A DNA stretch of 64,000 nucleotides, taken from positions 2,368,001-2,432,000 of the forward strand of contig NZ_CP016808.1 in assembly GCF_002741035.1 (NCBI RefSeq), given 5' to 3'. How positions within the stretch are numbered: position 1 is the stretch's first letter; each line of letters starts with the position of its first letter. This DNA is from Paenibacillus sp. BIHB 4019. Its GTDB lineage: Bacteria > Bacillota > Bacilli > Paenibacillales > Paenibacillaceae. A model generated the notes under the pieces. That model ran no database searches. It had not been told where the DNA came from and saw only the letters and a program-made list of their open reading frames with translations. Of this stretch, positions 1 through 64,000 are shown in pieces. The translations under genes and the position numbers were made by a program.

Positions 1-1503
1 GGCTCCGTGAAAAATCGCATTTTCCAGCAGCGGCTGCAGCAGCATGGGCGGTATGGATGCCTGATTCAGCTCGGGCGGAATATGCCACTCCATATCAAAT
101 ACATTCGTATAGCGCAAATCCATTAACGTCGCATAGTCGCGCAGCAGCCGAATTTCTTCCTCGAATGTAACGAGCTCGCTGTCGAGCTTCATATTCGCAT
201 GGAGCAGCTTATTCAGCGATTGAATCAGCTTGGCGATTTGCCCAGCTTGCTGGAGCACGGCCAGCATGCGAATAGAATTGAGCGTATTATATAAAAAATG
301 AGGCTGAATACGGGCCCGCAGCGCGTAAAGCTCGGCATGCCGCTTTTGCCGTTCCTTCTCTTCGATCGATTGAATGAGCTCTTGCAGCCGAATGACCATT
401 CGGCCGTAGCTGCTTTCCAGCTGGCCGATTTCATCGCCTCGGCCATGCGCCTCGGGCGTGAAAAACTGCCCTTTTTCTACTTTGCGCATCGAGCGTATAA
501 GTCTGGAGATGGGCTGGGAAAATCCGCGCGCGATAAAGAGGGAAGCAACGGCCGCCAGTACAGCAACACAAATAATAATGACGATCGTAAAGCTCTGAAT
601 GGAACGGCTGCTTTGCAGTATAGCGTCCTTATCTACGCCCATGTAAATTTGCCATTCCAGATAATCGCTTTTCAAGGAGACACCGCTAAAGGTTTTGCTT
701 CCGGCCTGTTCTTTAATGGCAACTTCCCACTCGTCATGCGGTACATTCTGGCTTGCGCGTTTCTGGAGCTCGGCAGCGAGCGCCATATTTGAGGCATAAA
801 TCAAACGGCCGTCCCGGTCGACGACGATGACCTGCGCATTGGGCAGCTCGAGCGAATCGACAAGATTCGAAATAAAGCGCGGGGAGATAAACATCGTCGT
901 GACGGCTAGCGGCTTATAGTCCTCGTCCATTAGCAGCCGGGCACCAATAATTGCGTCAAAGGAATTGGTTTTAAACTGCTGAATGTTCTGAATGCCCGTC
1001 ACGGTAAAATGGCCCTTGCCCGCCATCACCTCTTGATACCAGTCTTCATCCTTGGCATCATAATTCCCATTAATGGTGCTGTCTCCGTCTAGCCGATAAC
1101 CATTAATCGACCCGTTCATCCCATAAACCATGAGCCCTTTAATGGACGAATTAATGGATGGATAGGCGCTCATGAGCCGGGCCATCGTTTTTTGGGCGTT
1201 AATTTCTTCGGTCCCCCACCGTTCAGGCGAGAGTGCAGGCTTGTTCAGAAAGGAAAACACCTCCGGCATAAAATAAGGCAGCATGCTAAAGCGGTCAAAG
1301 TCGCTAATTTGCCGTTCGATCGAAGCATTGAACTGCGCCAAAATGACCTTCAAGTCCTGCGTCGTCTGCGCTTCCAATGTACCCGATGACTTCGTCGAGC
1401 CGATAGCTCCTATAATGAAAGCGGGAATACTGCTGAGCAGAAAAAATAAAATGAGCAGCTTTGTCTGATATCGTGCGTTTCTCCAGCGTCCCAATTTGCC
1501 CAC
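1..1503 (-). CDS. Sensor histidine kinase, YesM type (C-terminus outside window)
   Basis: This is a membrane sensor kinase of the LytS/YesM family, which usually pairs with an AraC-type response regulator and controls sugar uptake genes. It has an N-terminal membrane segment (about residues 12-30), an extracellular sensor domain, a second membrane segment near residue 300, a HAMP linker, and the HisKA-type motif PHFLYNTLNS with the phosphoacceptor His at residue 402. The N-box LENAIFHGA is at residues 493-501, where the window ends, so the last part of the ATPase domain is missing. I chose the GTG at 1503 because AGGAAAGG lies just upstream, although the spacing is short, and no in-frame ATG precedes it. 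Its partner regulator is probably beyond the left edge. It is separated from the permease operon by a terminator. Confidence 0.9.
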   Translation of the reverse strand, partial: MGKLGRWRNARYQTKLLILFFLLSSIPAFIIGAIGSTKSSGTLEAQTTQDLKVILAQFNASIERQISDFDRFSMLPYFMPEVFSFLNKPALSPERWGTEEINAQKTMARLMSAYPSINSSIKGLMVYGMNGSINGYRLDGDSTINGNYDAKDEDWYQEVMAGKGHFTVTGIQNIQQFKTNSFDAIIGARLLMDEDYKPLAVTTMFISPRFISNLVDSLELPNAQVIVVDRDGRLIYASNMALAAELQKRASQNVPHDEWEVAIKEQAGSKTFSGVSLKSDYLEWQIYMGVDKDAILQSSRSIQSFTIVIIICVAVLAAVASLFIARGFSQPISRLIRSMRKVEKGQFFTPEAHGRGDEIGQLESSYGRMVIRLQELIQSIEEKERQKRHAELYALRARIQPHFLYNTLNSIRMLAVLQQAGQIAKLIQSLNKLLHANMKLDSELVTFEEEIRLLRDYATLMDLRYTNVFDMEWHIPPELNQASIPPMLLQPLLENAIFHGA

Positions 1504-1534
1504 CCTTTCCTGAATGCTAGGGAGTAGTTGCCGA

Positions 1535-1549
1535 TTATAGCGCTTTCAT
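1535..1549 (-). promoter_or_regulatory. Candidate CcpA (cre) site
   Basis: On the minus strand the sequence ATGAAAGCGCTATAA matches the catabolite-responsive element consensus WTGNAANCGNWNNCW at all but one position. It lies about 35 bp upstream of the YesM-type kinase start, a position suited to repression by CcpA in the presence of preferred sugars. This is inferred from the consensus only. Confidence 0.4.
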
Positions 1550-1623
1550 TCCGCGCAGTGTTCAAGCATTTTAACATGATTGCTTCCGGAAGACAAAACT
1601 AAATCACTAAACAGAAAAATAAG

Positions 1624-1658
1624 GAAAAAGCCCGTCCTCCGTAAAGGACAGGCCTTTT
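1624..1658 (-). terminator. Intrinsic terminator of the sugar permease operon
   Basis: On the minus strand, AAAAGGCCTGTCCT pairs with AGGACGGGCTTTT around a short loop, followed by a T-rich stretch. It ends the permease transcript just after the stop codon at 1681 and insulates the downstream kinase gene. Confidence 0.8.
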
Positions 1659-1680
1659 CCCTGCTCAAGTTTCTCTAATA

Positions 1681-2514
1681 TTAGCCTTTCACCGCTCCGG
1701 CAACGACGCCTTTGACGATGTATTTTTGCAGGAAGATAAATACGATAATCGAAGGCAGCACCGCCATGACCATGGCCGTCATCGCATATTGCCAGTCGGA
1801 TGTATATTGGCCGACGAACGTGTATGCGGCAAGCGTCAGCGTCTTCGTGTCCGGCGAGCCGTTCACCATGAGCAGCGGCAGCAGGAAGTCATTCCAGATC
1901 CACATCACATCGATAATAATGATAGTGGTTGTGACCGATTGCAGCAGCGGAAAAATAACGAGGAAAAACAGCCGAAATCCCGATGCGCCATCCATCGTCG
2001 CGCTTTCGTCGATTTCCTGCGGGATGCCTTTCACGAAGCCGTGATAGATAAAGACGGCAAGCGGGGCGCCAAAGCCCCAATACAGCACGCCAAGTCCCCA
2101 GGTGCTCTCCGACAAATGCAGCTGTTTGGCGAACTGGAGCACCGTCAGCATAATCGACTGGAACGGTATGAGCATCGGCATAATGCAGAGCAGATAGATC
2201 AGGCCGCTCATCCTCGTTTTTGTACGCGCCAGCTTATAGGCAGCGATAGATGAGACGAGAATAATGCCCGCGAGTCCGACGACCGTAATGACCAGATTGT
2301 TCATGAACAGCTTCGGATAATTGATAAACTGCCACACATAAGCGTAGTTTTCAAAAATGATTTTCTCAGGCAGCGCGATAACATCGCTCATCACTTCTCC
2401 AAAGCTTTTGAACGAGTTGTTAATAGCCAGAAACAGCGGGTATAGAAACAGCAGCGAGAGCAAAAGCATGACGGCTTCCAGCGCGTAGCGTCCGACTGGG
2501 CGATTTTTTCTCAT
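1681..2514 (-). CDS. Carbohydrate ABC transporter permease, MalG/AraQ type
   Basis: This is an inner subunit of a CUT1-family sugar importer, a 277-residue integral membrane protein with about six hydrophobic segments starting near residue 12. The EAA loop that docks on the ATPase is visible as EIDESATMDGASGFRLF near residue 165. The start ATG overlaps the stop of the partner permease as TAATG, so the two subunits are translationally coupled. No ATPase gene is nearby, so the transporter probably uses a shared MsmX-type ATPase encoded elsewhere; that is inference from the family. The substrate is not evident; the binding protein is most likely the lipoprotein at 7246. Confidence 0.93.
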   Translation of the reverse strand: MRKNRPVGRYALEAVMLLLSLLFLYPLFLAINNSFKSFGEVMSDVIALPEKIIFENYAYVWQFINYPKLFMNNLVITVVGLAGIILVSSIAAYKLARTKTRMSGLIYLLCIMPMLIPFQSIMLTVLQFAKQLHLSESTWGLGVLYWGFGAPLAVFIYHGFVKGIPQEIDESATMDGASGFRLFFLVIFPLLQSVTTTIIIIDVMWIWNDFLLPLLMVNGSPDTKTLTLAAYTFVGQYTSDWQYAMTAMVMAVLPSIIVFIFLQKYIVKGVVAGAVKG

Positions 2515-3404
2515 TAGGCCTCAACCTCCCGGCGCTTGAACAGCGTTAATTGAATGATCGTAATGAACAGCACGGCAACGAATAGAATGAGCGCTTTCGC
2601 TGTACCGTAGCCGTACAGATTGTTCTGGAACGTATCGCGGTAAATGTCATAGGCGATGCTGTAGGTCGAGCCGCCTGGCCCGCCGCCGGTCAGCGACAAA
2701 ATCACATCAAACACCTTAATCGAATTCGTCAGCGCCATAAAGACGGCAATCGTAATCGAAGGGGCAAGCAGGGGCAGCGTAATGTTGAAAAAGGTGCGGA
2801 ATGGCCCTGCGCCGTCTACCGTTGCCGCCTCCTTCAAATCTCCCGGTACCGATTGCAGCCCCGCGATATAGATAACGAGATAGAAGCCAATCGATTGCCA
2901 GATCGACACGAGCAAAATCGAAACAAAGGCAAGCCCGGGCGTGCCAAGCCAGCTTAAGTCGAAAATGGCCCAGCCCGTACTTTCGCCAAGCGATTCAAAG
3001 CCCTGCATGAAAATAAACTTCCAGATAAAGCCGACGATGACGAGGCTCAAAATGTAAGGAATAAAGAAGGCAGCCCGCAGCCAAGTCGTCGTGCGCAGCT
3101 TCATATCGAGCAGAACCGCAAGCCCTATCGCCAGCACATTGACTAGCACGATGTACAGCACCGCGTATTTGATCGTAAACCACGCCGAGCTGGCGAAATT
3201 CGCATCATTCATAAAAATCTGCTTGAAATTATCGAGCCCAATAAATTTCGGGTGCTTGGAAATGCCGTTCCATTTGGTCAAGGAATAACGGATGGTCATG
3301 GCAAATGGAATATAAAAGGCAACGGCAATACAAATTAGAACAGGCAGGCTGAATAAGGTGAATTCCAGCTTCCCGCCCCACTTTTTACCTAATGCTTTGA
3401 ACAT
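2514..3404 (-). CDS. Carbohydrate ABC transporter permease, MalF/UgpA type
   Basis: This is the first-transcribed subunit of the CUT1 sugar importer, 296 residues with about six membrane segments and the EAA motif DLKEAATVDGAGPFRTF near residue 190. I placed the start at the ATG at 3404, because a TTGGGGTG stretch sits a few bases upstream; an in-frame GTG at 3413 would add three residues and overlaps that ribosome binding site. The gene is divergent from the YesM/YesN pair at 3602, which is the usual layout for a locus where the two-component system controls the transporter. Confidence 0.92.
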   Translation of the reverse strand: MFKALGKKWGGKLEFTLFSLPVLICIAVAFYIPFAMTIRYSLTKWNGISKHPKFIGLDNFKQIFMNDANFASSAWFTIKYAVLYIVLVNVLAIGLAVLLDMKLRTTTWLRAAFFIPYILSLVIVGFIWKFIFMQGFESLGESTGWAIFDLSWLGTPGLAFVSILLVSIWQSIGFYLVIYIAGLQSVPGDLKEAATVDGAGPFRTFFNITLPLLAPSITIAVFMALTNSIKVFDVILSLTGGGPGGSTYSIAYDIYRDTFQNNLYGYGTAKALILFVAVLFITIIQLTLFKRREVEA

Positions 3405-3440
3405 ATGATGCACCCCAATTCGTCTATTGTATCCACGCCC

Positions 3441-3482
3441 GCGAGCTTTGCAGCCAGAGGATGGCGCCAGCCGCTTACGCTG
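3441..3482 (+). repeat. Degenerate copy of the palindromic repeat (GC module)
   Basis: The stretch AGCTTTGCAGCCAGAGGATG and the following CCGCTTACGCTGG resemble the GC-rich half of the 101-bp repeat at 18364, which has AGCTTTGCCGCCAAAGGACG and CCGTTTACGCTTG. It lies in the divergent promoter region of the sugar locus. The match is partial and the call is tentative. Confidence 0.4.
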
Positions 3483-3601
3483 GAAAAAGCATTTTCCAAT
3501 TTAGCTTTAATGTGTATTATAGAGCAGACGGTTGCCCGTCAAAATGGATTATAGAAAACAGTTAGGGGTAAAAAGGTGAACTGTATGCGGAGCGTGAAAC
3601 G

Positions 3602-5467
3602 ATGATGAAAGCGATTGCGGGCAAGGTGTGGGAGCTGCTTTCGTTTTGGCGGGAGCTGGTTGCCCGGAGGCTGGTCAATAAGCTGATTTTACTGTTTACG
3701 GGCGTCATTGTGCTCGTTGTGGCTTCGCTGAACTTTATCTCATACCAGATGCTTGAGAAGGAGTCGGTCGGCAACAGCATCGATAGTACGACGAACAATT
3801 TGCTGCTCGTTGGCCGCAATTTGGAGGATTATTTGAAGGGCATCGAGCAAATATCATTGCCGCAAATCGGCTACGATGAAATTACCTATGCCATTATGCA
3901 TGAATCGGAGGACTATTCTTCCAAGATGTATGTTGAAAATTATTTGCGCAATTTGTTTTATTCCCGCAGCGACTTGGAGGCTATCTACTTGTATGTCGTT
4001 GAGAAGCAGAAGTATTATGCGATTACGAGAGAAAATTACAATATAACGGTGCGGACGGGGACGAACACCGTCATTGCAGAGCAGCCCTGGTACGCGAAGG
4101 CGATGGCCGACCCGAGCAACCAAGCCTATCAATCGCTGTCGGGTCCTGATGTGGAGGCGGATTCCGGTTATTCGGCTGAAATACAACGGGCCAGCTTTAT
4201 GGCGTACCACCGGGTAATGCGTTCGATTAAGACGCGCAAGCCGCAGGCGGTGCTCTCTTTTTATTACAACGCTTCAGTCAAGGACGAGATTGTGAAGGAT
4301 ATTCCGTTTAGCGAAGGCCAGCATTTGCTGTATGTCAGCCCGGACAATGAGCCGTTCGAACTGGATGATGAAGCGTTCTACACCGAGCTTCAAGGCGCTG
4401 GCGTGCTGGAGCAGCTGGGTGGAGGAGATGGGCTGGCGGGGGCCTCCACTGGGCCGTTTACTTGGGTGCAGGGGGAGCAGAAATATTTAATTATTTACAA
4501 TGTGGCGGAGAAAAGCGGCTGGAAGCTGATTAAGCCGATTCCTTATTCGCAAATTTACGAGGCCGCCACGAAGACCCGCAATCTGAACTATGCCATCGGC
4601 GTGCTGTTCTTGCTGCTCGCCGTCATTCTCGTCAGCTTGATGTCGAGTGCGATCACGAAGCCGCTCAAGAAGCTGTCCCGCCAAATGAGCCGTTTCAGCG
4701 CAGGCAGCTTTGACGCGGAGGCGGAGGTGAAGGGCCGCGACGAAATTGCTTATTTATCGCGCCATTTCAATTTGATGGTCAGGCGGACAAATGAGCTGAT
4801 TAATGAGCGCTACAAAATGAAGCTGGCGGAAAATCATGCGATTTTAAAGGCGCTGGAGGCGGAGATCAATCCGCATTTTTTGTACAATGCGCTGCAAGCG
4901 ATTTCCACGAAAGCGCTCAAGCATCAAACATACGACGTCGCGGATATGATTGATGCGCTGGCGCTGACGTTCCGCTATTGCATCAGCGGAAAGGATATTG
5001 TGTTTGCGCGCGAGGAGCTGAAGCATATCGAGCGTTATATGGCGCTGCAAACGGCGCGGTTCGGCGCCAGATTGCAGGTCGTCTATGAGTGGGAGGAAGC
5101 GTTAATGGAGCTTGAGATTCCGAAGCTGTCGGTGCAGACGCTGGTTGAGAATGCGATCAAGCATGGGCTGGAGAAGGTGACGAGCACCGTCACCATCGGC
5201 ATTAAGGCATGCCTTCAGGAGGACGGAACAGCGCTAATCTCGGTGCAGGATGACGGGCCGGGCTTTACGCAAGAAAGGCTAGGGCAGGTGGAGGCTTCGC
5301 TGCGGCGCGAATGGGGCCAGCGGGAAAGCGACAACATTGGGCTCGTCAACCTGTACACGAGGCTGAAGCTGCTGTATGGAGAAGAGGCGCAGCTGCTTAT
5401 CAAGAGCGATCATGCGGGGACGGAGCTGGCGATGCGGCTGCCCCGCCGAGGGGGGAACGGTTCATGA
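3602..5467 (+). CDS. Sensor histidine kinase, YesM type
   Basis: This 621-residue membrane kinase has a transmembrane segment at about residues 27-48, an extracellular double-Cache-like domain, a second membrane segment near 330-350 (IGVLFLLLAVILVSLM), a HAMP domain, the phosphoacceptor motif INPHFLYNALQ with His at 425, and an N-box ENAIKHGLE followed by DDGPGF and GLVNLYTRL. It should sense an extracytoplasmic sugar, perhaps through the binding protein at 7246, and phosphorylate the regulator encoded next. Its stop overlaps the regulator start as ATGA, so the two are translated together. The start ATG at 3602 is preceded by GGAG at good spacing. Confidence 0.95.
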   Translation: MMKAIAGKVWELLSFWRELVARRLVNKLILLFTGVIVLVVASLNFISYQMLEKESVGNSIDSTTNNLLLVGRNLEDYLKGIEQISLPQIGYDEITYAIMHESEDYSSKMYVENYLRNLFYSRSDLEAIYLYVVEKQKYYAITRENYNITVRTGTNTVIAEQPWYAKAMADPSNQAYQSLSGPDVEADSGYSAEIQRASFMAYHRVMRSIKTRKPQAVLSFYYNASVKDEIVKDIPFSEGQHLLYVSPDNEPFELDDEAFYTELQGAGVLEQLGGGDGLAGASTGPFTWVQGEQKYLIIYNVAEKSGWKLIKPIPYSQIYEAATKTRNLNYAIGVLFLLLAVILVSLMSSAITKPLKKLSRQMSRFSAGSFDAEAEVKGRDEIAYLSRHFNLMVRRTNELINERYKMKLAENHAILKALEAEINPHFLYNALQAISTKALKHQTYDVADMIDALALTFRYCISGKDIVFAREELKHIERYMALQTARFGARLQVVYEWEEALMELEIPKLSVQTLVENAIKHGLEKVTSTVTIGIKACLQEDGTALISVQDDGPGFTQERLGQVEASLRREWGQRESDNIGLVNLYTRLKLLYGEEAQLLIKSDHAGTELAMRLPRRGGNGS

Positions 5468-7113
5468 AGCATACGGTGCTAATCATTGACGATGAAGAGC
5501 CGCTGCGCGAGGCCATTCGGCTGCTTGGCGACTGGGAGGGACTTGGCATAGGGCAGGTGCTGGAGGCGGCAGATGGGTTAAACGGACTTCGCATGCTAGC
5601 GGAGCAGAAGGTAGATCTCGCTATCGTCGATATGAAAATGCCTGGCCTAAACGGGGCTGAGCTGCTGCAAACTGTCCAGCAGCAGTATCCCGGGCTGCTG
5701 ACCATTGTCGTCAGCGGCTACAATGACTTTGAATATACGCGGCAGGCGATTCGCTCCAAAGTCGTCGATTATTTGCTCAAGCCTGTCAATCGAATCGAGC
5801 TGAATCAGGCGCTGCGCAAGGCGATGGACGTGCTGGAGGCGAAGCGCAGGCAGGAGAGCGATTTTATTGCGCAAAATATTACCCTCAACCTTTCGCTGCC
5901 CGGGCTTAAGGAGAAAATGTATTTGTCCATTCTCGAACGCAGCTTTAAGCAGCAGGCGAATGAAGCGTTTCTGCCGCTGATTGGCGCGGACGACAAGGCC
6001 AATCGCTTCGTCGTTGTGCTGCTGCGCATTCTCAATCTGGACCAGATCAGGCGCAGCCGCTTCCACGGCGATACGGAGCTGCTGCATTTCGCCGCCAGCA
6101 ACGTCGTCAATGAAGTGGCGGGCGCGCACTTCCAAGCGTTCAGCTTCGCGAATCCGAAGCAGGAGCGCGAGCTGTTCGCCATTCTGACGATGAATGGCGG
6201 TGGAGCTGCCGATGCAGCCTATCGGGCGCTGCATCAGGTGAATGCCATAGCCGCTACGCTTCAGCGGCTATTCGGCATTAGGGTCGCCGCAGGCATCGGC
6301 GGCCCGGTGAAGGCGGCGCTGGACATGGCCGCCTCCTTCGAAGAAGCGCGCTCAGCGCTGGGCGAGATGGAGCTGCTGCGTATGAATGGAGCAGCAGCGG
6401 TTAGAGCCGCCGCAGGCGCAGAGAAGCGGCAGCAGAAGGAAGGGCTGTCGCTGCCTGGGCGGATGGCGGCCATTCGCCAGGCGCTGGCGGGCGACAACCT
6501 CCAGCAGGCGAGCAGCATCATCAGCGAGCTGGCCCGCAGCTGGCAGGAGGCGGACAGGCTGAGCTTGGGCGAAGCCGATCGCATCATTCGCGAGGGCATC
6601 GTGCTGCTCGGCGACCTTGCGCTTGAGCTTGGCGTGCCGCAGGAGCGGCTGCCGGCCGGCAGCGAGGAAAGCTTGCGCAGCTGGGGGCTTTCGCTCGATT
6701 TTGCCACCTTCGAGCAGTTCGCCGCCCTGCTCCAGCGGCTGCTGGGCTTCTACCATGAGCAGCTGCGGGCAGCGCAGGCTGTGCAGAAGCCGTTCGATAT
6801 TGCCGATATTAAAGCCCATATCGACCGTTATTATTTTGAGGATATTAAAATCTCGCTGTATACCGATAAATATTTTCTCAGCCGCGAGTACTTGATGAAG
6901 CTGTTCAAGCAGCAGTTCGGCTGCGGCATTCATGAATATGTACAGAAGGTGCGGATGGATAAAGCGCGGGAGTTGCTGGACGATTCGGCACTCAAAATTC
7001 AAGATATTTCCGAGCTGCTCGGCTACAAGGACAAAAACTATTTCAGCAAGGCGTTCCGCAATTATTACAGCCTGTCGCCTTCGGAATATCGGAGCAGCAA
7101 GGGGAATGTGTAG
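5464..7113 (+). CDS. Response regulator with AraC-type DNA-binding domain, YesN type
   Basis: The receiver domain (residues 1-120) has the acidic pair DD near residues 9-10, phosphoacceptor Asp56 in LAIVDMKMPG and the Lys of LLKPVN. A long middle region of unknown fold follows, and the C-terminal 100 residues form two helix-turn-helix motifs of the AraC family (YFLSREYLMKLFKQQFG; DISELLGYKDKNYFSKAFR). At 549 residues it is of normal length for YesN proteins. The start at ATG 5464 overlaps the kinase stop by four bases; an upstream in-frame start at 5311 would lie inside the kinase gene and is not used. It likely activates the sugar-binding protein gene through the direct repeats at 7129-7161. 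Confidence 0.95.
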   Translation: MKHTVLIIDDEEPLREAIRLLGDWEGLGIGQVLEAADGLNGLRMLAEQKVDLAIVDMKMPGLNGAELLQTVQQQYPGLLTIVVSGYNDFEYTRQAIRSKVVDYLLKPVNRIELNQALRKAMDVLEAKRRQESDFIAQNITLNLSLPGLKEKMYLSILERSFKQQANEAFLPLIGADDKANRFVVVLLRILNLDQIRRSRFHGDTELLHFAASNVVNEVAGAHFQAFSFANPKQERELFAILTMNGGGAADAAYRALHQVNAIAATLQRLFGIRVAAGIGGPVKAALDMAASFEEARSALGEMELLRMNGAAAVRAAAGAEKRQQKEGLSLPGRMAAIRQALAGDNLQQASSIISELARSWQEADRLSLGEADRIIREGIVLLGDLALELGVPQERLPAGSEESLRSWGLSLDFATFEQFAALLQRLLGFYHEQLRAAQAVQKPFDIADIKAHIDRYYFEDIKISLYTDKYFLSREYLMKLFKQQFGCGIHEYVQKVRMDKARELLDDSALKIQDISELLGYKDKNYFSKAFRNYYSLSPSEYRSSKGNV

Positions 7114-7128
7114 GGTAGCCTCTTCGTC

Positions 7129-7161
7129 ATACACCACTTTTTTACCCTTAATACACCACTT
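7129..7161 (+). promoter_or_regulatory. Direct repeats, probable binding site of the YesN-type regulator
   Basis: ATACACCACTT occurs twice, at 7129-7139 and 7151-7161, with starts exactly 22 bp apart, i.e. two helical turns. Directly repeated half-sites on one face of DNA are typical for AraC-family activators. A TAGAAT at 7192-7197 could be the -10 element of the promoter for the gene at 7246, which puts the repeats just upstream of the -35 region. The regulator gene ends only 15 bp before the first repeat. Confidence 0.6.
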
Positions 7162-7245
7162 ATCTGCATTTTTATCTCCTATCCTTTTCTTTAGAATAAG
7201 CAGCGAAGACTTGTATTCCAAGCGAAAAGAAATGGGGGCCCTACC

Positions 7246-8583
7246 ATGTTCAAAAAAATCATGTCCATGTCCACCAGTATCGTCCTGGCTTCGGTCATGC
7301 TGGCTGCTTGCGGCAGCGGCAATGGCAACACTGCCAGCACTAACAGCACTGCGCCGGAAGCGAGCAGCACAGCTGACGCTGGCGGAGCTGCGAATGAGGC
7401 TAAACCGGTTACGATCAACATGTTCACCGCTTCTCCCGAATATACCGATGCGTTTAATGCTTACATTGCCGAATACAAAAAAGTAAAGCCGAACGTCACG
7501 ATCAATCTGGAAATTATGCAAGCCGACTACAATACGGTGCTGAAGTCGAAAATCGCTGCCGGCAGCACGCCGGATGTATTCCAGACGACAGCGGGCGGCG
7601 ACATTGACACCTTTGCCGAATACAGCGCTGATTTGACGAATGAGCCGCTTGCGGCAGCCATGATGGATGCGGTTCGTGTGAATATGACGTCGAGCGATGG
7701 CAAGGTGCTGGGCCTTCCGGTCAAGGGCAACTTAATGATGATGATTTATAATAAAAAGCTTTTGGCGGACGCCGGCATTGCTGCCGCTCCGAAGACGACT
7801 GCGGAGCTTGAGGATGCAATTGCCAAGCTGGAAGCGAAGGGCATTACGCCATTTGCCAACGCCTACAAAGAGTGGTGGGTATGGAAGCATATTTTCCAAA
7901 ACTTCGTCAACGCTGCGGCGGAAGATGCGGGCATTACGCCGAAAGCGCTGGTTGACCAGTTCATCGCGGGTGAAACGACATTTAAAGACCATCCCGTGCT
8001 CAGCGACAATTTCTTTAATTTCATCGATCTGACTGTAAAGCACGGAACAGACAAGCCGCTGGAGCGTGACAGCAACGCCGAAGTAAGCGACTTTGCTTCA
8101 GGCAAAGCGGCCTTCATGACCGGCAAGGGCGCATGGGACGAGGAAGCGATCAAGAAAATTACGCCTGACATCGAGATCGGCATCGCAGGCTATCCGGTAA
8201 GCGATAAGCCGGAGCAAGCGCTGCTTGTAACGGGAGCAGACCAAGCGCTGCGCATTAACAAGGATTCCGCTGTTGCGGCGGAAACCATTGAATTTTTCAA
8301 CTGGCTGTACACGTCCGACTACGGCAAAAAATGGTTCTCGGAAGTGGCGAAGGTCATTCCGCCGATCAAGGATGCGGCGCTGCCGGATCTGGATATGCCG
8401 AAGCAGATGGAAGAGATTTTAAAGACGGAGAAATCAGGTGACCTTTCGGTCAACTATTCCCTCGACACGTTCCATCAAAAATTTGGCGAGCTGATGCAGA
8501 GCTACATTAGTGGCGGGAAAACGAAGGAGCAGACGATTACCGAAATCCAGCAAGCGTGGATTCAATTCGGCTCCTCGATGTAG
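7246..8583 (+). CDS. Sugar ABC transporter substrate-binding lipoprotein
   Basis: This 445-residue extracellular solute-binding protein (family 1) has a lipoprotein signal peptide with lipobox LAAC, making the Cys near residue 22 the anchor. A Ser/Ala/Thr-rich spacer follows before the binding fold begins at about residue 48 (KPVTINMFTASPEYTDAFNA). It captures the sugar for the permeases at 1681-3404. The gene lies in the same direction as, and directly after, the kinase/regulator pair but has its own promoter region and a strong terminator. Splitting of the binding protein from its permeases around a divergent regulator pair fits this type of locus. Confidence 0.93.
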   Translation: MFKKIMSMSTSIVLASVMLAACGSGNGNTASTNSTAPEASSTADAGGAANEAKPVTINMFTASPEYTDAFNAYIAEYKKVKPNVTINLEIMQADYNTVLKSKIAAGSTPDVFQTTAGGDIDTFAEYSADLTNEPLAAAMMDAVRVNMTSSDGKVLGLPVKGNLMMMIYNKKLLADAGIAAAPKTTAELEDAIAKLEAKGITPFANAYKEWWVWKHIFQNFVNAAAEDAGITPKALVDQFIAGETTFKDHPVLSDNFFNFIDLTVKHGTDKPLERDSNAEVSDFASGKAAFMTGKGAWDEEAIKKITPDIEIGIAGYPVSDKPEQALLVTGADQALRINKDSAVAAETIEFFNWLYTSDYGKKWFSEVAKVIPPIKDAALPDLDMPKQMEEILKTEKSGDLSVNYSLDTFHQKFGELMQSYISGGKTKEQTITEIQQAWIQFGSSM

Positions 8584-8624
8584 AAGGGGAACGCTCTATA
8601 GATGCTGCGAAGCAGCAGTCGATA

Positions 8625-8668
8625 AACAAGGCATGGGGACGAGAAAAGTCCTTATGCCTTGTTTTTCT
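8625..8668 (+). terminator. Intrinsic terminator of the sugar-binding protein gene
   Basis: AACAAGGCATGGGGAC pairs with GTCCTTATGCCTTGTT (two G-U pairs) around loop GAGAAAA, followed by TTTTCT. It is a 16-bp stem with a T tract. Confidence 0.9.
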
Positions 8669-8820
8669 ATGTCCGCAATTCTCAATTAAAGGTAAATATC
8701 CCAGAACTATTCTACAATAAATTTTCAAAACCTACATACTTGCTACTTATTAACTGGGTGCCGTTAACCGATATAACAAGTAATATAGGTTAACTTTAAA
8801 AGTAAGAGGGGTATGACGAG

Positions 8821-10878
8821 ATGAATCGAGCCAATCCAAAGCAATTTTTCACAAAAATGTCTTTCCGAATTAAGCTTCCCGTCATGATCTGTTTACTAGT
8901 CAGCATTGTACTAGCGGGCACATGTATATTATGCTATCGCATTGCTGCAATTATGACTTTGGAAAACAGCAAGCATGAAATCGGTTCGACCTCGGACCGA
9001 ATTGGAGAAGAGCTGTATTCAAATATGGAGTTGGCTCAGCAGTCGGTATACTTGCTCTCTGTCCAAAAAACGATAATCGATGTCGTTAATTTGCATAATG
9101 GCAATTCCATGACAGAGGAACAGTTTTTCTCAGCTGACAATGAATTGATGAATAGCGTTAATGAGCAATTAACAACGAGCATCAAGGGAATGCAGGGTAC
9201 AGAAACGATACTGGTCATGGACAAAAACGGAATGATTGTCGCCAGCAACAATGATGGCGTATTGAATAACAGCCGCTCCGACCGGGATTATTTTATGCAG
9301 GCTATTACGGGGAAAGCCGTTGTCAGTGACGCGCTGGTATCCAAATCATCAGGCAATCTGGTTACGGTACTGGCTTCGCCCATTTTTGATAAGGATGGCT
9401 CCGTTCAAGGCGTAGTTGCCGTTACATTGGTCACGGACTTTTTCGTAAACAAGCTTAAAGATATACGGATTAATGACGAGGGCAAGGTCATGATTTTGGA
9501 TCGTTCAGGAACGACTCTCTATCATTCAGCAGACGCGTCGTTAATCGGTACGGTGCTTGAAACCGAAGACTATCATTCGGTGCTTGCGCTGCCAGCCAGC
9601 AGTGAAATCTTACGAGATGAGCTAAGCTTGCCAAGCCGGGTTGCCTTCTATTCCAAGACGCCGGTTTCCGATTGGTCGGTTATTATTGAAGATAGTATAA
9701 GTGATGTGGAAAAGCCGCTGAAAAATATGATGCAGCAGATGATTGTCGTTATGGTGGTTTCCATTCTGGTTTCAATTGCGGCGGGCATCTTGATTTCCAT
9801 GCTCGTCACGCGGCCAATCGTCCGTCTGACGAGGCTGTTCAAAACGATGGCCACGGGCGATTTGACGGTAACAGCTACAGGGAAATACAGCGGTGAATTC
9901 AAGGTGCTGGCGGACAGCTTCGACGTCATGGCCTTGCGCAATAAACAGCTGATTACGAGCATGAACAGCTCGATTGGCGTACTGAAGACCAGCATGTCAG
10001 AGCTGGATGAAACGTCGAAGAAAACGAATCATTCAATCGCTGAAACTTCCACAACGACGCAGGAAATTGCCAAGGCGATGGAATCGCAGGCCAATGATAC
10101 GGAATCAATTGTAGACAAGTTTCTGGAGGTTGGCGACAAAATTGCTGACGTAAGCAGCAAGTCGCAGGAAATTAGAACGAAGGCAGACTCCGTTGCCCAA
10201 GTATTCAAAGCCAACTATGAGGTTATCGAGGCATTGGTGGAAATCAATCATCGCAGCGAGTCGGAGGTGCGCAACATTTCCGAGGTCACCGCGCAGCTGG
10301 CGGAAAGCTCATCGGGCATCCGCCAAATTACTGGAGCGATTTCCGATATTGCGGCCCAGACGCAGCTGCTTGCATTAAATGCCTCGATTGAAGCAGCAAG
10401 AGCAGGAGAGCAGGGCCGCGGCTTTGCAGTCGTCGCCTCGGAAATTCGCAAGCTGGCGGAGCAGACTTCGCTGCAATCCCAAGATATTAATAAAATCGTC
10501 GCCCAGACGATTGAATACGTAGAGCGAAGCGATCGCAGCGTGAAGGCGATAGAGTCCATCTCGGAGCAGCACAACAGCAGTGTGCAGCAGACGCAGCAGA
10601 CCTTTGGCTACATTACCGACAATATTCGCGAAATTATTGAGCAGGTCAAGACGATTGCTGTCCAGCTGAAAGCGATTGAGCAGGATAAAGACGGCGTGCT
10701 TGGCGCAGCGCAAAGCTTGTCGGCTTCCGGCGAGCAGGTATCCGCTTCCGTGGAGGAAGTAACAGCAACGGTACAGGAGCAATCGGCAATGGTACAGAAC
10801 CTTGCGGAGATGGTTGAAACGATCGAAAGCTTGAGCAATGAGCTGGCGCAAGCAGCTGGCGAATTTAAAGTAGAATAA
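8821..10878 (+). CDS. Methyl-accepting chemotaxis protein with Cache sensor
   Basis: This 685-residue chemoreceptor has a membrane segment at about residues 18-42, a double-Cache extracellular ligand domain ([12 protein letters not shown], with [19 protein letters not shown]), a second membrane segment near 300-325, a HAMP domain, and a long coiled-coil signalling domain. The hairpin tip that contacts CheA/CheW is seen as [20 protein letters not shown] followed by [19 protein letters not shown]. It should relay an unknown small-molecule signal to the flagellar motor. It stands alone, with a hairpin after the stop. The start ATG has GAGGGGTATGACGAG upstream. Confidence 0.95.
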
Positions 10879-10890
10879 CGATACAGCCCC

Positions 10891-10930
10891 CTAAACACCC
10901 CTGTTCTATTAGTAGAACAGGGGTGTTTAG
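10891..10930 (+). terminator. Long hairpin after the chemoreceptor gene
   Basis: CTAAACACCCCTGTTCT pairs perfectly with AGAACAGGGGTGTTTAG around the loop ATTAGT (17 bp). The following bases are only weakly T-rich, so it may act as a terminator or an mRNA 3'-end stabiliser. Confidence 0.7.
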
Positions 10931-11068
10931 TTCGCCTAAATAAAGGAACTCATAGAGCGTGAAAATAAGCTATAATATAACAATAATCGATAAATATCGG
11001 GTTGAAGCGTGTGCGCTAGTTGCCTGCCAGGCAGGAAAACAGTTTGTTGCGAAAAGGAGATTGCGGCG

Positions 11069-12790
11069 GTGGATCACTTCAAAAATTTATTTGAGCTATC
11101 TTTTGACATGCTTGTGGTCATGGACTGCAACGGCCGCGTTGTGCACTATAACAGTGGCTTGCAGAAGATGCTGGGCTATCCTGTCTTATTGAATAGTATG
11201 AAAGATTTTTATTCGTATATGCATCCCGACGATATAGCTTCAATGGATGCTTTGGTTCCACAATTAATACAGGGTAGAGAGCTGAGCGGATACTTGAATC
11301 GATTCCGCTGCGCAGACGGCTCTTATAAATGGCTGCAATGGAATGTCTCGCTGGATCAAATCAATATGTATTTTTATGTCATAGGTCGCGATGTGCATCA
11401 TCAGAAAAGCTTCGAGCAGCATCTGGCGGCACAGGAGCTGTGGTATCGTTCCTGCCTCGACAATTTGCTGGATGGCTTCAGCTATTACAAGACAATCCGG
11501 GACGAATGCGGCGATATTATTGATTATCGGTCGGAGTACATGAATGATACCTTTTGCCGCATGATGAATTATTCGAAAGATGAAGCTGTGGGCCGGCTGT
11601 GGTCGCAGCTTTTTCCTGATTTTACAGAAGAGATCAGGGCGGTTCTGAAGCAGGTGACAAGCAGCGGCAAACCCGTTTTAAGGCAGGAGCGGGTATACAA
11701 TAAGTGGCTGACAGATGAGGAAAGCTATGATGTGCTCTATTATAAAATGGGGGATGGCTTCGCCTGCAGCTGGCGCAATGTGACGGAATATCGCCGGGCG
11801 CAGGAGCATCTGGAGCTTTCGAACCTGAAATTCACGAGTGCCTTTCACACGAATGCAACAATGAACTTTCTCATAGATTTGGAAACAGCGACGATTATAG
11901 AGATGAATCAGAAGTTCTCGCAGACGATTCGGCGGGGGCATTATTCCCATTTTGTAAGCAGTATTATGCAAGCGATTCCAGCTCAGGGGTTATTAGAGAA
12001 TATTGAGCTTCCCTTCCTGCGGCAGTCTGGAGATACGGGCTATGGCGTTATATCGGGCGAGGTGCTGGAGCTGAAGGACAAGCGTTATTTTCTCGCCTTT
12101 GCCATCGATATTACGGAGCTGCGCAAAGCCAAAAAGCATCTTCTACTCATGGACAAGCTGAACTTGCTCAGCTCTATGGCGGCAAGCATTGCCCATGAGG
12201 TGCGCAACCCGATGACGACGATTAAAGGATTTTTACAGCTGATGCAGAAAAATACGACGCTCGCCTCTTACCGCGATACGTTGAATTTAATGATTAGCGA
12301 GCTCGATCGCGCTAACGGCATTATTTCAGAATATTTATCGCTGGCGAATACCCGTTTTGTGCAAAAGGAACAGAAGCAGCTGGATGTCCTCGTTTCAAAT
12401 ATTTTACCGCTGCTGGAAGCGGATGCGGCCTACTCCAACATTTTAATTGTGCTTGATCTGCATGCTACGTCGCCGGTTAACGTGGAAGAAAAGGAAATTC
12501 GCCAGCTGCTGCTGAATTTGACGCGCAATGCGATCGAGGCGATGGAAAGCGGCGGCGAACTTACCATTCGGACGAGAATGGATCAAGGCAGCGTCATACT
12601 GGAAGTGGCCGATCAAGGCCATGGCATCCCGAAGGAGCATATTGAGGCGATTTTCACTCCTTTTTATACGACGAAAGAAACGGGAACCGGGCTTGGACTT
12701 GCGGTGTGCCGCAGCATTGCGGAGCATCATGGCGCCGATATCGAGATTGAATCAAGCGAGGAGGGGACGACATTCCGGGTCGTATTCTAG
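11069..12790 (+). CDS. PAS-domain histidine kinase, phosphorelay (Kin) type
   Basis: This cytoplasmic kinase of 573 residues has no membrane segments. PAS domains are visible at the N-terminus (FELSFDMLVVMDCNGRVVHY), at about 130-245 (CLDNLLDGFSYYKTI) and at about 255-350, then HisKA with SIAHEVRNPMTTIKGFLQLM and a HATPase_c domain ending with FTPFYTTKETGTGLGLAVC. The dimerisation motif closely resembles those of kinases that feed Spo0F in Bacillales, so a role in the sporulation phosphorelay or a related pathway is plausible but not shown. No response regulator is adjacent. I chose GTG 11069 because AAGGAGA precedes it by 8 bases; a GTG at 11009 lacks a ribosome binding site. Confidence 0.88.
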   Translation: MDHFKNLFELSFDMLVVMDCNGRVVHYNSGLQKMLGYPVLLNSMKDFYSYMHPDDIASMDALVPQLIQGRELSGYLNRFRCADGSYKWLQWNVSLDQINMYFYVIGRDVHHQKSFEQHLAAQELWYRSCLDNLLDGFSYYKTIRDECGDIIDYRSEYMNDTFCRMMNYSKDEAVGRLWSQLFPDFTEEIRAVLKQVTSSGKPVLRQERVYNKWLTDEESYDVLYYKMGDGFACSWRNVTEYRRAQEHLELSNLKFTSAFHTNATMNFLIDLETATIIEMNQKFSQTIRRGHYSHFVSSIMQAIPAQGLLENIELPFLRQSGDTGYGVISGEVLELKDKRYFLAFAIDITELRKAKKHLLLMDKLNLLSSMAASIAHEVRNPMTTIKGFLQLMQKNTTLASYRDTLNLMISELDRANGIISEYLSLANTRFVQKEQKQLDVLVSNILPLLEADAAYSNILIVLDLHATSPVNVEEKEIRQLLLNLTRNAIEAMESGGELTIRTRMDQGSVILEVADQGHGIPKEHIEAIFTPFYTTKETGTGLGLAVCRSIAEHHGADIEIESSEEGTTFRVVF

Positions 12791-12910
12791 CGGCCCGCCA
12801 AGCAGCGTACAATCCCATGATAAGCAGCCAATCGTTTGGGTGGATTAGGATATTTTCCCACACTAACGTTTTTTTGCTGATGAATGGTTTCGATTTAGCC
12901 TATATAGAAG

Positions 12911-12950
12911 AAATCCCCCTGATTACGCGAAAGCGTCCAGGGGGATTTCT
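12911..12950. terminator. Bidirectional intrinsic terminator between converging genes
   Basis: AAATCCCCCTG pairs with CAGGGGGATTT, with an inner ACGC-GAAA-GCGT hairpin. It lies between the kinase ending at 12790 and the oxidoreductase ending at 12989 on the other strand. T tracts are short on both sides. Confidence 0.75.
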
Positions 12951-12988
12951 TGATTTGACGTATTACGGGCTATAGAGTCGAATCAGCC

Positions 12989-14002
12989 TTAGCCCTCTTT
13001 CATAATCTCAGCAATTAATTCAAAAGAGCGAAGACGCGCTTGATGCTCATAAGCAGAGCCAGTTATCATCAGCTCGTCTGCGCCTGTCTTTTCAATAATG
13101 TCGGCTATTCTGCTGCGGACCGTTTCCTTGCTTCCAGCTACGCCGAAGCTGAATTTGCTGCGGACGACAACCTTCTCCTGCTCATTCCACAGTTCATCCA
13201 TATTAGCAACGGGCGGTTTCAGCTTGCTCGTCTGGCCGCGGATGAGGTGCAGAAACTGCTGCTCCTGCGAGGAAGCGAGAAAGCGAGCTTCTTCATCTGT
13301 ATCGGCGGCGAGAATATTAACGCCAATCATGACATGAGGCTGCTCCAGCGCCGCCGAAGGGCGGAAGCTGCTGCGGTACAAATGCAACGCCTGCATTAAA
13401 TAGTCTGGCGCAAAATGGCTGGCGAAAGCAAAAGGCAATCCCAGCTGCCCCGCTAGCTGGGCGCTAAAGCCGCTGGAGCCCAGCAGCCAGATCGGAATAT
13501 CGAGCCCTTCGCCGGGGAAGGCGCGAACCGCAGGAGCTCCTTCTTCTATAGAAGGGTTTAGAAAATGACGAAGCTCCCCCAGCAGCTCAGGGAAGTCTTG
13601 GCCGTTATTGCTATTAAGTCCGCGGCGCAGCGCGCGGGCAGTGGCCTGGTCTGAGCCTGGCGCACGCCCGAGTCCAAGATCAATGCGTCCCGGATACATC
13701 GAGGCGAGTGTGCCGAATTGCTCGGCAATCATAAGCGGCGCATGGTTGGGCAGCATAATGCCACCGGAACCGACGCGGATCGTGCTCGTGCCTTCGGCTA
13801 CATAGCCGATTAGAACAGAGGTAGCGGCGCTGGCAATGCCTTGCATATTGTGATGCTCAGCCAGCCAATAGCGCTGATAGCCCCAACGCTCAGCATGCTG
13901 GGCGAGATCGCGTGTATTTTTGAAAGCGTCGGTTGCATTGCCGCCTTCAACAACGGGAGCGAGATCAAGGATGGAAAGAGGAACGGTATGTGAATGGGTC
14001 AT
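12989..14002 (-). CDS. Luciferase-like (LLM class) flavin-dependent oxidoreductase
   Basis: This 337-residue soluble TIM-barrel monooxygenase is related to bacterial luciferase and uses reduced flavin. Typical features are the N-terminal [31 protein letters not shown], the [22 protein letters not shown] segment (shown in part), the [13 protein letters not shown] motif and the [19 protein letters not shown] segment. The substrate is unknown. It is divergent from the MarR regulator at 14194, and the flavin reductase at 16329 could supply reduced flavin, so it may belong functionally with that electrophile-response operon. AGGAGG lies upstream of the ATG at slightly long spacing. Confidence 0.9.
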
Positions 14003-14129
14003 AATAACAACAACCTCCTATACAGTAAATTGACTTGTAGGTCATACTCTCCATTATATCATAACGAATGCCAAGGATAGAGCAGACAGGCTGGTGTGAA
14101 AAGGGGATAAAAAAAGTTAAGGCAAAAGC

Positions 14130-14170
14130 TTGCAATTTATCTTTAATTGTAGTATCTTAAATTTAAGATA
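14130..14170 (+). promoter_or_regulatory. Promoter and MhqR-like operator of the MarR gene
   Basis: TATCTTAAATTTAAGATA at 14153-14170 is a perfect 18-bp palindrome. A promoter TTGCAA (14130-14135), 17-bp spacer, TATCTT (14153-14158) would place the operator over the -10 element. A related sequence recurs at 14721, upstream of the dioxygenase gene. The ATCT...AGAT half-sites resemble those I recall for B. subtilis MhqR. Autorepression by the regulator encoded next is inferred. Confidence 0.65.
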
Positions 14171-14193
14171 ATAAATGCAAGGAGGTGAGGGCA

Positions 14194-14670
14194 ATGAAAG
14201 AGGCAGACAGCAAGACGAAAGTGCCACATCAGGAAGCTGAAGACAGCGCTTTGAAGCTCTACATTGCGCTCAACCGGGCCAGCCAATGGATTAACGCCCA
14301 CGGCGACCGGGACATTCGCAAGCATGGCTTGAATCGTACAGAATTCGGCGTACTGGAAATGCTGTATCACAAAGGTCCGCAGCCTTTGCAGCAAATTGGC
14401 GGCAAGGTGCTGATGAGCAGCGGCAACATTACCTACGTCATAGATAAGCTTGAGAAGAAGCAGCTTGTGCAGCGTAGAGCTTCAGCTGATGATCGCCGGC
14501 TCATCTTCGCAGAAATAACGAGCCAAGGCACACAATTTATTGAGGAAGTATTCCCTGCACATGCAACCATTATTACAGAAGCGGTTAGCGGCTTGACGAC
14601 AGAGGAACAGAAGCTGGCAAGCGAGCTGCTCAAGAAGCTCGGCAGACACGCGCAGGATGCTTTTAAGTAG
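14194..14670 (+). CDS. mhqR: MarR-family regulator, MhqR-like
   Basis: This 158-residue winged-helix repressor carries LYIALNRASQWINAHGDRDI, the DNA-recognition region LQQIGGKVLMSSGNITYVID and the wing KKQLVQRRASADDRRLIFAEIT. In Bacillus the MhqR repressor controls dioxygenases and the hydrolase MhqD against quinones and hydroquinones, exactly the gene set that follows here. AAGGAGG lies upstream of the ATG at 14194; a GTG at 14185 overlaps that site and is unlikely. The family name rests on context and operator similarity. Confidence 0.85.
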   Translation: MKEADSKTKVPHQEAEDSALKLYIALNRASQWINAHGDRDIRKHGLNRTEFGVLEMLYHKGPQPLQQIGGKVLMSSGNITYVIDKLEKKQLVQRRASADDRRLIFAEITSQGTQFIEEVFPAHATIITEAVSGLTTEEQKLASELLKKLGRHAQDAFK

Positions 14671-14720
14671 AAGAGGCTTGGTATCCTGTATCGTCACTTC
14701 TTTCTCTCACTCAGGCCCAA

Positions 14721-14757
14721 TATCTTAATTTAAAGATTCTCAAATCCATGATATAAT
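14721..14757 (+). promoter_or_regulatory. Operator and promoter of the dioxygenase operon
   Basis: TATCTTAATTTAAAGATT at 14721-14738 shares its half-sites with the palindrome at 14153. A TATAAT follows at 14752-14757, with TTTAAA 17 bp upstream as a possible -35 that lies inside the operator. Binding here would block RNA polymerase. The pair of operators defines the likely regulon of the MarR protein. Confidence 0.65.
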
Positions 14758-14772
14758 AGAGGAGTGTTTATA

Positions 14773-15702
14773 ATGACACAACAAACAGCAGGCATTCACC
14801 ACATTACAGCTTTCGTATCGAGCGCACAGGCAACAGTTACTTTCTATGCGGGCGTACTTGCCCAACGGCTCGTGAAAAAAACAATCAACTTCGATGCTCC
14901 AGAAGTGTATCATCTGTATTTCGGAGATCAAGCCGGCAGCCCAGGGACAATCATGACCTTCTTCCCATTTGCACACGGTCGTAAAGGTGTGATTGGCGGA
15001 GGACAGGTTGGGGTAACCACTTATGTTGTTCCTGCGGGAGCGCTTGATTTTTGGAAAGAGCGTTTGGCAAAATATGAGGTTCCGTTCACCGAAACGGAGC
15101 GGTTCGGCGAGTCGTATGTACAGTTCGTTGACCCAGATGGCTTGCAGCTTGAGCTTGTAGCCCGGGAGGAAGGCCCGCTAAGCGATTGGTCTTACGCGGG
15201 AGTGCCGACAGATAAAGCCATTAAAGGCTTTGGCGGAGCAATTTTGTACAGCTCGGCTCCAGAGAAAACGTTCCGTTTGCTGGAACAGGTAATGGGACTA
15301 AGCAAAATCGGCGAGGATGCTGGTTATGCGCGTTTCAGATCATCCGCAGATATCGGGAATATCATTGATCTTCCGATTGAGCGTGTTGAGCCTGGACATG
15401 GCGGCTCCGGTACGGTCCATCATATTGCCTGGCGTGCGAAAGACGATGTAGAGCATGCGCTGTGGAGAAGCCATGTGGAGACTAATGGCTACCATCCTAC
15501 ACCAATAATCGACAGACAATATTTCCATGCGATTTATTTCCGCGAAGAAGGCGGCATATTATTCGAGATTGCAACTGATCCTCCAGGCTTTGCACGTGAC
15601 GAGGAGCCGGAACATCTCGGTGAAAAACTGATGCTGCCAGAATGGTTTGAACAGCATCGCGAGGATATTGTGCGGCTGCTTCCGCCTATTCAAGTACCGT
15701 AA
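14773..15702 (+). CDS. mhqO: Ring-cleaving dioxygenase of the glyoxalase fold, MhqO/MhqA type
   Basis: This 309-residue protein has two vicinal-oxygen-chelate modules, starting at GIHHITAFVSSAQATVTFYA and at about residue 150 (AIKGFGGAILYSSAPEKTF). Metal-ligand candidates include His in GIHHIT, His in TVHHIAWRA and Glu in ILFEIATDPPGF. Family members are thought to cleave or detoxify hydroquinone-type aromatics. The ATG at 14773 has GAGGAGTG upstream; a GTG at 14764 is too close to that site. It is the first gene of a three-gene operon under the operator at 14721. Confidence 0.92.
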   Translation: MTQQTAGIHHITAFVSSAQATVTFYAGVLAQRLVKKTINFDAPEVYHLYFGDQAGSPGTIMTFFPFAHGRKGVIGGGQVGVTTYVVPAGALDFWKERLAKYEVPFTETERFGESYVQFVDPDGLQLELVAREEGPLSDWSYAGVPTDKAIKGFGGAILYSSAPEKTFRLLEQVMGLSKIGEDAGYARFRSSADIGNIIDLPIERVEPGHGGSGTVHHIAWRAKDDVEHALWRSHVETNGYHPTPIIDRQYFHAIYFREEGGILFEIATDPPGFARDEEPEHLGEKLMLPEWFEQHREDIVRLLPPIQVP

Positions 15703-15720
15703 GTGAGAGGAGAATGGATA

Positions 15721-16332
15721 ATGAAACATATTTATCAGCAAGGCACGAACGCAGCGGCACCAGTTTTGGTGCTGCTGCACGGCACCGGAGGAACGGAGCG
15801 CGATTTGCTGCCGCTGGCTGGCCGAATTGACCCTACAGCATCGGTGCTAAGCATTAGAGGCAATGTACTAGAAAACGGATTATCCCGTTATTTCCGCAGA
15901 CTGGCCGAAGGTGTTTTTGACGAGGAGGACTTGGTGCTCCGCACGAAGGAGCTCCATGATTTTCTGGACCAGGCGGCAGTCGACTATGGCTTCGATCGCG
16001 AAAATCTCGTTGCTATCGGCTACTCCAATGGAGCCAATATTGCGGGCAGCCTGATGTTCCATTACAAGGACGCTTTCCGCGGAGCGATTTTGCATCATCC
16101 GATGGTGCCGCTTCGCAGCGTAGAGCTTCCCGATATGACCGGCATTTCCTGCTTCATCGGAGCCGGCCGCAATGACCAGATGTGCCCGCCGCAAGAGACG
16201 GAAGAGCTGCAAGCGATGCTTTCCGGCGCGGGAGCTGCGGTTAGCGTACATTGGGAAAACTACGGCCATCAGTTGACGGGCAGCGAAGTCGAAGCAGCCG
16301 CAGCTTGGTATGCCAAGGTCATTTGCCCATGA
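15721..16332 (+). CDS. mhqD: Alpha/beta hydrolase, MhqD type carboxylesterase
   Basis: This 203-residue cytoplasmic serine hydrolase has the oxyanion segment LVLLHGTGGTERDLLPLAGR, the nucleophile elbow GYSNGA, the acid Asp in GAGRNDQMCPP and the catalytic His in ENYGHQLT. MhqD is a conserved member of the MhqR regulon; its exact substrate is uncertain. GAGAGGAG precedes the ATG at 15721. The stop overlaps the start of the next gene as ATGA. Confidence 0.9.
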   Translation: MKHIYQQGTNAAAPVLVLLHGTGGTERDLLPLAGRIDPTASVLSIRGNVLENGLSRYFRRLAEGVFDEEDLVLRTKELHDFLDQAAVDYGFDRENLVAIGYSNGANIAGSLMFHYKDAFRGAILHHPMVPLRSVELPDMTGISCFIGAGRNDQMCPPQETEELQAMLSGAGAAVSVHWENYGHQLTGSEVEAAAAWYAKVICP

Positions 16333-16952
16333 TGATAACGATTGATCCGTCTGAACGCTCGGCCCGTGACAATTATAAGCTGCTTTCGGGCAGCATTATA
16401 CCACGGCCGATTGCTTTCGTGACGACGCTGTCTTCAGGCGGCGTACTCAATGCTGCGCCATACAGCTATTTCAATGTCGTATCGTCCAATCCGCCGCTGC
16501 TATCGGTTTCGGTACAGCGGAAGCAGGGCGGACAGCAGAAGGATACTGCCCGCAATGCAATAGAGGCAGGGGCGTTCGTCGTGCATATTGCCGACCAATC
16601 GTATATTGAACAGCTAAATGTAACGGCGGCTAATTTGCCGCCAGAGGAAAGCGAGGTTGCAGCGGCAGGGCTTACGCCGGTTCCGAGCGTTCGGATTGCC
16701 GTGCCTGGTGTAGCTGAAGCGAAAATCCGGATGGAATGCGTCCTGGAGAAGGCCATTCCGCTAGGCGGAACGGACGATGCGCCTGCCTGCGATTTGCTGA
16801 TTGGCAAGGTCGTATTTTATCATCTCGACGAGACGGTTTACGATGAGCGCGGTTATATTGACTCAGGCCGGCTTGCGCCTATTGCCAGACTTGCAGGCAG
16901 CGATTATGCAGGGCTTGGCGCACGTTTTTCCATTGACCGTCCAACCTCGTAA
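16329..16952 (+). CDS. Flavin reductase-like FMN-binding protein
   Basis: This 207-residue split-barrel flavoprotein starts MMITIDPSERSARDNYKLLS and contains SGSIIPRPIAFVTTLSSGG, APYSYFNVVSSNPPLLSVSV and the dimer-interface region near residue 160. Such proteins reduce FMN or bind it for partner oxygenases. It is coupled to the hydrolase gene by a four-base overlap, so it is the third gene of the electrophile-response operon. It could provide reduced flavin for the LLM oxidoreductase at 12989. A terminator follows at 17016. Confidence 0.9.
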   Translation: MMITIDPSERSARDNYKLLSGSIIPRPIAFVTTLSSGGVLNAAPYSYFNVVSSNPPLLSVSVQRKQGGQQKDTARNAIEAGAFVVHIADQSYIEQLNVTAANLPPEESEVAAAGLTPVPSVRIAVPGVAEAKIRMECVLEKAIPLGGTDDAPACDLLIGKVVFYHLDETVYDERGYIDSGRLAPIARLAGSDYAGLGARFSIDRPTS

Positions 16953-17015
16953 TCCGTTGCGCTTGCTGACATTCAATCAAGAAAGGCAGCAACTGCAAGC
17001 TGCAAGCTGGCAATA

Positions 17016-17066
17016 AAAAGAACCTTCGACCACGCCGTATTCGGTGTAGAGCGAAGGTTCTTTTGC
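17016..17066. terminator. Bidirectional intrinsic terminator
   Basis: AAAAGAACCTTCG pairs with CGAAGGTTCTTTT across a 23-base loop that may fold further. It separates the converging flavin reductase and peptidase T genes, with T-rich tails in both directions. Confidence 0.85.
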
Positions 17067-17101
17067 TATTAAAAGTTTAAACGCACATGACGTCTACGGT
17101 A

Positions 17102-18334
17102 TTAAGCTTCTGCTTCCGCAAGCTTAGCAATTTCTACGATAACTTGAACGGCTTTCAGCATATTGTCGACCGAAGCGTATTCATAACGGCCATGATAATT
17201 TTCCCCGCCGGTAAACACATTAGGGGTAGGAAGCCCCATGTAGGAAAGCTGCGAGCCATCAGTCCCGCCGCGAATCGGCTTAATATCCGGCTTAATGCCG
17301 AGATTCTCCATGGCCAGCTTCGCTTGATTTACGATGCCGATAACCGGTTCGATTTTATCCCGCATATTAAAATATTGATCCCGAATGTTCAGCTCTACAC
17401 TCGACTCGCCATATTTAAGCTTTAGCCCGCTGACGATGTCCGCCAGCTTCTGCTTGCGTCCCGCAAAGCCTTCTTGGTCAAAATCGCGGATAATATAGCG
17501 CAGCTCGGACTTCTCTACATCGCCGCTCATTTGAATCAAATGATAGAAGCCTTCGTAGCCTTCCGTGAACTCCGGCGCTTCATCAGCAGGAAGCTGACCG
17601 TGCAATTCCATGGCGATTTTCGCCGAATGGACCATTTTGCCCTTGGCCGTGCCGGGGTGGACGTTCGTGCCTTTGCAAATAATGTGAGCAGCGGCAGCAT
17701 TAAAGCTTTCGTATTGCAGCTCGCCAAGCGGCCCGCCATCCATTGTATAGGCATAATCGGCACCGAATGCGGCAACGTCGAAACGATGCGGCCCACGGCC
17801 GATTTCCTCATCCGGGGTAAAGGCGACACGGATTTTTCCATGCTTCACTTCCGGATGCTGAATCAAATGCACCATCGCTGTCATAATTTCGGCAATGCCC
17901 GCTTTATTGTCTGCGCCCAGCAGCGTCGTGCCATCGGTCGTAATTAGCGTGTGTCCCACATATTGGCTCAGCTCAGGCGAAGCGGACGGAGACAATACGA
18001 TAGACAACGCTTCGTTCAGTACAATGTCGCCGCCATCGTAGTTATCGACCACTTGCGGCTTTACATTTTCACCGGTAAAATCCAGCGCGGTATCAATATG
18101 GGCGAGAAAGCCAATCGTCGGCACCGTTTTGTCCGTATTGGCAGGCAGCGTAGCCATCACATACCCGTTCTCATCCACGGTTACCTCCTCCATGCCGATC
18201 TTCATCAGCTCTTCCACCAACTGGTCGGCAAGCGCCAGCTGGCCTGGGGTCGTCGGACAAGTCTCGCTGCGGTCATCCGATTGCGTGTTCACTTTGACAT
18301 AAGAAATAAAGCGTTCCATCAGTTCCTGTTTCAT
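17102..18334 (-). CDS. pepT: Peptidase T (tripeptide aminopeptidase)
   Basis: This 410-residue cytoplasmic M20-family dizinc peptidase removes the N-terminal residue of tripeptides. Zinc-site motifs are [53 protein letters not shown] and, near the end, [20 protein letters not shown]. The start ATG at 18334 follows AAAGGAGC at good spacing; a longer in-frame extension to 18451 runs into a repeat element and is not credible. The repeat pair at 18364-18562 sits in its upstream region. Confidence 0.95.
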
Positions 18335-18363
18335 GCTTCCATGCTCCTTTTTCCTCTTTTTCA

Positions 18364-18562
18364 AAATATAAGAATTTATAAGTTTACACGTATAAATAGG
18401 CTTATATTTCACCCGCGTAACGGAAGCTTTGCCGCCAAAGGACGGCTTCATCCGTTTACGCTTGAAATATAAGAAAGTATAAGTTTTCTCTTTATACTTA
18501 GCTTATATTTCTCGGACTGAAACGCGCCGCGCCGCCAGAGGACGGCAACAGCCGTTTCACTT
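18364..18562 (+). repeat. Two tandem copies of a ~100-bp palindromic intergenic repeat
   Basis: Copy 1 (18364-18464) and copy 2 (18465-18562) share the same plan: an AT-rich module bounded by AAATATAAG and CTTATATTT (able to form a hairpin), then a GC-rich module with GCCGCCA-AGGACGGC flanked by outer arms ending in CCGTTT. Other copies lie at 52932-53032, 56493-56586 (inverted), 30473-30530 (GC half) and, degenerate, at 3441 and 34376. No coding potential fits the repeat. It is in the leader region of pepT. Confidence 0.85.
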
Positions 18563-18675
18563 TGCTGTATGTATCTCTAGGTTTATTTCTATTTTATCAC
18601 AACTACAGCAGCGTTCGCGCGCGGGGCCGTACATGCTATACTTAGGATTATTGAGAAGAGGGCAGGTGCTGTTGG

Positions 18676-19233
18676 ATGGCCATTTATATAGCGTTGCTTC
18701 GTGGCATTAATGTCGGCGGGCATAAAATTATCAAAATGCAGGATTTGCAGCGGATGTTCGAGCAGCTTGGCTTGCAGCAGGTCAAAACGTATATTCAAAG
18801 CGGCAATGTGCTGTTCGAATCGGATGCTTCAGCAGAACAGCTGCGCCTGCAAATCCAGCAGGAAATTACCGCGGTATTCGGATTTGACGTTCCAGTCGTC
18901 CTGCGTACCCATACGGAGCTCGCCGCGATTGTCGCAAGCAGCCCTTTTGATGCCAATCAACAACAGGTGGGTGAAAATATTTATGTAGCGCTGCTCGCGG
19001 ACACGCCTACGGAAGAAGGAAAGCAGCGGCTGCTCGCATGCAGCAGCGAGGTGGACGACTATCGGTTGCAGGATAGCGAAGTGTATATTTATTGCCGCCA
19101 AAGCGTGCGCAAGTCGATGTTTTCGAACAATTTGCTGGAAAAAAAGCTGGGCGTAGCTGCCACTTCGCGAAACTGGCAGACGATGAACAAGCTGCTTAGC
19201 CTCGCTGCAGGCATGGAGGAACGGAAATCGTGA
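18676..19233 (+). CDS. DUF1697 family protein
   Basis: This is a 185-residue soluble protein with the family signature at its N-terminus (MAIYIALLRGINVGGHKIIK) and the conserved YIQSGNVLFES and SVRKSMFSNNLLEKKLG segments. The biochemical role of DUF1697 proteins is not established. GGGCAGGTG is a weak ribosome binding site before the ATG. It overlaps the AraC regulator gene by four bases (GTGA), suggesting one transcript, but a shared role is not evident. Confidence 0.88.
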   Translation: MAIYIALLRGINVGGHKIIKMQDLQRMFEQLGLQQVKTYIQSGNVLFESDASAEQLRLQIQQEITAVFGFDVPVVLRTHTELAAIVASSPFDANQQQVGENIYVALLADTPTEEGKQRLLACSSEVDDYRLQDSEVYIYCRQSVRKSMFSNNLLEKKLGVAATSRNWQTMNKLLSLAAGMEERKS

Positions 19234-20069
19234 TTGATTACAACATGCTGGCCGGGCAGCTCGCCCGGGGCATGCTTTCAATAGAGGGCGTCTATATAAG
19301 CACGGTAGCGCCGGGCATTTATTATAGCCATACAAAGGCATATCCTACGCGCTTCTCCGGGTTTGTTTTTGCTTTAAGAGGGCATGCGGTATTTGAATTT
19401 AACGGCACGTCTTATGAGCTGGCACCAGGAAGTGTCGTTCATGGCGGTGCTGGCATGCTGCTCAAACTAGAGGTAGTACCAGAAGATTTTCAGTTTGTGC
19501 TCATTCATTACCGCATCACGCTTCCCGAGCTTATGCCTGGGGAAATCAATTATGCTGAAACCCACTACCAGCTGGAGCCCGGGAGCAATACGCGCATGGT
19601 TGAGCTGCTGCAACGGCTCTGCGATGTAACGGCACTTGGTGGCCCGATGAACCTGCTGCGGGAGAAGGAGCTTTTCTACAGCATTATGAATGAATGGCTG
19701 GTGAGCGTACGCAGCCAATACATTAGCGAGAGTGGCAAAATGGTGGAGCAGGCGCTGGATTATATCCACCACCATTATATGGAGCCACTGACCGCAGCGG
19801 GACTCGCCGAGCTGCACAGCCTGGGCAAAAAGCAATTTGCGTATGCGTTCCACAAGTATTCGGGCTGTTTTCCGATCGACTACCTCATCCGGCATCGCAT
19901 GAGGCGTGCCAAGTATTTGCTTGCGACGAGCAACTGCTCGATCAGCAGCGTCGCCCGCAACGTCGGCTATGAGGATGCCCATTATTTCAGCCGCCTGTTT
20001 CGAAAGCATAACGGCTGTTCACCGAGCATGTATCGGCAAAGTTTAGGAAATAATCCACCTGACTTTTAA
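19230..20069 (+). CDS. AraC-family transcriptional regulator
   Basis: This 279-residue regulator has an N-terminal cupin-like sensing domain (about residues 1-150) and a C-terminal double helix-turn-helix with EQALDYIHHHYMEPLTAAGL, KKQFAYAFHKYSGC and SSVARNVGYEDAHYFSRLFR. The GTG start overlaps the upstream stop, with GGAGG in front. It lies directly upstream of a Fur-controlled siderophore-binding protein gene, so a role in siderophore-dependent activation, as with Btr-type regulators, is plausible by context. Confidence 0.88.
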   Translation: MIDYNMLAGQLARGMLSIEGVYISTVAPGIYYSHTKAYPTRFSGFVFALRGHAVFEFNGTSYELAPGSVVHGGAGMLLKLEVVPEDFQFVLIHYRITLPELMPGEINYAETHYQLEPGSNTRMVELLQRLCDVTALGGPMNLLREKELFYSIMNEWLVSVRSQYISESGKMVEQALDYIHHHYMEPLTAAGLAELHSLGKKQFAYAFHKYSGCFPIDYLIRHRMRRAKYLLATSNCSISSVARNVGYEDAHYFSRLFRKHNGCSPSMYRQSLGNNPPDF

Positions 20070-20102
20070 CAATCGTCTATTTCATCTCCCCCGCTCATTG
20101 TT

Positions 20103-20133
20103 TATAATTTGAACGACAATGAAAATCATTATC
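20103..20133 (+). promoter_or_regulatory. Promoter -10 and Fur box
   Basis: GACAATGAAAATCATTATC at 20115-20133 matches the 19-bp Fur consensus GATAATGATAATCATTATC at 17 positions. A TATAAT at 20103-20108 lies just upstream, so iron-loaded Fur would cover the transcription start of the siderophore-binding protein gene. Confidence 0.85.
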
Positions 20134-20162
20134 ATAAAGAGATAAGAGGCGGGGGATTAAGA

Positions 20163-21173
20163 ATGTTTAGCGGATTACAAAGGTTATCAAGCGCGATCAG
20201 CATTGCGCTGCTGGTGGTTTTGCTTGCAGCTTGCGGAAGCGCAGCAGCTCCAAATGCGACAAATGCCGGGGGAGTGAGCGGCAATAGCCCTACAGCGCCT
20301 GCGGGAGAGGCGACGTCTGACGATGCAGGCAGCGCGGGCAGTGAAGCTGCTTTTCCAAGGACCATTAAGCATGTTAAGGGCGAGACGGTCATTGATGCGA
20401 AGCCGAAGAAGGTCGCGATTACGTATTTCCCATATGCGGACCAACTGTTCGCGATTGGCGAGCAGGATGTAGTTAGCGGTGTTGTTGGGTATAAATCGCT
20501 TAAAGCTTTTCCGGCATATGAAAGCTTTTTGCAAGGCGATGCGGTTGCCGATCTCGGCGACCAGGTTGATTTGGAGAAGCTAATGGCGCTTGAGCCGGAC
20601 GTTATCATTGCTTCTGACGGGGATGAGCAGACGTATGAGCAGCTTGCAAAGATCGGCAAGACGGTCGTCATCGCGCAAACTGAAAACTGGCAGGATACCA
20701 TCGTCAAAATTGCCGAAGTCATAGGCGAAGAGGGCAAGGCGCAGCAGTATATTGACAGCTATAATGCGAAGCTGAACGAAGTAGCAGCAATGGCTGAAAA
20801 TACAGGCGTACAGGGCAAACAGGCGATATTCATGATGATGTGGAGCAAAGGCTTCTACTATTTTGGCGGTATCCGCTTGAGCCCTTATTATGACGGTATC
20901 GGCTTTAGCAAGTTCAAAAACATGCAGGACTGGGGAGAAATTAATCTGGAGGGCGTCAGCGAAATTGATCCGGACTATATTTTTGTCGCAGAGGATTATA
21001 CGGGAACGGCTGAATTAACGATGAAGGACCTTGAGGAAAATGCGGTATGGAACAGCCTTAAGGCGGTTAAGGACGGGCATGTATATGTCGTAAATACAGA
21101 AATCGTAGGGCCGCTCGCTATGGGACAATCCAATGGACTGGACTTTATGCAGAAGCTGCTCAAAGGCGAATAA
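20163..21173 (+). CDS. Iron-siderophore ABC transporter substrate-binding lipoprotein
   Basis: This 336-residue lipoprotein has a signal peptide with lipobox LAAC and a Ser/Ala/Gly-rich spacer, then the two-lobed FecB/FepB-type fold (PKKVAITYFPYADQLFAIG; KLMALEPDVIIASDGDE; VSEIDPDYIFVAEDYTG). It should deliver ferric siderophore to a FecCD-type permease, but no permease or ATPase gene is adjacent, so it either works with a transporter encoded elsewhere or is one of several binding proteins. Start ATG 20163 follows a GGCGGGGGA stretch. Iron repression is indicated by the Fur box upstream. Confidence 0.93.
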   Translation: MFSGLQRLSSAISIALLVVLLAACGSAAAPNATNAGGVSGNSPTAPAGEATSDDAGSAGSEAAFPRTIKHVKGETVIDAKPKKVAITYFPYADQLFAIGEQDVVSGVVGYKSLKAFPAYESFLQGDAVADLGDQVDLEKLMALEPDVIIASDGDEQTYEQLAKIGKTVVIAQTENWQDTIVKIAEVIGEEGKAQQYIDSYNAKLNEVAAMAENTGVQGKQAIFMMMWSKGFYYFGGIRLSPYYDGIGFSKFKNMQDWGEINLEGVSEIDPDYIFVAEDYTGTAELTMKDLEENAVWNSLKAVKDGHVYVVNTEIVGPLAMGQSNGLDFMQKLLKGE

Positions 21174-21212
21174 GCCTGGATAGCGTTACGATATCCTTTC
21201 TTATATTTCCAT

Positions 21213-21271
21213 AAAAAACCGCCAGCTTGGCAGCAAGGAAGCATAAAGCTTCCCTGTCCAAGCTGGCGGTT
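21213..21271. terminator. Intrinsic terminator between converging genes
   Basis: AACCGCCAGCTTGG pairs with CCAAGCTGGCGGTT, with an inner GGAAGC/GCTTCC stem. An A6 run before the stem becomes the T tract on the minus strand, so it mainly ends the hydrolase gene at 21297. Confidence 0.85.
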
Positions 21272-21296
21272 CGTTGTATGAGATGAATAATAAGTG

Positions 21297-23006
21297 CTAA
21301 GCGTGCTGCTTCAGCCATTTGGCGATATCGGAAATGACTGGTTCAGCAAAGCTGCCTGGATGGTTGTATTCGGCTAACGTGCCTTCTCCTTCACCACTGT
21401 AATCGACGAAAAAGTGGTTAAGGCCCGGGTACAGCTTGAAGGAAGCATTCGCTTTCCCTTTGAACAGCTCCTCCCACAGCACATAGTCTTTATTCGCAAA
21501 TATTTGAAAATCATCCTTGCCCTGCAGGATAAGCACCGGTTTCGTTAGTTTTGCGGCATATCCGCTCGCGGGATGATTGTCCATTTCCTTAAAGTAATAG
21601 GCGGGCAGGGAGAAAACCGTCATCGCCTGCGCCTGTGCATCAGTCAACGTACCCAGTGCTTGCGCCTTCTTGTATTCGGCTTCTATAAGCTGAGCATTTG
21701 CCTGTTTCGCTGGATCTTTATCATCCATGGCAGCGATAAAAGCCTGGTTCTGGTCATAGACGATTTCCCATAGCGAGCGTGGCGAGCCAGCAAGCAGCAC
21801 GAGCCCGGCAAAGTCGCCGCCTTCTGCATCAATGCGCGGGGCAAGCATGCCGCCAAGGCTATGTCCGATCACATACACGTTGGAGGCGTCAATCCGATTA
21901 TCCGCCTTTAGCAGCTTGGCTGCGGCAATGGCGTCATCAATCGTTTCTTCCTTCACCGTCATTTTCATAAAAGCTTCTGTCGTCATGCTGCTGCCGTAAA
22001 CAAATGTGCGTTTATCATAACGCAGCACGGCGATTCCTTGCTCAGCCAGTCCCCAAGCGATATCGCGAAATGGCGTATAGCCGCTTACCGTCTCATCGCG
22101 ATCGGATGCGCCCGAGCCTTGAACCAATACGACCGCTGTCAGCGGGCCAGTGGCATTTTTCGGAAGAGTCAACGTTCCGCCGAGCTCATAAGGAGTGCCC
22201 TCGCCAACGGTAACCTCTTCTTCCACAATTGTAGCTGGAGCTTCTTTGTCGAGGGGCTTTGGCGTAATCAGCATGCCTTCGAGCAGCCCGCTCTTTGCAT
22301 TAACATAAAGGGTAAAATTAAAGCTGGTTTTTTCGAAAACGGCGGTTGCCGTAATAATCGTCATGCTGCTATCGGCGCCATCTGCGGCAATATCCTTCAC
22401 ACGGACGAAGCTGCCAGCCTGTGCAGTCGTGCTTTTCCACACGCTGCCTAGCGCCTCGACAGATACTTGTGCTTTTAGGTTATTCGAGAAAAAGTCGTCA
22501 GACAGCTTCTGATAATCGCCTTTGTTCAGCAGCGAGATGACGCGATTAATCCAGCTTTCAGCTTCGTACAAGGGGCTTGTGATCGCGATCTCCTTCTTCG
22601 TGCTGTCATAGCCGGCCTGATATCCTAGTGCCTTGCTGAAAAAAGCGAGCGGGACATAAAGGCGTCCCTGCCGCTGAACCGAAGCGGTGTCGAAGGTGCG
22701 CTTCTCCCCGTTCACTAGTGCTTCGGAGCTGCCGGAGCTGAACGTGACCTTGAGGTCCTGCCCTTCAAGCAGAACCTTGCTGCTCGCTTTATGGTAGGTA
22801 ACTTTCAGACCAAGTCCTTCGGCTGCGCTGCGCAGCGGAATCATGACCTCGTCGCTGCTGCTCAAGTAAGCCTCATTGCCAGCAGACGTCGTGATGACTT
22901 TGCCATTAACGAGCAGCTTGAGGGTTTCTGCGGCAGCTGTCATAGCGGGAAATGCAGCCATGAGCAGCAAGGAAAATACGATCGTAGATGCCAAATGCTT
23001 TTTCAA
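21297..23006 (-). CDS. Secreted alpha/beta hydrolase with N-terminal copper-amine-oxidase-like domain
   Basis: This 569-residue exported protein has a signal peptide (residues 1-26, ending TAAAE), a copper amine oxidase N-terminal-type domain (about 30-150; LLVNGKVITTSAGNEAYLSS, MIPLRSAAEGLGLKVTYH), a DUF3887-like region (about 155-260) and an alpha/beta hydrolase domain with VLVQGSGASDRDE, nucleophile elbow GHSLGG, Asp in LQGKDDFQIF and catalytic His in PGLNHFF. The N-terminal domain is common in Paenibacillus surface proteins and here lacks any oxidase part. The start is TTG with AAAGGAGG upstream. The substrate is unknown. Confidence 0.9.
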   Translation of the reverse strand: MKKHLASTIVFSLLLMAAFPAMTAAAETLKLLVNGKVITTSAGNEAYLSSSDEVMIPLRSAAEGLGLKVTYHKASSKVLLEGQDLKVTFSSGSSEALVNGEKRTFDTASVQRQGRLYVPLAFFSKALGYQAGYDSTKKEIAITSPLYEAESWINRVISLLNKGDYQKLSDDFFSNNLKAQVSVEALGSVWKSTTAQAGSFVRVKDIAADGADSSMTIITATAVFEKTSFNFTLYVNAKSGLLEGMLITPKPLDKEAPATIVEEEVTVGEGTPYELGGTLTLPKNATGPLTAVVLVQGSGASDRDETVSGYTPFRDIAWGLAEQGIAVLRYDKRTFVYGSSMTTEAFMKMTVKEETIDDAIAAAKLLKADNRIDASNVYVIGHSLGGMLAPRIDAEGGDFAGLVLLAGSPRSLWEIVYDQNQAFIAAMDDKDPAKQANAQLIEAEYKKAQALGTLTDAQAQAMTVFSLPAYYFKEMDNHPASGYAAKLTKPVLILQGKDDFQIFANKDYVLWEELFKGKANASFKLYPGLNHFFVDYSGEGEGTLAEYNHPGSFAEPVISDIAKWLKQHA

Positions 23007-23334
23007 AATAAATTCAGTCCTCCTTTAGAGTGTGCCTGTCCCATCGAGGGAATCAGGCATAAGATGCTGTAGAAAAATAGCTGGATGCATGGGGTGAATT
23101 ATGTAGGGCGGTTAAATAACCGCAGCTCTATTTTATACGAATAAAGCTTGTTCATGGTTTCCTAATTGTTGGAACTATTAGTGGGGGGCTTCATCGGGTT
23201 CAAGCATAGTTTCCGTGCGATTATGGAAAAAAGAGAGCGCCAGCCGAACGCTGCCGCATTCCGCCTAAGCTGACATGACGCCATCCGGCTGTTCATGGCG
23301 GAATGCGGGCTGACATTAAATCGTGTGCGCGGCT
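23007..23334. other. Intergenic region with one large inverted repeat
   Basis: No gene is credible here. CGCATTCCGCC (23255-23265) is matched by GGCGGAATGCG (23297-23307), and an A-rich stretch at 23226-23233 provides T residues on the minus strand, so the structure may terminate the dehydrogenase transcript. The rest shows nothing I can interpret. Confidence 0.5.
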
Positions 23335-24372
23335 TTATTTCGCGAGCAGTTTCCGCGTAATGGCGTCCGCTGCCGCCGCTGGCGGAAGCGTGCTGGATAG
23401 CGCATAAATATGAGCCAGCCGGTCGCTGATGCGCTCCACCTGGCTGCGGGCATAGGAAGCGGAGCTGCCGTCAAGCTCAGCCGCCGTAACAATAATGCCG
23501 CCCGCATTGATGGCATAGTCCGGCGCATACAAAATGCCAGCCTGCTGCAAGGCGGCATCATGCTTGGCATTCGCCAGCTGATTGTTGGCGGCGCCCGCAA
23601 TAATGGGGCACTTCAGCTCTGGCAAAGTCACGTCGTTCAATATGCCGCCGAGTGCGCAAGGCGAAAAAATATCGCAGCTTTGCTTATGAATGCTGTAGAC
23701 GGAAACAGCTGTGGCCCCGAACTGTGCGGCCGCCTGCTTGACTAGCCCGTCGTGCAAATCAGCGACAATAAGCCGGGCTCCTGCTTGATGCAAATAGCGG
23801 CATAAGGCGTAGCCAACCTTGCCAAGGCCTTGGACAGCGACCGTTCGCTGCTGCAGCTGCTCAGAGCCATATTTTTGCTTAAGCGATGTACGGATTGCGA
23901 TATATACGCCATAGGCGGTCATCTCCGCTGTGAAATTCCCCGTTGCTCCCAGCGAGCCGGTAACATCGGTCACATAACCTGTTTCTTTTGCGATCTCATC
24001 CATGTCGCCCGGAGTTGTGCCCAGATCCATGCCGGTAATATAGCGTCCGTTAAGCCGCTCAATAAAACGCCCGAGCGAGCGGAACAGCTTGCTGCTTTTG
24101 TCTGTGGCAGGATTGCCGATAATGACGGCTTTGCCGCCCCCGTAGGGGATATCGGCAAGCGCCGATTTGTACGTCATGCCGCGTGCCAGCCGAAGAGCGT
24201 CGCTGATCGCCGCCTCTTCAGAGGCGTATGTCCACATTCTGCAGCCGCCTAGTGCCGGACCAAGCTTGGTCTGATCAATGGCAATAATCGCTTTGAGCCC
24301 GCTAGATGCATCCTCCATCACATCCAACTGCTCAAATCCTTCGAAGCTTGCGCTCACGCTATGCCCGTCCAT
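23335..24372 (-). CDS. Leu/Phe/Val-type amino acid dehydrogenase
   Basis: This 345-residue NAD-dependent dehydrogenase of the Glu/Leu/Phe/Val family interconverts branched or aromatic amino acids and 2-oxo acids. Visible are the substrate loop LGPALGGCRMW, the catalytic Lys region GMTYKSALADIPYGGGKAVI (Lys in MTYKSA and GGGKA), MDLGTTPGDMDE, and the Rossmann motif VQGLGKVGYALC with Asp in VADLH. It is somewhat shorter than typical leucine dehydrogenases (about 365). GGGGGG precedes the ATG. It is a single gene; which amino acid is preferred cannot be told. Confidence 0.9.
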   Translation of the reverse strand: MDGHSVSASFEGFEQLDVMEDASSGLKAIIAIDQTKLGPALGGCRMWTYASEEAAISDALRLARGMTYKSALADIPYGGGKAVIIGNPATDKSSKLFRSLGRFIERLNGRYITGMDLGTTPGDMDEIAKETGYVTDVTGSLGATGNFTAEMTAYGVYIAIRTSLKQKYGSEQLQQRTVAVQGLGKVGYALCRYLHQAGARLIVADLHDGLVKQAAAQFGATAVSVYSIHKQSCDIFSPCALGGILNDVTLPELKCPIIAGAANNQLANAKHDAALQQAGILYAPDYAINAGGIIVTAAELDGSSASYARSQVERISDRLAHIYALSSTLPPAAAADAITRKLLAK

Positions 24373-24510
24373 AGATAGCAGCCCCCCTTTTGCCGAAGTG
24401 CATAGCCGTTATGCCGTTTACTATTGATGTATTCAACAGCAGCGCAACTTGATACCGCATATGCACGAGTCGGGGGAAATGCATAGCTTAGAGGGGCGCA
24501 GCGTGAACAA

Positions 24511-24554
24511 GAAAAAAGCCGCCTTCACCAGCTGTCTGGAGTAATGAAGCGGCT
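24511..24554 (-). terminator. Intrinsic terminator of the GntR/ABC operon
   Basis: On the minus strand AGCCGCTTCATTACTCCAG pairs with CTGGTGAAGGCGGCT around a short loop, with an internal bulge, and is followed by TTTTTTC. It lies just past the permease stop at 24571. Confidence 0.85.
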
Positions 24555-24570
24555 CCTTTCAAGTAAGCTC

Positions 24571-25260
24571 TTATATCGTTGATCTTTTAAGCATAAGGAA
24601 GGATAGCAGAGCATTAAGCAGGATGAAAGGCAGGAGCCATAGGGAGAGGCCGAGTGCGGTATGCTTGGTTAGCCACGCCCAAATATCGAGCCATCCATGA
24701 TTTTGAGTAATGATATAGGAGCTAAGGGTGAGTGCGACACCGGATGCAAGAAATAATAGCAGCATGCCGGTTTTCTTGAATTTGCGATAGAGGCTGCCTA
24801 AGACAAAGCCCCACAAAAACAAATGCAGAGCGATCAGGAAAAGGGTAAGCAGCTGTACGAGCAAATTTCCGTCACTCAAATACGGCAGGTAGAAAAAATA
24901 CAAGCCTGACCACCAATGGTTCGTAAGCTGATTTTCAATAATAGACATAAGCAGCAGCAGGAGCGCTGAGCCGAAGCTGAGTAATAGAGCCATTATGATG
25001 GTACCTGCAAAATAATTGAAGCGGCTAATGCTGAAGCTAATCGCAAATGGAAAGGTCTGTGCGACGACGATAATGCCCAGCACGAATATATAGACCAATA
25101 CGGATGAGATTCCGCCTGTATACATATTCTCCTTATCGTCGATCAATAAACTAATGAGCCAATTAACCATAAAACTGGAGCCGAGAATGAGGAGAGGAAT
25201 GAAAAACCAGCTAAATCGATCGCGTCGATGCAGCCTGATCACGCTTAATGTGCGATTCAT
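24571..25260 (-). CDS. ABC transporter membrane subunit (unassigned substrate)
   Basis: This 229-residue membrane protein has about six hydrophobic segments (for example LLILGSSFMVNWLISLLI and ALLLSFGSALLLLLMS) and no recognisable domain signature. Its start overlaps the stop of the ATPase gene as ATGA, so it is the membrane partner of that ATPase. GntR-ATPase-permease operons of this kind in Bacillales often respond to cell-wall-active compounds, but no function can be assigned here. Confidence 0.8.
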   Translation of the reverse strand: MNRTLSVIRLHRRDRFSWFFIPLLILGSSFMVNWLISLLIDDKENMYTGGISSVLVYIFVLGIIVVAQTFPFAISFSISRFNYFAGTIIMALLLSFGSALLLLLMSIIENQLTNHWWSGLYFFYLPYLSDGNLLVQLLTLFLIALHLFLWGFVLGSLYRKFKKTGMLLLFLASGVALTLSSYIITQNHGWLDIWAWLTKHTALGLSLWLLPFILLNALLSFLMLKRSTI

Positions 25261-26153
25261 AACAAATCAGCCGCCTTTCGTTCGGTTTTGCCATTCGTCA
25301 GATGAATAATCAGCTGCTGTAGAGATACGGAGCCGAACTCCAGCCCTCTCGCCGTCGCCTGCTTGCGATCACCTGCGCTGAGCATGCCGTCTACTGTGGC
25401 AGAGAGCAAGGCGCCAAAGGGCTCGCGGGAAATAATGGTTTTGCCGATGAGAAACGATTCAACCTCAGATGCAGAGCCAGCCACTGTGTAGGCGCGACCC
25501 CGAAGTAGCTCGGCGTCCTCGTTAATCAGAATGCTGCCCTTGTCAATGACGATTACATGCTCCAGCAGCTGGCTGACCTCATCGATGAGATGGGAGGACA
25601 GCACAACCGTGCGAGGGTGCTCGGCATAATCCTCCAGCAAATGGCCATAAAATAAATTTCGGGCCACGGCGTCGAGTCCCAAATAAGGCTCGTCAAAAAT
25701 CGTTAGCGGGGCGCGGCTCGCGAGCCCGACAATGATGCCGACAGAGGAGTGCATGCCGCGCGACATTTTTTTGATTTTACGCTTCAAGGGCAGCTGGAAT
25801 TCCTCGACTAATGTATTAGCGAAGGTGCGGTCCCAGTTTGGAAACAAAGAGGCGGAAAGCTCCAATACATCGAGCAGGCTGTAATTGTCCGGGTATTTCT
25901 GGCTCTCCTTAATGAAGCAAATTTGGCTCAGTACACGGTTGTTTTCATAAGGGGCTTCGCCGAAGACGGTCAGCTCGCCGCTCGTCGCGAACAACTGGGC
26001 AGTCAGCATATGCATAATCGTCGTTTTCCCGGCGCCGTTGCGTCCGAGCAAACCGTAAATTTTATCCGGCTCCAGCACGAAGCTCACTTCGTTTACAGCA
26101 TTGAAATTTCCATAAGCTTTCGTTACCCGCTTCAGCTCGACAATTGGACTCAT
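25257..26153 (-). CDS. ABC transporter ATP-binding protein
   Basis: This 298-residue ATPase has Walker A GRNGAGKTT, the Q-loop region ICFIKESQKYPDN, signature motif MSRGMHSSVG (a diverged form of LSGGQ), Walker B LTIFDEPYLGLD, and switch His in VLSSHLIDEV. The C-terminal 80 residues form an extra domain. It is coupled by ATGA overlaps to both the GntR gene upstream and the permease downstream, so the three act as one unit like the YtrA-type or YhcFGH-type operons. Confidence 0.92.
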   Translation of the reverse strand: MSPIVELKRVTKAYGNFNAVNEVSFVLEPDKIYGLLGRNGAGKTTIMHMLTAQLFATSGELTVFGEAPYENNRVLSQICFIKESQKYPDNYSLLDVLELSASLFPNWDRTFANTLVEEFQLPLKRKIKKMSRGMHSSVGIIVGLASRAPLTIFDEPYLGLDAVARNLFYGHLLEDYAEHPRTVVLSSHLIDEVSQLLEHVIVIDKGSILINEDAELLRGRAYTVAGSASEVESFLIGKTIISREPFGALLSATVDGMLSAGDRKQATARGLEFGSVSLQQLIIHLTNGKTERKAADLL

Positions 26154-26521
26154 GGCTTGGTTCCTCCTCTTCTGATCATATCTGACAGCTGCTCCGGCGT
26201 AATGCCCAGCTTCTCGGCCTCATGCATCATCGCCACCACATACTGCTCGAAAAACTGCTCACGCCGCTTCTCCATCAATAGCGCTCTGGAACCTGTTGCG
26301 ACAAACATGCCAATCCCTCGTTTCTTATAAAGAATGCCTTGATCTGCTAATTGATTGACGCCTTTCGCTGCAGTGGCGGGGTTGATCTGGTAAAAGGCTG
26401 CAAATTGGTTTTTCGAAGGCACCTGCGACTCTTCCGGCAGCAGGCCTTGAATGATATCGTCTTCGATGCGCTCGGCAATTTGCATGAAAATCGGTCTGCT
26501 ATCGTCGATGCTTATGCTCAC
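26150..26521 (-). CDS. GntR-family regulator, YtrA subfamily
   Basis: This 123-residue regulator has an N-terminal winged helix (ISIDDSRPIFMQIAERIEDD; QVPSKNQFAAFYQINPATAA; GILYKKRGIGMFVA) and a short C-terminal dimerisation tail, which is typical of YtrA proteins. I chose the GTG at 26521 because GGTGGTGG precedes it and alignment with family N-termini from memory fits; a TTG at 26536 is possible. It probably represses its own operon through the palindrome at 26542-26561. Confidence 0.88.
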   Translation of the reverse strand: MSISIDDSRPIFMQIAERIEDDIIQGLLPEESQVPSKNQFAAFYQINPATAAKGVNQLADQGILYKKRGIGMFVATGSRALLMEKRREQFFEQYVVAMMHEAEKLGITPEQLSDMIRRGGTKP

Positions 26522-26541
26522 ATTGTCCACCACCAAACTTG

Positions 26542-26561
26542 TTAGTTACTCATGTAACCAA
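26542..26561. promoter_or_regulatory. Palindromic operator candidate of the GntR/ABC operon
   Basis: TTaGTTACtcatGTAACcAA is an almost perfect 20-bp palindrome about 20 bp upstream of the regulator start. YtrA-type repressors use palindromic sites at their own promoters, so autoregulation is a reasonable inference. Confidence 0.5.
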
Positions 26562-26615
26562 CTATACATGCGATCAACCAATGCGTCAATAGGCAGCCGA
26601 TATGAAAAAACACAA

Positions 26616-26660
26616 AAAAGGATAGAAGAGGCAGTATGGTATCTGCTCTTCTATCCTTTT
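26616..26660 (-). terminator. Intrinsic terminator of the OhrR-like gene
   Basis: AAAAGGATAGAAGAG plus CAG pairs with CTGCTCTTCTATCCTTTT around a short loop. On the minus strand it is followed by a T-rich tail, so it ends the regulator gene at 26679. Confidence 0.85.
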
Positions 26661-26678
26661 AGGGGTGGAATGCCTCTG

Positions 26679-27128
26679 TTAAATCGGTTGCTGTGCGGCT
26701 TCTATTTTGCCAAGCAGGTCTCGTACCTGCTTATGAATGGCGTGAAGCTCCTCAGGTGTAATGTCCAGGCCGCCATAAACGCGTTTCGGAACGTCGGCAG
26801 CCCGTTTTTTAAGCTCGCGGCCATCGTCCGTCAACTGAATAACGAGATTGCGCTCGTCGGCTTTATCGCGGATGCGGGTAATAAGGTTCATGCCTTCCAG
26901 CTTCTTAAGCAGCGGGGTCAGCGTACCAGAGTCGAGAAGCAGTCTCGCGCCCAGCTCTTTCATGGTCACCTTGTCCTGTTCCCATAAGGACAGCAGGGTG
27001 ACATATTGCGTATACGTTAAGCCAAGCTCCGTTAGTACAGGACGGTAAAGCTTAGTTATTTCCCGCGAGCAGGCATATAAGGAAAAGCAAACTTGATTAT
27101 CGAGCTTCATCCATTCATCTTCATTCAT
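26679..27128 (-). CDS. ohrR: MarR-family organic peroxide sensor, OhrR-like
   Basis: This is a 149-residue regulator. The N-terminal segment LDNQVCFSLYACSREITKLY carries a Cys at residue 13, in the position of the redox-active Cys that OhrR uses to sense organic hydroperoxides. The winged helix follows (KVTMKELGARLLLDSGTLTP; LITRIRDKADERNLVIQLT). The start ATG at 27128 has GGAGGGAGAGA upstream; a longer frame to 27260 is not needed. It is divergent from a glutathione peroxidase gene, so it likely represses a peroxide-detoxifying enzyme. Confidence 0.9.
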   Translation of the reverse strand: MNEDEWMKLDNQVCFSLYACSREITKLYRPVLTELGLTYTQYVTLLSLWEQDKVTMKELGARLLLDSGTLTPLLKKLEGMNLITRIRDKADERNLVIQLTDDGRELKKRAADVPKRVYGGLDITPEELHAIHKQVRDLLGKIEAAQQPI

Positions 27129-27269
27129 GTTAGTTGTCTCTCCCTCCGGCCCAAGGTTATGCGCAGCAATCAGTTGTGTGCAATTAATTAAGTCATTGTA
27201 GCATTGCCTGCGGAACCTGTCAAAAGAAGACGCGGTGTGCGCAGCAGCAAATTTCAGCAAAGCGATTTG

Positions 27270-27288
27270 ACAATTGAAATTAAATTGT
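27270..27288. promoter_or_regulatory. Candidate OhrR operator
   Basis: ACAATT-N7-AATTGT spans 27270-27288 in the intergenic region between the two divergent genes. It resembles the TACAATT/AATTGTA half-sites recalled for B. subtilis OhrR. The region is very AT-rich, so a chance match is possible. Confidence 0.5.
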
Positions 27289-27368
27289 ATAAAATTAAAT
27301 TTATCAAAATCAATCGCTGTATTTTCAGCCTGACCGTTGTTTTTTAAAATTTGAAGGAGGTTATTATA

Positions 27369-27848
27369 ATGTCCATTTATGATATCGAAGTGAAGAAGAT
27401 TACAGGTGCGCAGGAGACGCTGGCTCCGTATAAAGGCAAAGTGATGCTAATCGTAAATACAGCTACCAAATGCGGCTTTGCACCGCAATTCAAAGGCTTG
27501 CAGCAATTGCAGGATACGTATGGCGAGCAAGGGCTTGCAGTTCTAGGATTTCCAAGCGGGCAGTTTATGAATCAGGAGCTGGAAGGCGATGCGGAAATTG
27601 CGCAGGCTTGCGAGCTTAACCACGGGGTATCCTTTCCGCTGTTTGGCAAAATCGATGTAAACGGCAGCAGCGCACACCCGCTGTTCCAGCACCTGACGAA
27701 TGAGGCTCGCGGGGTGCTGGGCTCGAAGGCGATCAAGTGGAATTTTACGAAGTTTCTAGTGGATCGGGATGGCAAAGTGGTCAAGCGGTTTGGGCCGAAT
27801 GATAAGCCGGAAGATCTCGTAGAAGATATCAAAAAGCTACTCGGCTAA
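27369..27848 (+). CDS. Glutathione peroxidase family thiol peroxidase
   Basis: This 159-residue protein has the peroxidatic Cys in NTATKCGFAPQFKGL, the Gln of LGFPSGQFMNQE and the Trp-Asn pair of IKWNFTKFLVDRDG, i.e. the catalytic tetrad of non-selenium GPx enzymes, which in bacteria usually use thioredoxin. A second Cys in IAQACELNHG is at the resolving position. GAAGGAGG precedes the ATG at 27369. Divergence from an OhrR-like gene suggests induction by organic hydroperoxides. Its 3' end overlaps the converging gene by 12 bp. Confidence 0.95.
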   Translation: MSIYDIEVKKITGAQETLAPYKGKVMLIVNTATKCGFAPQFKGLQQLQDTYGEQGLAVLGFPSGQFMNQELEGDAEIAQACELNHGVSFPLFGKIDVNGSSAHPLFQHLTNEARGVLGSKAIKWNFTKFLVDRDGKVVKRFGPNDKPEDLVEDIKKLLG

Positions 27849-28463
27849 GCCAACCCTGCAGCGGGTGAAGGCTCCGCTAATCGCTTCCTTGTAGGTGAAG
27901 TCGGCGGTATCGCCTACCGTAATTTGCAGCCCGCCTTCAGGCAAATAATTCTGCTCGCTGCGATAAATGCCAGTATAAGGCCCCTCCGGCAAATAAGTTG
28001 GGCAGACGAGCGTCCAATTTAATGGCTCGGCAGATGCCTCCAGCAGGCGCAGTACAGCATGATGCTCCTCGGCAGCCCGCGTAGACCGGCGTTTCGATTC
28101 GCTGGATTGATAGCGCAGCAGGCCAGGCTCGGTGCGGCTCTCCAGAATGCCCGCCGTTCCGACCGTCACCAGACGATGGATGGCTTGCTGCTCCATGACG
28201 GCAAGAAGGCCCGGAAAGCAGGAGGAGAGCGCATCTCCTCCGTCCGTGCCCAGTGCGCTAATCACTACGCTGCTGCCCGCAACAGCTTGCTTGAGCATAG
28301 CTTCTTCGCGGGCATCGCCAACGATGGCTGCCAATTGCGGATGCGAAAGCTCAAGCTTCTCTATCGAGCGCACCAAGGCATGGACGCTATGTCCATCCGC
28401 AAGGGCGCGCAGCATGACTTCGCGCCCGACTCGCCCTGTGGCGCCTAATATCGTAATTTGCAT
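27837..28463 (-). CDS. NAD(P)-binding oxidoreductase, NmrA/SDR-like
   Basis: This 208-residue atypical short-chain dehydrogenase has the nucleotide-binding motif MQITILGATGRVGREVMLRA, VHALVRSIEKL, VGDAREE and SSVVISALGTDGG. The family includes flavin reductase-like and biliverdin reductase-like proteins; the substrate cannot be told. I chose the ATG at 28463, which has GAGGGAC upstream and places the GxxGxxG motif at the N-terminus. The stop overlaps that of the converging peroxidase gene. Confidence 0.88.
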   Translation of the reverse strand: MQITILGATGRVGREVMLRALADGHSVHALVRSIEKLELSHPQLAAIVGDAREEAMLKQAVAGSSVVISALGTDGGDALSSCFPGLLAVMEQQAIHRLVTVGTAGILESRTEPGLLRYQSSESKRRSTRAAEEHHAVLRLLEASAEPLNWTLVCPTYLPEGPYTGIYRSEQNYLPEGGLQITVGDTADFTYKEAISGAFTRCRVGLAE

Positions 28464-28473
28464 GTGATGTCCC

Positions 28474-30048
28474 TCATTTGCTAAAAATATGAACGGCATT
28501 GCGTCCCATATGCTTGGATTGGTACAACGCCTTATCAGCCTCGCGAATCATCTCGTCCAGTTCAGCATGCTCTGCAATTGTGATGCCAGCTGCGCCGAAG
28601 CTTGCTGACAAAGGAACGGTGCCGGCTTGTGTCTGCAACGGGCTGCCAGCAAGGGCCCGGCGCAGCTTCTCGGCGATTTCCCCTGCCTCCTTGGGTGCGG
28701 CAGCTGGAAGGCAAATAATAAATTCCTCACCGCCGTACCGCCCAAATAAATCGTTATCGCTAAGCTGTTCCTGACAGACCGCTACGACATGACAGAGGGC
28801 TAAATCGCCAATGTCATGGCCGAAGCGGTCATTTATCGTTTTGAAATGGTCAATATCGAACAAAATAAGCGAAAACGGCTGTTGATTCAACAGCGCTTGG
28901 TGAAGCAGCAAGCGGGCTTGCTCTAAAAAGTAAGCGCGGTTGTAGATGCCAGTCAGGCCATCTATAGTAGCCATTTGCTTCAGCTTCTCTTGCAAAATCG
29001 CCTTCTCCGTAATATCCATCAGGACAATCGTCCTCCCGATCAGCTCGCCTTTGCGGCTGTGGACAGGGGATGAGCGCACGAGGTAGAACGACGGCAGGCT
29101 CGTATGCAGCTGAATCCACCTTACTTCACGCTCATGATGCTTGAATTCTTCATCATAATGAATAAAATCAGCAGCTTGTCCCGTATGGAACAGCCATATA
29201 TCCTTGAAAGCCGTCCCAATCGCCGTAGGTCTCAGCGATGCGATCATCTGCGACGCCGATCGATTATAATCTACAATCCGTCCGCTCATATCCAGCACAA
29301 TAACGCCGTCGCGCATGCTTTCGAAAATACGTTCTCTGGCAATTGGCGCAGCCTTCAAAATATTTGACGTCAAAATCGCCCAAATGTTCAAAATCGACGT
29401 AATAAACATAAGCGGGGGCACGATGTCCATGCCATGAGGCGTAAGGTCAAGCAAATACATAAAGGAGGCAGTCATGGGAATAAAAATGCCGGCTGCCATC
29501 ATTAAAAGCTGCTTGCGGTAAATCATCTTGGCGTGATTCCATTGGCGCAGCAGCAGGTAAGCACTTACGACCAGACAGCCGAACGTAAAGCTGCCATTAA
29601 TAATATACCATTCCCCAAAGACGATATCGGCGACAATAACCGATTCATTGGGACGGAGAAATATCGAACGGTAAAACATATGATGCCATTCATTTGTTAC
29701 GACCAGCAATAAAGTAATAAAGGGAATCGTAAAGAGCCAGATTAGCATCTTACGGGTAACGAAGCGATCCATTCCAGTAAAGTACAGAATGAGCACTAGC
29801 GTAGCGGGGGAGATGAATGGCAGTCCCAAATATTCTATGCCAATCCAGAAGCGAATTTCGGCTAACGAATCGCTTGCCAATTCAAAAGCAAAGCCGAAGG
29901 TGTAGATGGCTGAGCAAATCGAGGTCCAGATATAGGCTCTCATTCCGGCAAAGCTGGATTTTATTAAATATCCGTAAATGGCAAGCAAGGCGCTGAGCAC
30001 GCTGGAAATCGTTACAATAACAATATAATTGGAGATAGTCATATTCAT
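28474..30048 (-). CDS. Diguanylate cyclase with 7TM N-terminus and PAS domain
   Basis: This 524-residue membrane protein has seven or eight hydrophobic segments (residues 1-225) resembling the histidine-kinase N-terminal 7TM region, a PAS domain (about 235-355; SMRDGVIVLDMSGRIVDYNR), and a GGDEF domain (about 365-524) with DGLTGIYNRAYF, FDIDHFKTINDRFGHDIGD and the active-site GGEEF near residue 440. It should make cyclic di-GMP in response to a membrane or PAS-bound signal. No EAL domain and no RxxD inhibitory site are obvious. It ends 10 bp before the NmrA-like gene start, so the two may share a transcript. Confidence 0.93.
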   Translation of the reverse strand: MNMTISNYIVIVTISSVLSALLAIYGYLIKSSFAGMRAYIWTSICSAIYTFGFAFELASDSLAEIRFWIGIEYLGLPFISPATLVLILYFTGMDRFVTRKMLIWLFTIPFITLLLVVTNEWHHMFYRSIFLRPNESVIVADIVFGEWYIINGSFTFGCLVVSAYLLLRQWNHAKMIYRKQLLMMAAGIFIPMTASFMYLLDLTPHGMDIVPPLMFITSILNIWAILTSNILKAAPIARERIFESMRDGVIVLDMSGRIVDYNRSASQMIASLRPTAIGTAFKDIWLFHTGQAADFIHYDEEFKHHEREVRWIQLHTSLPSFYLVRSSPVHSRKGELIGRTIVLMDITEKAILQEKLKQMATIDGLTGIYNRAYFLEQARLLLHQALLNQQPFSLILFDIDHFKTINDRFGHDIGDLALCHVVAVCQEQLSDNDLFGRYGGEEFIICLPAAAPKEAGEIAEKLRRALAGSPLQTQAGTVPLSASFGAAGITIAEHAELDEMIREADKALYQSKHMGRNAVHIFSK

Positions 30049-30072
30049 CAGTTGTATGGCTCCAGTTGGTTA

Positions 30073-30314
30073 GAGACTGCGACGAAATAAAGTACCGCTA
30101 ATTTCCTCGCCGCTCCTTAGTAATTAGGTATTGCTGCAATGAAGCGCTCTCAGGTTGCTAAACAATCTATTTAGAATGGTATCACATTTTTTGCCTTTAA
30201 GGATACGCGATTTGAATGGTAATGTTAAGCATAAACCGCTTTCATCCTTCTTGGGCGGCAAAAGGCCGATAAAACCCGCTTTGGAGATTGCGACGAAATA
30301 AAGTACCGCTAGTT
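30073..30314 (+). repeat. Direct repeat of 31 bp, 211 bp apart
   Basis: The sequence GCGACGAAATAAAGTACCGC with its flanks occurs at 30073-30103 and 30284-30314 with two mismatches over 31 bp. The first copy is just upstream of the diguanylate cyclase gene. The repeats bracket about 180 bp of unrecognised DNA, which could be the footprint of a small insertion or a regulatory pair. Confidence 0.7.
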
Positions 30315-30472
30315 TATTAACAAAACTCCTAAAATCGTGGAGATTTTGTCAATAAAAGCGGATACTAGTTTTCTAAAGCTTCTTAGTTCGTGCATTTGCC
30401 AGTCAAGTATGCTAAGATACCTTGAGTTTCTTAGAAATGTAGGAAAGTACATGATTTTTTTTCATCCTTTCT

Positions 30473-30530
30473 CTATATTTCTCGGAATGAAACGCGCCGC
30501 GCCGTCAAGGACAGCGACAGCCGTTTCGCC
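30473..30530 (+). repeat. Partial copy of the palindromic repeat (GC module)
   Basis: TATATTTCTCGGAATGAAAC and the following GC-rich palindrome ending in AGCCGTTTCGCC match the second half of the repeat at 18465-18562. The AT-rich half is missing or decayed. It lies about 30 bp upstream of the MATE gene. Confidence 0.7.
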
Positions 30531-30560
30531 TTAGGATTATGAGCTGGAGAAGGTGACATC

Positions 30561-31943
30561 TTGGGATTTAAGCTGGGGGTTAAGCGGGATCGGGACAATA
30601 GTCTCTTTTTCTTGACTTGGCCGATATTTTTGGAATTATTTTTGTTTATGATGATGGGAACAGCGGACACATTCATGCTCAGCAAGCTGTCCGACAATGC
30701 CGTTTCCGGCGTAGGCGCATCCAATCAATATTTGCACATTATGCTGCTTGTTATGGAGGTTATCGGCAACGGCGCTTCAATTGTTGTCGCGCAATATATA
30801 GGCTCGCGGAAGCTAGTTGAGGCTGCACAGCTGTCAGCGCTGGCGATTTCGCTTAATCTGTTGGCGGGCTTGCTGATGAGCGTATCTTGTTTGTTGTTCG
30901 GCAATGTTATTTTGCAAGGCTTGCATCTGCAAGGGGAAGTATTGGCCTATGCGCAAAGCTATTTGCGAATTGTAGGCGGCTTTATTTTTTTACAGGCAAT
31001 TATTAATTCGCTTTCTGCAATTATTCGGGTATACGGCTTCACGAAGGAAGCCATGCTGGTATCATTGGGAATGAATATTATACATTTGGTCGGCAACTAT
31101 GTGCTGATCTTTGGCAAGTTCGGTTTTCCCGAGCTTGGGGTGGAAGGAGCAGCTATTTCGACGGTTGTCAGCCGCTTGCTGGCGATGCTGGTGTTTTTCT
31201 GGCTGATGAATCGGGTTATGGTATTTAAGGTGAAGCTGCAATATTTTTTCAAAATGTCGAAGGAATTTATTCGCAAAATATTAAAGATCGGCATTCCGTC
31301 GGCTTTTGAACAGGTGATGTACCAGAGCTGCCAAATGGTCTTTCTGTATTATGTGACGTTTCTCGGTGATGCGTCCCTGTCGGCCCGGCAGTACGCCTCG
31401 AATATATCGGTGCTGATCTATTTATTCGCGATGGCGGTCGGCATGGGTACGGCAATAATGGTAGGCCGCTACGTCGGCGGCGGGCGCAGCGACGCTGCGT
31501 ACAAGCAAGTATTGGCAAGCGTGCTGTGGGCCAGCGGAGCGACGATGGTGATGCTGGTGTTCGTGCTGCTGTTCCGCGAGCAGCTAATGGGCTTGTTCAC
31601 GGATGATGCCGACATTATTCGGCTGGGGGCGAATGTCCTGCTGTACAGCATTGTGCTGGAGACGGGGCGAACGATCAATATTATATTGGTCAATTCGCTG
31701 CGGGCCTCCGGGGATGCGAAGTTCCCGCTCTGGATCGGGATGGTTACGATGGTCGGCATAAGCGTGCCGCTCGGTTATTATCTTGTTTTTCATCTGGATA
31801 TGGGACTGGCGGGCATTTGGCTGGCCATTGCGACGGATGAGTGGTTGCGCGCGGTCATTATGTATTTCCGGTGGAAGAGCCGGAAGTGGGAACGGCATGC
31901 GCTGGTGAAACCGGACTTTGTAGAGCATACGGCCTCGCATTAA
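30561..31943 (+). CDS. MATE-family multidrug/metabolite exporter
   Basis: This 460-residue protein has twelve predicted membrane segments in two homologous halves, for example PIFLELFLFMMMGTADTFML and the second-half counterpart IPSAFEQVMYQSCQMVFLYY. It should export cationic compounds using a Na+ or H+ gradient; the substrate is unknown. The start is TTG at 30561 with GGAGAAGGTGA upstream. It is likely monocistronic, with the ThrE-like pair about 90 bp downstream. Confidence 0.92.
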   Translation: MGFKLGVKRDRDNSLFFLTWPIFLELFLFMMMGTADTFMLSKLSDNAVSGVGASNQYLHIMLLVMEVIGNGASIVVAQYIGSRKLVEAAQLSALAISLNLLAGLLMSVSCLLFGNVILQGLHLQGEVLAYAQSYLRIVGGFIFLQAIINSLSAIIRVYGFTKEAMLVSLGMNIIHLVGNYVLIFGKFGFPELGVEGAAISTVVSRLLAMLVFFWLMNRVMVFKVKLQYFFKMSKEFIRKILKIGIPSAFEQVMYQSCQMVFLYYVTFLGDASLSARQYASNISVLIYLFAMAVGMGTAIMVGRYVGGGRSDAAYKQVLASVLWASGATMVMLVFVLLFREQLMGLFTDDADIIRLGANVLLYSIVLETGRTINIILVNSLRASGDAKFPLWIGMVTMVGISVPLGYYLVFHLDMGLAGIWLAIATDEWLRAVIMYFRWKSRKWERHALVKPDFVEHTASH

Positions 31944-32033
31944 TAGCAGAATGGGTCTTGCTGGCGGATATACGCTTGCCGCTCATCCTGCGATGAAGTG
32001 TTGAGGCTGCGAAGCTAGGGAGGCTGGCTACGT

Positions 32034-32795
32034 ATGGATTACGCTAACAATGATGGTCAGGATATTGCGAGCATTTGCTTGCTGGCGGGCAAAATTATTT
32101 TGCAAAATGGCGGGGAAACGTACCGGGTTGAGGATACGATGGTTCGGATTGCCGGGGCTTACGGCGTGGCTAATGCTTATAGCTATGTGACGCCGACGGG
32201 CATTATTTTTGCGCTGGATGGCGCTGCGCAGTCGACGAGGCTTGTCCGGATTTCGGAACGCTCGACGAATTTGAAGAAGGTGACGCTCGTCAATGACATT
32301 TCCAGGCGCATCTGCCAAGGGAACCTTCAGCGTCATGAAGCTTATAAGCAATTGCAGGATATTGAGCAGGCGGCGAATGATTATCCGGCGTGGCTCAAGG
32401 TGCTGGTTGCCGCTATCGCGAGCGGCTGCTTCCTGATTATGTTCCGCGGCAGCTGGAACGACTTTCTTCCGGTGGCGCTTGCGAGCGGCATCGGCTTCTT
32501 GTGCTTGCTGACGCTGCACCGCATTATGCCGATTACTTTTTTTGCGAGCTTCTTGTCGGCGGTTATTAGCGGTTCGCTGGCTGTCTTGATGGTATGGCTT
32601 GGCTTTGGGCACAATTTGGATAAAATCATTATCGGCTCAATAATGCCGCTCGTGCCCGGCCTTCATATTACGAATGCGGTAAGGGACTTAATGGCAGGGC
32701 ATCTGGTCTCCGGCTTGTCCAAGGGAGCAGAGGCTTTTCTCATTGCTTTTGCCATCGGTGCTGGCATTGCTTTCGTGCTGTCCGTTTATTCGTAG
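32034..32795 (+). CDS. Threonine/serine exporter family protein, ThrE N-terminal part
   Basis: This 253-residue protein has a soluble N-terminal domain (ICLLAGKIILQNGGETYRVE) and then about five membrane segments, ending with MPLVPGLHITNAVRDLMAGH. Together with the next gene it makes a split ThrE-type exporter, as is common in Firmicutes where the two halves are separate. The exported substrate is likely a small amino acid by family, but is not shown. Confidence 0.9.
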   Translation: MDYANNDGQDIASICLLAGKIILQNGGETYRVEDTMVRIAGAYGVANAYSYVTPTGIIFALDGAAQSTRLVRISERSTNLKKVTLVNDISRRICQGNLQRHEAYKQLQDIEQAANDYPAWLKVLVAAIASGCFLIMFRGSWNDFLPVALASGIGFLCLLTLHRIMPITFFASFLSAVISGSLAVLMVWLGFGHNLDKIIIGSIMPLVPGLHITNAVRDLMAGHLVSGLSKGAEAFLIAFAIGAGIAFVLSVYS

Positions 32796-32816
32796 CTTGA
32801 AAAGGAGGGAGAAACG

Positions 32817-33260
32817 ATGGTTGTACAGCTGCTTGAACAGCTTGCCGTCAGCTTCGTGGCCTGCGCGGCCTTCAGCCTGATCTTCGGCGTGCAGAAGCAT
32901 CGCCTGGTGCAGTGCGGCCTGGTTGGCGCATCGGGGTGGCTTGCATATACCGTGTGCAGCATGCTGGATATGAGGACGATTCCAGCAACGCTGCTGGCTG
33001 TCTGTGTAGTGACGATTATTAGCCAAATAATGGCGAAGCATTATCGCACGCCAATCATCGTTTTCAGTGCGGCGGGCATTATTCCCCTTGTGCCGGGTAA
33101 AATCGCCTATGATGCGATGCGTCACATTGTGCAGGAGGAATACGTCATAGCGCTCGAGCTGGCCATGCAAGCTTTCATGATTTCGGGCTCCATCGCTATC
33201 GGGCTCGTATTCTCCGAGGTTGTTTATCTTATATTTCGCAGATCGCCGCGATCATCCTGA
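32817..33260 (+). CDS. Threonine/serine exporter family protein, ThrE C-terminal part
   Basis: This is a 147-residue protein of about four to five membrane segments with the motif IIPLVPGKIAYDAMRHIV, which parallels the LVPGLH motif of the partner. AAAGGAGGGAGA precedes the ATG at 32817, 21 bp after the partner's stop, so the two are one operon. A terminator follows. Confidence 0.9.
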   Translation: MVVQLLEQLAVSFVACAAFSLIFGVQKHRLVQCGLVGASGWLAYTVCSMLDMRTIPATLLAVCVVTIISQIMAKHYRTPIIVFSAAGIIPLVPGKIAYDAMRHIVQEEYVIALELAMQAFMISGSIAIGLVFSEVVYLIFRRSPRSS

Positions 33261-33268
33261 CAATAATA

Positions 33269-33315
33269 ATGCCTCTTGCTTATGCTGCTTCGCAGCAGGG
33301 CAAGAGGCATTTTGT
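33269..33315 (+). terminator. Intrinsic terminator of the ThrE-like operon
   Basis: AATGCCTCTTG pairs with CAAGAGGCATT with an inner TGCTGCTTCGCAGCA hairpin, followed by TTGT. Past it, 33340-33390 is a low-complexity run of CTAGYCTA-like words with no evident role. Confidence 0.8.
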
Positions 33316-33398
33316 ATATTTGGACGCGCTCTAAACTTGCCTAGTCTAATCAAGTCTAGATTAATCTAATCTAACCCAGCCTAGCCTAGCCGAAAGTG

Positions 33399-34256
33399 CT
33401 ACGCCTGCGTAGTTGCATAGCGTCCGCGCAGCGATTGCGCCATGGCTTCAATCTGCTGCGGCGACGGCATCTGGAGCCTCGCCGCTGCCGCGGCAAGACC
33501 ATCCGCCGTCTGACCGCTGCGGATGATTTGCTTGACGGCGTCTGCGAAGCGCTCCGCGCCGCCGCCCTGCGCCAAGCCGACCAGCTCTTCGAGGCTGGCC
33601 GTGCTGCTGCGCTCTACGAGCGGATGCGCGCCGGGCTCGGCATCGCCCGCTGCCCGCTCATAGAAGGAGCGGACAAGCGCCGCCCGCTCCTGTCCTGCGC
33701 CTTCGGCGACGATGAACGCCTGCACGATATAGGCGTGTGCCTGGCGGCGCTGCGCGATGCCGCAAAACTTAAAGCCGTCGATGCTGAGGTCGAAATCGCC
33801 CGGACAATACGCCCCGGCGATTTCGCCTTTATCGACCGGCACGCCAGCCCCGGCAAGCGCGGAGCGAATAAGGCTGTACATCAGCTCAAAATCCTGATGA
33901 AAATGAAAGTCGAGCGTGTTCGCCTTAGGCAAAATAAGCGAAATATTGACGACACCCGGATCAAGCGGCACTGCTGCGCCGCCAGAGTTGCGCACCGCCG
34001 TCTTGTAGCCGAGCGATTCAAGCCAGCGGGAGGCGTCGCCCGCCAGCGGCAGCCTGCTGTCGCGCAGGCCAAGTATAAAAGCGCGCTCGTGGCGCCAAAT
34101 ATGGCATATGGCTGGCCCGCCCTGACCTGTGCTGCGGCACAGCAGCTCATCCAAGGCGAAGGGATAAAGCGGATCGGTCTGCGAATAATCGTTCATCCGG
34201 TCAAGCAGCAGCAGATTTTGCAGTCCGGGAACCGGACTGGCTGGTTGGATTGTCAT
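33399..34256 (-). CDS. lipL: Octanoyl-[GcvH]:protein N-octanoyltransferase
   Basis: This 285-residue enzyme of the biotin/lipoate ligase fold moves octanoyl groups from GcvH to E2 subunits in lipoate synthesis. The conserved VRNSGGAAVPLDPGVVNISL segment and the catalytic Cys in AYCPGDFDLSIDGFKF match LipL, as do FCGIAQRR and the N-terminal LDELLC. LipL rather than LplJ is favoured by the Cys in this position. GAGAGGAG precedes the ATG. It is a single gene with an adjacent low-complexity region downstream. Confidence 0.9.
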   Translation of the reverse strand: MTIQPASPVPGLQNLLLLDRMNDYSQTDPLYPFALDELLCRSTGQGGPAICHIWRHERAFILGLRDSRLPLAGDASRWLESLGYKTAVRNSGGAAVPLDPGVVNISLILPKANTLDFHFHQDFELMYSLIRSALAGAGVPVDKGEIAGAYCPGDFDLSIDGFKFCGIAQRRQAHAYIVQAFIVAEGAGQERAALVRSFYERAAGDAEPGAHPLVERSSTASLEELVGLAQGGGAERFADAVKQIIRSGQTADGLAAAAARLQMPSPQQIEAMAQSLRGRYATTQA

Positions 34257-34375
34257 CGTGAGCTGCTCCTCTCTAAGCTTCCTGTTCCTCCATCATACTA
34301 AGCGGCGGGACTAGAAGTCCAGCCTGACTCTGTAGAGGAGCGGAAGCGAAAAGGCAAGCTGATGAATATATTATT

Positions 34376-34402
34376 TTAAAATATAAGTTTTTATAAGTTT
34401 CA
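34376..34402 (+). repeat. Partial copy of the palindromic repeat (AT module)
   Basis: AAAATATAAGTTTTTATAAG resembles the AAATATAAGAATTTATAAG head of the repeat at 18364 and 52932. The GC-rich half is absent. It lies just upstream of the acetyltransferase ribosome binding site. Confidence 0.45.
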
Positions 34403-34428
34403 CCCTTATGGTAGGAAGGAGTGATAGA

Positions 34429-34998
34429 GTGGACATGGACTTGCTGCGAACGGTATTCCCTGCAAAGCAAAAGGATGGGCATACGATAATTGGCGAATAC
34501 ACCTTCGGTGAACCGAATGTTTTCTCCTGGGGGGAAGGAACGAAGCTGACAGTCGGCAAATTTTGCTGTATTGCCGGTGGGGTTTCCGTCATGCTCGGAG
34601 GGAACCATCGTACGGATTGGGTATCGACGTATCCTTTTACTTCCTTTCTGTCGAAGCATTTGCACATTACCGGTCAACCGCAAACGAATGGTGATGTCGT
34701 CATCGGCAACGACGTTTGGATCTGCACGCATGCGACCATTATGTCTGGCATTACGATTGGCGATGGGGCGGTCATTGGCATGAATGCGACGGTAACGAGA
34801 GATGTTCCGCCTTATGCGATCGTAGGTGGCAATCCGGCGAACCTCATCCGTTATCGCTTCAGCGATCTCGTCATTGCCAAGCTGCTGCGCATCAAATGGT
34901 GGGATTGGCCGCCGAAACGTATTGAGAAGGTGGTGCCGCTTATCGCGTCGCACAACATGAAAACCTTTCTGGATTACTGCGATTCGCACGGCTACTAA
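34429..34998 (+). CDS. CatB-type xenobiotic O-acetyltransferase family protein
   Basis: This 189-residue protein of left-handed beta-helix hexapeptide repeats has VFSWGEGTKLTVGKFCCIAG and VVIGNDVWICTHATIMSGIT. The family includes streptogramin and chloramphenicol acetyltransferases; many members have unknown acceptors, so resistance cannot be claimed. The likely catalytic His is in MLGGNHRTDW. I chose GTG 34429, eight bases after GGAAGGAG; an ATG at 34435 is an alternative. Confidence 0.88.
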   Translation: MDMDLLRTVFPAKQKDGHTIIGEYTFGEPNVFSWGEGTKLTVGKFCCIAGGVSVMLGGNHRTDWVSTYPFTSFLSKHLHITGQPQTNGDVVIGNDVWICTHATIMSGITIGDGAVIGMNATVTRDVPPYAIVGGNPANLIRYRFSDLVIAKLLRIKWWDWPPKRIEKVVPLIASHNMKTFLDYCDSHGY

Positions 34999-35025
34999 GG
35001 AAATGAAGGTGTGGGGGAAAAATGC

Positions 35026-35074
35026 AAAAAAAAGACGAGGCAGCCAGCGCGAACAGCTGCCACGTCTTTTTTTG
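35026..35074. terminator. Bidirectional intrinsic terminator
   Basis: AAAAAAAGACG and GGCAGC pair with GCTGCC and CGTCTTTTTTT around an 11-base loop. A and T tracts on either side allow use by both the acetyltransferase gene and the converging kinase gene. Confidence 0.88.
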
Positions 35075-35135
35075 CTGATTGTGCCCAGGCAGCGGCATGC
35101 AAGGGTTCCTCCCTGCAAGTGCGAGTCGCCGCCAG

Positions 35136-37421
35136 CTATCCCGTCGGCGCCACATCCTGAATGACAGGCAGCCGAATTTCCACTTGCGTGCCAATGCCTT
35201 TCTTGCTTTGGAAGGACATCGAGCCGCGATGATTGGCAATAATCTGATAGCATACCATCAGGCCGAGCCCATTGCCCTCCTCCTTCGTTGTGAAGAACGG
35301 CTCGCCGAGCCGCGACAGATTGTCCTCGGTAATGCCGAAGCCATGGTCGGTAATGCGGATAATGATGCCGGTCGAAGGCGTATAGGACAGGTCGATGTCA
35401 AGCTCGCCGCCTTCCGGCATCGCTTCGATCCCATTTTTAATAATGTTGACGAATACTTGCTTTAACTGATTGACCTCGCACTTCATTTCAGGTATTTCAG
35501 TATCAAAGCGCGTTGTGAACTGGACATTGCTTATGTTGGCCTCGGAGTCGAGCAGCATAATGATGCCCCGCATAATTTCATGAATGTTGGCGCGCTGGAA
35601 GCGGCTGGCCTGCGGCTTGGCGAACACAAGAAACTCGCTGACAATAAAATTAATCCGGTCCAGCTCAGACAGCATCACATCGATATAGGCGGGCGCCAGC
35701 TGCCCATTTTTCTTCATTAGCTGTACAAACCCGCGCAGCGTCGTTAGCGGATTGCGTACCTCATGGGCGACACCCGCCGCGAGCTGCCCGACGACGGACA
35801 GCTTCTCCGAGCGGCGCAGCACCTCTTCCGTCTGCTTGCGCGCTGTAATGTTGCGCGAAATCGTCGCAATCGCAATTATCTGCTCCTGCTCATTGCGGAT
35901 GGAAGAGACGGTTATGCTCACATCGAGCAGCCTGCCGCTTTTGTCATAACGCATCGTATCGTAATCGGCAACGGAGCCGCCCTGCTGGATGAACTCCAGC
36001 ATAAAGGTGCCTTCCATCGCAAGCTCTGGCGGTGTGTTGTTAAGCGGTTGGCCAAGCAGCTCCTCCTCCGTCCAGCCATACATTTTCTCAAACGCTTTAT
36101 TCATCTGAATGACAGAGCCGTGCAGATTGGAGACATGAATGGCATCGGAGGTATGATTGACGAACGATTCCAAATACTGCTTCGTCTGCCTCAGCTCTTC
36201 CGCTGATTCGGTCAGCCGGTTCATATACGTATGAAGGTTTTGCCCCATGGCATTCACGCGATTAGCTAATACGCCGAATTCATCATTGCTCTTTAAGGAA
36301 ATACGGGCGCCGAAGTTGCCATTGGAAATTTCATTGACCTTGCTGACGATTTGATTGAGCGAGCGCACCATGAAGCCGGAAATAAAGTAGCTGCACAGCA
36401 CCGTCGCCAAAATCAGGCCAAGAGATATTGCGCCTTGAATCAGAACCTGACGCATCAGCGTCTGCTGCAGGGCCGAGTTGTTGAAGGTAATGCTAATGAC
36501 GTACGGCTTCGATCCCTGGACGGGAATAAAGCTCTTGATGACCTGCTTGCCGTTCAGCTTGCTTTCGATCGTAACGACTTCGTTTTTCTCAATCGCTTTC
36601 TGTGTATTTAGGTGATCATTATCCGAATCCTTGTAATAATATTGGCCAAAAATAATGTTGCGAACATCTAGATTATAGACAACGGTCCCATTTTTAATGC
36701 TGACAGCAGGCGCTTTGCCGAAGTAGGCAGGATCGAAGCCGGTCACTTCGAGAATATTATTTTTATCACGCAAAATCTGCGCCACGATGGCATCCGCACC
36801 ATATTTCTTTTTGCTATCCAAAAAAGTTTGCGCATGAATATAAGGATTGATCATATAGTTGGTCGTGCCGTCATAATAGTTGCCCCATTTAAACACTTTT
36901 TCGGGGTCGGAGGTGCCGAAGTTGATCGGTCCCGCCCAAAAATGCTCCAGCTTCTGTCCTTCGGGAATCGTGACATTATGCTTCTCGAATAGCTGGGTAA
37001 AGGCGGTATACCAGTAGTTCCACGTTTTCGGGCTCATATAAAGCTCATCGGGGTTCGTCGAGCGTACCGATAAAATATCGTCTTTCGTCTTGATCCACAG
37101 TGTAATGTGATCAACGCCCAGCTCCTTGCTCAACTGGACCAGCTCGCTGTTGCGGACATTTTTAATATCGGGATCGAGCTTGTTTTGTATCGCAATCGCG
37201 ACAGCGCGCAGCCGCTCCCCCAGCGCGTCCTCCGTCAACTGGCTGTTCTGCTCGGCCGAGGCGATGGAGACGGCTATCTGATTGCCAATAAAGCGCATTT
37301 GCTGCTCTGCGTTCCGTTGCAGCTCATCCTTAGATGAAATATAGTAGATCGTTATATTGAGTAGCAAAATTACGGTAACGGTAACCGATATGAGGCAAAC
37401 GAGCTTCGCTCTGATCGACAA
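35136..37421 (-). CDS. Membrane PAS/HAMP histidine kinase, phosphorelay (Kin) type
   Basis: This 761-residue kinase has a membrane segment at about residues 8-30, a large extracellular sensor (about 31-330; WAGPINFGTSDPEKVFKWGN), a second membrane segment near 335-357, HAMP, a coiled coil, a PAS domain (about 430-545; YLESFVNHTSDAIHVSNLHG), HisKA with GVAHEVRNPLTTLRGFVQLM, and HATPase_c ending EPFFTTKEEGNGLGLMVC. The HisKA motif resembles phosphorelay kinases that feed Spo0F. No response regulator lies nearby. The start is TTG at 37421 with AGGAGG at good spacing. Confidence 0.92.
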   Translation of the reverse strand: MSIRAKLVCLISVTVTVILLLNITIYYISSKDELQRNAEQQMRFIGNQIAVSIASAEQNSQLTEDALGERLRAVAIAIQNKLDPDIKNVRNSELVQLSKELGVDHITLWIKTKDDILSVRSTNPDELYMSPKTWNYWYTAFTQLFEKHNVTIPEGQKLEHFWAGPINFGTSDPEKVFKWGNYYDGTTNYMINPYIHAQTFLDSKKKYGADAIVAQILRDKNNILEVTGFDPAYFGKAPAVSIKNGTVVYNLDVRNIIFGQYYYKDSDNDHLNTQKAIEKNEVVTIESKLNGKQVIKSFIPVQGSKPYVISITFNNSALQQTLMRQVLIQGAISLGLILATVLCSYFISGFMVRSLNQIVSKVNEISNGNFGARISLKSNDEFGVLANRVNAMGQNLHTYMNRLTESAEELRQTKQYLESFVNHTSDAIHVSNLHGSVIQMNKAFEKMYGWTEEELLGQPLNNTPPELAMEGTFMLEFIQQGGSVADYDTMRYDKSGRLLDVSITVSSIRNEQEQIIAIATISRNITARKQTEEVLRRSEKLSVVGQLAAGVAHEVRNPLTTLRGFVQLMKKNGQLAPAYIDVMLSELDRINFIVSEFLVFAKPQASRFQRANIHEIMRGIIMLLDSEANISNVQFTTRFDTEIPEMKCEVNQLKQVFVNIIKNGIEAMPEGGELDIDLSYTPSTGIIIRITDHGFGITEDNLSRLGEPFFTTKEEGNGLGLMVCYQIIANHRGSMSFQSKKGIGTQVEIRLPVIQDVAPTG

Positions 37422-37596
37422 ATCCTATTCCTCCTGGCCATGGTCGCGGATGCTTCTGTATTATTTGACATCTTAAAGGCAAAATCCTTGTTTGTGAGAG
37501 GAGATAGAGACTATTTTACTGCTTAAAATAAATTTGGAAAATAGTTATAAATGCTCTATATTGGTGTCAAAGAGTCATAACCGGGGGAGATGCACG

Positions 37597-38655
37597 ATGT
37601 TTAGGCTGAAGAAGAACAATGTCATTGTTTTTCTGCTTGTAAGCGCCATTATTGTTTTGGCAGATGCTCTGCTTATGCAGTCGCTATTATTCGTTCAGCA
37701 TGCTGAGGTGCTCGGTACTGCCATCGTAGCAGATTTTGTGCTGGTCATACCACTGCTGCTCTATTTTCTCGTCTATCGAAAAATAAAAAAGCCGTTGCTG
37801 GGCGTGCTGCCCCTCGCGATTGCAGGCTATTTCGCAATTCTGATGCTGATGCCGAAAACAGACAATGTGGCTGTTGTGATCGCAAAGTATACGCTGCTGC
37901 CGCTGGAGCTTGCCTTCATCAGCTATGAGCTGTATAAGCTGTACCGTATTGTTAGAGCATTCAAGCGCAATTGGCAGCCGGATGTTCATCCGATGGATAC
38001 AATAAGGATCAGCCTGCAAACGGTTGTTCGTTCTCCACGCTTAGCAGCCTGGCTTCTTCAGGATATATCCGTCGTTTATTACGCCTTTCTCACTTGGCGA
38101 CGAAAGCCGTATATCCGCTCGGAGACAGCTGTCTATACTTATCATGAAAATTCCAACTCACTCATTATTGTATTGTTTCTCTCAAAAATTTTGCTGCTGG
38201 AGGGCGCAGTGGTCCACTTTCTGTTGGCGCAATGGTCGCCGTTGCTGGCTTGGGTACTGTCTATAGGAAATGTTTGGTTTATCATTTTGCTGGTGGCAAA
38301 CTACCGTGCAATGCGCCTGAGCCCGATATTAATGAATGATCGAAGCATCCATATCCAGTACGGCATTCAATTGCGGGTGAAAATCGACATCAATAATGTA
38401 GCGTCCGTAAAATTGGTATCGCCAGAGGAGTTGAAGGAACGGAGAGAGAAGGAAGGGCAGGCAGCCATTCAGCCGTACGGTGTGGAGCCGAATGTAAGTA
38501 TTCGCTTGAAGGAGAACTTAGTGGCCTACGGCTTGTTTAGCAGCCAGCGCAGCGTTCGTGAGGTTCATATCTTTATCGATCAGCCGCAAGTGTTTCTGGC
38601 GGATTGCCTCTTCCGCATGAGCATTGCGGAGGATTCGCTGCACGTGGAAGGTTAG
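37597..38655 (+). CDS. Membrane protein of unknown function
   Basis: This 352-residue protein has four hydrophobic segments in the first 130 residues (VIVFLLVSAIIVLADALLM, VLVIPLLLYFLVYRK) and two more near 205-255, followed by a soluble beta-rich C-terminus (SIHIQYGIQLRVKIDINNVA) that could be a PH-like domain. I do not recognise the family. The ATG at 37597 follows CGGGGGAGA. No operon partner is evident. Confidence 0.8.
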   Translation: MFRLKKNNVIVFLLVSAIIVLADALLMQSLLFVQHAEVLGTAIVADFVLVIPLLLYFLVYRKIKKPLLGVLPLAIAGYFAILMLMPKTDNVAVVIAKYTLLPLELAFISYELYKLYRIVRAFKRNWQPDVHPMDTIRISLQTVVRSPRLAAWLLQDISVVYYAFLTWRRKPYIRSETAVYTYHENSNSLIIVLFLSKILLLEGAVVHFLLAQWSPLLAWVLSIGNVWFIILLVANYRAMRLSPILMNDRSIHIQYGIQLRVKIDINNVASVKLVSPEELKERREKEGQAAIQPYGVEPNVSIRLKENLVAYGLFSSQRSVREVHIFIDQPQVFLADCLFRMSIAEDSLHVEG

Positions 38656-38691
38656 AAGGGCTAGAAGCATCAGGCAGCAGCATCAGGCATA

Positions 38692-38739
38692 AAAAAACCG
38701 GCTCCGCTGGTGAAGGGCGATCCCTTCAAGCGGAGCCGG
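38692..38739. terminator. Intrinsic terminator between converging genes
   Basis: CCGGCTCCGCT pairs with AGCGGAGCCGG, with an inner TGAAGGG/CCCTTCA stem. The A7 before the stem gives a T tract on the minus strand, so it ends the gene at 38759 and may also serve the one at 37597. Confidence 0.85.
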
Positions 38740-38758
38740 AGGCTCTGGTCTTATGCGA

Positions 38759-39262
38759 TTATTGCTCTTTCTTGCGCGACAGCATCGCGAAAGCTCCTAC
38801 GATAATAAGGGCAATGGCGAGCAGCGGCTGTACGGTGGCAAGTTGTCCCGAGGCAGCGCTCAGCGAGAAAACACCGAAGAACAGCAGCGATAGGACAGTT
38901 AAAATGTTGATCGGGATAAGCAGCCACTTGTTGCGGCTGCCAAACCAATAAAATTCAAACAAGCCGACGGCTACCGCCATAATGAAGCCTGGCCACAAAA
39001 TATGCCACGCCGAGAATAACGTAGAGAGCTGGCAGACGAGCCCGACAGTGAACAAAATGCCTCCCGGAATGAGCAGGCCGACCCCTTTGCCGCCTGTCAC
39101 GCCGAAATACAGCCAGTGGAAAAATAGTCCCAGCGGGATGATGAACATGCTGGCCCAAAAATTTGCGAAGACAGCGCCTGCTCCAAATGACTGGCCTTGG
39201 TTAAAATAAAGAAATACACCAATCAGCATAAGGACAGGGCCGATAATCGATCGCTTTAACAT
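38759..39262 (-). CDS. Small integral membrane protein of unknown function
   Basis: This 167-residue protein has five hydrophobic segments in pairs (IIGPVLMLIGVFLYFNQG, GVGLLIPGGILFTVGLVCQL, WPGFIMAVAVGLFEFYWFG, LSLLFFGVFSLSAASGQ, LLAIALIIVGAFAML). The repeated Gly-rich pairs resemble LiaI/LiaF-type membrane modules, but I cannot place it. It stands alone, with AGAGGAGAGATAA as a ribosome binding region. Confidence 0.82.
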   Translation of the reverse strand: MLKRSIIGPVLMLIGVFLYFNQGQSFGAGAVFANFWASMFIIPLGLFFHWLYFGVTGGKGVGLLIPGGILFTVGLVCQLSTLFSAWHILWPGFIMAVAVGLFEFYWFGSRNKWLLIPINILTVLSLLFFGVFSLSAASGQLATVQPLLAIALIIVGAFAMLSRKKEQ

Positions 39263-39591
39263 TTTTTGTTATCTCTCCTCTTTTAATTATTTATCCGTTG
39301 CTTTTCTTAGCAACAATAGCATAGCACAGGCCCCCGCAGCATGTCGTCATGCTAGAGGTAAAGCCGCAAACTAGACTAAAGTCTAGGCAGCCGGAGGAAA
39401 CGTCACGGTGTCGGCTCCTTTTCACCAAATTTCCCAACAGATATGGGCGAAAAAGCAGCGTCATGGGCCAGCCCATGTTCGCATATTTATCATAATATGC
39501 TACGATGGGCATAGGCATGTAGCTTCTAGCGGAGCTTCTGGCGAAGTCACGGGACGAAGCCGGGTTAAATTGATGGAAAGAAGGAACGGAA

Positions 39592-40338
39592 ATGATCATT
39601 ATTAAGACCGAAGCGGAAATCAACCGCATGCATGAGGCGGGTAAAATATTGGCGGAATGCCACAGGCAAATTGCCAAGCTCATTCAGCCTGGCATCACGA
39701 CGCATGAAATCGACCAGTTTGCGGAAAAGTTTATGAAGCAAAATGGCGCAACGCCGGAGCAAAAAGGCTATAACGGCTATCAATACGCGACCTGCGCTTC
39801 TACAAACGATATTATTTGCCACGGCTTTCCGAAGAAGGAAAAGCTCAAAGAAGGCGATATCGTGACCATCGACATGGTCGTCAACCTAAATGGCTGGCTA
39901 GCGGATTCCGCATGGTCTTATGCGGTTGGCGAAGTGACTGATGAAGCGAAGCATTTGCTGGCGGTGACGGAAAAATCGCTGTATCTCGGCATCGAGCAGG
40001 CGCTGATCGGCAAGCGGATTGGCGATGTGTCTCACGCGATTCAGTCGTATGCTGAGGCGGAAGGCTTCTCGGTCGTGCGTGATTTTATCGGCCATGGAAT
40101 TGGGAAGGACATGCATGAAGACCCGCAAGTGCCTCACTATGGACCACCGGATAAAGGGCCAAGAATTAAAGAGGGCATGGTATTCACGATTGAGCCGATG
40201 CTGAATGCAGGCACGTATTTCAGCAAGCTGGATTCCGATGGATGGACGGCGCGGACACGCGACGGAAGACTGTCGGCCCAGTACGAGCATACGATTGCGA
40301 TTACGAAGGATGGCCCGCTTATTTTGACCCAACAGTAG
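39592..40338 (+). CDS. map: Type I methionine aminopeptidase
   Basis: This 248-residue dimetal enzyme removes the initiator Met from nascent proteins. Motifs include the substrate-pocket His in NDIICHGFP, the first two metal Asp residues in VTIDMVVNLNGWLADSAW, His in DFIGHGIGKDMHED, Glu in FTIEPML and Glu in QYEHTIAI. It is not next to ribosomal protein genes and so is probably a second copy, comparable to B. subtilis YflG (from memory). The start ATG follows GAAAGAAGGAA. A terminator follows closely. Confidence 0.94.
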   Translation: MIIIKTEAEINRMHEAGKILAECHRQIAKLIQPGITTHEIDQFAEKFMKQNGATPEQKGYNGYQYATCASTNDIICHGFPKKEKLKEGDIVTIDMVVNLNGWLADSAWSYAVGEVTDEAKHLLAVTEKSLYLGIEQALIGKRIGDVSHAIQSYAEAEGFSVVRDFIGHGIGKDMHEDPQVPHYGPPDKGPRIKEGMVFTIEPMLNAGTYFSKLDSDGWTARTRDGRLSAQYEHTIAITKDGPLILTQQ

Positions 40339-40360
40339 AACTTTACATGTATGTAACGTG

Positions 40361-40386
40361 AAGAGGGAGAAATCCCTCTTTTTTTT
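40361..40386 (+). terminator. Intrinsic terminator of map
   Basis: AAGAGGGA-GAAA-TCCCTCTT is a perfect 8-bp stem with a GAAA tetraloop, followed by a run of T. Confidence 0.95.
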
Positions 40387-40506
40387 GCATGACAAAAATG
40401 GTTAATTCATCTAAAATAAATGGAATGATGGGAATGATCGTCCAAAAGCTCGACCTACATAACGTGATCATTACATGATTTTAGTCATTTAGGGGAGGGT
40501 ATTCAT

Positions 40507-42771
40507 TTGTTGAGATCGTCAGTCGTATGGAGAAATGCTCTATCTATTGCGGTTACTGTGGGCTTAGTGGCAATGCCCTTTACTGCAACAGCAACAGCGG
40601 CATCTGAGAACAGCGGCACAGTAAAGCTGCGTATTATGGAAACGACCGATTTGCATGTGAACATGGTGAACTATGATTATTTTGCAGACAAGCCGACCGA
40701 TGAGTACGGCTTTGCCAAAACAGCGACGCTCATCAAGCAGGCGCGCGAAGCGGCGACGAACAGCTTGCTTTTTGACAATGGCGATCTGATTCAGGGCAAC
40801 CCGCTTGGCGATTACACGGCGGTCATCAATCCATTGAAGCAGGGCGAGACGCATCCGGTGTACAAAGCGATGAATTTGCTCGATTACGATGCTGGGAATT
40901 TGGGCAACCACGAGTTCAACTATGGGCTGGATTTTCTGAATAAATCGCTGGCGGGGGCAGATTTTCCTTACGTCAATGCGAACATCTATGTGGATGACAA
41001 AGATAAAGACGAGTCAAACGATAAAAATCTGTTCACGCCTTATTTGATTTTGGACAAGGAAGTGAAGGATGAGAGCGGCGCTACGCATAAGCTCAAGGTA
41101 GGCGTAATCGGCTTCGTTCCGCCGCAGGTGATGCAGTGGGACAAGGCGAATCTCGAAGGCAAGGTCATTGCCAAGGATATTATCAAAACGGCGGAGAAAT
41201 TTGTTCCCGAGATGAAAGCAAAGGGCGCCGACATTATTGTAGCGATTCCCCATTCCGGCTTTGAGGATATTCCGCAGGCTGAAAATATGGAAAACTCCGT
41301 GCTGTATCTCAGCAAGGTCAAGGATATTAACGCGATATTGTTCGGCCATGCCCACAAAGTATTCCCGGACAAGTCGTTCGAGGGCAAGCAGGGCGTTGAT
41401 CTGGAAAAAGGAACGATTAACGGCGTGCCATCCGTTGAGCCTGGCTTCTGGGGCAATAATCTTGGCATTATTGACCTTGACCTGAAGCTCACAGATGGCA
41501 AATGGTTGGTTGTGGACTCCAAGGTGGAGGTTAAGCCGATCTTTGATGCGGTGAACAAGCAGCCGCTTGTAGAAGCGGATCAAGCGGTGCTGGACGCCGT
41601 AGAAGATGACCATGAGCATACGCTCGATTACATTCGCGGCCCGGTAGGCAAGACGACGGCGCCTATCAACAGCTGGTTCGCGCTCGTACAGGATGATCCA
41701 TCGATCCAAATCGTAACGAATGCGCAAAAATGGTACGTAGAAAAGCAAATGCAAGGCACGGAATACGAGGGTATTCCGGTATTATCCGCAGGAGCGCCGT
41801 TCAAGGCAGGCGGACGCCAAGGCCCGAACTACTACACAGATATTGCTGCAGGCGATATTGCGATCAAAAACGTAGCCGACCTGTATCTGTACTCCAACAC
41901 CGTTAACGCTGTATTAGTAACAGGCGCCGAGCTGAAGGAATGGCTGGAATGGTCCGCCGGACAATTCAACCAAATCGATACCAAGTCGACAGCGAAGCAG
42001 GAACTGGTCAATCTGGATTTCCCGACCTACAACTTCGATGTCATTGACGGCGTTACGTACCAAATTGATGTGACACAGCCAGCCAAATATGATGCTAAAG
42101 GCACGACCGTTAATGAAAAATCGAGCCGGATCATCAATCTGCAATTTGGCGGCAAAGCGATTGATCCGAAGCAGAAATTCATCGTAGCGTCGAATAACTA
42201 CCGGGCATCGTCGAGCAAGTTTGCTAACCCGGATGGCAAGCGGATTGTTTTGGCATCGCCGGACGAGAACCGTCAGGTTGTCATTGATTACATTCGCTCC
42301 AACAAGACGATTAACCCTGCTGCCGACGGCAACTGGTCGCTTGCGGCGATCAAAGCGGATGTCAACGTTTCGTTCAAAACGTCGCCTGCTGCCAAGACGC
42401 TCGCGGATTCGCTCGATGCGCTGTCGTATGTAGGGCAAACCGATGATGGTTATGCGGAGTTCAAGATTAATTTGTCAGCTGGAGCGCCAACGACTCCGAC
42501 AACACCAACAACGCCTACGAAGCCAACTGAGCCGGGCCCAACGAAGCCGACTACGCCAACAACACCGACGAAGCCTGCTCCGACGACGCCTACGAAGCCG
42601 GCGACCGGTACGACGCAGGATACGGTGTATATTGTGAAGAGCGGCGACACACTGTACCGCATCGCGCTGAATCATGGCACGACATGGCAGAAGCTTGCCG
42701 CCTACAATAAGCTGGCGAACCCGAATCGCCTGTCCATTGGCCAGAAGATTTTGATTCCGGCAGCGAAATAG
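40507..42771 (+). CDS. Secreted 2',3'-cyclic-nucleotide 2'-phosphodiesterase/3'-nucleotidase with LysM domain
   Basis: This is a 754-residue exported enzyme. A signal peptide (residues 1-34, ending TATAA) is followed by the metallophosphatase domain (about 40-350) with IMETTDLHVNM, LLFDNGDLIQGNPLGDY, YDAGNLGNHEFNYGLDF, IPHSGFE and ILFGHAHKVF. The C-terminal 5'-nucleotidase domain (about 370-655) comes next, then a Pro/Thr/Lys-rich linker (about 660-705) and one LysM peptidoglycan-binding motif (YIVKSGDTLYRIALNHG). It probably scavenges phosphate and nucleosides from extracellular RNA products while attached to the wall. The start is TTG with AGGGGAGGG upstream. Confidence 0.94.
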   Translation: MLRSSVVWRNALSIAVTVGLVAMPFTATATAASENSGTVKLRIMETTDLHVNMVNYDYFADKPTDEYGFAKTATLIKQAREAATNSLLFDNGDLIQGNPLGDYTAVINPLKQGETHPVYKAMNLLDYDAGNLGNHEFNYGLDFLNKSLAGADFPYVNANIYVDDKDKDESNDKNLFTPYLILDKEVKDESGATHKLKVGVIGFVPPQVMQWDKANLEGKVIAKDIIKTAEKFVPEMKAKGADIIVAIPHSGFEDIPQAENMENSVLYLSKVKDINAILFGHAHKVFPDKSFEGKQGVDLEKGTINGVPSVEPGFWGNNLGIIDLDLKLTDGKWLVVDSKVEVKPIFDAVNKQPLVEADQAVLDAVEDDHEHTLDYIRGPVGKTTAPINSWFALVQDDPSIQIVTNAQKWYVEKQMQGTEYEGIPVLSAGAPFKAGGRQGPNYYTDIAAGDIAIKNVADLYLYSNTVNAVLVTGAELKEWLEWSAGQFNQIDTKSTAKQELVNLDFPTYNFDVIDGVTYQIDVTQPAKYDAKGTTVNEKSSRIINLQFGGKAIDPKQKFIVASNNYRASSSKFANPDGKRIVLASPDENRQVVIDYIRSNKTINPAADGNWSLAAIKADVNVSFKTSPAAKTLADSLDALSYVGQTDDGYAEFKINLSAGAPTTPTTPTTPTKPTEPGPTKPTTPTTPTKPAPTTPTKPATGTTQDTVYIVKSGDTLYRIALNHGTTWQKLAAYNKLANPNRLSIGQKILIPAAK

Positions 42772-42816
42772 GCAGAGCTTAGTCTCGCTGCCTGGGCGCT
42801 AGCCATTTGAGGAAGA

Positions 42817-42892
42817 AACACCCTTTCGATATTCGTCCTTGCAGCCTATGGGTTTCCACGGCTGTTTGGATGAATGCTCGAAGGGTGTTTTT
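42817..42892 (+). terminator. Intrinsic terminator after the nucleotidase gene
   Basis: AAACACCCTTT(CGA) pairs with (TCG)AAGGGTGTTT, followed by a T run. The large loop may contain a further hairpin. Confidence 0.8.
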
Positions 42893-42985
42893 TAATTGTC
42901 CAAGGGAAGTTTGCTCAAAGCGGAGTCTGGTTTGGAGGACACAGATGACGTGATTTTGCCTAAACAACGGGGTTTGCAGGTGTTC

Positions 42986-43115
42986 GCGGACTCAGGGGCC
43001 GCTATTGGTTATCAAATCCCTGTTATAACGCCATGATCAAGGGATTAGCGGATTTCCTGTCCGCTCATATGCCAAAATCGCTCGAAACGCTCAAATAGCG
43101 GAATGCCAGTCCTCC
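42986..43115 (+). repeat. Copy 1 of a ~130-bp intergenic repeat (family 2)
   Basis: This element begins GCGGACTCAGGGGCCGC, contains GCGGATTTCCTGTCCGCT and ends AATAGCGGAATGCCAGTCCT. The same landmarks in the same order and spacing occur at 48077-48205. Each landmark can form a short GC hairpin. The 42772-43180 intergenic stretch holds only this element, the terminator before it and the start region of the next gene. Confidence 0.8.
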
Positions 43116-43180
43116 AGGAGAAGAGAGAGAATCGTGTCCGTGTGAACAGGTATCGCACGTCATCGGAAGGATGCTGCAAT

Positions 43181-43693
43181 ATGAGTGAAAAAATGTATGA
43201 GATGCTTTTAAACCTCATGTTGGCAGTGGCTGCAGCCACGGCTATTTGTTTATTGATTTTTATCCTATTGCTCGTGGGTAATTTGGTTAAAAAATCTAAA
43301 AAGCTGCCGAAGGTGAGCTTGATGCTGACAATAATCGGAGCCTCTACGGTAGGGATATATGTCTATAATCATTTTAATAATCTTGATTTTCTCCCTAAGG
43401 TGGAGTTGAATCCAAGCGCTGTCGTTTCTCCAGATGGCCAATATAAAATTCGGACATATCACTATAATGGGCTATTTTATAGAACGGCGCGAGCCGAAGC
43501 TGTGGATTTAAAGAGTGGGAAGAGCAAGACCATCTACTTTAATGATTATGATCGCAGTCCGGCGGTTCAGTGGATAGGCAATAGCATGGTAAAAATTGGG
43601 AGAGAAACGTTAGATATTTCAAAAAATGAGGTTTTTGACTTTCGCGATAACTTGCAAGCAAATAAATCGCTGCCCCCGCAAGGAGGAATATAG
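43181..43693 (+). CDS. DUF5412-like membrane-anchored protein
   Basis: This 170-residue protein has two membrane segments (about residues 8-38 and 48-68) and an outer C-terminal domain with VVSPDGQYKIRTYHYNGLFY, AVQWIGNSMVKIGRETLDI and VFDFRDN. The pattern SPDG...YK...W.....V.I....LD resembles DUF5412 proteins, whose role is unknown. I chose the ATG at 43181 (GGAAGG upstream); an extension to 43103 runs into the preceding repeat. Confidence 0.75.
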   Translation: MSEKMYEMLLNLMLAVAAATAICLLIFILLLVGNLVKKSKKLPKVSLMLTIIGASTVGIYVYNHFNNLDFLPKVELNPSAVVSPDGQYKIRTYHYNGLFYRTARAEAVDLKSGKSKTIYFNDYDRSPAVQWIGNSMVKIGRETLDISKNEVFDFRDNLQANKSLPPQGGI

Positions 43694-43711
43694 CGCTTTG
43701 AGGCGCGCTGA

Positions 43712-43757
43712 AAAACAGATGATCTAGAGCTAGATAGCTCCAAATCATCTGTTTTTT
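43712..43757. terminator. Intrinsic terminator
   Basis: AAAACAGATGAT pairs with ATCATCTGTTTT across a loop containing a TAGAGCTAGATAGCTC structure, followed by T residues. It ends the DUF5412-like gene and, with its A tract, may also stop the converging GH43 gene. Confidence 0.85.
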
Positions 43758-43819
43758 GTGGAGTGGCTAAGTATGTGAAGTGACTAAGTTTGTGGAGTGT
43801 CTACGCTCATGGGGCTGGA

Positions 43820-45265
43820 CTAGCTCGTCGTTGTGAATGAAAAATGCTTATTCGTATTGTTGTCATCCGTCCATTGGATGGCGTCGGCGCCATTGTCGGA
43901 GGAGCCTCCCGTAATGTACAGCACTTTGCGGCTTTTGACGTTCATGATTTTGTAATAACCGCTTCCGGCGCTTAAAATGCGGAATTGCTGATTGAGCCCG
44001 CCGTTGCTCGTATATTGAATGACAGTAGCGCCATCTGCAACCGAGCTGCTGGTAATATCCATGACTTTGCCGCTGTTGCGGTTTTTGATCGTGTAATAGC
44101 GTCCTCCAACGTCGGTGAACTGCCAATGCTGGCTTGTCCAGCCGCCATCGGTGTATTGCTCGATCTGCACGCCGTCCGTCGTGCCGCCGCTAGTGACGCC
44201 AAGGAGCTTGCTGCTGGCGCGGTTCGCGATTTTGTACCAGGATGTCGTATTGACAGGCGGCGCTACAGTGCCGGTGGCGCTGCCTGTCGCCGTGTCAATC
44301 GTAAGTTGGTCGGCCCAGTCCAGCGTCATGGTAGTAGACGAAGGGAAGGTGATCGGCAGCCACACATACTCTGAGGTATTGACCGCTCCGCCCCAAGCGC
44401 CGGCCCAGCGGTCGCCCATGTAAAGAAACGAAGTAGTGGATGAGCCCTCAATAGGCAGCACATGCGTAGATTGCGAGTTGTAGGTATTGCCATTGCCGAC
44501 GTTTGTCAGGCCGCTCCAAGTACCGGAAATGCTGCTGGCCGTCGCATATTTCGCCTGGTTCGGCGCCCAGCCAGTCGCCCCGGAGGTGACGAGGAAGTAG
44601 GTGCTGCCCCGCTTGAACATGGCAGGCGCTTCGCGGTATTGGCCGACCCACAGGGTGGAGACGAGCGAATCGACGCCAAGGAAGTCGGAGGTCAGGCGAT
44701 AAATATTTAAATCGGCGTTGACGCGGGTAGCGGAGATGAGATAGGCGGTGCCATTGTCGTTGTAGACCGTCATATCACGGGAGTCGTAGTTCAGCGGACG
44801 GAAGCTGCCGTGATACGTATAGGGGCCTTCAATGTTGGTGGAGGAAGCGACAGCGACCTGCGCATCGCCGTAGTCTACGCCGTTTTCCTTATGCATCCAC
44901 ATCACATATTTATTCGTAGCCGCATTATAGATGACTTTGGGACGCTCAATGTTGGCGGTTGCCAGCTCGGGCGACGAGGTTTTGCTGAGGACATTGGCAC
45001 GAAGCTCCCAGTTTTTCAGATCTGCTGAGCGATAGACGGAAACGTAATTGACGCCGTCGCGATTTTCGCCAAACCAGTAGTAATAGCTGCCTGACTTGAG
45101 AATTCCGCCTCCATGAGCTTGAATCGGATTGCCAGCGGTGTCTTTGAACTGGATGCCATTGTCGAACGTGACAGGAGCAGCGGCCGCAGGAACGGTCATA
45201 AGAGTAAGAGCCAAAGCGACGGTGAGCACATACGCGAGCAAAAGCCGGGACTTGCTTTTCATCAT
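43820..45265 (-). CDS. Secreted GH43 glycosidase with ricin-type lectin domain
   Basis: This 481-residue exported enzyme has a signal peptide ending VPAAAAP near residue 31. The five-bladed GH43 domain (about 32-330) has IQAHGGGILKSGSYYYWFGE, NIERPKVIYN and the APAMFKRGSTYFLVTSGATG segment. The C-terminal RICIN-type beta-trefoil (about 345-481) has three repeats of the YKIANRASSKLLGV / YYTIKNRNSGKVMDI / YYKIMNVKSRKVLYI type. The subfamily resembles exo-beta-1,3-galactanases (arabinogalactan side chains) by the HGGG...YYWFGE motif. AAGGAGG precedes ATG 45265. A CcpA site lies upstream. Confidence 0.92.
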   Translation of the reverse strand: MMKSKSRLLLAYVLTVALALTLMTVPAAAAPVTFDNGIQFKDTAGNPIQAHGGGILKSGSYYYWFGENRDGVNYVSVYRSADLKNWELRANVLSKTSSPELATANIERPKVIYNAATNKYVMWMHKENGVDYGDAQVAVASSTNIEGPYTYHGSFRPLNYDSRDMTVYNDNGTAYLISATRVNADLNIYRLTSDFLGVDSLVSTLWVGQYREAPAMFKRGSTYFLVTSGATGWAPNQAKYATASSISGTWSGLTNVGNGNTYNSQSTHVLPIEGSSTTSFLYMGDRWAGAWGGAVNTSEYVWLPITFPSSTTMTLDWADQLTIDTATGSATGTVAPPVNTTSWYKIANRASSKLLGVTSGGTTDGVQIEQYTDGGWTSQHWQFTDVGGRYYTIKNRNSGKVMDITSSSVADGATVIQYTSNGGLNQQFRILSAGSGYYKIMNVKSRKVLYITGGSSDNGADAIQWTDDNNTNKHFSFTTTS

Positions 45266-45391
45266 AAAAACCTCCTTGGATTGTGATGAGGCAATCGCAA
45301 GCATCGGCGTAAGCATGGACCGCATAGCTGCTCGGAGCCCGGCTTAGGCTTAACTCGGGTTATGGGGTTGGCTAGGCGAAAAACGAGAAAA

Positions 45392-45406
45392 AGTAAGCGC
45401 TTGCAA
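45392..45406 (-). promoter_or_regulatory. CcpA catabolite-responsive element (cre)
   Basis: On the minus strand TTGCAAGCGCTTACT matches the cre consensus WTGNAANCGNWNNCW at every defined position. It lies about 130 bp upstream of the GH43 gene, so repression by CcpA when glucose is present is likely. The rest of the 45266-45588 intergenic stretch shows only weak promoter-like AT-rich words. Confidence 0.75.
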
Positions 45407-45588
45407 ATAAGATTGTACAACGGCGATGAGGGAAAAGCATCCTATTATTTTTACTTATTTTGGTGGGTGGGTGACGTGCGGAGGGGCAATGCGGCATTTG
45501 ACGTGAAACCGCTATCGCGGTACGCTAAAAGCAAAATAAAGCCGCCATGCGGTACGGCGATGATTGAGGCGGACAGGGGAGCAGAAAG

Positions 45589-47565
45589 ATGGGAAACAGC
45601 CGCGCGAATTGGCGCAATGTCGGGATTTTCGCTCATGTCGATGCAGGCAAAACGACGACGACGGAGCATATGCTGTATGTCAGCGGACGCACGCGGACGC
45701 TAGGCAGTGTCGATACAGGAACGACGATAACGGATTCCATGGAGGTTGAGCGGGCAAGGGGCATTTCGGTACGGGCAGCAATGACCGCATTGGAGTGGCA
45801 CGGTACGCATGTGCAGCTGGTCGATACGCCAGGTCACGTCGATTTTCTCTCGGAGGTGGAGCGTGCGCTGCGCGTAATGGATGGCGCTGTTCTGATCGTG
45901 TCCGCAGTGGAGGGCGTGCAGGCGCAGACGGAGCTGATCTGGAATGCACTGCGCAAGCTGTGCATCCCTACGCTGATTTATATTAATAAAATGGACCGCG
46001 TCGGCGCTGATTGCGAAGCGGTACTTGCCGATATCCGCAGCTATTTGACGGCGGATCTGCTCGCGGTGCAGCGTCCGCTCGGCATCGAGCAGCAATTCGC
46101 TGGCGCGGAGGATTTGTGGGCGGAGGGCGCGGATGCAGATGCGCGCACGGCGCTGCTTGAGGCGCTGGCGGAGCAGGATGAGCGGCTGCTGGAGCGGTAT
46201 GTCAGCGGCGAGGAAGTGCCGCTGGCGGAGTGGCGGGCGGAAGCCGCCGCGAAGGCGCGCCGTGCGGAGGTGTATCCGGTGATGTACGGCGCATCGAGCA
46301 AAGGCATTGGCGTGCAGGCGCTGCTGGACGCGATGATCGAATATTTGCCGGCGCCGGGCGGAGAGGCGGATGCGCCGCCTTCAGGCATTGTGTTTAAGAT
46401 TGAGCGTGACAAGGTGATGGGCAGGATGGCTTACATCCGGCTATATCAAGGGAAAATCCGCAATCGCGATGTCGTTCGCAATTTTACGCAGCAAATGGAT
46501 GAGAAGGTGACGCAAATTCGCAAAATGGACGGCTTCCGCTCCGAGGACGCCGGAGAGCTTGCGGCTGGCGGCATTGCTGCCGTATGCGGCATGTCGCACG
46601 TGCGGATCGGCGATATTATCGGCAGCCCGGATGCCATTCCCGAAGAGGCGCGGCTCGCTGTTCCGCTGCTGACCGTTCAAGCCCATTGGGGCGATGCCCA
46701 GCATTATCCGGCAATGGTACAGGCGCTTACGGAGCTGTCCGATGAGGACCCGCTGTTGAATGTACAGTGGCTGCAGGACGAGCGGGAGCTGCATGTGAAA
46801 GTAATGGGCCCGATACAGCTGGAAATATTGACGAGTGTTATCGAGCAGCGGTATGGACTTGCGGTGCGCTTCGGTCAGCCATCTGTTATTTATAAGGAAA
46901 CGCTTGAGGAAGTGGGCGAAGGGTATATTTCCTATTTAATGCCCAAGCCTTGCTGGGCGGTATTGCGGTTTCGCATGGAGCCGGGCGAGCGTGGAAGCGG
47001 GCTGCAATATGCTTCGGCAGTACGCTCCGAGGATTTGCTGCCGCAATACCAAAGCGAGGTGGCGCGGCGCGTGCCGGAGGCATTGGAGCAAGGGCTCTAC
47101 GGCTGGGAGGTCGTTGACCTTAAAGTGACGCTGATTGAAGGGCAGCATCATGTGTGGCATACGCACCCGCTGGATTTTGCGGTGGCGACGCCAATGGGCA
47201 TTATGAACGGGCTAGCGTCGGTAGGCACCCGTCTGCTGGAGCCGATTCTCCAGTTCCGCATCGTCGTGCCCGAGGAGGCGGGAGGCCGGGTAATGAACGA
47301 CCTGTCGCTAATGCGCGGCACATTCGGTGCACCCGTGCTGCATGGCGACAGAATGATTATTGAAGGGCGCGTACCCGCAGCGACCTCGCTGGAATACGCG
47401 GTAGAGCTCAGCTCGCTGACGAAAGGACGCGGGACGATTGCCACCTTTTTCGCTGGCTACGAGCCCTGCCCGCTTGATGTGAAAGCCGAGCGCCAGCGGC
47501 GCGGTGTCAATCCGTTGGATCAGTCAAAATATATTTTGAGCGTGCGCAAGGCGCTGCAAAATTAG
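45589..47565 (+). CDS. Translation GTPase of the TetM/EF-G-like ribosomal protection family
   Basis: This 658-residue GTPase has G1 AHVDAGKTTTTE (residues 15-26), the switch region with GISVRAAMTALEW, G3 DTPGHVDF, G4 NKMD and the EF-G-type domains II-V. Overall length and sequence resemble Tet(M)/Tet(O) proteins, which free ribosomes from tetracycline. However, the domain IV loop, which in Tet(M) carries SPVS (from memory), reads HHVWHTHPLDF here, so drug release activity is uncertain. It is a single gene with a long untranslated region on each side and no neighbouring resistance genes. Confidence 0.85.
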   Translation: MGNSRANWRNVGIFAHVDAGKTTTTEHMLYVSGRTRTLGSVDTGTTITDSMEVERARGISVRAAMTALEWHGTHVQLVDTPGHVDFLSEVERALRVMDGAVLIVSAVEGVQAQTELIWNALRKLCIPTLIYINKMDRVGADCEAVLADIRSYLTADLLAVQRPLGIEQQFAGAEDLWAEGADADARTALLEALAEQDERLLERYVSGEEVPLAEWRAEAAAKARRAEVYPVMYGASSKGIGVQALLDAMIEYLPAPGGEADAPPSGIVFKIERDKVMGRMAYIRLYQGKIRNRDVVRNFTQQMDEKVTQIRKMDGFRSEDAGELAAGGIAAVCGMSHVRIGDIIGSPDAIPEEARLAVPLLTVQAHWGDAQHYPAMVQALTELSDEDPLLNVQWLQDERELHVKVMGPIQLEILTSVIEQRYGLAVRFGQPSVIYKETLEEVGEGYISYLMPKPCWAVLRFRMEPGERGSGLQYASAVRSEDLLPQYQSEVARRVPEALEQGLYGWEVVDLKVTLIEGQHHVWHTHPLDFAVATPMGIMNGLASVGTRLLEPILQFRIVVPEEAGGRVMNDLSLMRGTFGAPVLHGDRMIIEGRVPAATSLEYAVELSSLTKGRGTIATFFAGYEPCPLDVKAERQRRGVNPLDQSKYILSVRKALQN

Positions 47566-47584
47566 ATGCGCTAGAGCTGATCAG

Positions 47585-47760
<176 letters not shown>

Positions 47761-47787
47761 TGTGTAGCCGAAAAAAAGGATAACCTA

Positions 47788-47828
47788 AAAAATCCTCACC
47801 CCTTAGGTAAAGAAGGGGCGGGGATTTT
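47788..47828 (+). terminator. Probable intrinsic terminator of the TetM-like gene
   Basis: AAAATCCTCACCCCTT pairs imperfectly with AAGGGGCGGGGATTTT around TAGGTAAAG, followed by TCATTT. It is the first terminator-like structure after the stop at 47565, giving an unusually long 3' untranslated region. Confidence 0.65.
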
Positions 47829-48076
47829 CATTTATCGCACTAGAGCTAGGGTGTATATGCAAACGTAAGTGAGGCAGATCCTGATAGAAAATAGCGTCAA
47901 ACGTATTTTTTTCTACTACCGGGGGGGTATCACATCCTGAAGGTGCGCATTCGTGCCGATGGACTGCTCTCTGCTCTTCGTTTCAGAGGGATGCACCATG
48001 CACAAAGATAGGCAAAGTTAGACTTGGCGGATACAGCAGCAGCTATTCAACCGAATTAAGGGCTATGGCATCGTCT

Positions 48077-48205
48077 GCGGACTCAGGAGCCGTTAATCCG
48101 CTGCAAAAGGCCATTTTGCTGGGAGGAAGAGGGTAATAACGGATTTCCTGTCCGCTTACAGCACGAAATCGAATCAAAAGCCAGAATAGCGGAACCTCAA
48201 TCCTC
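48077..48205 (+). repeat. Copy 2 of the ~130-bp intergenic repeat (family 2)
   Basis: GCGGACTCAGGAGCCGTTA, then ACGGATTTCCTGTCCGCTTA, then AATAGCGGAACCTCAATCCT match the copy at 42986 in order, orientation and spacing. The sequences between the landmarks are diverged. It lies just past the 3' end of the YeiH-like gene. Confidence 0.8.
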
Positions 48206-48215
48206 GCGCACGCCC

Positions 48216-49310
48216 CTAGCGCCACATGATGAACAGCAAAGACAATATAGATAGCAGAACCGACGTTATGATCATGGCGAGCAGCGGGCGAAGCGCGCGG
48301 GAGCGCAGCTCCCGCAAGTTGACGTTCAGCCCTAGTCCGACCATAGCCATCGTCAACAGGATGGTTGTAATCGTGGACAGGCTGCCTAAGGCCCGAGCGG
48401 AAAGTTCCAGCGTCGTGCCAGCTGTCATGCTCCCGAACAAGCTGAGGGCGATGAAGCCGAGCAAAAACCATGGAACCTCAGGCCGGGCCTTCATCTCTTG
48501 GGTGCTCGCTCCCTTCCCGGGGCGGCGGTTCATGATTGCCATCAGTATGAAGCTGACGGGAACGAGCAAAAACACACGGCTCAGCTTCGCCAGCAGCGCC
48601 AGGGCGACAGCATCTTGCCCGGCAGGCTCCGCGGCAAGCGCCACATGGGCAATTTCATGCAGGCTGATGCCTGCCCAAATGCCATATTGCTCCGCGGATA
48701 GCGGCAGCAGCGGCTGGAGGGCGGTGTAAGCGAGTGCGGCAATCGTGCCGACCAACGCAACGAGCCCGACGCTTGCGGCTGTGTCCTCGCCGCGAGCTTT
48801 AAGAATCGGCGATACAGCCGCAATGGCTGCCGCGCCGCAGATGCCTGTGCCGATTCCGAGCAATAGCGACAGCGGCATATCGGCTTTGAGCTTGCGGGCG
48901 ACAAGCAGGGTGAAGAGGGCGGAGAAGAGAATGGTGGCTGCGGCTTGCAGCAGCAATCCGGTCCCCTGCTCCAGCAAAACGGTCATATTCAGCTTGAGCC
49001 CAAACAATATAATCGCAAGCCGCAGCAGCTGCTTGGAGGAAAATTGGATGCCAATGCGGAGAAAAGCCGGATATCCAACGAACTGGCGAAAAAGCACAGC
49101 AGCGATTAAGGCAATCGCCATAGGCCCTATGCGGCTGAAGCCGGGAAGCATGGCGAGCGCATAAGCAGCGGAGGCAAAAGCAGCCGTCAGTGCAACCCCG
49201 CCCAGCCAAGCCGCAGCATGCCCCTTGGCGTGCCTGCTTAACGCTCCCTGCGGCTCGGTCTTTTCCGAAGAGGGCTGCGTCATCATCATCGCGTTTATTT
49301 CTGCTTTCAT
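48216..49310 (-). CDS. YeiH-family putative sulfate/anion exporter
   Basis: This 364-residue membrane protein has about ten hydrophobic segments. Family landmarks are VGYPAFLRIGIQFSSKQLLR, LLGIGTGICGAAAIAAVSP, the pore-like helix SLHEIAHVALAA and the C-terminal VGLGLNVNLRELRSRALRPL. The UPF0324/YeiH family is predicted to export sulfite, sulfate or related anions but is poorly characterised. The start at ATG 49310 has GATGAGGTGA upstream; a GTG at 49319 is less likely. It is divergent from a LysR regulator, as yeiH often is. Confidence 0.9.
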   Translation of the reverse strand: MKAEINAMMMTQPSSEKTEPQGALSRHAKGHAAAWLGGVALTAAFASAAYALAMLPGFSRIGPMAIALIAAVLFRQFVGYPAFLRIGIQFSSKQLLRLAIILFGLKLNMTVLLEQGTGLLLQAAATILFSALFTLLVARKLKADMPLSLLLGIGTGICGAAAIAAVSPILKARGEDTAASVGLVALVGTIAALAYTALQPLLPLSAEQYGIWAGISLHEIAHVALAAEPAGQDAVALALLAKLSRVFLLVPVSFILMAIMNRRPGKGASTQEMKARPEVPWFLLGFIALSLFGSMTAGTTLELSARALGSLSTITTILLTMAMVGLGLNVNLRELRSRALRPLLAMIITSVLLSILSLLFIMWR

Positions 49311-49424
49311 AGCTGTCACCTCATCCTCATGTTGTAAGCGAAAAGCCTGTTGTTACTGCTACTTCTGCGACCGATGCTGATGCCGCCAAATAACGGGCGC
49401 ATGCTTCCTGCTTGTTTAATAAAT

Positions 49425-49444
49425 TAAGCATAAGGGATAGCTTA
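49425..49444. promoter_or_regulatory. Candidate LysR-type binding site
   Basis: TAAGC-N10-GCTTA is an interrupted palindrome of the T-N11-A type in the divergent region between the exporter and the LysR regulator genes. It is proposed from form and position only. Confidence 0.35.
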
Positions 49445-49549
49445 CGATAAGAAAAATAAATTGTTATAATTATAATCATAACTAAATGCTTATGGTATTT
49501 TCATAAATAGAAAAGGCAACAAACGGAGAGAGAGGAGCGTGTTTAAACG

Positions 49550-50452
49550 ATGGATCAATCCCTGCTCGTTTTTATAGCGGTTGCTGAGGAACGGAGCTTC
49601 ACTCGCGCAGCGGAAGCGCTGCATATGACGCAGCCAGCAGTCAGTCAGCATATTCAGTCGCTGGAGGCGGATTTAGGCACCAAGCTGCTGGATCGCAGCA
49701 GCAAGTACGTCCGATTGAATAAAGCGGGGGACATCGTGTATCGCCATGCGAAGGAAATCAGCGGATTGCATGCGAAAATGCAAAGCCTGCTGGGTGACCT
49801 GCTTCACACGGCAAGCGGCGCGCTGTCGATCGGCGCAAGCTTCACCTTTGGCGAGTATGTACTGCCGCATATGATAGCCTGTTTGCGGGTGCGCTATCCG
49901 CTTATTACGCCCACAATTACAATCGGCAACACGAAGGACATTGCGGCGCTCGTTGCAGCCCGCCAGCTGGATATTGGAATCGTAGAGGGTGCGGTGCCAG
50001 AGCAGGACAAGCTGCAATGCGAGCCTTTTGCCAAAGATGCGATGTACGTCGTTGTTGGCGCCGAACATCCTTACGCGCAGCAGCAGGACATAAAGGCTGA
50101 GGCGCTGCTGGGCGAGCATTGGATTATGCGAGAGGAAGGCTCGGGAACGCGGACGGCAATGGAAAAAATGTTCGAGCAATACGATATTGTGCCGCATAAT
50201 CGCATGGCGTTTGGCAGCACGCAAATTATTAAGGAGTCTGTGGAGGCGGGGCTCGGCATCTCTTTGCTATCAGAGTGGGCTGTGCGAAAAGAAATCTCGC
50301 TTGGGACGCTAAACAGGCTGACCATCGATGGCCAGCCTGTTCGGCGAGATTTTTCGATAATTACGCTGCGCGATGCTTTTCATACGAAAGCGGCGGAGCT
50401 ATTCATTGAAATGGTGCGTGCCCGCGAAGGCATGCCGCAGCAGCCGACTTAG
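49550..50452 (+). CDS. LysR-family transcriptional regulator (YeiE/CysL-like)
   Basis: This 300-residue regulator has the N-terminal helix-turn-helix (AVAEERSFTRAAEALHMTQP; AVSQHIQSLEADLGTKLLD) and a C-terminal periplasmic-binding-like effector domain (SIGASFTFGEYVLPHMIACL; GIGISLL-type loop seen as EAGLGISLLSEWAV). It is divergent from the YeiH-family exporter, as in other genomes, and probably activates it in response to a sulfur compound or anion. GAGAGAGGAG precedes the ATG. Confidence 0.9.
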   Translation: MDQSLLVFIAVAEERSFTRAAEALHMTQPAVSQHIQSLEADLGTKLLDRSSKYVRLNKAGDIVYRHAKEISGLHAKMQSLLGDLLHTASGALSIGASFTFGEYVLPHMIACLRVRYPLITPTITIGNTKDIAALVAARQLDIGIVEGAVPEQDKLQCEPFAKDAMYVVVGAEHPYAQQQDIKAEALLGEHWIMREEGSGTRTAMEKMFEQYDIVPHNRMAFGSTQIIKESVEAGLGISLLSEWAVRKEISLGTLNRLTIDGQPVRRDFSIITLRDAFHTKAAELFIEMVRAREGMPQQPT

Positions 50453-50577
50453 GAATATCCAGGTTCGGGTAGCGATAGGGCCACATCCTGTTGTGAAAAA
50501 TAGTGCCTTTCGCCCGGCCCATAACCGGCTGCGCTGCCGCAGGCGCACATTATGGCGAGTTCCTCCGAATTTACCGG

Positions 50578-51552
50578 CTAACTCAGCCGGTAAAGCGCGA
50601 ATGGTTCGCCATGCTTAAATCGCAGGCTGATTTCATTCAGCCGCTCCATGACGGCCGGCTCAGGCTGCAGGCTGGCTGAAGCCAGATTGGCCTCCAGCTG
50701 CGCTGTGCTCGTCGCGCCGACGATAACGCTTGCCACGGCGGGCTGCTGCATAAGCCAGTGCAGGGCAAGCACAGCTGGCGTGCAGCCAGCTTCAGCCGCA
50801 AGCTCGCCGACTTGGCGGCTGAGCGTGAAGCCTTCGCCGGTGAAGAAGCGGGCGAAGTCCGGGTTTTTGTCCAAACGCGACCCTTCCGGCGCGCTTTGCT
50901 GCTCGCTGTATTTTCCGGTCAGCAGGCCGCCGGCAAGCGGAAAATAAGGGATAATGCCGACGCCTTGGTCGAGGCTTAGCGGCGTAATGTCGCGCTCCGG
51001 CGTCCGGTCGGCGAGCGAATAGCTGGTCTGAATCGACACATAGCGATTCAGGCCAAGGCGGTCGCTGATGCCGAGCGCCTTCATCAGCTCCCAGGCTGCA
51101 TAGTTCGATGCGCCGATATAGCGGACTTTGCCGGCGCGCACCATATCATCGAGCGCCCGCAGCGTTTCTTCCAGCGGCGTCTCCGGATCGAAGGTGTGGA
51201 TTTGGTATAAATCCACATAATCCGTCTGCAGCCGTTGCAAGCTTTGCTCCAGCTCCAGCTGCAAATGATAGCGGGACGAGCCGCGCTCATTCGCCCCTTT
51301 GCCGCGCGGCAGCCCGGCTTTGGTGGCAATGACGGCCTCATGCCTCCGTCCTTTAAGCGCTTCGCCGATAATCGTCTCGGATGCGGTGCCTGAGTAAATA
51401 TTGGCAGTATCCAGAAAGTTTATCCCACTGCCAAGCGCAGCATGTATAATGGAAATAGAGCTTTGCTTATCCGCCCGCGAGCCGAAGGAATTAGTCCCAA
51501 GGCCGAGAGAGGATACTTTCAGTCCGCTTTTGCCAAGACGTTTATAGATCAT
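50578..51552 (-). CDS. Aldo/keto reductase
   Basis: This 324-residue TIM-barrel NADP(H)-dependent oxidoreductase starts MIYKRLGKSGLKVSSLGLG. The catalytic Asp-Tyr-Lys-His set appears as FLDTANIYSGTASE, VIATKAGLPRGK and LYQIHTFDPETP. It belongs to the AKR12/KCNAB-like group of general aldehyde/ketone reductases; the physiological substrate is unknown. A 9-bp inverted repeat (50571-50593) overlaps its stop codon but lacks a T tract. Confidence 0.93.
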   Translation of the reverse strand: MIYKRLGKSGLKVSSLGLGTNSFGSRADKQSSISIIHAALGSGINFLDTANIYSGTASETIIGEALKGRRHEAVIATKAGLPRGKGANERGSSRYHLQLELEQSLQRLQTDYVDLYQIHTFDPETPLEETLRALDDMVRAGKVRYIGASNYAAWELMKALGISDRLGLNRYVSIQTSYSLADRTPERDITPLSLDQGVGIIPYFPLAGGLLTGKYSEQQSAPEGSRLDKNPDFARFFTGEGFTLSRQVGELAAEAGCTPAVLALHWLMQQPAVASVIVGATSTAQLEANLASASLQPEPAVMERLNEISLRFKHGEPFALYRLS

Positions 51553-51707
51553 AAGCTAAGTTCACTCCGTTCAACATTTAATTGTTTCCTTTAGGCAGCA
51601 GCTTGCTTGTCTGCTGCTGCAAGGCGACCATTTTGAATACAAGAATTTATTAGTTTATTTAACATACGATTTTATTTCACTATAGCATAAGAATGCGGGG
51701 GACGACG

Positions 51708-52355
51708 ATGCAAAGAGTGATAGCGCGGGCACAGCTGCTTGCAGATGAAGAAATGAAAGCGGTCGCTTCTGTAGAACGCTTAAAAGAGCAGCTGCTTCCT
51801 TGGATGGAGCAGGGCAAATTTATGACAGCTGCTTTATTTAAATGGGAGCGTAATCTCTTCTTATACGTAGAGAGTCTGATCGATGAAACGCCAGCGCCCG
51901 AGGAGCTCATGCGTGATTTGAGCCGTTACTTGGAGCCTTGGCCGGGTCAGGCCGAGAAGCGCTTATGGATTCCGATGATTGATGTTTTTCATTTCAATGC
52001 GCCAGCAAGCCCGGAGCATTGGCGGCGCAAGGAAGCGGTGGAGCGGCGCGTCGGGCGCGTAGCGCATTTGAAGCCGGAGATGGTGGCGAGCTACATTTAT
52101 TATCACTACCAGCTGCAGGAGGAGCACGCATTTCACGGACCCAAATATGAAATCATTGCGCTGCACGAAAATTTGCTATTCGGTTATCAGGAGTTTCCAG
52201 CTATCGTGGAGGAGCCGATGCTTCCGCGCAAGCTGAAGACAAACGGAACGCCTGTGGACTGGAGCGAATCGCGAATGGATTTGCATTTTCAGCCATGGCC
52301 TGATGGTCATTTGTATTTCAAGCCGGTGGAAACTTGGTTTGCTTTGGGTGAATAA
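51708..52355 (+). CDS. Conserved-looking protein of unknown function
   Basis: This is a 215-residue soluble protein with no signal peptide or membrane segment. The middle (about residues 85-150) is rich in His, Trp and aromatic residues (MIDVFHFNAPASPEHWRRKE; ASYIYYHYQLQEEHAFHGPK), and the C-terminus has DLHFQPWPDGHLYFKPVETW. I do not recognise the family. The first part is helical with a Leu pattern. GCGGGGGA precedes ATG 51708. It appears monocistronic; an AT-rich stretch resembling the AT module of the palindromic repeat lies upstream at about 51637-51680. Confidence 0.75.
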   Translation: MQRVIARAQLLADEEMKAVASVERLKEQLLPWMEQGKFMTAALFKWERNLFLYVESLIDETPAPEELMRDLSRYLEPWPGQAEKRLWIPMIDVFHFNAPASPEHWRRKEAVERRVGRVAHLKPEMVASYIYYHYQLQEEHAFHGPKYEIIALHENLLFGYQEFPAIVEEPMLPRKLKTNGTPVDWSESRMDLHFQPWPDGHLYFKPVETWFALGE

Positions 52356-52488
52356 GGAACAAACTGACAAAATTCATCATAATTTCATGAAAAATGATCA
52401 GTTAGAATTAAGGGAATCTTAAGATAAATCATGTATAGTAAAGGTACAAGCTGCTTAGGCAGCATTCGAAGCCGGGAGGGGACCTGTT

Positions 52489-52905
52489 ATGCGTGAGCCA
52501 GTCACTTATTCCGTAGTCATTCCTGTGTATAATGATGAGCAAATGCTTTACGACACCTACAAGCGGCTAAAACGAATTATTCCGCCCATTGGCGAGAATT
52601 ACGAACTGATTTTTGTAAATGACAACAGCACCGACCGCTCAGCAGATATGCTTCGAGTCTTTTGTGCAGCCGATATTCGGGTACGTGCGATCCATTTCGC
52701 CAGCAGCTTTGGCTATGAAGCTGCTGTTGCCGCAGGAGCCGACCATGCCTCGGGCGAACAGAAGATCGTCATGGAGGTATCTGACCGCTTCCGCAGCGTT
52801 AGCGCAGGATTGCAAGGAGCCTCTCCGTTTTATGTTGTACGGGCTAAGGAAGGCTTTACCCATTCCCCGCTCTGGGATTTTGCTTCGGAGAGTGCTGCAT
52901 GCTAA
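52489..52905 (+). pseudogene. Remnant of a family 2 glycosyltransferase
   Basis: The first 90 residues are a clear GT-A start (YSVVIPVYNDEQMLYDTYKR; YELIFVNDNSTDRSADMLR; VRAIHFASSFGYEAAVAAGA), typical of polyprenol-phosphate sugar transferases of about 310 residues. After DHASGEQKIVM the reading frame loses the expected D-x-D metal-binding motif and DLQDPPE-type segment and ends at 138 residues with unrelated sequence. It is therefore most likely a truncated, non-functional gene. GGGAGGGGA precedes the ATG, so the fragment could still be translated. Confidence 0.75.
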
Positions 52906-52931
52906 TAATTAGAACAGCCGGATGGTTTTTC

Positions 52932-53032
52932 AAATATAAGAATTTATAAGCTTCACCTTTATAATGGGCTTATATTTCGCCCTCGAAACGGTAGCATTGC
53001 CGCCAGATATCGGCTTCAGCCGTTTACGCTTG
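52932..53032 (+). repeat. Full copy of the ~100-bp palindromic repeat
   Basis: AAATATAAGAATTTATAAGC and GGGCTTATATTTCGCC form the AT module; CGAAACGGTAGCATTGCCGC with CGGCTTCAGCCGTTTACGC forms the GC module. It has the same length (101 bp) and order as copy 1 at 18364. It lies directly after the glycosyltransferase remnant. Confidence 0.85.
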
Positions 53033-53040
53033 TTCCCAAA

Positions 53041-53076
53041 AAATAACCCTCGCCTTATTAGGCGAGGGTTATTTTT
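53041..53076. terminator. Intrinsic terminator
   Basis: AAATAACCCTCGCC pairs with GGCGAGGGTTATTT around TTATTA, a perfect 14-bp stem with T residues after it. Confidence 0.9.
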
Positions 53077-53154
53077 AACTGGAGGGATGCCATTTATGCA
53101 TATGCGCAGGTTTGTCCTGATGTACGCCATAGAAGGACGGCGGCTGCGGTTCTG

Positions 53155-53901
53155 TTATTGTTCAATATAAAAGCCGAATGAGTGCAGGTTGTCCGCGTTA
53201 TTGGTCATGGTTAGCGCTTCCGGCAAATCGATTTTGTCAAAGGCGTTGTAGTAAGGAGTTCCAGCAAGCAGCACAATAGCAATGGCTATAGCGAGCCTGC
53301 GTACGAACCGTTCGCTTGGGCGGCGATTAAGCTTCGCCTTCGGCAAGGTCACTCTGCTGCTGCGTTCGCCATGAATCATCCAGAGGATGGCAGCGGCGAA
53401 GCCAAGCATGGAAAGCGGAATAGTGAGCGGCATCGAATGCAGCGATACGGCGACCGATAAGGTTAGGTAAAAGATCGTTAGCGTACAGAGCGACAACAGC
53501 TGGTAGGGCAAAATGAATGCGGGCTCTGAAGCGCGATACAGCATGCGCACAGGCAATGGATCGCTGGACTTCCGTCCTGTGTTTTTCCGCATTCTAAGCA
53601 GCTTTGGCATGCTTCTGACCCACAGCAGCGCTAGTGACAGAGTCAAGATCGGTACACAGATAAGCATGCCCAAATCATAATCCGGAGGGAGCTTGACGGC
53701 CATGGTGACGACTCCGCCCAATGCGGCTGCTGTTGGGATGGACAGCACAATTGTCCAAATGAACAAGTTTTTGGCACGCTGGTGCAGCTGCTGCTCGGAT
53801 TTGCTGTAGAGCAGGGAGGAGGCCTTATTGCCGGCAATCCAAGACAACAGCAGCGCTAGGAATAAACAACCAAGCGTAAGATGAACCAAGGTGATATACA
53901 A
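53155..53901 (-). CDS. Integral membrane protein of unknown function
   Basis: This 248-residue protein has about six hydrophobic segments (LTLGCLFLALLLSWIAG, LFIWTIVLSIPTAAALGGVV, MLICVPILTLSLALLWV, LCTLTIFYLTLSVAVSL, IPLSMLGFAAAILWMI, LAIAIAIVLLAGTPYYNAF) and a short polar C-terminus. I do not recognise the family. It is divergent from the yidC leader region. Confidence 0.8.
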   Translation of the reverse strand: MYITLVHLTLGCLFLALLLSWIAGNKASSLLYSKSEQQLHQRAKNLFIWTIVLSIPTAAALGGVVTMAVKLPPDYDLGMLICVPILTLSLALLWVRSMPKLLRMRKNTGRKSSDPLPVRMLYRASEPAFILPYQLLSLCTLTIFYLTLSVAVSLHSMPLTIPLSMLGFAAAILWMIHGERSSRVTLPKAKLNRRPSERFVRRLAIAIAIVLLAGTPYYNAFDKIDLPEALTMTNNADNLHSFGFYIEQ

Positions 53902-54021
53902 AATAGCTTACCTCCCAGTATAATAATAACTAGATCTATTTTATCGCCTGCGAGCTCCTCGCTATAACAGTCTCTGGTTCAGGTAGTACCTAGACTTTAG
54001 ACGAGGGAATATCAGGAATGG

Positions 54022-54522
54022 TTGCTTTATACTACAAGAGTAACCGATTTGAGTCTGGAGGTGAAGAAGCTGCTCGAGCTGCATGATATTATACCGTATT
54101 TTTTCTCTGTAAGCATTATCTGCACGTTCGCTTATGCAGCGTATTTCACTTTTCATGCTGCAAGCGAGCCGTCCCGCTGGTCGAAGGACAAGGTCCATAC
54201 GCCAGCACCTGAGCGTATTTTGCCAACGGTTCAACGGGCTCATACCGTTGCGCTCTGGCTTGTACGAAAAGTTAAAAGAAAAGAAGCGCCTGATGGTGAT
54301 CCCACAGATTGCAGCTCCTCGTTTGTGAAGCAACATCCAAACAAACGAGGAGGATATATATGTTATCTAAATATACAATGGAAATGCTTAAAAAATACCG
54401 CTTTATCCTTATTATCGGACTGCTGCTCATCATTAGCGGCTGTGGTGCGCCGAATGGAACGATTGATTCAGCGACACCAGGATTTTTCAACCATTACGTC
54501 GTTTTCCCCATCTCTTATTTAA
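54022..54522 (+). CDS. Putative MifM-like arrest-peptide leader upstream of yidC
   Basis: This open frame holds one membrane segment (about residues 23-45, IIPYFFSVSIICTFAYAAYF), a basic region (SRWSKDKV) and the stretch WLVRKVKRKEAPDGDPTD (residues 79-96). B. subtilis MifM, the nascent-chain sensor upstream of yidC2, has from memory the same plan: one N-terminal membrane segment, then W-IRKVFR...SPVNDEED as stalling region. The start is uncertain (TTG 54022, TTG 54049 or GTG 54061). The frame does not stop before yidC but runs out of frame 163 nt into it, to 54522. A role as a translational sensor is inferred; only experiment can show stalling. Confidence 0.55.
   Translation: MLYTTRVTDLSLEVKKLLELHDIIPYFFSVSIICTFAYAAYFTFHAASEPSRWSKDKVHTPAPERILPTVQRAHTVALWLVRKVKRKEAPDGDPTDCSSSFVKQHPNKRGGYICYLNIQWKCLKNTALSLLSDCCSSLAAVVRRMERLIQRHQDFSTITSFSPSLI
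54315..54352 (+). promoter_or_regulatory. Hairpin sequestering the yidC Shine-Dalgarno sequence
   Basis: CTCCTCGTTTGT (54315-54326) pairs perfectly with ACAAACGAGGAG (54341-54352) around a 14-nt loop. The second arm contains most of the GAGGAGG ribosome binding site of yidC (ATG at 54360, 6-base spacing). Translation of yidC should need this stem to be opened. A ribosome stalled on the leader frame around codons 93-97 (54298-54312) would reach into the first arm and free the site. Confidence 0.85.
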
Positions 54523-55220
54523 TTCAACACATTGCGCAGTTTTTTAACGACAGTTTTGGCATGGCGATTATTGCGATTACGTTGCTTATCCGTCTGGCCC
54601 TGCTTCCGCTGATGCTTCGCCAATCCAAGAGCCAGCAGGTGATGAAGCAGAAGATGAGCGTTATGCAGCCGCAGCTGAACCAGATCAAGGAAAAATACAA
54701 AAATGACAAATCGCCTGAAGCACAGTCGAAAATGCAGAAGGAAACGATGGCGCTGTACGGCGAGCATAAGTTTAATCCGCTTGCCATTGGGTGCCTTCCA
54801 ATGCTCATTCAACTGCCGATTTTGTCAGGACTGTATTATGCGATCAAAATGACGCCGGAGCTGGCGCAGCATTCCTTCCTTTGGTTCCAACTGGGCGCGC
54901 CGGACCACATCCTGCCGTTTCTCGCCGCTGCTATCTATTATGTGCAGTTCCGCGTGTCTCAAATCGGAATTGATCCTGCCCAGCAAAAACAGATGGCGCT
55001 GTTCGGTTACATTTCACCGATCATGATGGGCATTTTCTCTTTTACCGCGCCTGCTGCTGTACCTTTGTATTGGGTTGTTGGCGGCGTATTTATGATTTTG
55101 CAGACGATGCTTTCCAAGCGGCTTTACCCAATGCCGACAGTGCCGGTCGCTTCGGCAGTTGAGGCCGCGAAGCCAGCGCCAGTGAAATCGAAAAACAAGA
55201 AGCTGCCAGCGAAATCTTAA
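54360..55220 (+). CDS. yidC: Membrane protein insertase YidC/Oxa1 (lipoprotein form)
   Basis: This 286-residue insertase has a signal peptide with lipobox ISGC (Cys near residue 27) and five membrane segments. A cytoplasmic loop rich in Lys/Gln follows the first core segment (MLRQSKSQQVMKQKMSVMQP). The conserved core Arg is in LLIRLALLPLM, and FNPLAIGCLPMLIQLPILSG and MGIFSFTAPAAVPLYWVVGG are typical. It inserts membrane proteins with or without SecYEG. The RBS is locked in a hairpin and a leader frame precedes it, so its translation is probably regulated. Gram-positive genomes usually carry a second, constitutive copy (SpoIIIJ type) elsewhere. Confidence 0.95.
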   Translation: MLSKYTMEMLKKYRFILIIGLLLIISGCGAPNGTIDSATPGFFNHYVVFPISYLIQHIAQFFNDSFGMAIIAITLLIRLALLPLMLRQSKSQQVMKQKMSVMQPQLNQIKEKYKNDKSPEAQSKMQKETMALYGEHKFNPLAIGCLPMLIQLPILSGLYYAIKMTPELAQHSFLWFQLGAPDHILPFLAAAIYYVQFRVSQIGIDPAQQKQMALFGYISPIMMGIFSFTAPAAVPLYWVVGGVFMILQTMLSKRLYPMPTVPVASAVEAAKPAPVKSKNKKLPAKS

Positions 55221-55234
55221 CCCGGATATGGAAT

Positions 55235-55277
55235 AGACGCTCCAGAGGGCTCTCAACCCTCGGGGCGTTTGTTTTTA
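55235..55277 (+). terminator. Intrinsic terminator of yidC
   Basis: GACGCTCCAGAGGG pairs imperfectly with CCCTCGGGGCGTTT around CTCTCAA, followed by GTTTTTATTTTTT. Confidence 0.85.
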
Positions 55278-55413
55278 TTTTTTGAAGGCATAAGAAAACG
55301 ATGGGCAGAAGATTATAAGTCGAAAATCCTATAAAGCACTTTATTATGATACAATAAGTGTAAGGTTTAGTTTGGCATGCGGACAATGGAATGGAAAAAG
55401 GAGGCCTTGCACG

Positions 55414-56112
55414 ATGATTAAGCGTTATCCTGCGAACGAGCGGAACTTTTTTGATATTGGTTGGTTGAGGGGCTCACGCAGCTTCTCATTCGGTGATTAT
55501 TATGATCCCGATAACGCTCAGTTCGGCGTCATGCGTGTATGCAACGAAGATGAGATTGCGCCGGGCCGCGGCTTCGGAGCGCATCCTCATAGCGACATGG
55601 AAATTGTGACCATTGTGTTGAAAGGCCGCCTCAAGCATGAGGATAATTTGGGCAATATGGAGGTTACCTCTGCGGGAGAAATCCAGCGAATGACAGCGGG
55701 CTCCGGCATTGTCCATGCAGAATACAATGATTCGGAAACCGAAGAAGGACATTTTCTGCAGCTGTGGTTTATGCCTCGCGAGCGCGGGCTGACCCCTTCC
55801 TATGAGGTGCATCGGTACGATCAGGAGAAGCTGGTCAATGCTTTTCTGCCGATTGTCACGCCGGAAGGAACGAATGGCACAGCGATGATTCATCAGGACA
55901 TGTCGATTCATTTGGGCCGCGTTGAGGCAGGGAAACGTTTGTATTACAGCCAAAAGGCAGGCCGGCGTGTATTCCTCATGCTGATTGAGGGCGCTGCCGA
56001 TGTGAACAATCTTGATATGGTGGCGAAGGACAGCCTTCGTGCGGAGTTTGAGCCGGAAATTCTGATCAAGGCGAAGGAAGATACATTCGTCATGCTCATT
56101 GATATGCCATAA
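55414..56112 (+). CDS. Pirin-family bicupin protein
   Basis: This 232-residue cytoplasmic protein has the pirin N-terminal cupin with metal ligands in FGAHPHSDMEIVTIVLKG and GSGIVHAEYND, and a second degenerate cupin (about 150-232). Some pirins have quercetinase activity; the natural role is unclear. The ATG at 55414 follows AAAAGGAGG. It is 33 bp upstream of the next small gene and likely cotranscribed with it. Confidence 0.92.
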   Translation: MIKRYPANERNFFDIGWLRGSRSFSFGDYYDPDNAQFGVMRVCNEDEIAPGRGFGAHPHSDMEIVTIVLKGRLKHEDNLGNMEVTSAGEIQRMTAGSGIVHAEYNDSETEEGHFLQLWFMPRERGLTPSYEVHRYDQEKLVNAFLPIVTPEGTNGTAMIHQDMSIHLGRVEAGKRLYYSQKAGRRVFLMLIEGAADVNNLDMVAKDSLRAEFEPEILIKAKEDTFVMLIDMP

Positions 56113-56145
56113 GGACGGAAGTTTCTGCGCGAGGAGGAGAAAGCG

Positions 56146-56478
56146 ATGAAGGAAACGTTATTAATCAAGCATGCGGTTGGAGGAAGAACCTTTGTAGATT
56201 CCAGCAAGCATGGCGTTCATTATCACATTGAGCAGGCTGCTGATTTGTGGGCGTTCACGGTCACTGTGCCGCCGGAGCTTGATTTGGCTAACCTGCTTGC
56301 GTGGAAGGAAGAACTGAACGTCTTTCTTTTCCAAGAGCATGAGGATAAGCCAACGGTCAAAATTTGGTTCTATGTACAGGAACAATCCGTCAGCTTTCAA
56401 GCTAATGAACGCAAGCTTGCGTTCAAGGCGAAGGCGATGATTGAATATATTCCACACAATTACGGCTACAAGCTGTAA
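56146..56478 (+). CDS. Small protein of unknown function
   Basis: This 110-residue soluble protein starts MKETLLIKHAVGGRTFVDSS and has a likely alpha/beta fold. No motif is recognised. GAGGAGGAG precedes the ATG, and the short gap to the pirin gene suggests one transcript. Confidence 0.75.
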   Translation: MKETLLIKHAVGGRTFVDSSKHGVHYHIEQAADLWAFTVTVPPELDLANLLAWKEELNVFLFQEHEDKPTVKIWFYVQEQSVSFQANERKLAFKAKAMIEYIPHNYGYKL

Positions 56479-56492
56479 AGCAGGGCCAAGCA

Positions 56493-56586
56493 AAAACGGC
56501 TGTCGCCGTCCTCTAGCGGCGCGGCGCGTGTCAGTCCGAGAAATATAAGCTAAGTATAAAGAGAAGACTTATACTTTCTTATATTT
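56493..56586 (-). repeat. Inverted full copy of the ~100-bp palindromic repeat
   Basis: Read on the minus strand this is almost identical to copy 2 at 18465-18562: I count about four mismatches over some 90 bp, through both the AT module and the GC module. It is the only full copy in the opposite orientation. The remaining 56590-56800 stretch before the YdjO-like gene shows no gene; it may be a long leader. Confidence 0.85.
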
Positions 56587-56817
56587 TAATAAAATCGCTC
56601 GCTGCTGCATATACATCCTTTATGCGAATGAAGGACAGGGTGCCTTGGCTTGACTTATTCAGGCGTACCGATCAGTTGTACAACGATTCATTGCTTGGGC
56701 TCAGGCGGCTGGTAATAAATTGCGTCCAATTCCTATGTATGGAATTTCGTGAATTATCAAACGCTAGGAGCAGGAACAGGATTATCATGGCAATAGCATG
56801 TCCAATTAAAGGAGGCG

Positions 56818-57054
56818 TTGACGATCTATAGTCGGAAAAAGTTTCAAGAGGAAGTCCCTGAGGTCAGCACGAAAATATGGGCTTGTACGAGTGATGTTTG
56901 CAATGGCTGGATGCGTGCAAACTTTTCGTTCGAGCAGTCGCCTACTTGCCTGCAATGTAATTCTCCTATGGAAGAATCGGAGAAGATGCTGCCACAGCTC
57001 GTCAACTCCAATGATATAAATCGGGCGAAAAACAGCATTCCCGTTACGGAATAA
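56818..57054 (+). CDS. YdjO-like cold-inducible zinc-ribbon protein
   Basis: This 78-residue protein has two Cys pairs (CTSDVCNGW and CLQCNS) forming a probable zinc ribbon, with WMRANFSFEQSPTC and MEESEKMLPQL matching the cold-inducible YdjO family of Bacillales as I recall it. The function is unknown. The only in-frame start is TTG at 56818, which lies just 2 bases after AAAGGAGG, unusually close. The long non-coding stretch upstream may carry a cold-responsive leader. Confidence 0.8.
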   Translation: MTIYSRKKFQEEVPEVSTKIWACTSDVCNGWMRANFSFEQSPTCLQCNSPMEESEKMLPQLVNSNDINRAKNSIPVTE

Positions 57055-57073
57055 ACCGAATAAATGGTGGATT

Positions 57074-57108
57074 CAAACAAAGGGCGCCCATTGGGCGCCC
57101 TTTGTTTG
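57074..57108. terminator. Intrinsic terminator
   Basis: CAAACAAAGGGCGCCCA pairs perfectly with TGGGCGCCCTTTGTTTG (17 bp, minimal loop). It ends the YdjO-like gene. Confidence 0.85.
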
Positions 57109-57145
57109 GGCAAACCGCCGAAGAGCGTCTGCTGCTGTTCATGCA

Positions 57146-57182
57146 TTGACACCTATTGCGAGTTGTAATTATAATTGTTACA
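57146..57182 (+). promoter_or_regulatory. Promoter with overlapping palindrome, upstream of the MFS exporter
   Basis: TTGACA (57146-57151) and TATAAT (57170-57175) are both consensus with an 18-bp spacer. TGTAA-N9-TTACA (57164-57182) is centred on the -10 element and could be a repressor site. The regulator is not encoded next to it. Confidence 0.7.
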
Positions 57183-57227
57183 TTATGAAGGGACGTAAAT
57201 GGACGATAGAAATGGAGAGATAGCTCG

Positions 57228-58448
57228 ATGAAACAACAGGTGCTGGCATCACAGCAAAAACCGGCTTCTTCGGCACGAATAGGGATGGCGCTGCTGCTTG
57301 GCGCTTTAACGGCCTTCGCTCCGTTATCCATCGATATGTATTTGCCGGCATTGCCGGAGCTGGCAAATTATTTTGGCGCGAGCACCTCCATGGCGCAGCT
57401 GAGTTTAACGGCCTGCTTGCTCGGCATTGCTGTAGGCCAGCTCATCATTGGCCCTCTAAGCGATGTTTTTGGCAGGAAAAAGCCGCTTATTATTGGACTC
57501 ATCGTATACGTTATAGCTTCAGTGCTATGTATTGTAGCGCCGTCAATTGAGACATTCGTGCTGCTGCGGCTCGTTCAAGGCTTGGGCGGGGCAGCGGGAA
57601 TTGTGCTATCCAGAGCGATTGTGCGGGATATGTACGAGGGGCCCGAAATGACGAAGTTCTTCGCCCTGCTTATGCTGGTGAACGGTGTAGCTCCAATCGC
57701 TGCGCCTATTGCAGGCGGCCAGCTGCTGCAATGGACGTCATGGCGCGGCGTTTTCCTCGTGCTCGGTGCGATTGGGCTTGTTATGCTGCTTGCTTCATGG
57801 CTCGGGCTTAGAGAGACGCTGCAGGAGCAAAATCGATTGAAGGGCGGGCTTCAAAGTACGCTCCGTACCTTCGGCACATTAATTCGGGACCGCGTATTTA
57901 TGGGCTATGCGCTTTCTCAAGGCTTTGTAACCGCGGCGATGTTTGCTTATATATCGGGCTCTCCGTTTGTACTGCAGGAGATATTTGGCGTATCGCCGCA
58001 AATGTTCAGTTTATGCTTCGCAATCAATGGTTTGGGCATCATTATTGCCAGCCAAACCGCTGGCAGGCTTGCTGGAAAGGTCAGCGAGACGAAGCTGCTC
58101 ATCGTCGGGCTCAGCATGGCATCTATTGGCGGTGCAGCGCTGCTGCTCGTCATATTAGCCGATCTCGGGCTGATTGCCGTACTCATTCCGCTATTCTTCG
58201 TCGTATCCAGCGTCGGCGTCATCCAGACGGCGAGCTTTACGCTGGCGATGCAAAGCCAAGGCAAAGCAGCCGGAAGCGCTTCGGCGCTGATCGGCTTGCT
58301 ATCCTTCGTCATCGGCGCAATTGCAGCGCCGATGGTAGGTCTGGGCGGCAGCCACACGGCGCTGCCGATGGGCCTTGTTATTGCAGCATCGAGCATCCTT
58401 GCTGTGCTGTTCTATGTGTTTATGGCGCGTAGAGGGAACGCAAGTTAG
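57228..58448 (+). CDS. Bcr/CflA-type multidrug MFS exporter
   Basis: This 406-residue protein has twelve membrane segments. Family motifs are LSIDMYLPALPELANYFGAS, the cytoplasmic-loop motif GPLSDVFGRKKPLIIG, and motif C-like RLVQGLGGAAGIVLSRAIVR. It exports drugs or sulfonamide/bicyclomycin-like compounds by proton antiport; the actual substrate is not known. ATGGAGAGA provides the ribosome binding site. It has a strong promoter with a palindrome, and its terminator is shared with the converging gene. Confidence 0.92.
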   Translation: MKQQVLASQQKPASSARIGMALLLGALTAFAPLSIDMYLPALPELANYFGASTSMAQLSLTACLLGIAVGQLIIGPLSDVFGRKKPLIIGLIVYVIASVLCIVAPSIETFVLLRLVQGLGGAAGIVLSRAIVRDMYEGPEMTKFFALLMLVNGVAPIAAPIAGGQLLQWTSWRGVFLVLGAIGLVMLLASWLGLRETLQEQNRLKGGLQSTLRTFGTLIRDRVFMGYALSQGFVTAAMFAYISGSPFVLQEIFGVSPQMFSLCFAINGLGIIIASQTAGRLAGKVSETKLLIVGLSMASIGGAALLLVILADLGLIAVLIPLFFVVSSVGVIQTASFTLAMQSQGKAAGSASALIGLLSFVIGAIAAPMVGLGGSHTALPMGLVIAASSILAVLFYVFMARRGNAS

Positions 58449-58463
58449 CTGGAAGCTCATACA

Positions 58464-58505
58464 AAAACGACTATCCGGGCAAGTTATCGGATAGTCGTTT
58501 TATTT
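58464..58505. terminator. Bidirectional terminator overlapping a stop codon
   Basis: AAAACGACTATCCG pairs perfectly with CGGATAGTCGTTTT around GGCAAGTTAT, followed by ATTTTTG. The stop codon of the converging diguanylate cyclase (58484-58486) lies in the loop, so the stem is partly coding on that strand. Confidence 0.9.
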
Positions 58506-59587
58506 TTGCCGCTATTTTTCGATTCATAGAGAGCTTGATCCGCTTCCTGAAAGCTCGTTCCTTTGGATTCGCCAGGAAGATGCTCATGCAGGCCGATGCT
58601 GACGGTGACGGAATGATTGTCCATTTCGGCGATTTTGGTCTGGGAGATGGAGACGCGAATTTCCTCCACGAGCGCAAGCGCCTTCTCCAAGCTCTCTTCA
58701 TGAAGGATGAGAATAAATTCCTCACCGCCATAACGGGCGGCAAAATCATCGGTTTTCAAGTGCTTCAGCAGCGTTGCCGCCATCTGCTTCAGCGTAATAT
58801 CGCCAACCCAATGCCCATACGTATCGTTGACATGCTTGAAGTTGTCGATGTCTATAATCGCTAGCTGGAAGTTGAACGGATTAGCCTCTTGGTACTCAAT
58901 GAGCTTTTCCGCATATTCGTGAAACGTTTTATGGTTATAAAGATCGGTGAGCGGGTCGATTTTCGACATTCGATCCATCACGATATTTTTAATCAGCAGC
59001 TCCTGCTCGGATTTCAGCGTCCGGTTGAGCGTGACAAGCAAGCCTCTCGCCCGTTGGATAATTGCGAATCCTAGAAGCGCTGTCGCAACCAAAATGCCCG
59101 CATAGAAAAGGGCATCAAGCGTATTAAATACATCTTCATAATAATAAGAAAAATAAATATAAAACAGGTACAGCATGGAGACGAGCAGCGAAACAAACAA
59201 ATAATACGGCCGCAAAAATAAAATCGTTATCAGCATCGGTAGCAGCAGCAAGGCAGGTGCCGTTAAGAGCTGTGCATTTAAAAAAAATAAGAAGCTCATC
59301 GTAATGAGATGAGCGCCGATAATGAGTGCTTTTTCGATAAAGCGGTTCGCATAGCGGATAATGACTTCAAGGGATACCATAACGACAAGCAGAAATATGT
59401 TTTGTACCAGGATGTCATAAGTAAATAGTCGGTTTGTGAAAAAGGTATCTTCCGGTGAAGTATTTTGGAGAGCAAATATCGTGTATTGACAAGTAAGCGC
59501 TAGTATACATAACACCCAATACACATTGAGCATAATGCGGTACCAGCTTGATGAATCATGTCGGGGTAATGAAGATAGACTGAACAT
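58484..59587 (-). CDS. Membrane diguanylate cyclase
   Basis: This 367-residue protein has about six membrane segments (residues 20-190; RIMLNVYWVLCILALTCQYT, LLLLPMLITILFLRPYYLFV) and a C-terminal GGDEF domain (about 205-367) with DPLTDLYNHKTFHEY, IDIDNFKHVNDTYGHWVGD and active-site GGEEF near residue 289. It makes cyclic di-GMP. No PAS or EAL domain is seen. The start ATG at 59587 has weak AAAGAGGCAGA upstream. Confidence 0.92.
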   Translation of the reverse strand: MFSLSSLPRHDSSSWYRIMLNVYWVLCILALTCQYTIFALQNTSPEDTFFTNRLFTYDILVQNIFLLVVMVSLEVIIRYANRFIEKALIIGAHLITMSFLFFLNAQLLTAPALLLLPMLITILFLRPYYLFVSLLVSMLYLFYIYFSYYYEDVFNTLDALFYAGILVATALLGFAIIQRARGLLVTLNRTLKSEQELLIKNIVMDRMSKIDPLTDLYNHKTFHEYAEKLIEYQEANPFNFQLAIIDIDNFKHVNDTYGHWVGDITLKQMAATLLKHLKTDDFAARYGGEEFILILHEESLEKALALVEEIRVSISQTKIAEMDNHSVTVSIGLHEHLPGESKGTSFQEADQALYESKNSGKNKTTIR

Positions 59588-59780
59588 ATCTGCCTCTTTT
59601 CCAAAATGGTGCCTCCGTTAGATGGCTAGCTGAATAGCTTCGACAGACCATTCCTTCTATCCTGCAAATTCGACACTTATTCATGCGAAATTTAGAGGTT
59701 TGCTGTAGAAAATTGTTTATTAAGGTAAAACGAACCTTGAAAACCCGTAAATTGGGCGCAACTATTTTCCGTATAAGGTA

Positions 59781-59810
59781 TTGACAGCATTTACAAGCGA
59801 TGATAAAGTG
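59781..59810 (+). promoter_or_regulatory. Probable promoter of the leader/bmrCD transcript
   Basis: TTGACA (59781-59786) is a consensus -35. The best -10 candidates are GATAAA or ATAAAG near 59802-59808 with 15-16 bp spacing. Transcription would start about 30 bp before the leader ribosome binding site at 59831. Confidence 0.5.
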
Positions 59811-59848
59811 GCAGAAGATTAAACAAATTGAAAGGAGGATTATGTCTC

Positions 59849-59941
59849 ATGCGTAAATTTACTGTACATCTAGGAAAGAAATTTGATTTTGTAAATATGA
59901 ATTTAATGAGCGTAATCCATCCGTGCGTTAATTCTCTTTGA
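59849..59941 (+). CDS. Leader peptide of the bmrCD-type attenuator
   Basis: This short frame of 30 codons (MRKFTVHLGKKFD... ending HPCVNSL) has AAAGGAGG at 59831-59838, 10 bases before the ATG at 59849. An ATG at 59842 gives only four codons. It is followed within 27 bp by an intrinsic terminator and then by the genes of a heterodimeric multidrug ABC exporter. In B. subtilis a leader peptide (BmrB) controls bmrCD by ribosome-mediated attenuation in response to ribosome-targeting antibiotics; the same function is inferred here from layout, not from sequence identity. Confidence 0.65.
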   Translation: MRKFTVHLGKKFDFVNMNLMSVIHPCVNSL

Positions 59942-59967
59942 TGAATAAGGGAGCTTTCCCATAAATC

Positions 59968-60008
59968 AAAGGCGTATGGTTGCGTTCGATGCAGCCGTGC
60001 GCCTTTTT
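59968..60008 (+). terminator. Attenuator terminator T1
   Basis: AAAGGCGTATGGTTGC pairs with GCAGCCGTGCGCCTTT over 16 bp including G-U pairs, loop GTTCGAT, then TT. An alternative partner for the first arm lies in the leader coding region: CCGTGCGT (59921-59928) can pair with GCGTATGG (59972-59979), which would prevent T1 from forming. In addition CTTTGAT at the leader stop can pair with ATCAAAG (59965-59971). Ribosome position on the leader could therefore decide between termination and read-through. Confidence 0.85.
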
Positions 60009-60046
60009 CAATGCTTTCGACCCGCTAGAGGTCGGTGATGCATGTG

Positions 60047-60085
60047 AAGGAAGCGTATCGTATAACCGATGCGTTTCCTTTTTTT
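60047..60085 (+). terminator. Second leader terminator T2
   Basis: AAGGAAGCGTATCG pairs with CGATGCGTTTCCTT (14 bp with two G-U pairs), loop TATAAC, followed by TTTTT. It lies between T1 and the first transporter gene, so the transcript must pass two terminators. A small CGACC/GGTCG hairpin (60018-60034) lies between them. Confidence 0.8.
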
Positions 60086-60136
60086 ATGGGAAAAATGAAC
60101 GTTTGGATGGATATGGGGAGGTATCAAAACAGCGCT

Positions 60137-61885
60137 ATGTTTATCGTACTTAAGAAGCTTGGATGGTTTTTCAAAATGGATTGGAAGCGCTACGCGATAG
60201 CGGGCGTACTGCTGATTTTGGTTGGCGTACTGGATATTATTCCGCCTTGGATGACGGGCTATGCCATCGATGGCATTTCGCAAGGCTCACTTGCGGACAA
60301 AGAGTTTTATTTCATCATTGTCGGCTGGATTGCCATTACCATTGTAGGCTACATTATGTCCTATATTTGGTTTTATCAATTGTTTGGCGGCTCGTTCCTT
60401 CTGGAGCGCATTATGCGTTCCCAACTGATGAAGCATTTTATGAAAATGTCGCCGACCTTCTTTGAACGCAATCGTACTGGCGATTTGATGGCTCGGGCAA
60501 CGAACGACTTGAAGGCGGTGTCGAACACAGCGGGCTTCGGCATATTGACGCTCATTGACTCGACCTTCTTTATGGTGACCATTCTCGCGGTTATGATTGC
60601 TACAATCAGCTTCAAGCTGACGCTGGCTGCGCTGCTGCCACTGCCGCTTATGGCACTGGCGATGAGCTATTTCGGCGGCAAAATCCACCACCGCTTCATG
60701 GAAGCGCAGGATTCCTTCGGCGAGCTGAATGACCAGGTGCTGGAGGCGGTGTCTGGCGTGCGCGTCATTCGCGCCTTCGTACAGGAGGAAGCGAGCCAGC
60801 AGCAGTTCAGCCGCAAGACGGACGAAGTGTATGAGAAAAATATTGAGGTGGCCCGCATCGATGCGCTGTTCGAGCCAACGATGAAAATTCTCATCGGCCT
60901 CAGCTATTTAATCGGTCTTTGCTACGGCGGCTACATGGTGTTCAAGAGTGAAATTACGCTGGGCGAGCTGGTTTCGTTCAATATTTACTTGGGGATGCTC
61001 ATCTGGCCGATGCTTGCGATCGGAGAATTGATCAACGTTATGCAGCGGGGCAATGCTTCGCTTGATCGGGTCAACGAATCACTGAACTATAAACCGGATG
61101 TAAAGGATGCTGCAGATTTAGTCGCAGTGGAAGAGCCGGAGACGATTGCATTCCGTAAGGTGACGTTCCGCTATCCTTCGTCGAAGGTCGATAATTTGGT
61201 CAATGTTTCCTTCGCGATCCGCAAAGGCCAGACGCTGGGCATTGTTGGCCGCACAGGCAGCGGCAAGACGACGCTGCTCAAGCAGCTTCTGAGGGAATAT
61301 CCAATTGGCAGCGGAGAGATCTCCGTCTCGAATGTGCCCATCGACAAGCTGGAAATTCAGCGCTTGCTCGGCTGGATCGGCTATGTGCCGCAGCAGCCGG
61401 TGCTGTTCTCCCGTTCGATTCGCCACAATATTTGGTTCGGGAAGAAGGGCGAGGCCAGCGATGCTGATTTGCAGCGTGCGCTGGAGCGTGCTTCCTTTGC
61501 CAAGGATATTCAGTTTTTGCCGGATGGGTTGGAAACGATGGTCGGTGAGAAGGGTGTTGCCCTTTCAGGTGGGCAGAAGCAGCGTGTGAGTATTGCGCGT
61601 GCGCTTATCGCAGATCCGGAAATTCTAATGCTCGATGATGCGCTGTCTGCCGTAGACGGCAAGACGGAGGCGGAAATTATTGAGGGCATCCGCACAGAGC
61701 GTGCGGGCAAAACAACGCTCATTACGACGCACCGCTTGTCTGCGATTCAGCATGCGGATTGGATTATCGTGCTCGATGAAGGACGTATCGTGCAGGAAGG
61801 CACGCATGAGGAGCTGCTGCGAGCGGGCGGCTGGTACAGGGAGCAATATGATCGCCAGCAGCTGGAGTCGAGTATTGAGTCCTAA
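60137..61885 (+). CDS. bmrC: Heterodimeric multidrug ABC exporter subunit, BmrC type
   Basis: This 582-residue half-transporter has six membrane segments (about residues 15-300) and a nucleotide-binding domain with Walker A GRTGSGKTT, signature LSGGQKQR, Walker B ILMLDDALSAVD and switch His in ITTHRLSA. The residue after Walker B Asp is Asp, not the catalytic Glu, as in the degenerate site of BmrC. I chose ATG 60137 (MFIVLKKLGWFFK), which fits the N-terminus of BmrC as I recall it; the GGGGAGG site is 15 bases upstream, rather far, and the frame stays open upstream to 60035. It pairs with the next gene to export drugs. Confidence 0.93.
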   Translation: MFIVLKKLGWFFKMDWKRYAIAGVLLILVGVLDIIPPWMTGYAIDGISQGSLADKEFYFIIVGWIAITIVGYIMSYIWFYQLFGGSFLLERIMRSQLMKHFMKMSPTFFERNRTGDLMARATNDLKAVSNTAGFGILTLIDSTFFMVTILAVMIATISFKLTLAALLPLPLMALAMSYFGGKIHHRFMEAQDSFGELNDQVLEAVSGVRVIRAFVQEEASQQQFSRKTDEVYEKNIEVARIDALFEPTMKILIGLSYLIGLCYGGYMVFKSEITLGELVSFNIYLGMLIWPMLAIGELINVMQRGNASLDRVNESLNYKPDVKDAADLVAVEEPETIAFRKVTFRYPSSKVDNLVNVSFAIRKGQTLGIVGRTGSGKTTLLKQLLREYPIGSGEISVSNVPIDKLEIQRLLGWIGYVPQQPVLFSRSIRHNIWFGKKGEASDADLQRALERASFAKDIQFLPDGLETMVGEKGVALSGGQKQRVSIARALIADPEILMLDDALSAVDGKTEAEIIEGIRTERAGKTTLITTHRLSAIQHADWIIVLDEGRIVQEGTHEELLRAGGWYREQYDRQQLESSIES

Positions 61886-61930
61886 TAAACAACGTACGAA
61901 AAGTGAAGGAAATGGGGGGCGCTAGGGACA

Positions 61931-63952
61931 ATGGGCTTAACAGGTAAACGATTGTTTCAATACGCCATGCTATATAAGAAGCCGATTATTGGAGCTCTTG
62001 TGCTGCTGCTGTTAGCGGTAACCGCAGAGCTCGCAGGACCGTTCATCGCCAAGCGCATGATCGACCAAAACATACTTGGCATTGAGAAGACATGGTATGA
62101 GACGGCGAAGCAGGACAGCTTCGCGGTTGAGCATAATGGAAAATGGTACAAACGCGTGGATCACCTGTCGGCTGAAGAGCCAAAAGGCGACAGCGTGCGA
62201 ATATTGCAGTCGGGAAGAACGTTTTATTGGCTTGAAGGGCAGCTGCCCTTCGAGGATGGAAAGCGCAAGGTAGAGGGCGAGCAGATGACCTTCACGAGCA
62301 AAGCAACAGGAGAGGTGGTTGCTTTTCCTGTAACCGCATTGTCTGCAAAAGAGCTGTTTGCCTTCTACAAGCCAGAGACGCCTGGCATTATAAAGCTTGC
62401 GGCGCTTTATTGCGTGCTGCTGCTCATAGGCGGATTTTTGACTTATGGCCAAAGGCTGCTGCTGCAAACGTCAGCGAACAGCATCGTCCGCCGCATGCGT
62501 AATGATGTATTCGAGCATACGCAGCGGCTGCCCGTCAATTATTACGATACACTGGCCGCAGGCCAAGTCGTATCGCGCATCACGAATGACACCGAAGCGG
62601 TACGGGAGCTATATGTTTCGGTATTGGCAAACTTTTTCTCGGCTATCATTTATATGTCGGCGATCTATGTGGCCTTGTTCGTACTCGACTGGCGTCTGGC
62701 CTTGTTCGCGTTGCCGCTTGTGCCGCTGCTGCTCGTATGGATCAAGGTATATCGCCGTTACGCGGCGCATTACAATAAGGTTATTCGAGCAAAGCTGAGC
62801 GAAATTAACGGCATGATCAATGAGGCTATTCAAGGAATGCCGATCATTCAAGCTTTCCGCCGCCAGAAAGAGATGATGGAGGAATTTGATGAGCTGAATG
62901 ATCATTATTTTAAATTTCAAAACAAGCTGCTTCATTTAAACTCCATCACCTCGCATAATATGGTTCAGGTCATCCGCAACATTATGTTTCTTGTGGTCAT
63001 TTGGATGTTCTGGGGCAATTGGTTCGGCACGGTGCTGCTCGTCGGTACGCTGTATGCTTTTATTGATCTCATGAACCGGATGTTCCAGCCGATCGTCGGC
63101 GTAGTGAACCAGCTCTCCAATCTGGAGACGGCACGCGTATCGGCAGAGCGCGTCTTCAAGCTAATGGATGAGGAAGGCATTGACGTTGCAACGGGCAAAA
63201 TCGAGCGCTACAAGGGCGAAGTGCAGTTCAAGGACGTCACCTTCGCCTATAAAAAAGAAGATTATGTGCTCAAGAAGATTTCCTTCGTTGCTCGCCAAGG
63301 CGAGACGGTAGCGCTCGTGGGGCATACCGGCTCTGGCAAAAGCTCGATTCTCAACCTGTTGTTCCGGTTCTATGATATAAAACAAGGCAGCATCTTAATT
63401 GATGGCCGCGATGTACGGGATATTCCGAAGCAGCAGCTGCGCCAGCATATGGGCATCGTGCTGCAGGACCCGTTCCTGTTCACGGGAACCATCGCGTCGA
63501 ACGTCAGCCTAGGCAACCCGGAAATTAGCCGGGAGCGGGTAGAGCAGGCGCTGCGCGATGTAGGCGCCTACGAGATGTTTATGCAGTTCCCCGGCGGCAT
63601 CGATGCGCCGGTTATCGAGAAGGGCAGCACGCTGTCTGCGGGACAGCGCCAGCTGATTTCTTTTGCAAGGGCGCTCGCGTATGACCCGGCGATTCTGATT
63701 TTGGATGAAGCGACTGCGAGCATTGATACGGAGACGGAAGCGATTATTCAGAAGGCGCTGGATGTGCTCAAAAAAGGGCGCACGACGTTCGTTATTGCCC
63801 ATCGCCTATCGACGATTCGCCAGGCCGATCAAATTTTGGTGCTGGATCATGGCGAGATCGTTGAGCGGGGCAACCATGATCAATTGATGGAGCATAGCGG
63901 CAAATACTTCGCCATGTATCAATTGCAGCTAGGAGCGCCAGTAACGGCGTAG
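61931..63952 (+). CDS. bmrD: Heterodimeric multidrug ABC exporter subunit, BmrD type
   Basis: This 673-residue half-transporter has a long extracellular insertion after the first membrane segment (about residues 50-150; the region is rich in charged residues), then segments 2-6 and a nucleotide-binding domain with Walker A GHTGSGKSS, signature LSAGQRQL, Walker B ILILDEATASID with the catalytic Glu, and IAHRLST. The insertion and length match BmrD of B. subtilis as I recall it. The degenerate and consensus ATP sites are thus shared between the two subunits. The ATG at 61931 lies 45 bp after bmrC; GGGGGGCGCTAGGGA is upstream. Confidence 0.94.
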   Translation: MGLTGKRLFQYAMLYKKPIIGALVLLLLAVTAELAGPFIAKRMIDQNILGIEKTWYETAKQDSFAVEHNGKWYKRVDHLSAEEPKGDSVRILQSGRTFYWLEGQLPFEDGKRKVEGEQMTFTSKATGEVVAFPVTALSAKELFAFYKPETPGIIKLAALYCVLLLIGGFLTYGQRLLLQTSANSIVRRMRNDVFEHTQRLPVNYYDTLAAGQVVSRITNDTEAVRELYVSVLANFFSAIIYMSAIYVALFVLDWRLALFALPLVPLLLVWIKVYRRYAAHYNKVIRAKLSEINGMINEAIQGMPIIQAFRRQKEMMEEFDELNDHYFKFQNKLLHLNSITSHNMVQVIRNIMFLVVIWMFWGNWFGTVLLVGTLYAFIDLMNRMFQPIVGVVNQLSNLETARVSAERVFKLMDEEGIDVATGKIERYKGEVQFKDVTFAYKKEDYVLKKISFVARQGETVALVGHTGSGKSSILNLLFRFYDIKQGSILIDGRDVRDIPKQQLRQHMGIVLQDPFLFTGTIASNVSLGNPEISRERVEQALRDVGAYEMFMQFPGGIDAPVIEKGSTLSAGQRQLISFARALAYDPAILILDEATASIDTETEAIIQKALDVLKKGRTTFVIAHRLSTIRQADQILVLDHGEIVERGNHDQLMEHSGKYFAMYQLQLGAPVTA

Positions 63953-64000
63953 GTCTGAAAGCTTTATTTTCAGCAAGAGTAGGGAACAGGATCGTATAGA

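Follow-up and report, generated by a model that had tools for sequence, protein, structure and literature searches.

A short leader frame directly upstream of a second yidC gene (yidC2) in Paenibacillus sp. BIHB 4019 most probably encodes a YidC-monitoring arrest peptide that would work like MifM of B. subtilis, with the ribosome predicted to stall near D80/C81; we put the probability of this reading at about 0.85. An earlier note on this DNA had proposed a MifM-like leader controlling this gene, and had set the conservation of the frame and of the arrest segment among relatives as the point on which the proposal could fall. Both are kept, and the proposal, which survived this attempt at refutation, is the best-supported reading, the arrest itself being predicted. 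The position of the leader, its target (a second YidC), a covarying hairpin, protein-level selection that ends at this hairpin, a fixed spacing and a single clade of targets are all observed. Positions refer to the window, that is, the whole 64,000-nt stretch that was analysed.

The leader frame and its predicted arrest segment

The open frame at 54022..54522 (+) lies directly 5' of yidC (ATG at 54360) and encodes, as the earlier note described, a single hydrophobic segment followed by a basic stretch and then WLVRKVKRKEAPDGDPTDC. The TTG at 54022, which had been taken as the leader start, is merely the earliest start codon of the stop-free frame and was rejected, since relatives have a downstream start in common, which in the window is the CTG at 54070. 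This CTG is preceded by a Shine-Dalgarno sequence (GGAGG, 54057..54061, +), with AAGGGAGGTG-like sites at the equivalent place in relatives, at a spacing of 8 nt, which is also the usual one in relatives. In the 36 loci with a scripted start, we counted 24 TTG, 8 ATG, 3 CTG and 1 GTG (TTG or ATG in 32/36), the CTG starts being those of the window and its two closest relatives. Among 80 named loci, the starts were TTG in 61, ATG in 17 and CTG in 1, with none found in 1; the CTG belongs to P. algorifonticola, whose leader is 99% identical.

Delimited by this homologous start and by pN/pS, the coding part under protein-level selection runs from the CTG to Cys81 (LLELHDIIPYFFSVSIICTF...WLVRKVKRKEAPDGDPTDC; 54070..54312, +). 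An N-terminal membrane segment occupies residues 7-25 (54088..54144, +; Kyte-Doolittle mean 1.62 over 19 residues), and a hydrophobic segment is present in all 36 leaders with a scripted start, with an N-terminal tail charge of -2 or -3 in 36/36. The sequence suggests an N-out/C-in topology, which is drawn from the short acidic N-tail (-2), the flank 3' of the membrane segment having no clear positive charge. No family in NCBIfam (searched with the whole overlapping frame) or Pfam matched the leader, and the names shown among its 45 protein matches were all 'hypothetical' or 'uncharacterized' protein, many matches being unnamed.

Selection on the leader codons was estimated from 22 hand-picked pairs out of 36 leaders. 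The pN/pS ratio was 0.095 in the membrane part (residues 2-30), 0.36 in the linker (residues 31-62) and 0.071 in the arrest segment W63-C81 (residues 63-81), and reached 1.05 past the Cys, where the hairpin begins (residues 82-96). Changes at codon positions 1/2/3 numbered 18/10/110 in the arrest segment and 49/45/43 past the Cys, and twelve disjoint pairs gave 9/8/63 and 28/27/24, respectively. Taken together, the codon-position and pN/pS patterns indicate that selection acts on the protein as far as Cys81 and on the RNA beyond it. The conservation that had been sought over residues 74-97, where 97 was the earlier numbering of the Cys, is therefore present at the protein level up to that residue, and what follows it is conserved as RNA, not as protein.

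The predicted arrest segment W63-C81 (54256..54312, +) was defined by its near-invariant residues and by alignment to MifM. R70, K71, P74 and C81 are invariant in 36/36 aligned rows, and K69 is present in 35/36. Cys81 is encoded by two codons (TGC in 26 rows, TGT in 10), which indicates that it is kept as an amino acid, while the constancy of the Ser84 codon (TCG in 34/36 rows) indicates that it is kept as RNA. The motif had previously been centred on the Trp, a choice that the relatives do not bear out: the Trp place holds Trp in 31 and Arg in 5 of the 36 aligned leaders, and Trp in 41, Arg in 21 and other residues in 18 of the 80 loci of the genome scan, so the Trp was ruled out as the conserved core. 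The basic core in these 80 loci is KRK in 62, RRR in 11 and RRK in 7; they were found by patterns, one of them containing KRK[ED][AS]P, and the core and the Pro are partly ascertained there. The Cys was in neither of the patterns used and follows the motif in 79/80 of the named loci, with a Tyr in L070. As read from the sequences, the distinctive marks of these leaders are [KR]R[KR]-x-[AS]P, a nearly invariant Cys, a Trp that is often absent and mostly non-AUG starts.

The first acidic residue after the Pro lies 12 residues past the Trp in our own count also. PDGDP (residues 74-78) contains two acidic and no basic residues, and its local charge of -0.4, obtained by our own arithmetic and not with the program of the survey authors, lies below the -0.3 that a published MifM survey set for the minimum local charge of a 5-residue window within residues 70-100 (PMC10987492). 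From the end of the membrane segment to D80, the predicted stall site, the median distance in the 36 leaders is 54 residues; a spacer of this size is a feature of the MifM family, with a reported median from membrane segment to stall of 54 (PMC10987492), the segment ends possibly being set differently in the two counts. D80 aligns with MifM D89, which occupies the P site at the first MifM stall site (PMC4423224), and in the predicted stall the P-site and A-site codons would be those of D80 (54307-54309, +) and C81 (54310-54312, +), respectively.

A hairpin over the yidC2 Shine-Dalgarno sequence

A 12-bp hairpin at 54315-54352, which the earlier note did not mention, takes in all but one of the five bases of the Shine-Dalgarno sequence of yidC2 (GGAGG, 54349..54353, +), as located by sequence and fold. 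Its 5' arm, CTCCTCGTTTGT (54315..54326, +), starts 2 nt past the Cys codon, and its 3' arm, ACAAACGAGGAG (54341..54352, +), is defined by the 12-bp fold and by covariation. The 86-nt stretch with the hairpin has a folding energy of -23.7 kcal/mol (z -3.9). Across 34 of the 38 YidC2 loci (the near-copy L005 and the diverged L030, L037 and L040 were left out), double changes were found at 4/12 pairs, in 13 cells, and 0/500 shuffles scored as high; kinship among sequences can also give double changes, but slid partners scored far lower. In single folds with 75 nt upstream, at least three of the five Shine-Dalgarno bases were paired upstream in 35/38 loci, L018, L027 and L038 having just one or two of them paired, and the stem is broken in L040. 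The median hairpin z was -3.2 in 50-nt folds, which clip the hairpin of L037, strong with 75 nt. An exact stem of at least 6 ending at the Shine-Dalgarno sequence was present in 77 of the 79 loci tested among the 80 named ones. Masking of the Shine-Dalgarno sequence by a hairpin is a MifM-family feature, and the B. subtilis-type control locus folds likewise. The core TCGTT (or TCATT) sits 6 nt 3' of the Cys codon in 35/36 loci.

By the toeprint rule, a ribosome reaches about 16 nt downstream. With D80 in the P site it would cover 54307-54322, and with this 8/12 bases of the hairpin 5' arm. By analogy with MifM and its kin, the leader would be translated from the CTG at 54070, and its N-terminal segment would be a YidC-type substrate. 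Under sufficient insertase activity, insertion would pull the chain, translation would go on, and the hairpin would then re-form and hide the yidC2 Shine-Dalgarno sequence. When insertion is slow, WLVRKVKRKEAPDGDPTDC in the exit tunnel would hold the ribosome at about D80/C81, whose front edge over the hairpin 5' arm would free the Shine-Dalgarno sequence, and YidC2 would be made. Arrest, its site, its release by YidC-dependent insertion and the opening of the hairpin for YidC2 synthesis are thus all predicted by this analogy.

The leader frame continues across the hairpin into yidC2 (54313..54522, +; stop at 54520-54522), with no protein-level selection at residues 82-96. In 35/36 loci the frame passes the yidC2 start, ending 28-160 nt inside yidC2, and its offset from the yidC2 frame is never zero in these 35 loci, so no leader-YidC2 fusion is made. 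Inspected by eye, the 5 B. subtilis-type leaders have their stop 5' of yidC2, while among the other Bacilli some leaders run into yidC2 (L139, L141, L142, L146, L156) and others stop before it (L143-L145, L147, L157, L158, L173-L175). In the stretch that separates the Cys from the yidC2 start, stop codons were somewhat less frequent than expected from shuffles: the chance of finding none averaged 0.70 per locus, with a product of 0.0012 over 16 chosen representatives whose independence is incomplete. It is conceivable, but rather doubtful, that the MifM switch has a separate mode here, in which arrest would occur at a single site and need cysteinyl-tRNA in the A site, the basic-Pro-acidic core would act without the Met-Asn and Arg-Ile contacts, and run-through would clear the yidC2 initiation region and tighten repression. 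That run-through tightens repression after release is a guess, and its occurrence in other Bacilli leaders lowers the odds for such a mode.

Further upstream, a 138-aa frame at 52489-52905 (+) matches the first half of a glycosyltransferase family 2 profile (positions 1-85 of 168) and then diverges; it is probably a truncated or decayed gene. Between this frame and a divergent membrane protein gene lies a strong symmetric terminator-like hairpin at about 53039-53078 (AATAACCCTCGCC TTATTA GGCGAGGGTTATT). No Rfam family reached its gathering score within 53000-56500, and three sub-gathering matches at 53005-53148, which overlap this terminator-like hairpin, were taken as chance.

The YidC2 target, kinship with MifM and occurrence

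The target, yidC2 (54360..55220, +; MLSKYTMEMLKKYRF...), encodes a second YidC insertase and belongs to the YidC2 clade (support 98/98). The genome has two yidC genes, with the housekeeping copy in the order dnaA-rpmH-rnpA-yidC-jag-mnmE, away from the copy in the window; a leader that precedes the secondary yidC while the primary one lies elsewhere is a feature of the MifM family. In a YidC tree of 28 rows, 16 leader-bearing YidC2 fell on one side of the 98/98 branch, two of them standing behind B. subtilis-type MifM, and 10 other YidC copies, which we labelled primary with a neighbourhood check that covered the genome of the window, fell on the opposite side. The leaderless yidC of G134 (L159) also falls within the YidC2 side, a position that points to loss of the switch. 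A pirin/quercetinase-like gene (Pfam Pirin 4e-33) lies 3' of yidC2 at 55414-56112 (+).

A profile of 20 leaders searched against the PDB ranked MifM (3J9W) second of 177,635 (E 0.17), behind the unrelated 6egc. Alignment with hhalign to five B. subtilis-type leaders gave P 0.0011 and a probability of 19.8%, with W, RKV, R, P and the acidic end colinear, and alignment to leaders of other Bacilli gave P 1.3e-10 on rows preselected by similarity (4/5 found with the leader profile at E < 4e-4, the fifth at 0.005). A search with a MifM fragment in 398 genomes, several with the leader among them, matched no Paenibacillus leader; it returned 7/398 genomes at E up to 0.01, five of them with Bacillus-type leaders, and the matches L154 and L155 were not leaders.

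Like MifM (YqzJ) of B. subtilis, the leader stands before a second yidC (yqjG = yidC2) of the same YidC2 clade and combines an N-terminal membrane segment, a spacer of about 54 residues and a hairpin on the yidC2 Shine-Dalgarno sequence. It also has the order W, RKV, R, P, acidic end; MifM W73-I74 corresponds to W63 followed by Leu/Val in the window, the Trp being absent in 5/36 and 39/80 leaders. In uL22, Met90 of B. subtilis permits MifM stalling (PMC4423224), and uL22 here has Met at that place. R69, I70, M80 and N81 are essential for MifM stalling in B. subtilis (PMC4423224), and the first three are invariant in the five Bacillus-type loci, N81 not. Unlike MifM, the leader has T59-V60 for R69-I70 and K71-E72 for M80-N81 at the aligned places, so it is not a B. 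subtilis-type MifM, although the published definition of the MifM group makes no use of these four residues (PMC10987492). It further differs from MifM, with its DEED-Ala, in having scattered acids (D-P-T-D for DEED) and a nearly invariant Cys, in a Trp that is often absent, in starts that are mostly TTG (here CTG) and, in 35/36 leaders, in the lack of a stop before yidC2, where the B. subtilis-type loci stop 5' of the gene.

The earlier note took MifM to be confined to a narrow group of Bacillus, which is not so: in a 2024 survey of 30,175 genomes, clustering and acidic charge served to identify 572 MifM sequences from 592 Firmicutes genomes (PMC10987492). The main text of the survey makes no mention of Paenibacillus, and the Paenibacillus leaders may well already be within its MifM set, unnamed. 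Among open PMC papers, we found none joining MifM, YidC and Paenibacillus, or MifM and Bacillales; Paenibacillus with 'arrest peptide' led to the topic of motility only; no title among the matches listed for Paenibacillus, 'ribosome stalling' and YidC concerned such a leader; and for YidC2, yqzJ and MifM homologues only YidC2 was present among the matches listed.

Other arrest leaders share parts of this arrangement. CliM (uC_KYxIW) of Clostridia is an arrest peptide before a second yidC that was shown to monitor YidC (PMC13183943); the Paenibacillus leader, known from sequence, likewise precedes a second yidC, but the K-Y-x-I-W motif occurs in 0/36 leaders. ApcA of Actinobacteria is a membrane leader that precedes a secondary yidC and has a conserved C-terminal part (PMC7897499); the present leader resembles it in all this, but ApcA belongs to a different phylum and has a RAPG arrest motif (PMC10987492). 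With SecM, whose hairpin lies over the secA Shine-Dalgarno sequence (PMC10987492), and with VemP, the leader has in common the control of the next gene by an arrested chain, predicted here, whereas SecM and VemP have Sec pathway targets, longer spacers and other arrest motifs.

Sixty genomes were screened by YidC2 similarity alone, which gave 38 loci with the second type at E < 1e-88: the one in the window, those in 34/36 other genomes of the genus and those in 3/23 of the same order. All 38 have the leader, 36 with a scripted start, together with L030, also found by profile search, and L037, recognised by eye only. Two genomes of the genus (G002 and G024) lack both yidC2 and the leader. The scan of named genomes confirmed 94 loci, of which 80 were kept, with titles reading Paenibacillus except for one 'Paenibacillaceae bacterium' and two 'Bacillus sp.'. 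A class-wide profile search gave matches in 92/250 genomes at E up to 1; we examined 25 matches down to E 0.005 (that of the window included) and also L148 (E 0.196), which on reading is not a leader. Leaders of the same plan stand 5' of YidC2 in other Bacilli families, some found via the profile, and 6/20 further yidC loci chosen by YidC alone have one, with none seen by eye in 14, including L169, a housekeeping copy beside rnpA. The loci L159-L172, except L160, L163 and L169, are second-yidC loci of other Bacilli families with no recognisable leader upstream. In a distant relative (L138, G157), the acidic codons of the leader, GAGGATGATG, seem also to form the yidC2 Shine-Dalgarno sequence and start, so that leader and target overlap.

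Alternative readings and significance

We consider it likely, from sequence comparison, that the leader is a diverged MifM by common descent. The same circuit might instead have arisen independently in Paenibacillus before yidC2, with a mere resemblance to MifM. The pairwise evidence of homology to B. subtilis-type MifM is marginal, four essential MifM residues are unmatched, and elsewhere arrest peptides of unrelated origin have evolved upstream of yidC or sec genes (PMC10987492, PMC13183943), all of which would suit a separate origin. We nevertheless regard it as unlikely, because the 16 leader-bearing YidC2 tested, two B. subtilis-type targets among them, fall into a single clade, leaders of the W[ILM]...R..D type stand at the equivalent place in other Bacilli families, and the MifM alignment, weak as it is, is colinear. 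With all these targets in one YidC2 clade, descent from one leader 5' of one YidC2 is the simpler account. The earlier note had left the choice between a new member and an independent invention; the former stands, as a MifM-like member, and the latter has been demoted from a first choice by the YidC tree.

The two remaining alternatives dispense with arrest. Strong protein-level selection on the membrane segment (pN/pS 0.095) would also be expected if the leader encoded a small, conserved membrane protein that has its own function, and passage of the ribosome could by itself open the hairpin, which would merely couple translation to yidC2. Such a protein should not, however, lack a conserved C-terminus, as this one does with a frame that enters yidC2 in 35/36 loci, nor should its selection end at one fixed point, 6 nt 5' of the hairpin core. 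Both features fit a stalled chain and not a finished protein, and we hold this explanation improbable. The strong, covarying hairpin could be a thermosensor or a protein-binding site, with the leader frame incidental, but 110 of the 138 changes in the arrest segment fall at third codon positions and Rfam has no family there at gathering score, which makes an RNA-only explanation very improbable indeed.

A YidC-monitoring arrest leader akin to MifM would add a large genus to the range of a feedback switch already known from experiment; in the records of this genus the leader, where it has a name, is 'hypothetical' or 'uncharacterized'. Two specific departures from MifM can be checked, namely the Cys predicted to occupy the A site and the absence of a stop codon, and the leader could yield reporters of YidC activity for Paenibacillus. 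The alignment constitutes a natural series of arrest sequences that are apparently functional despite changes at residues critical in B. subtilis, and with it the contacts that an arrest peptide really needs become testable.
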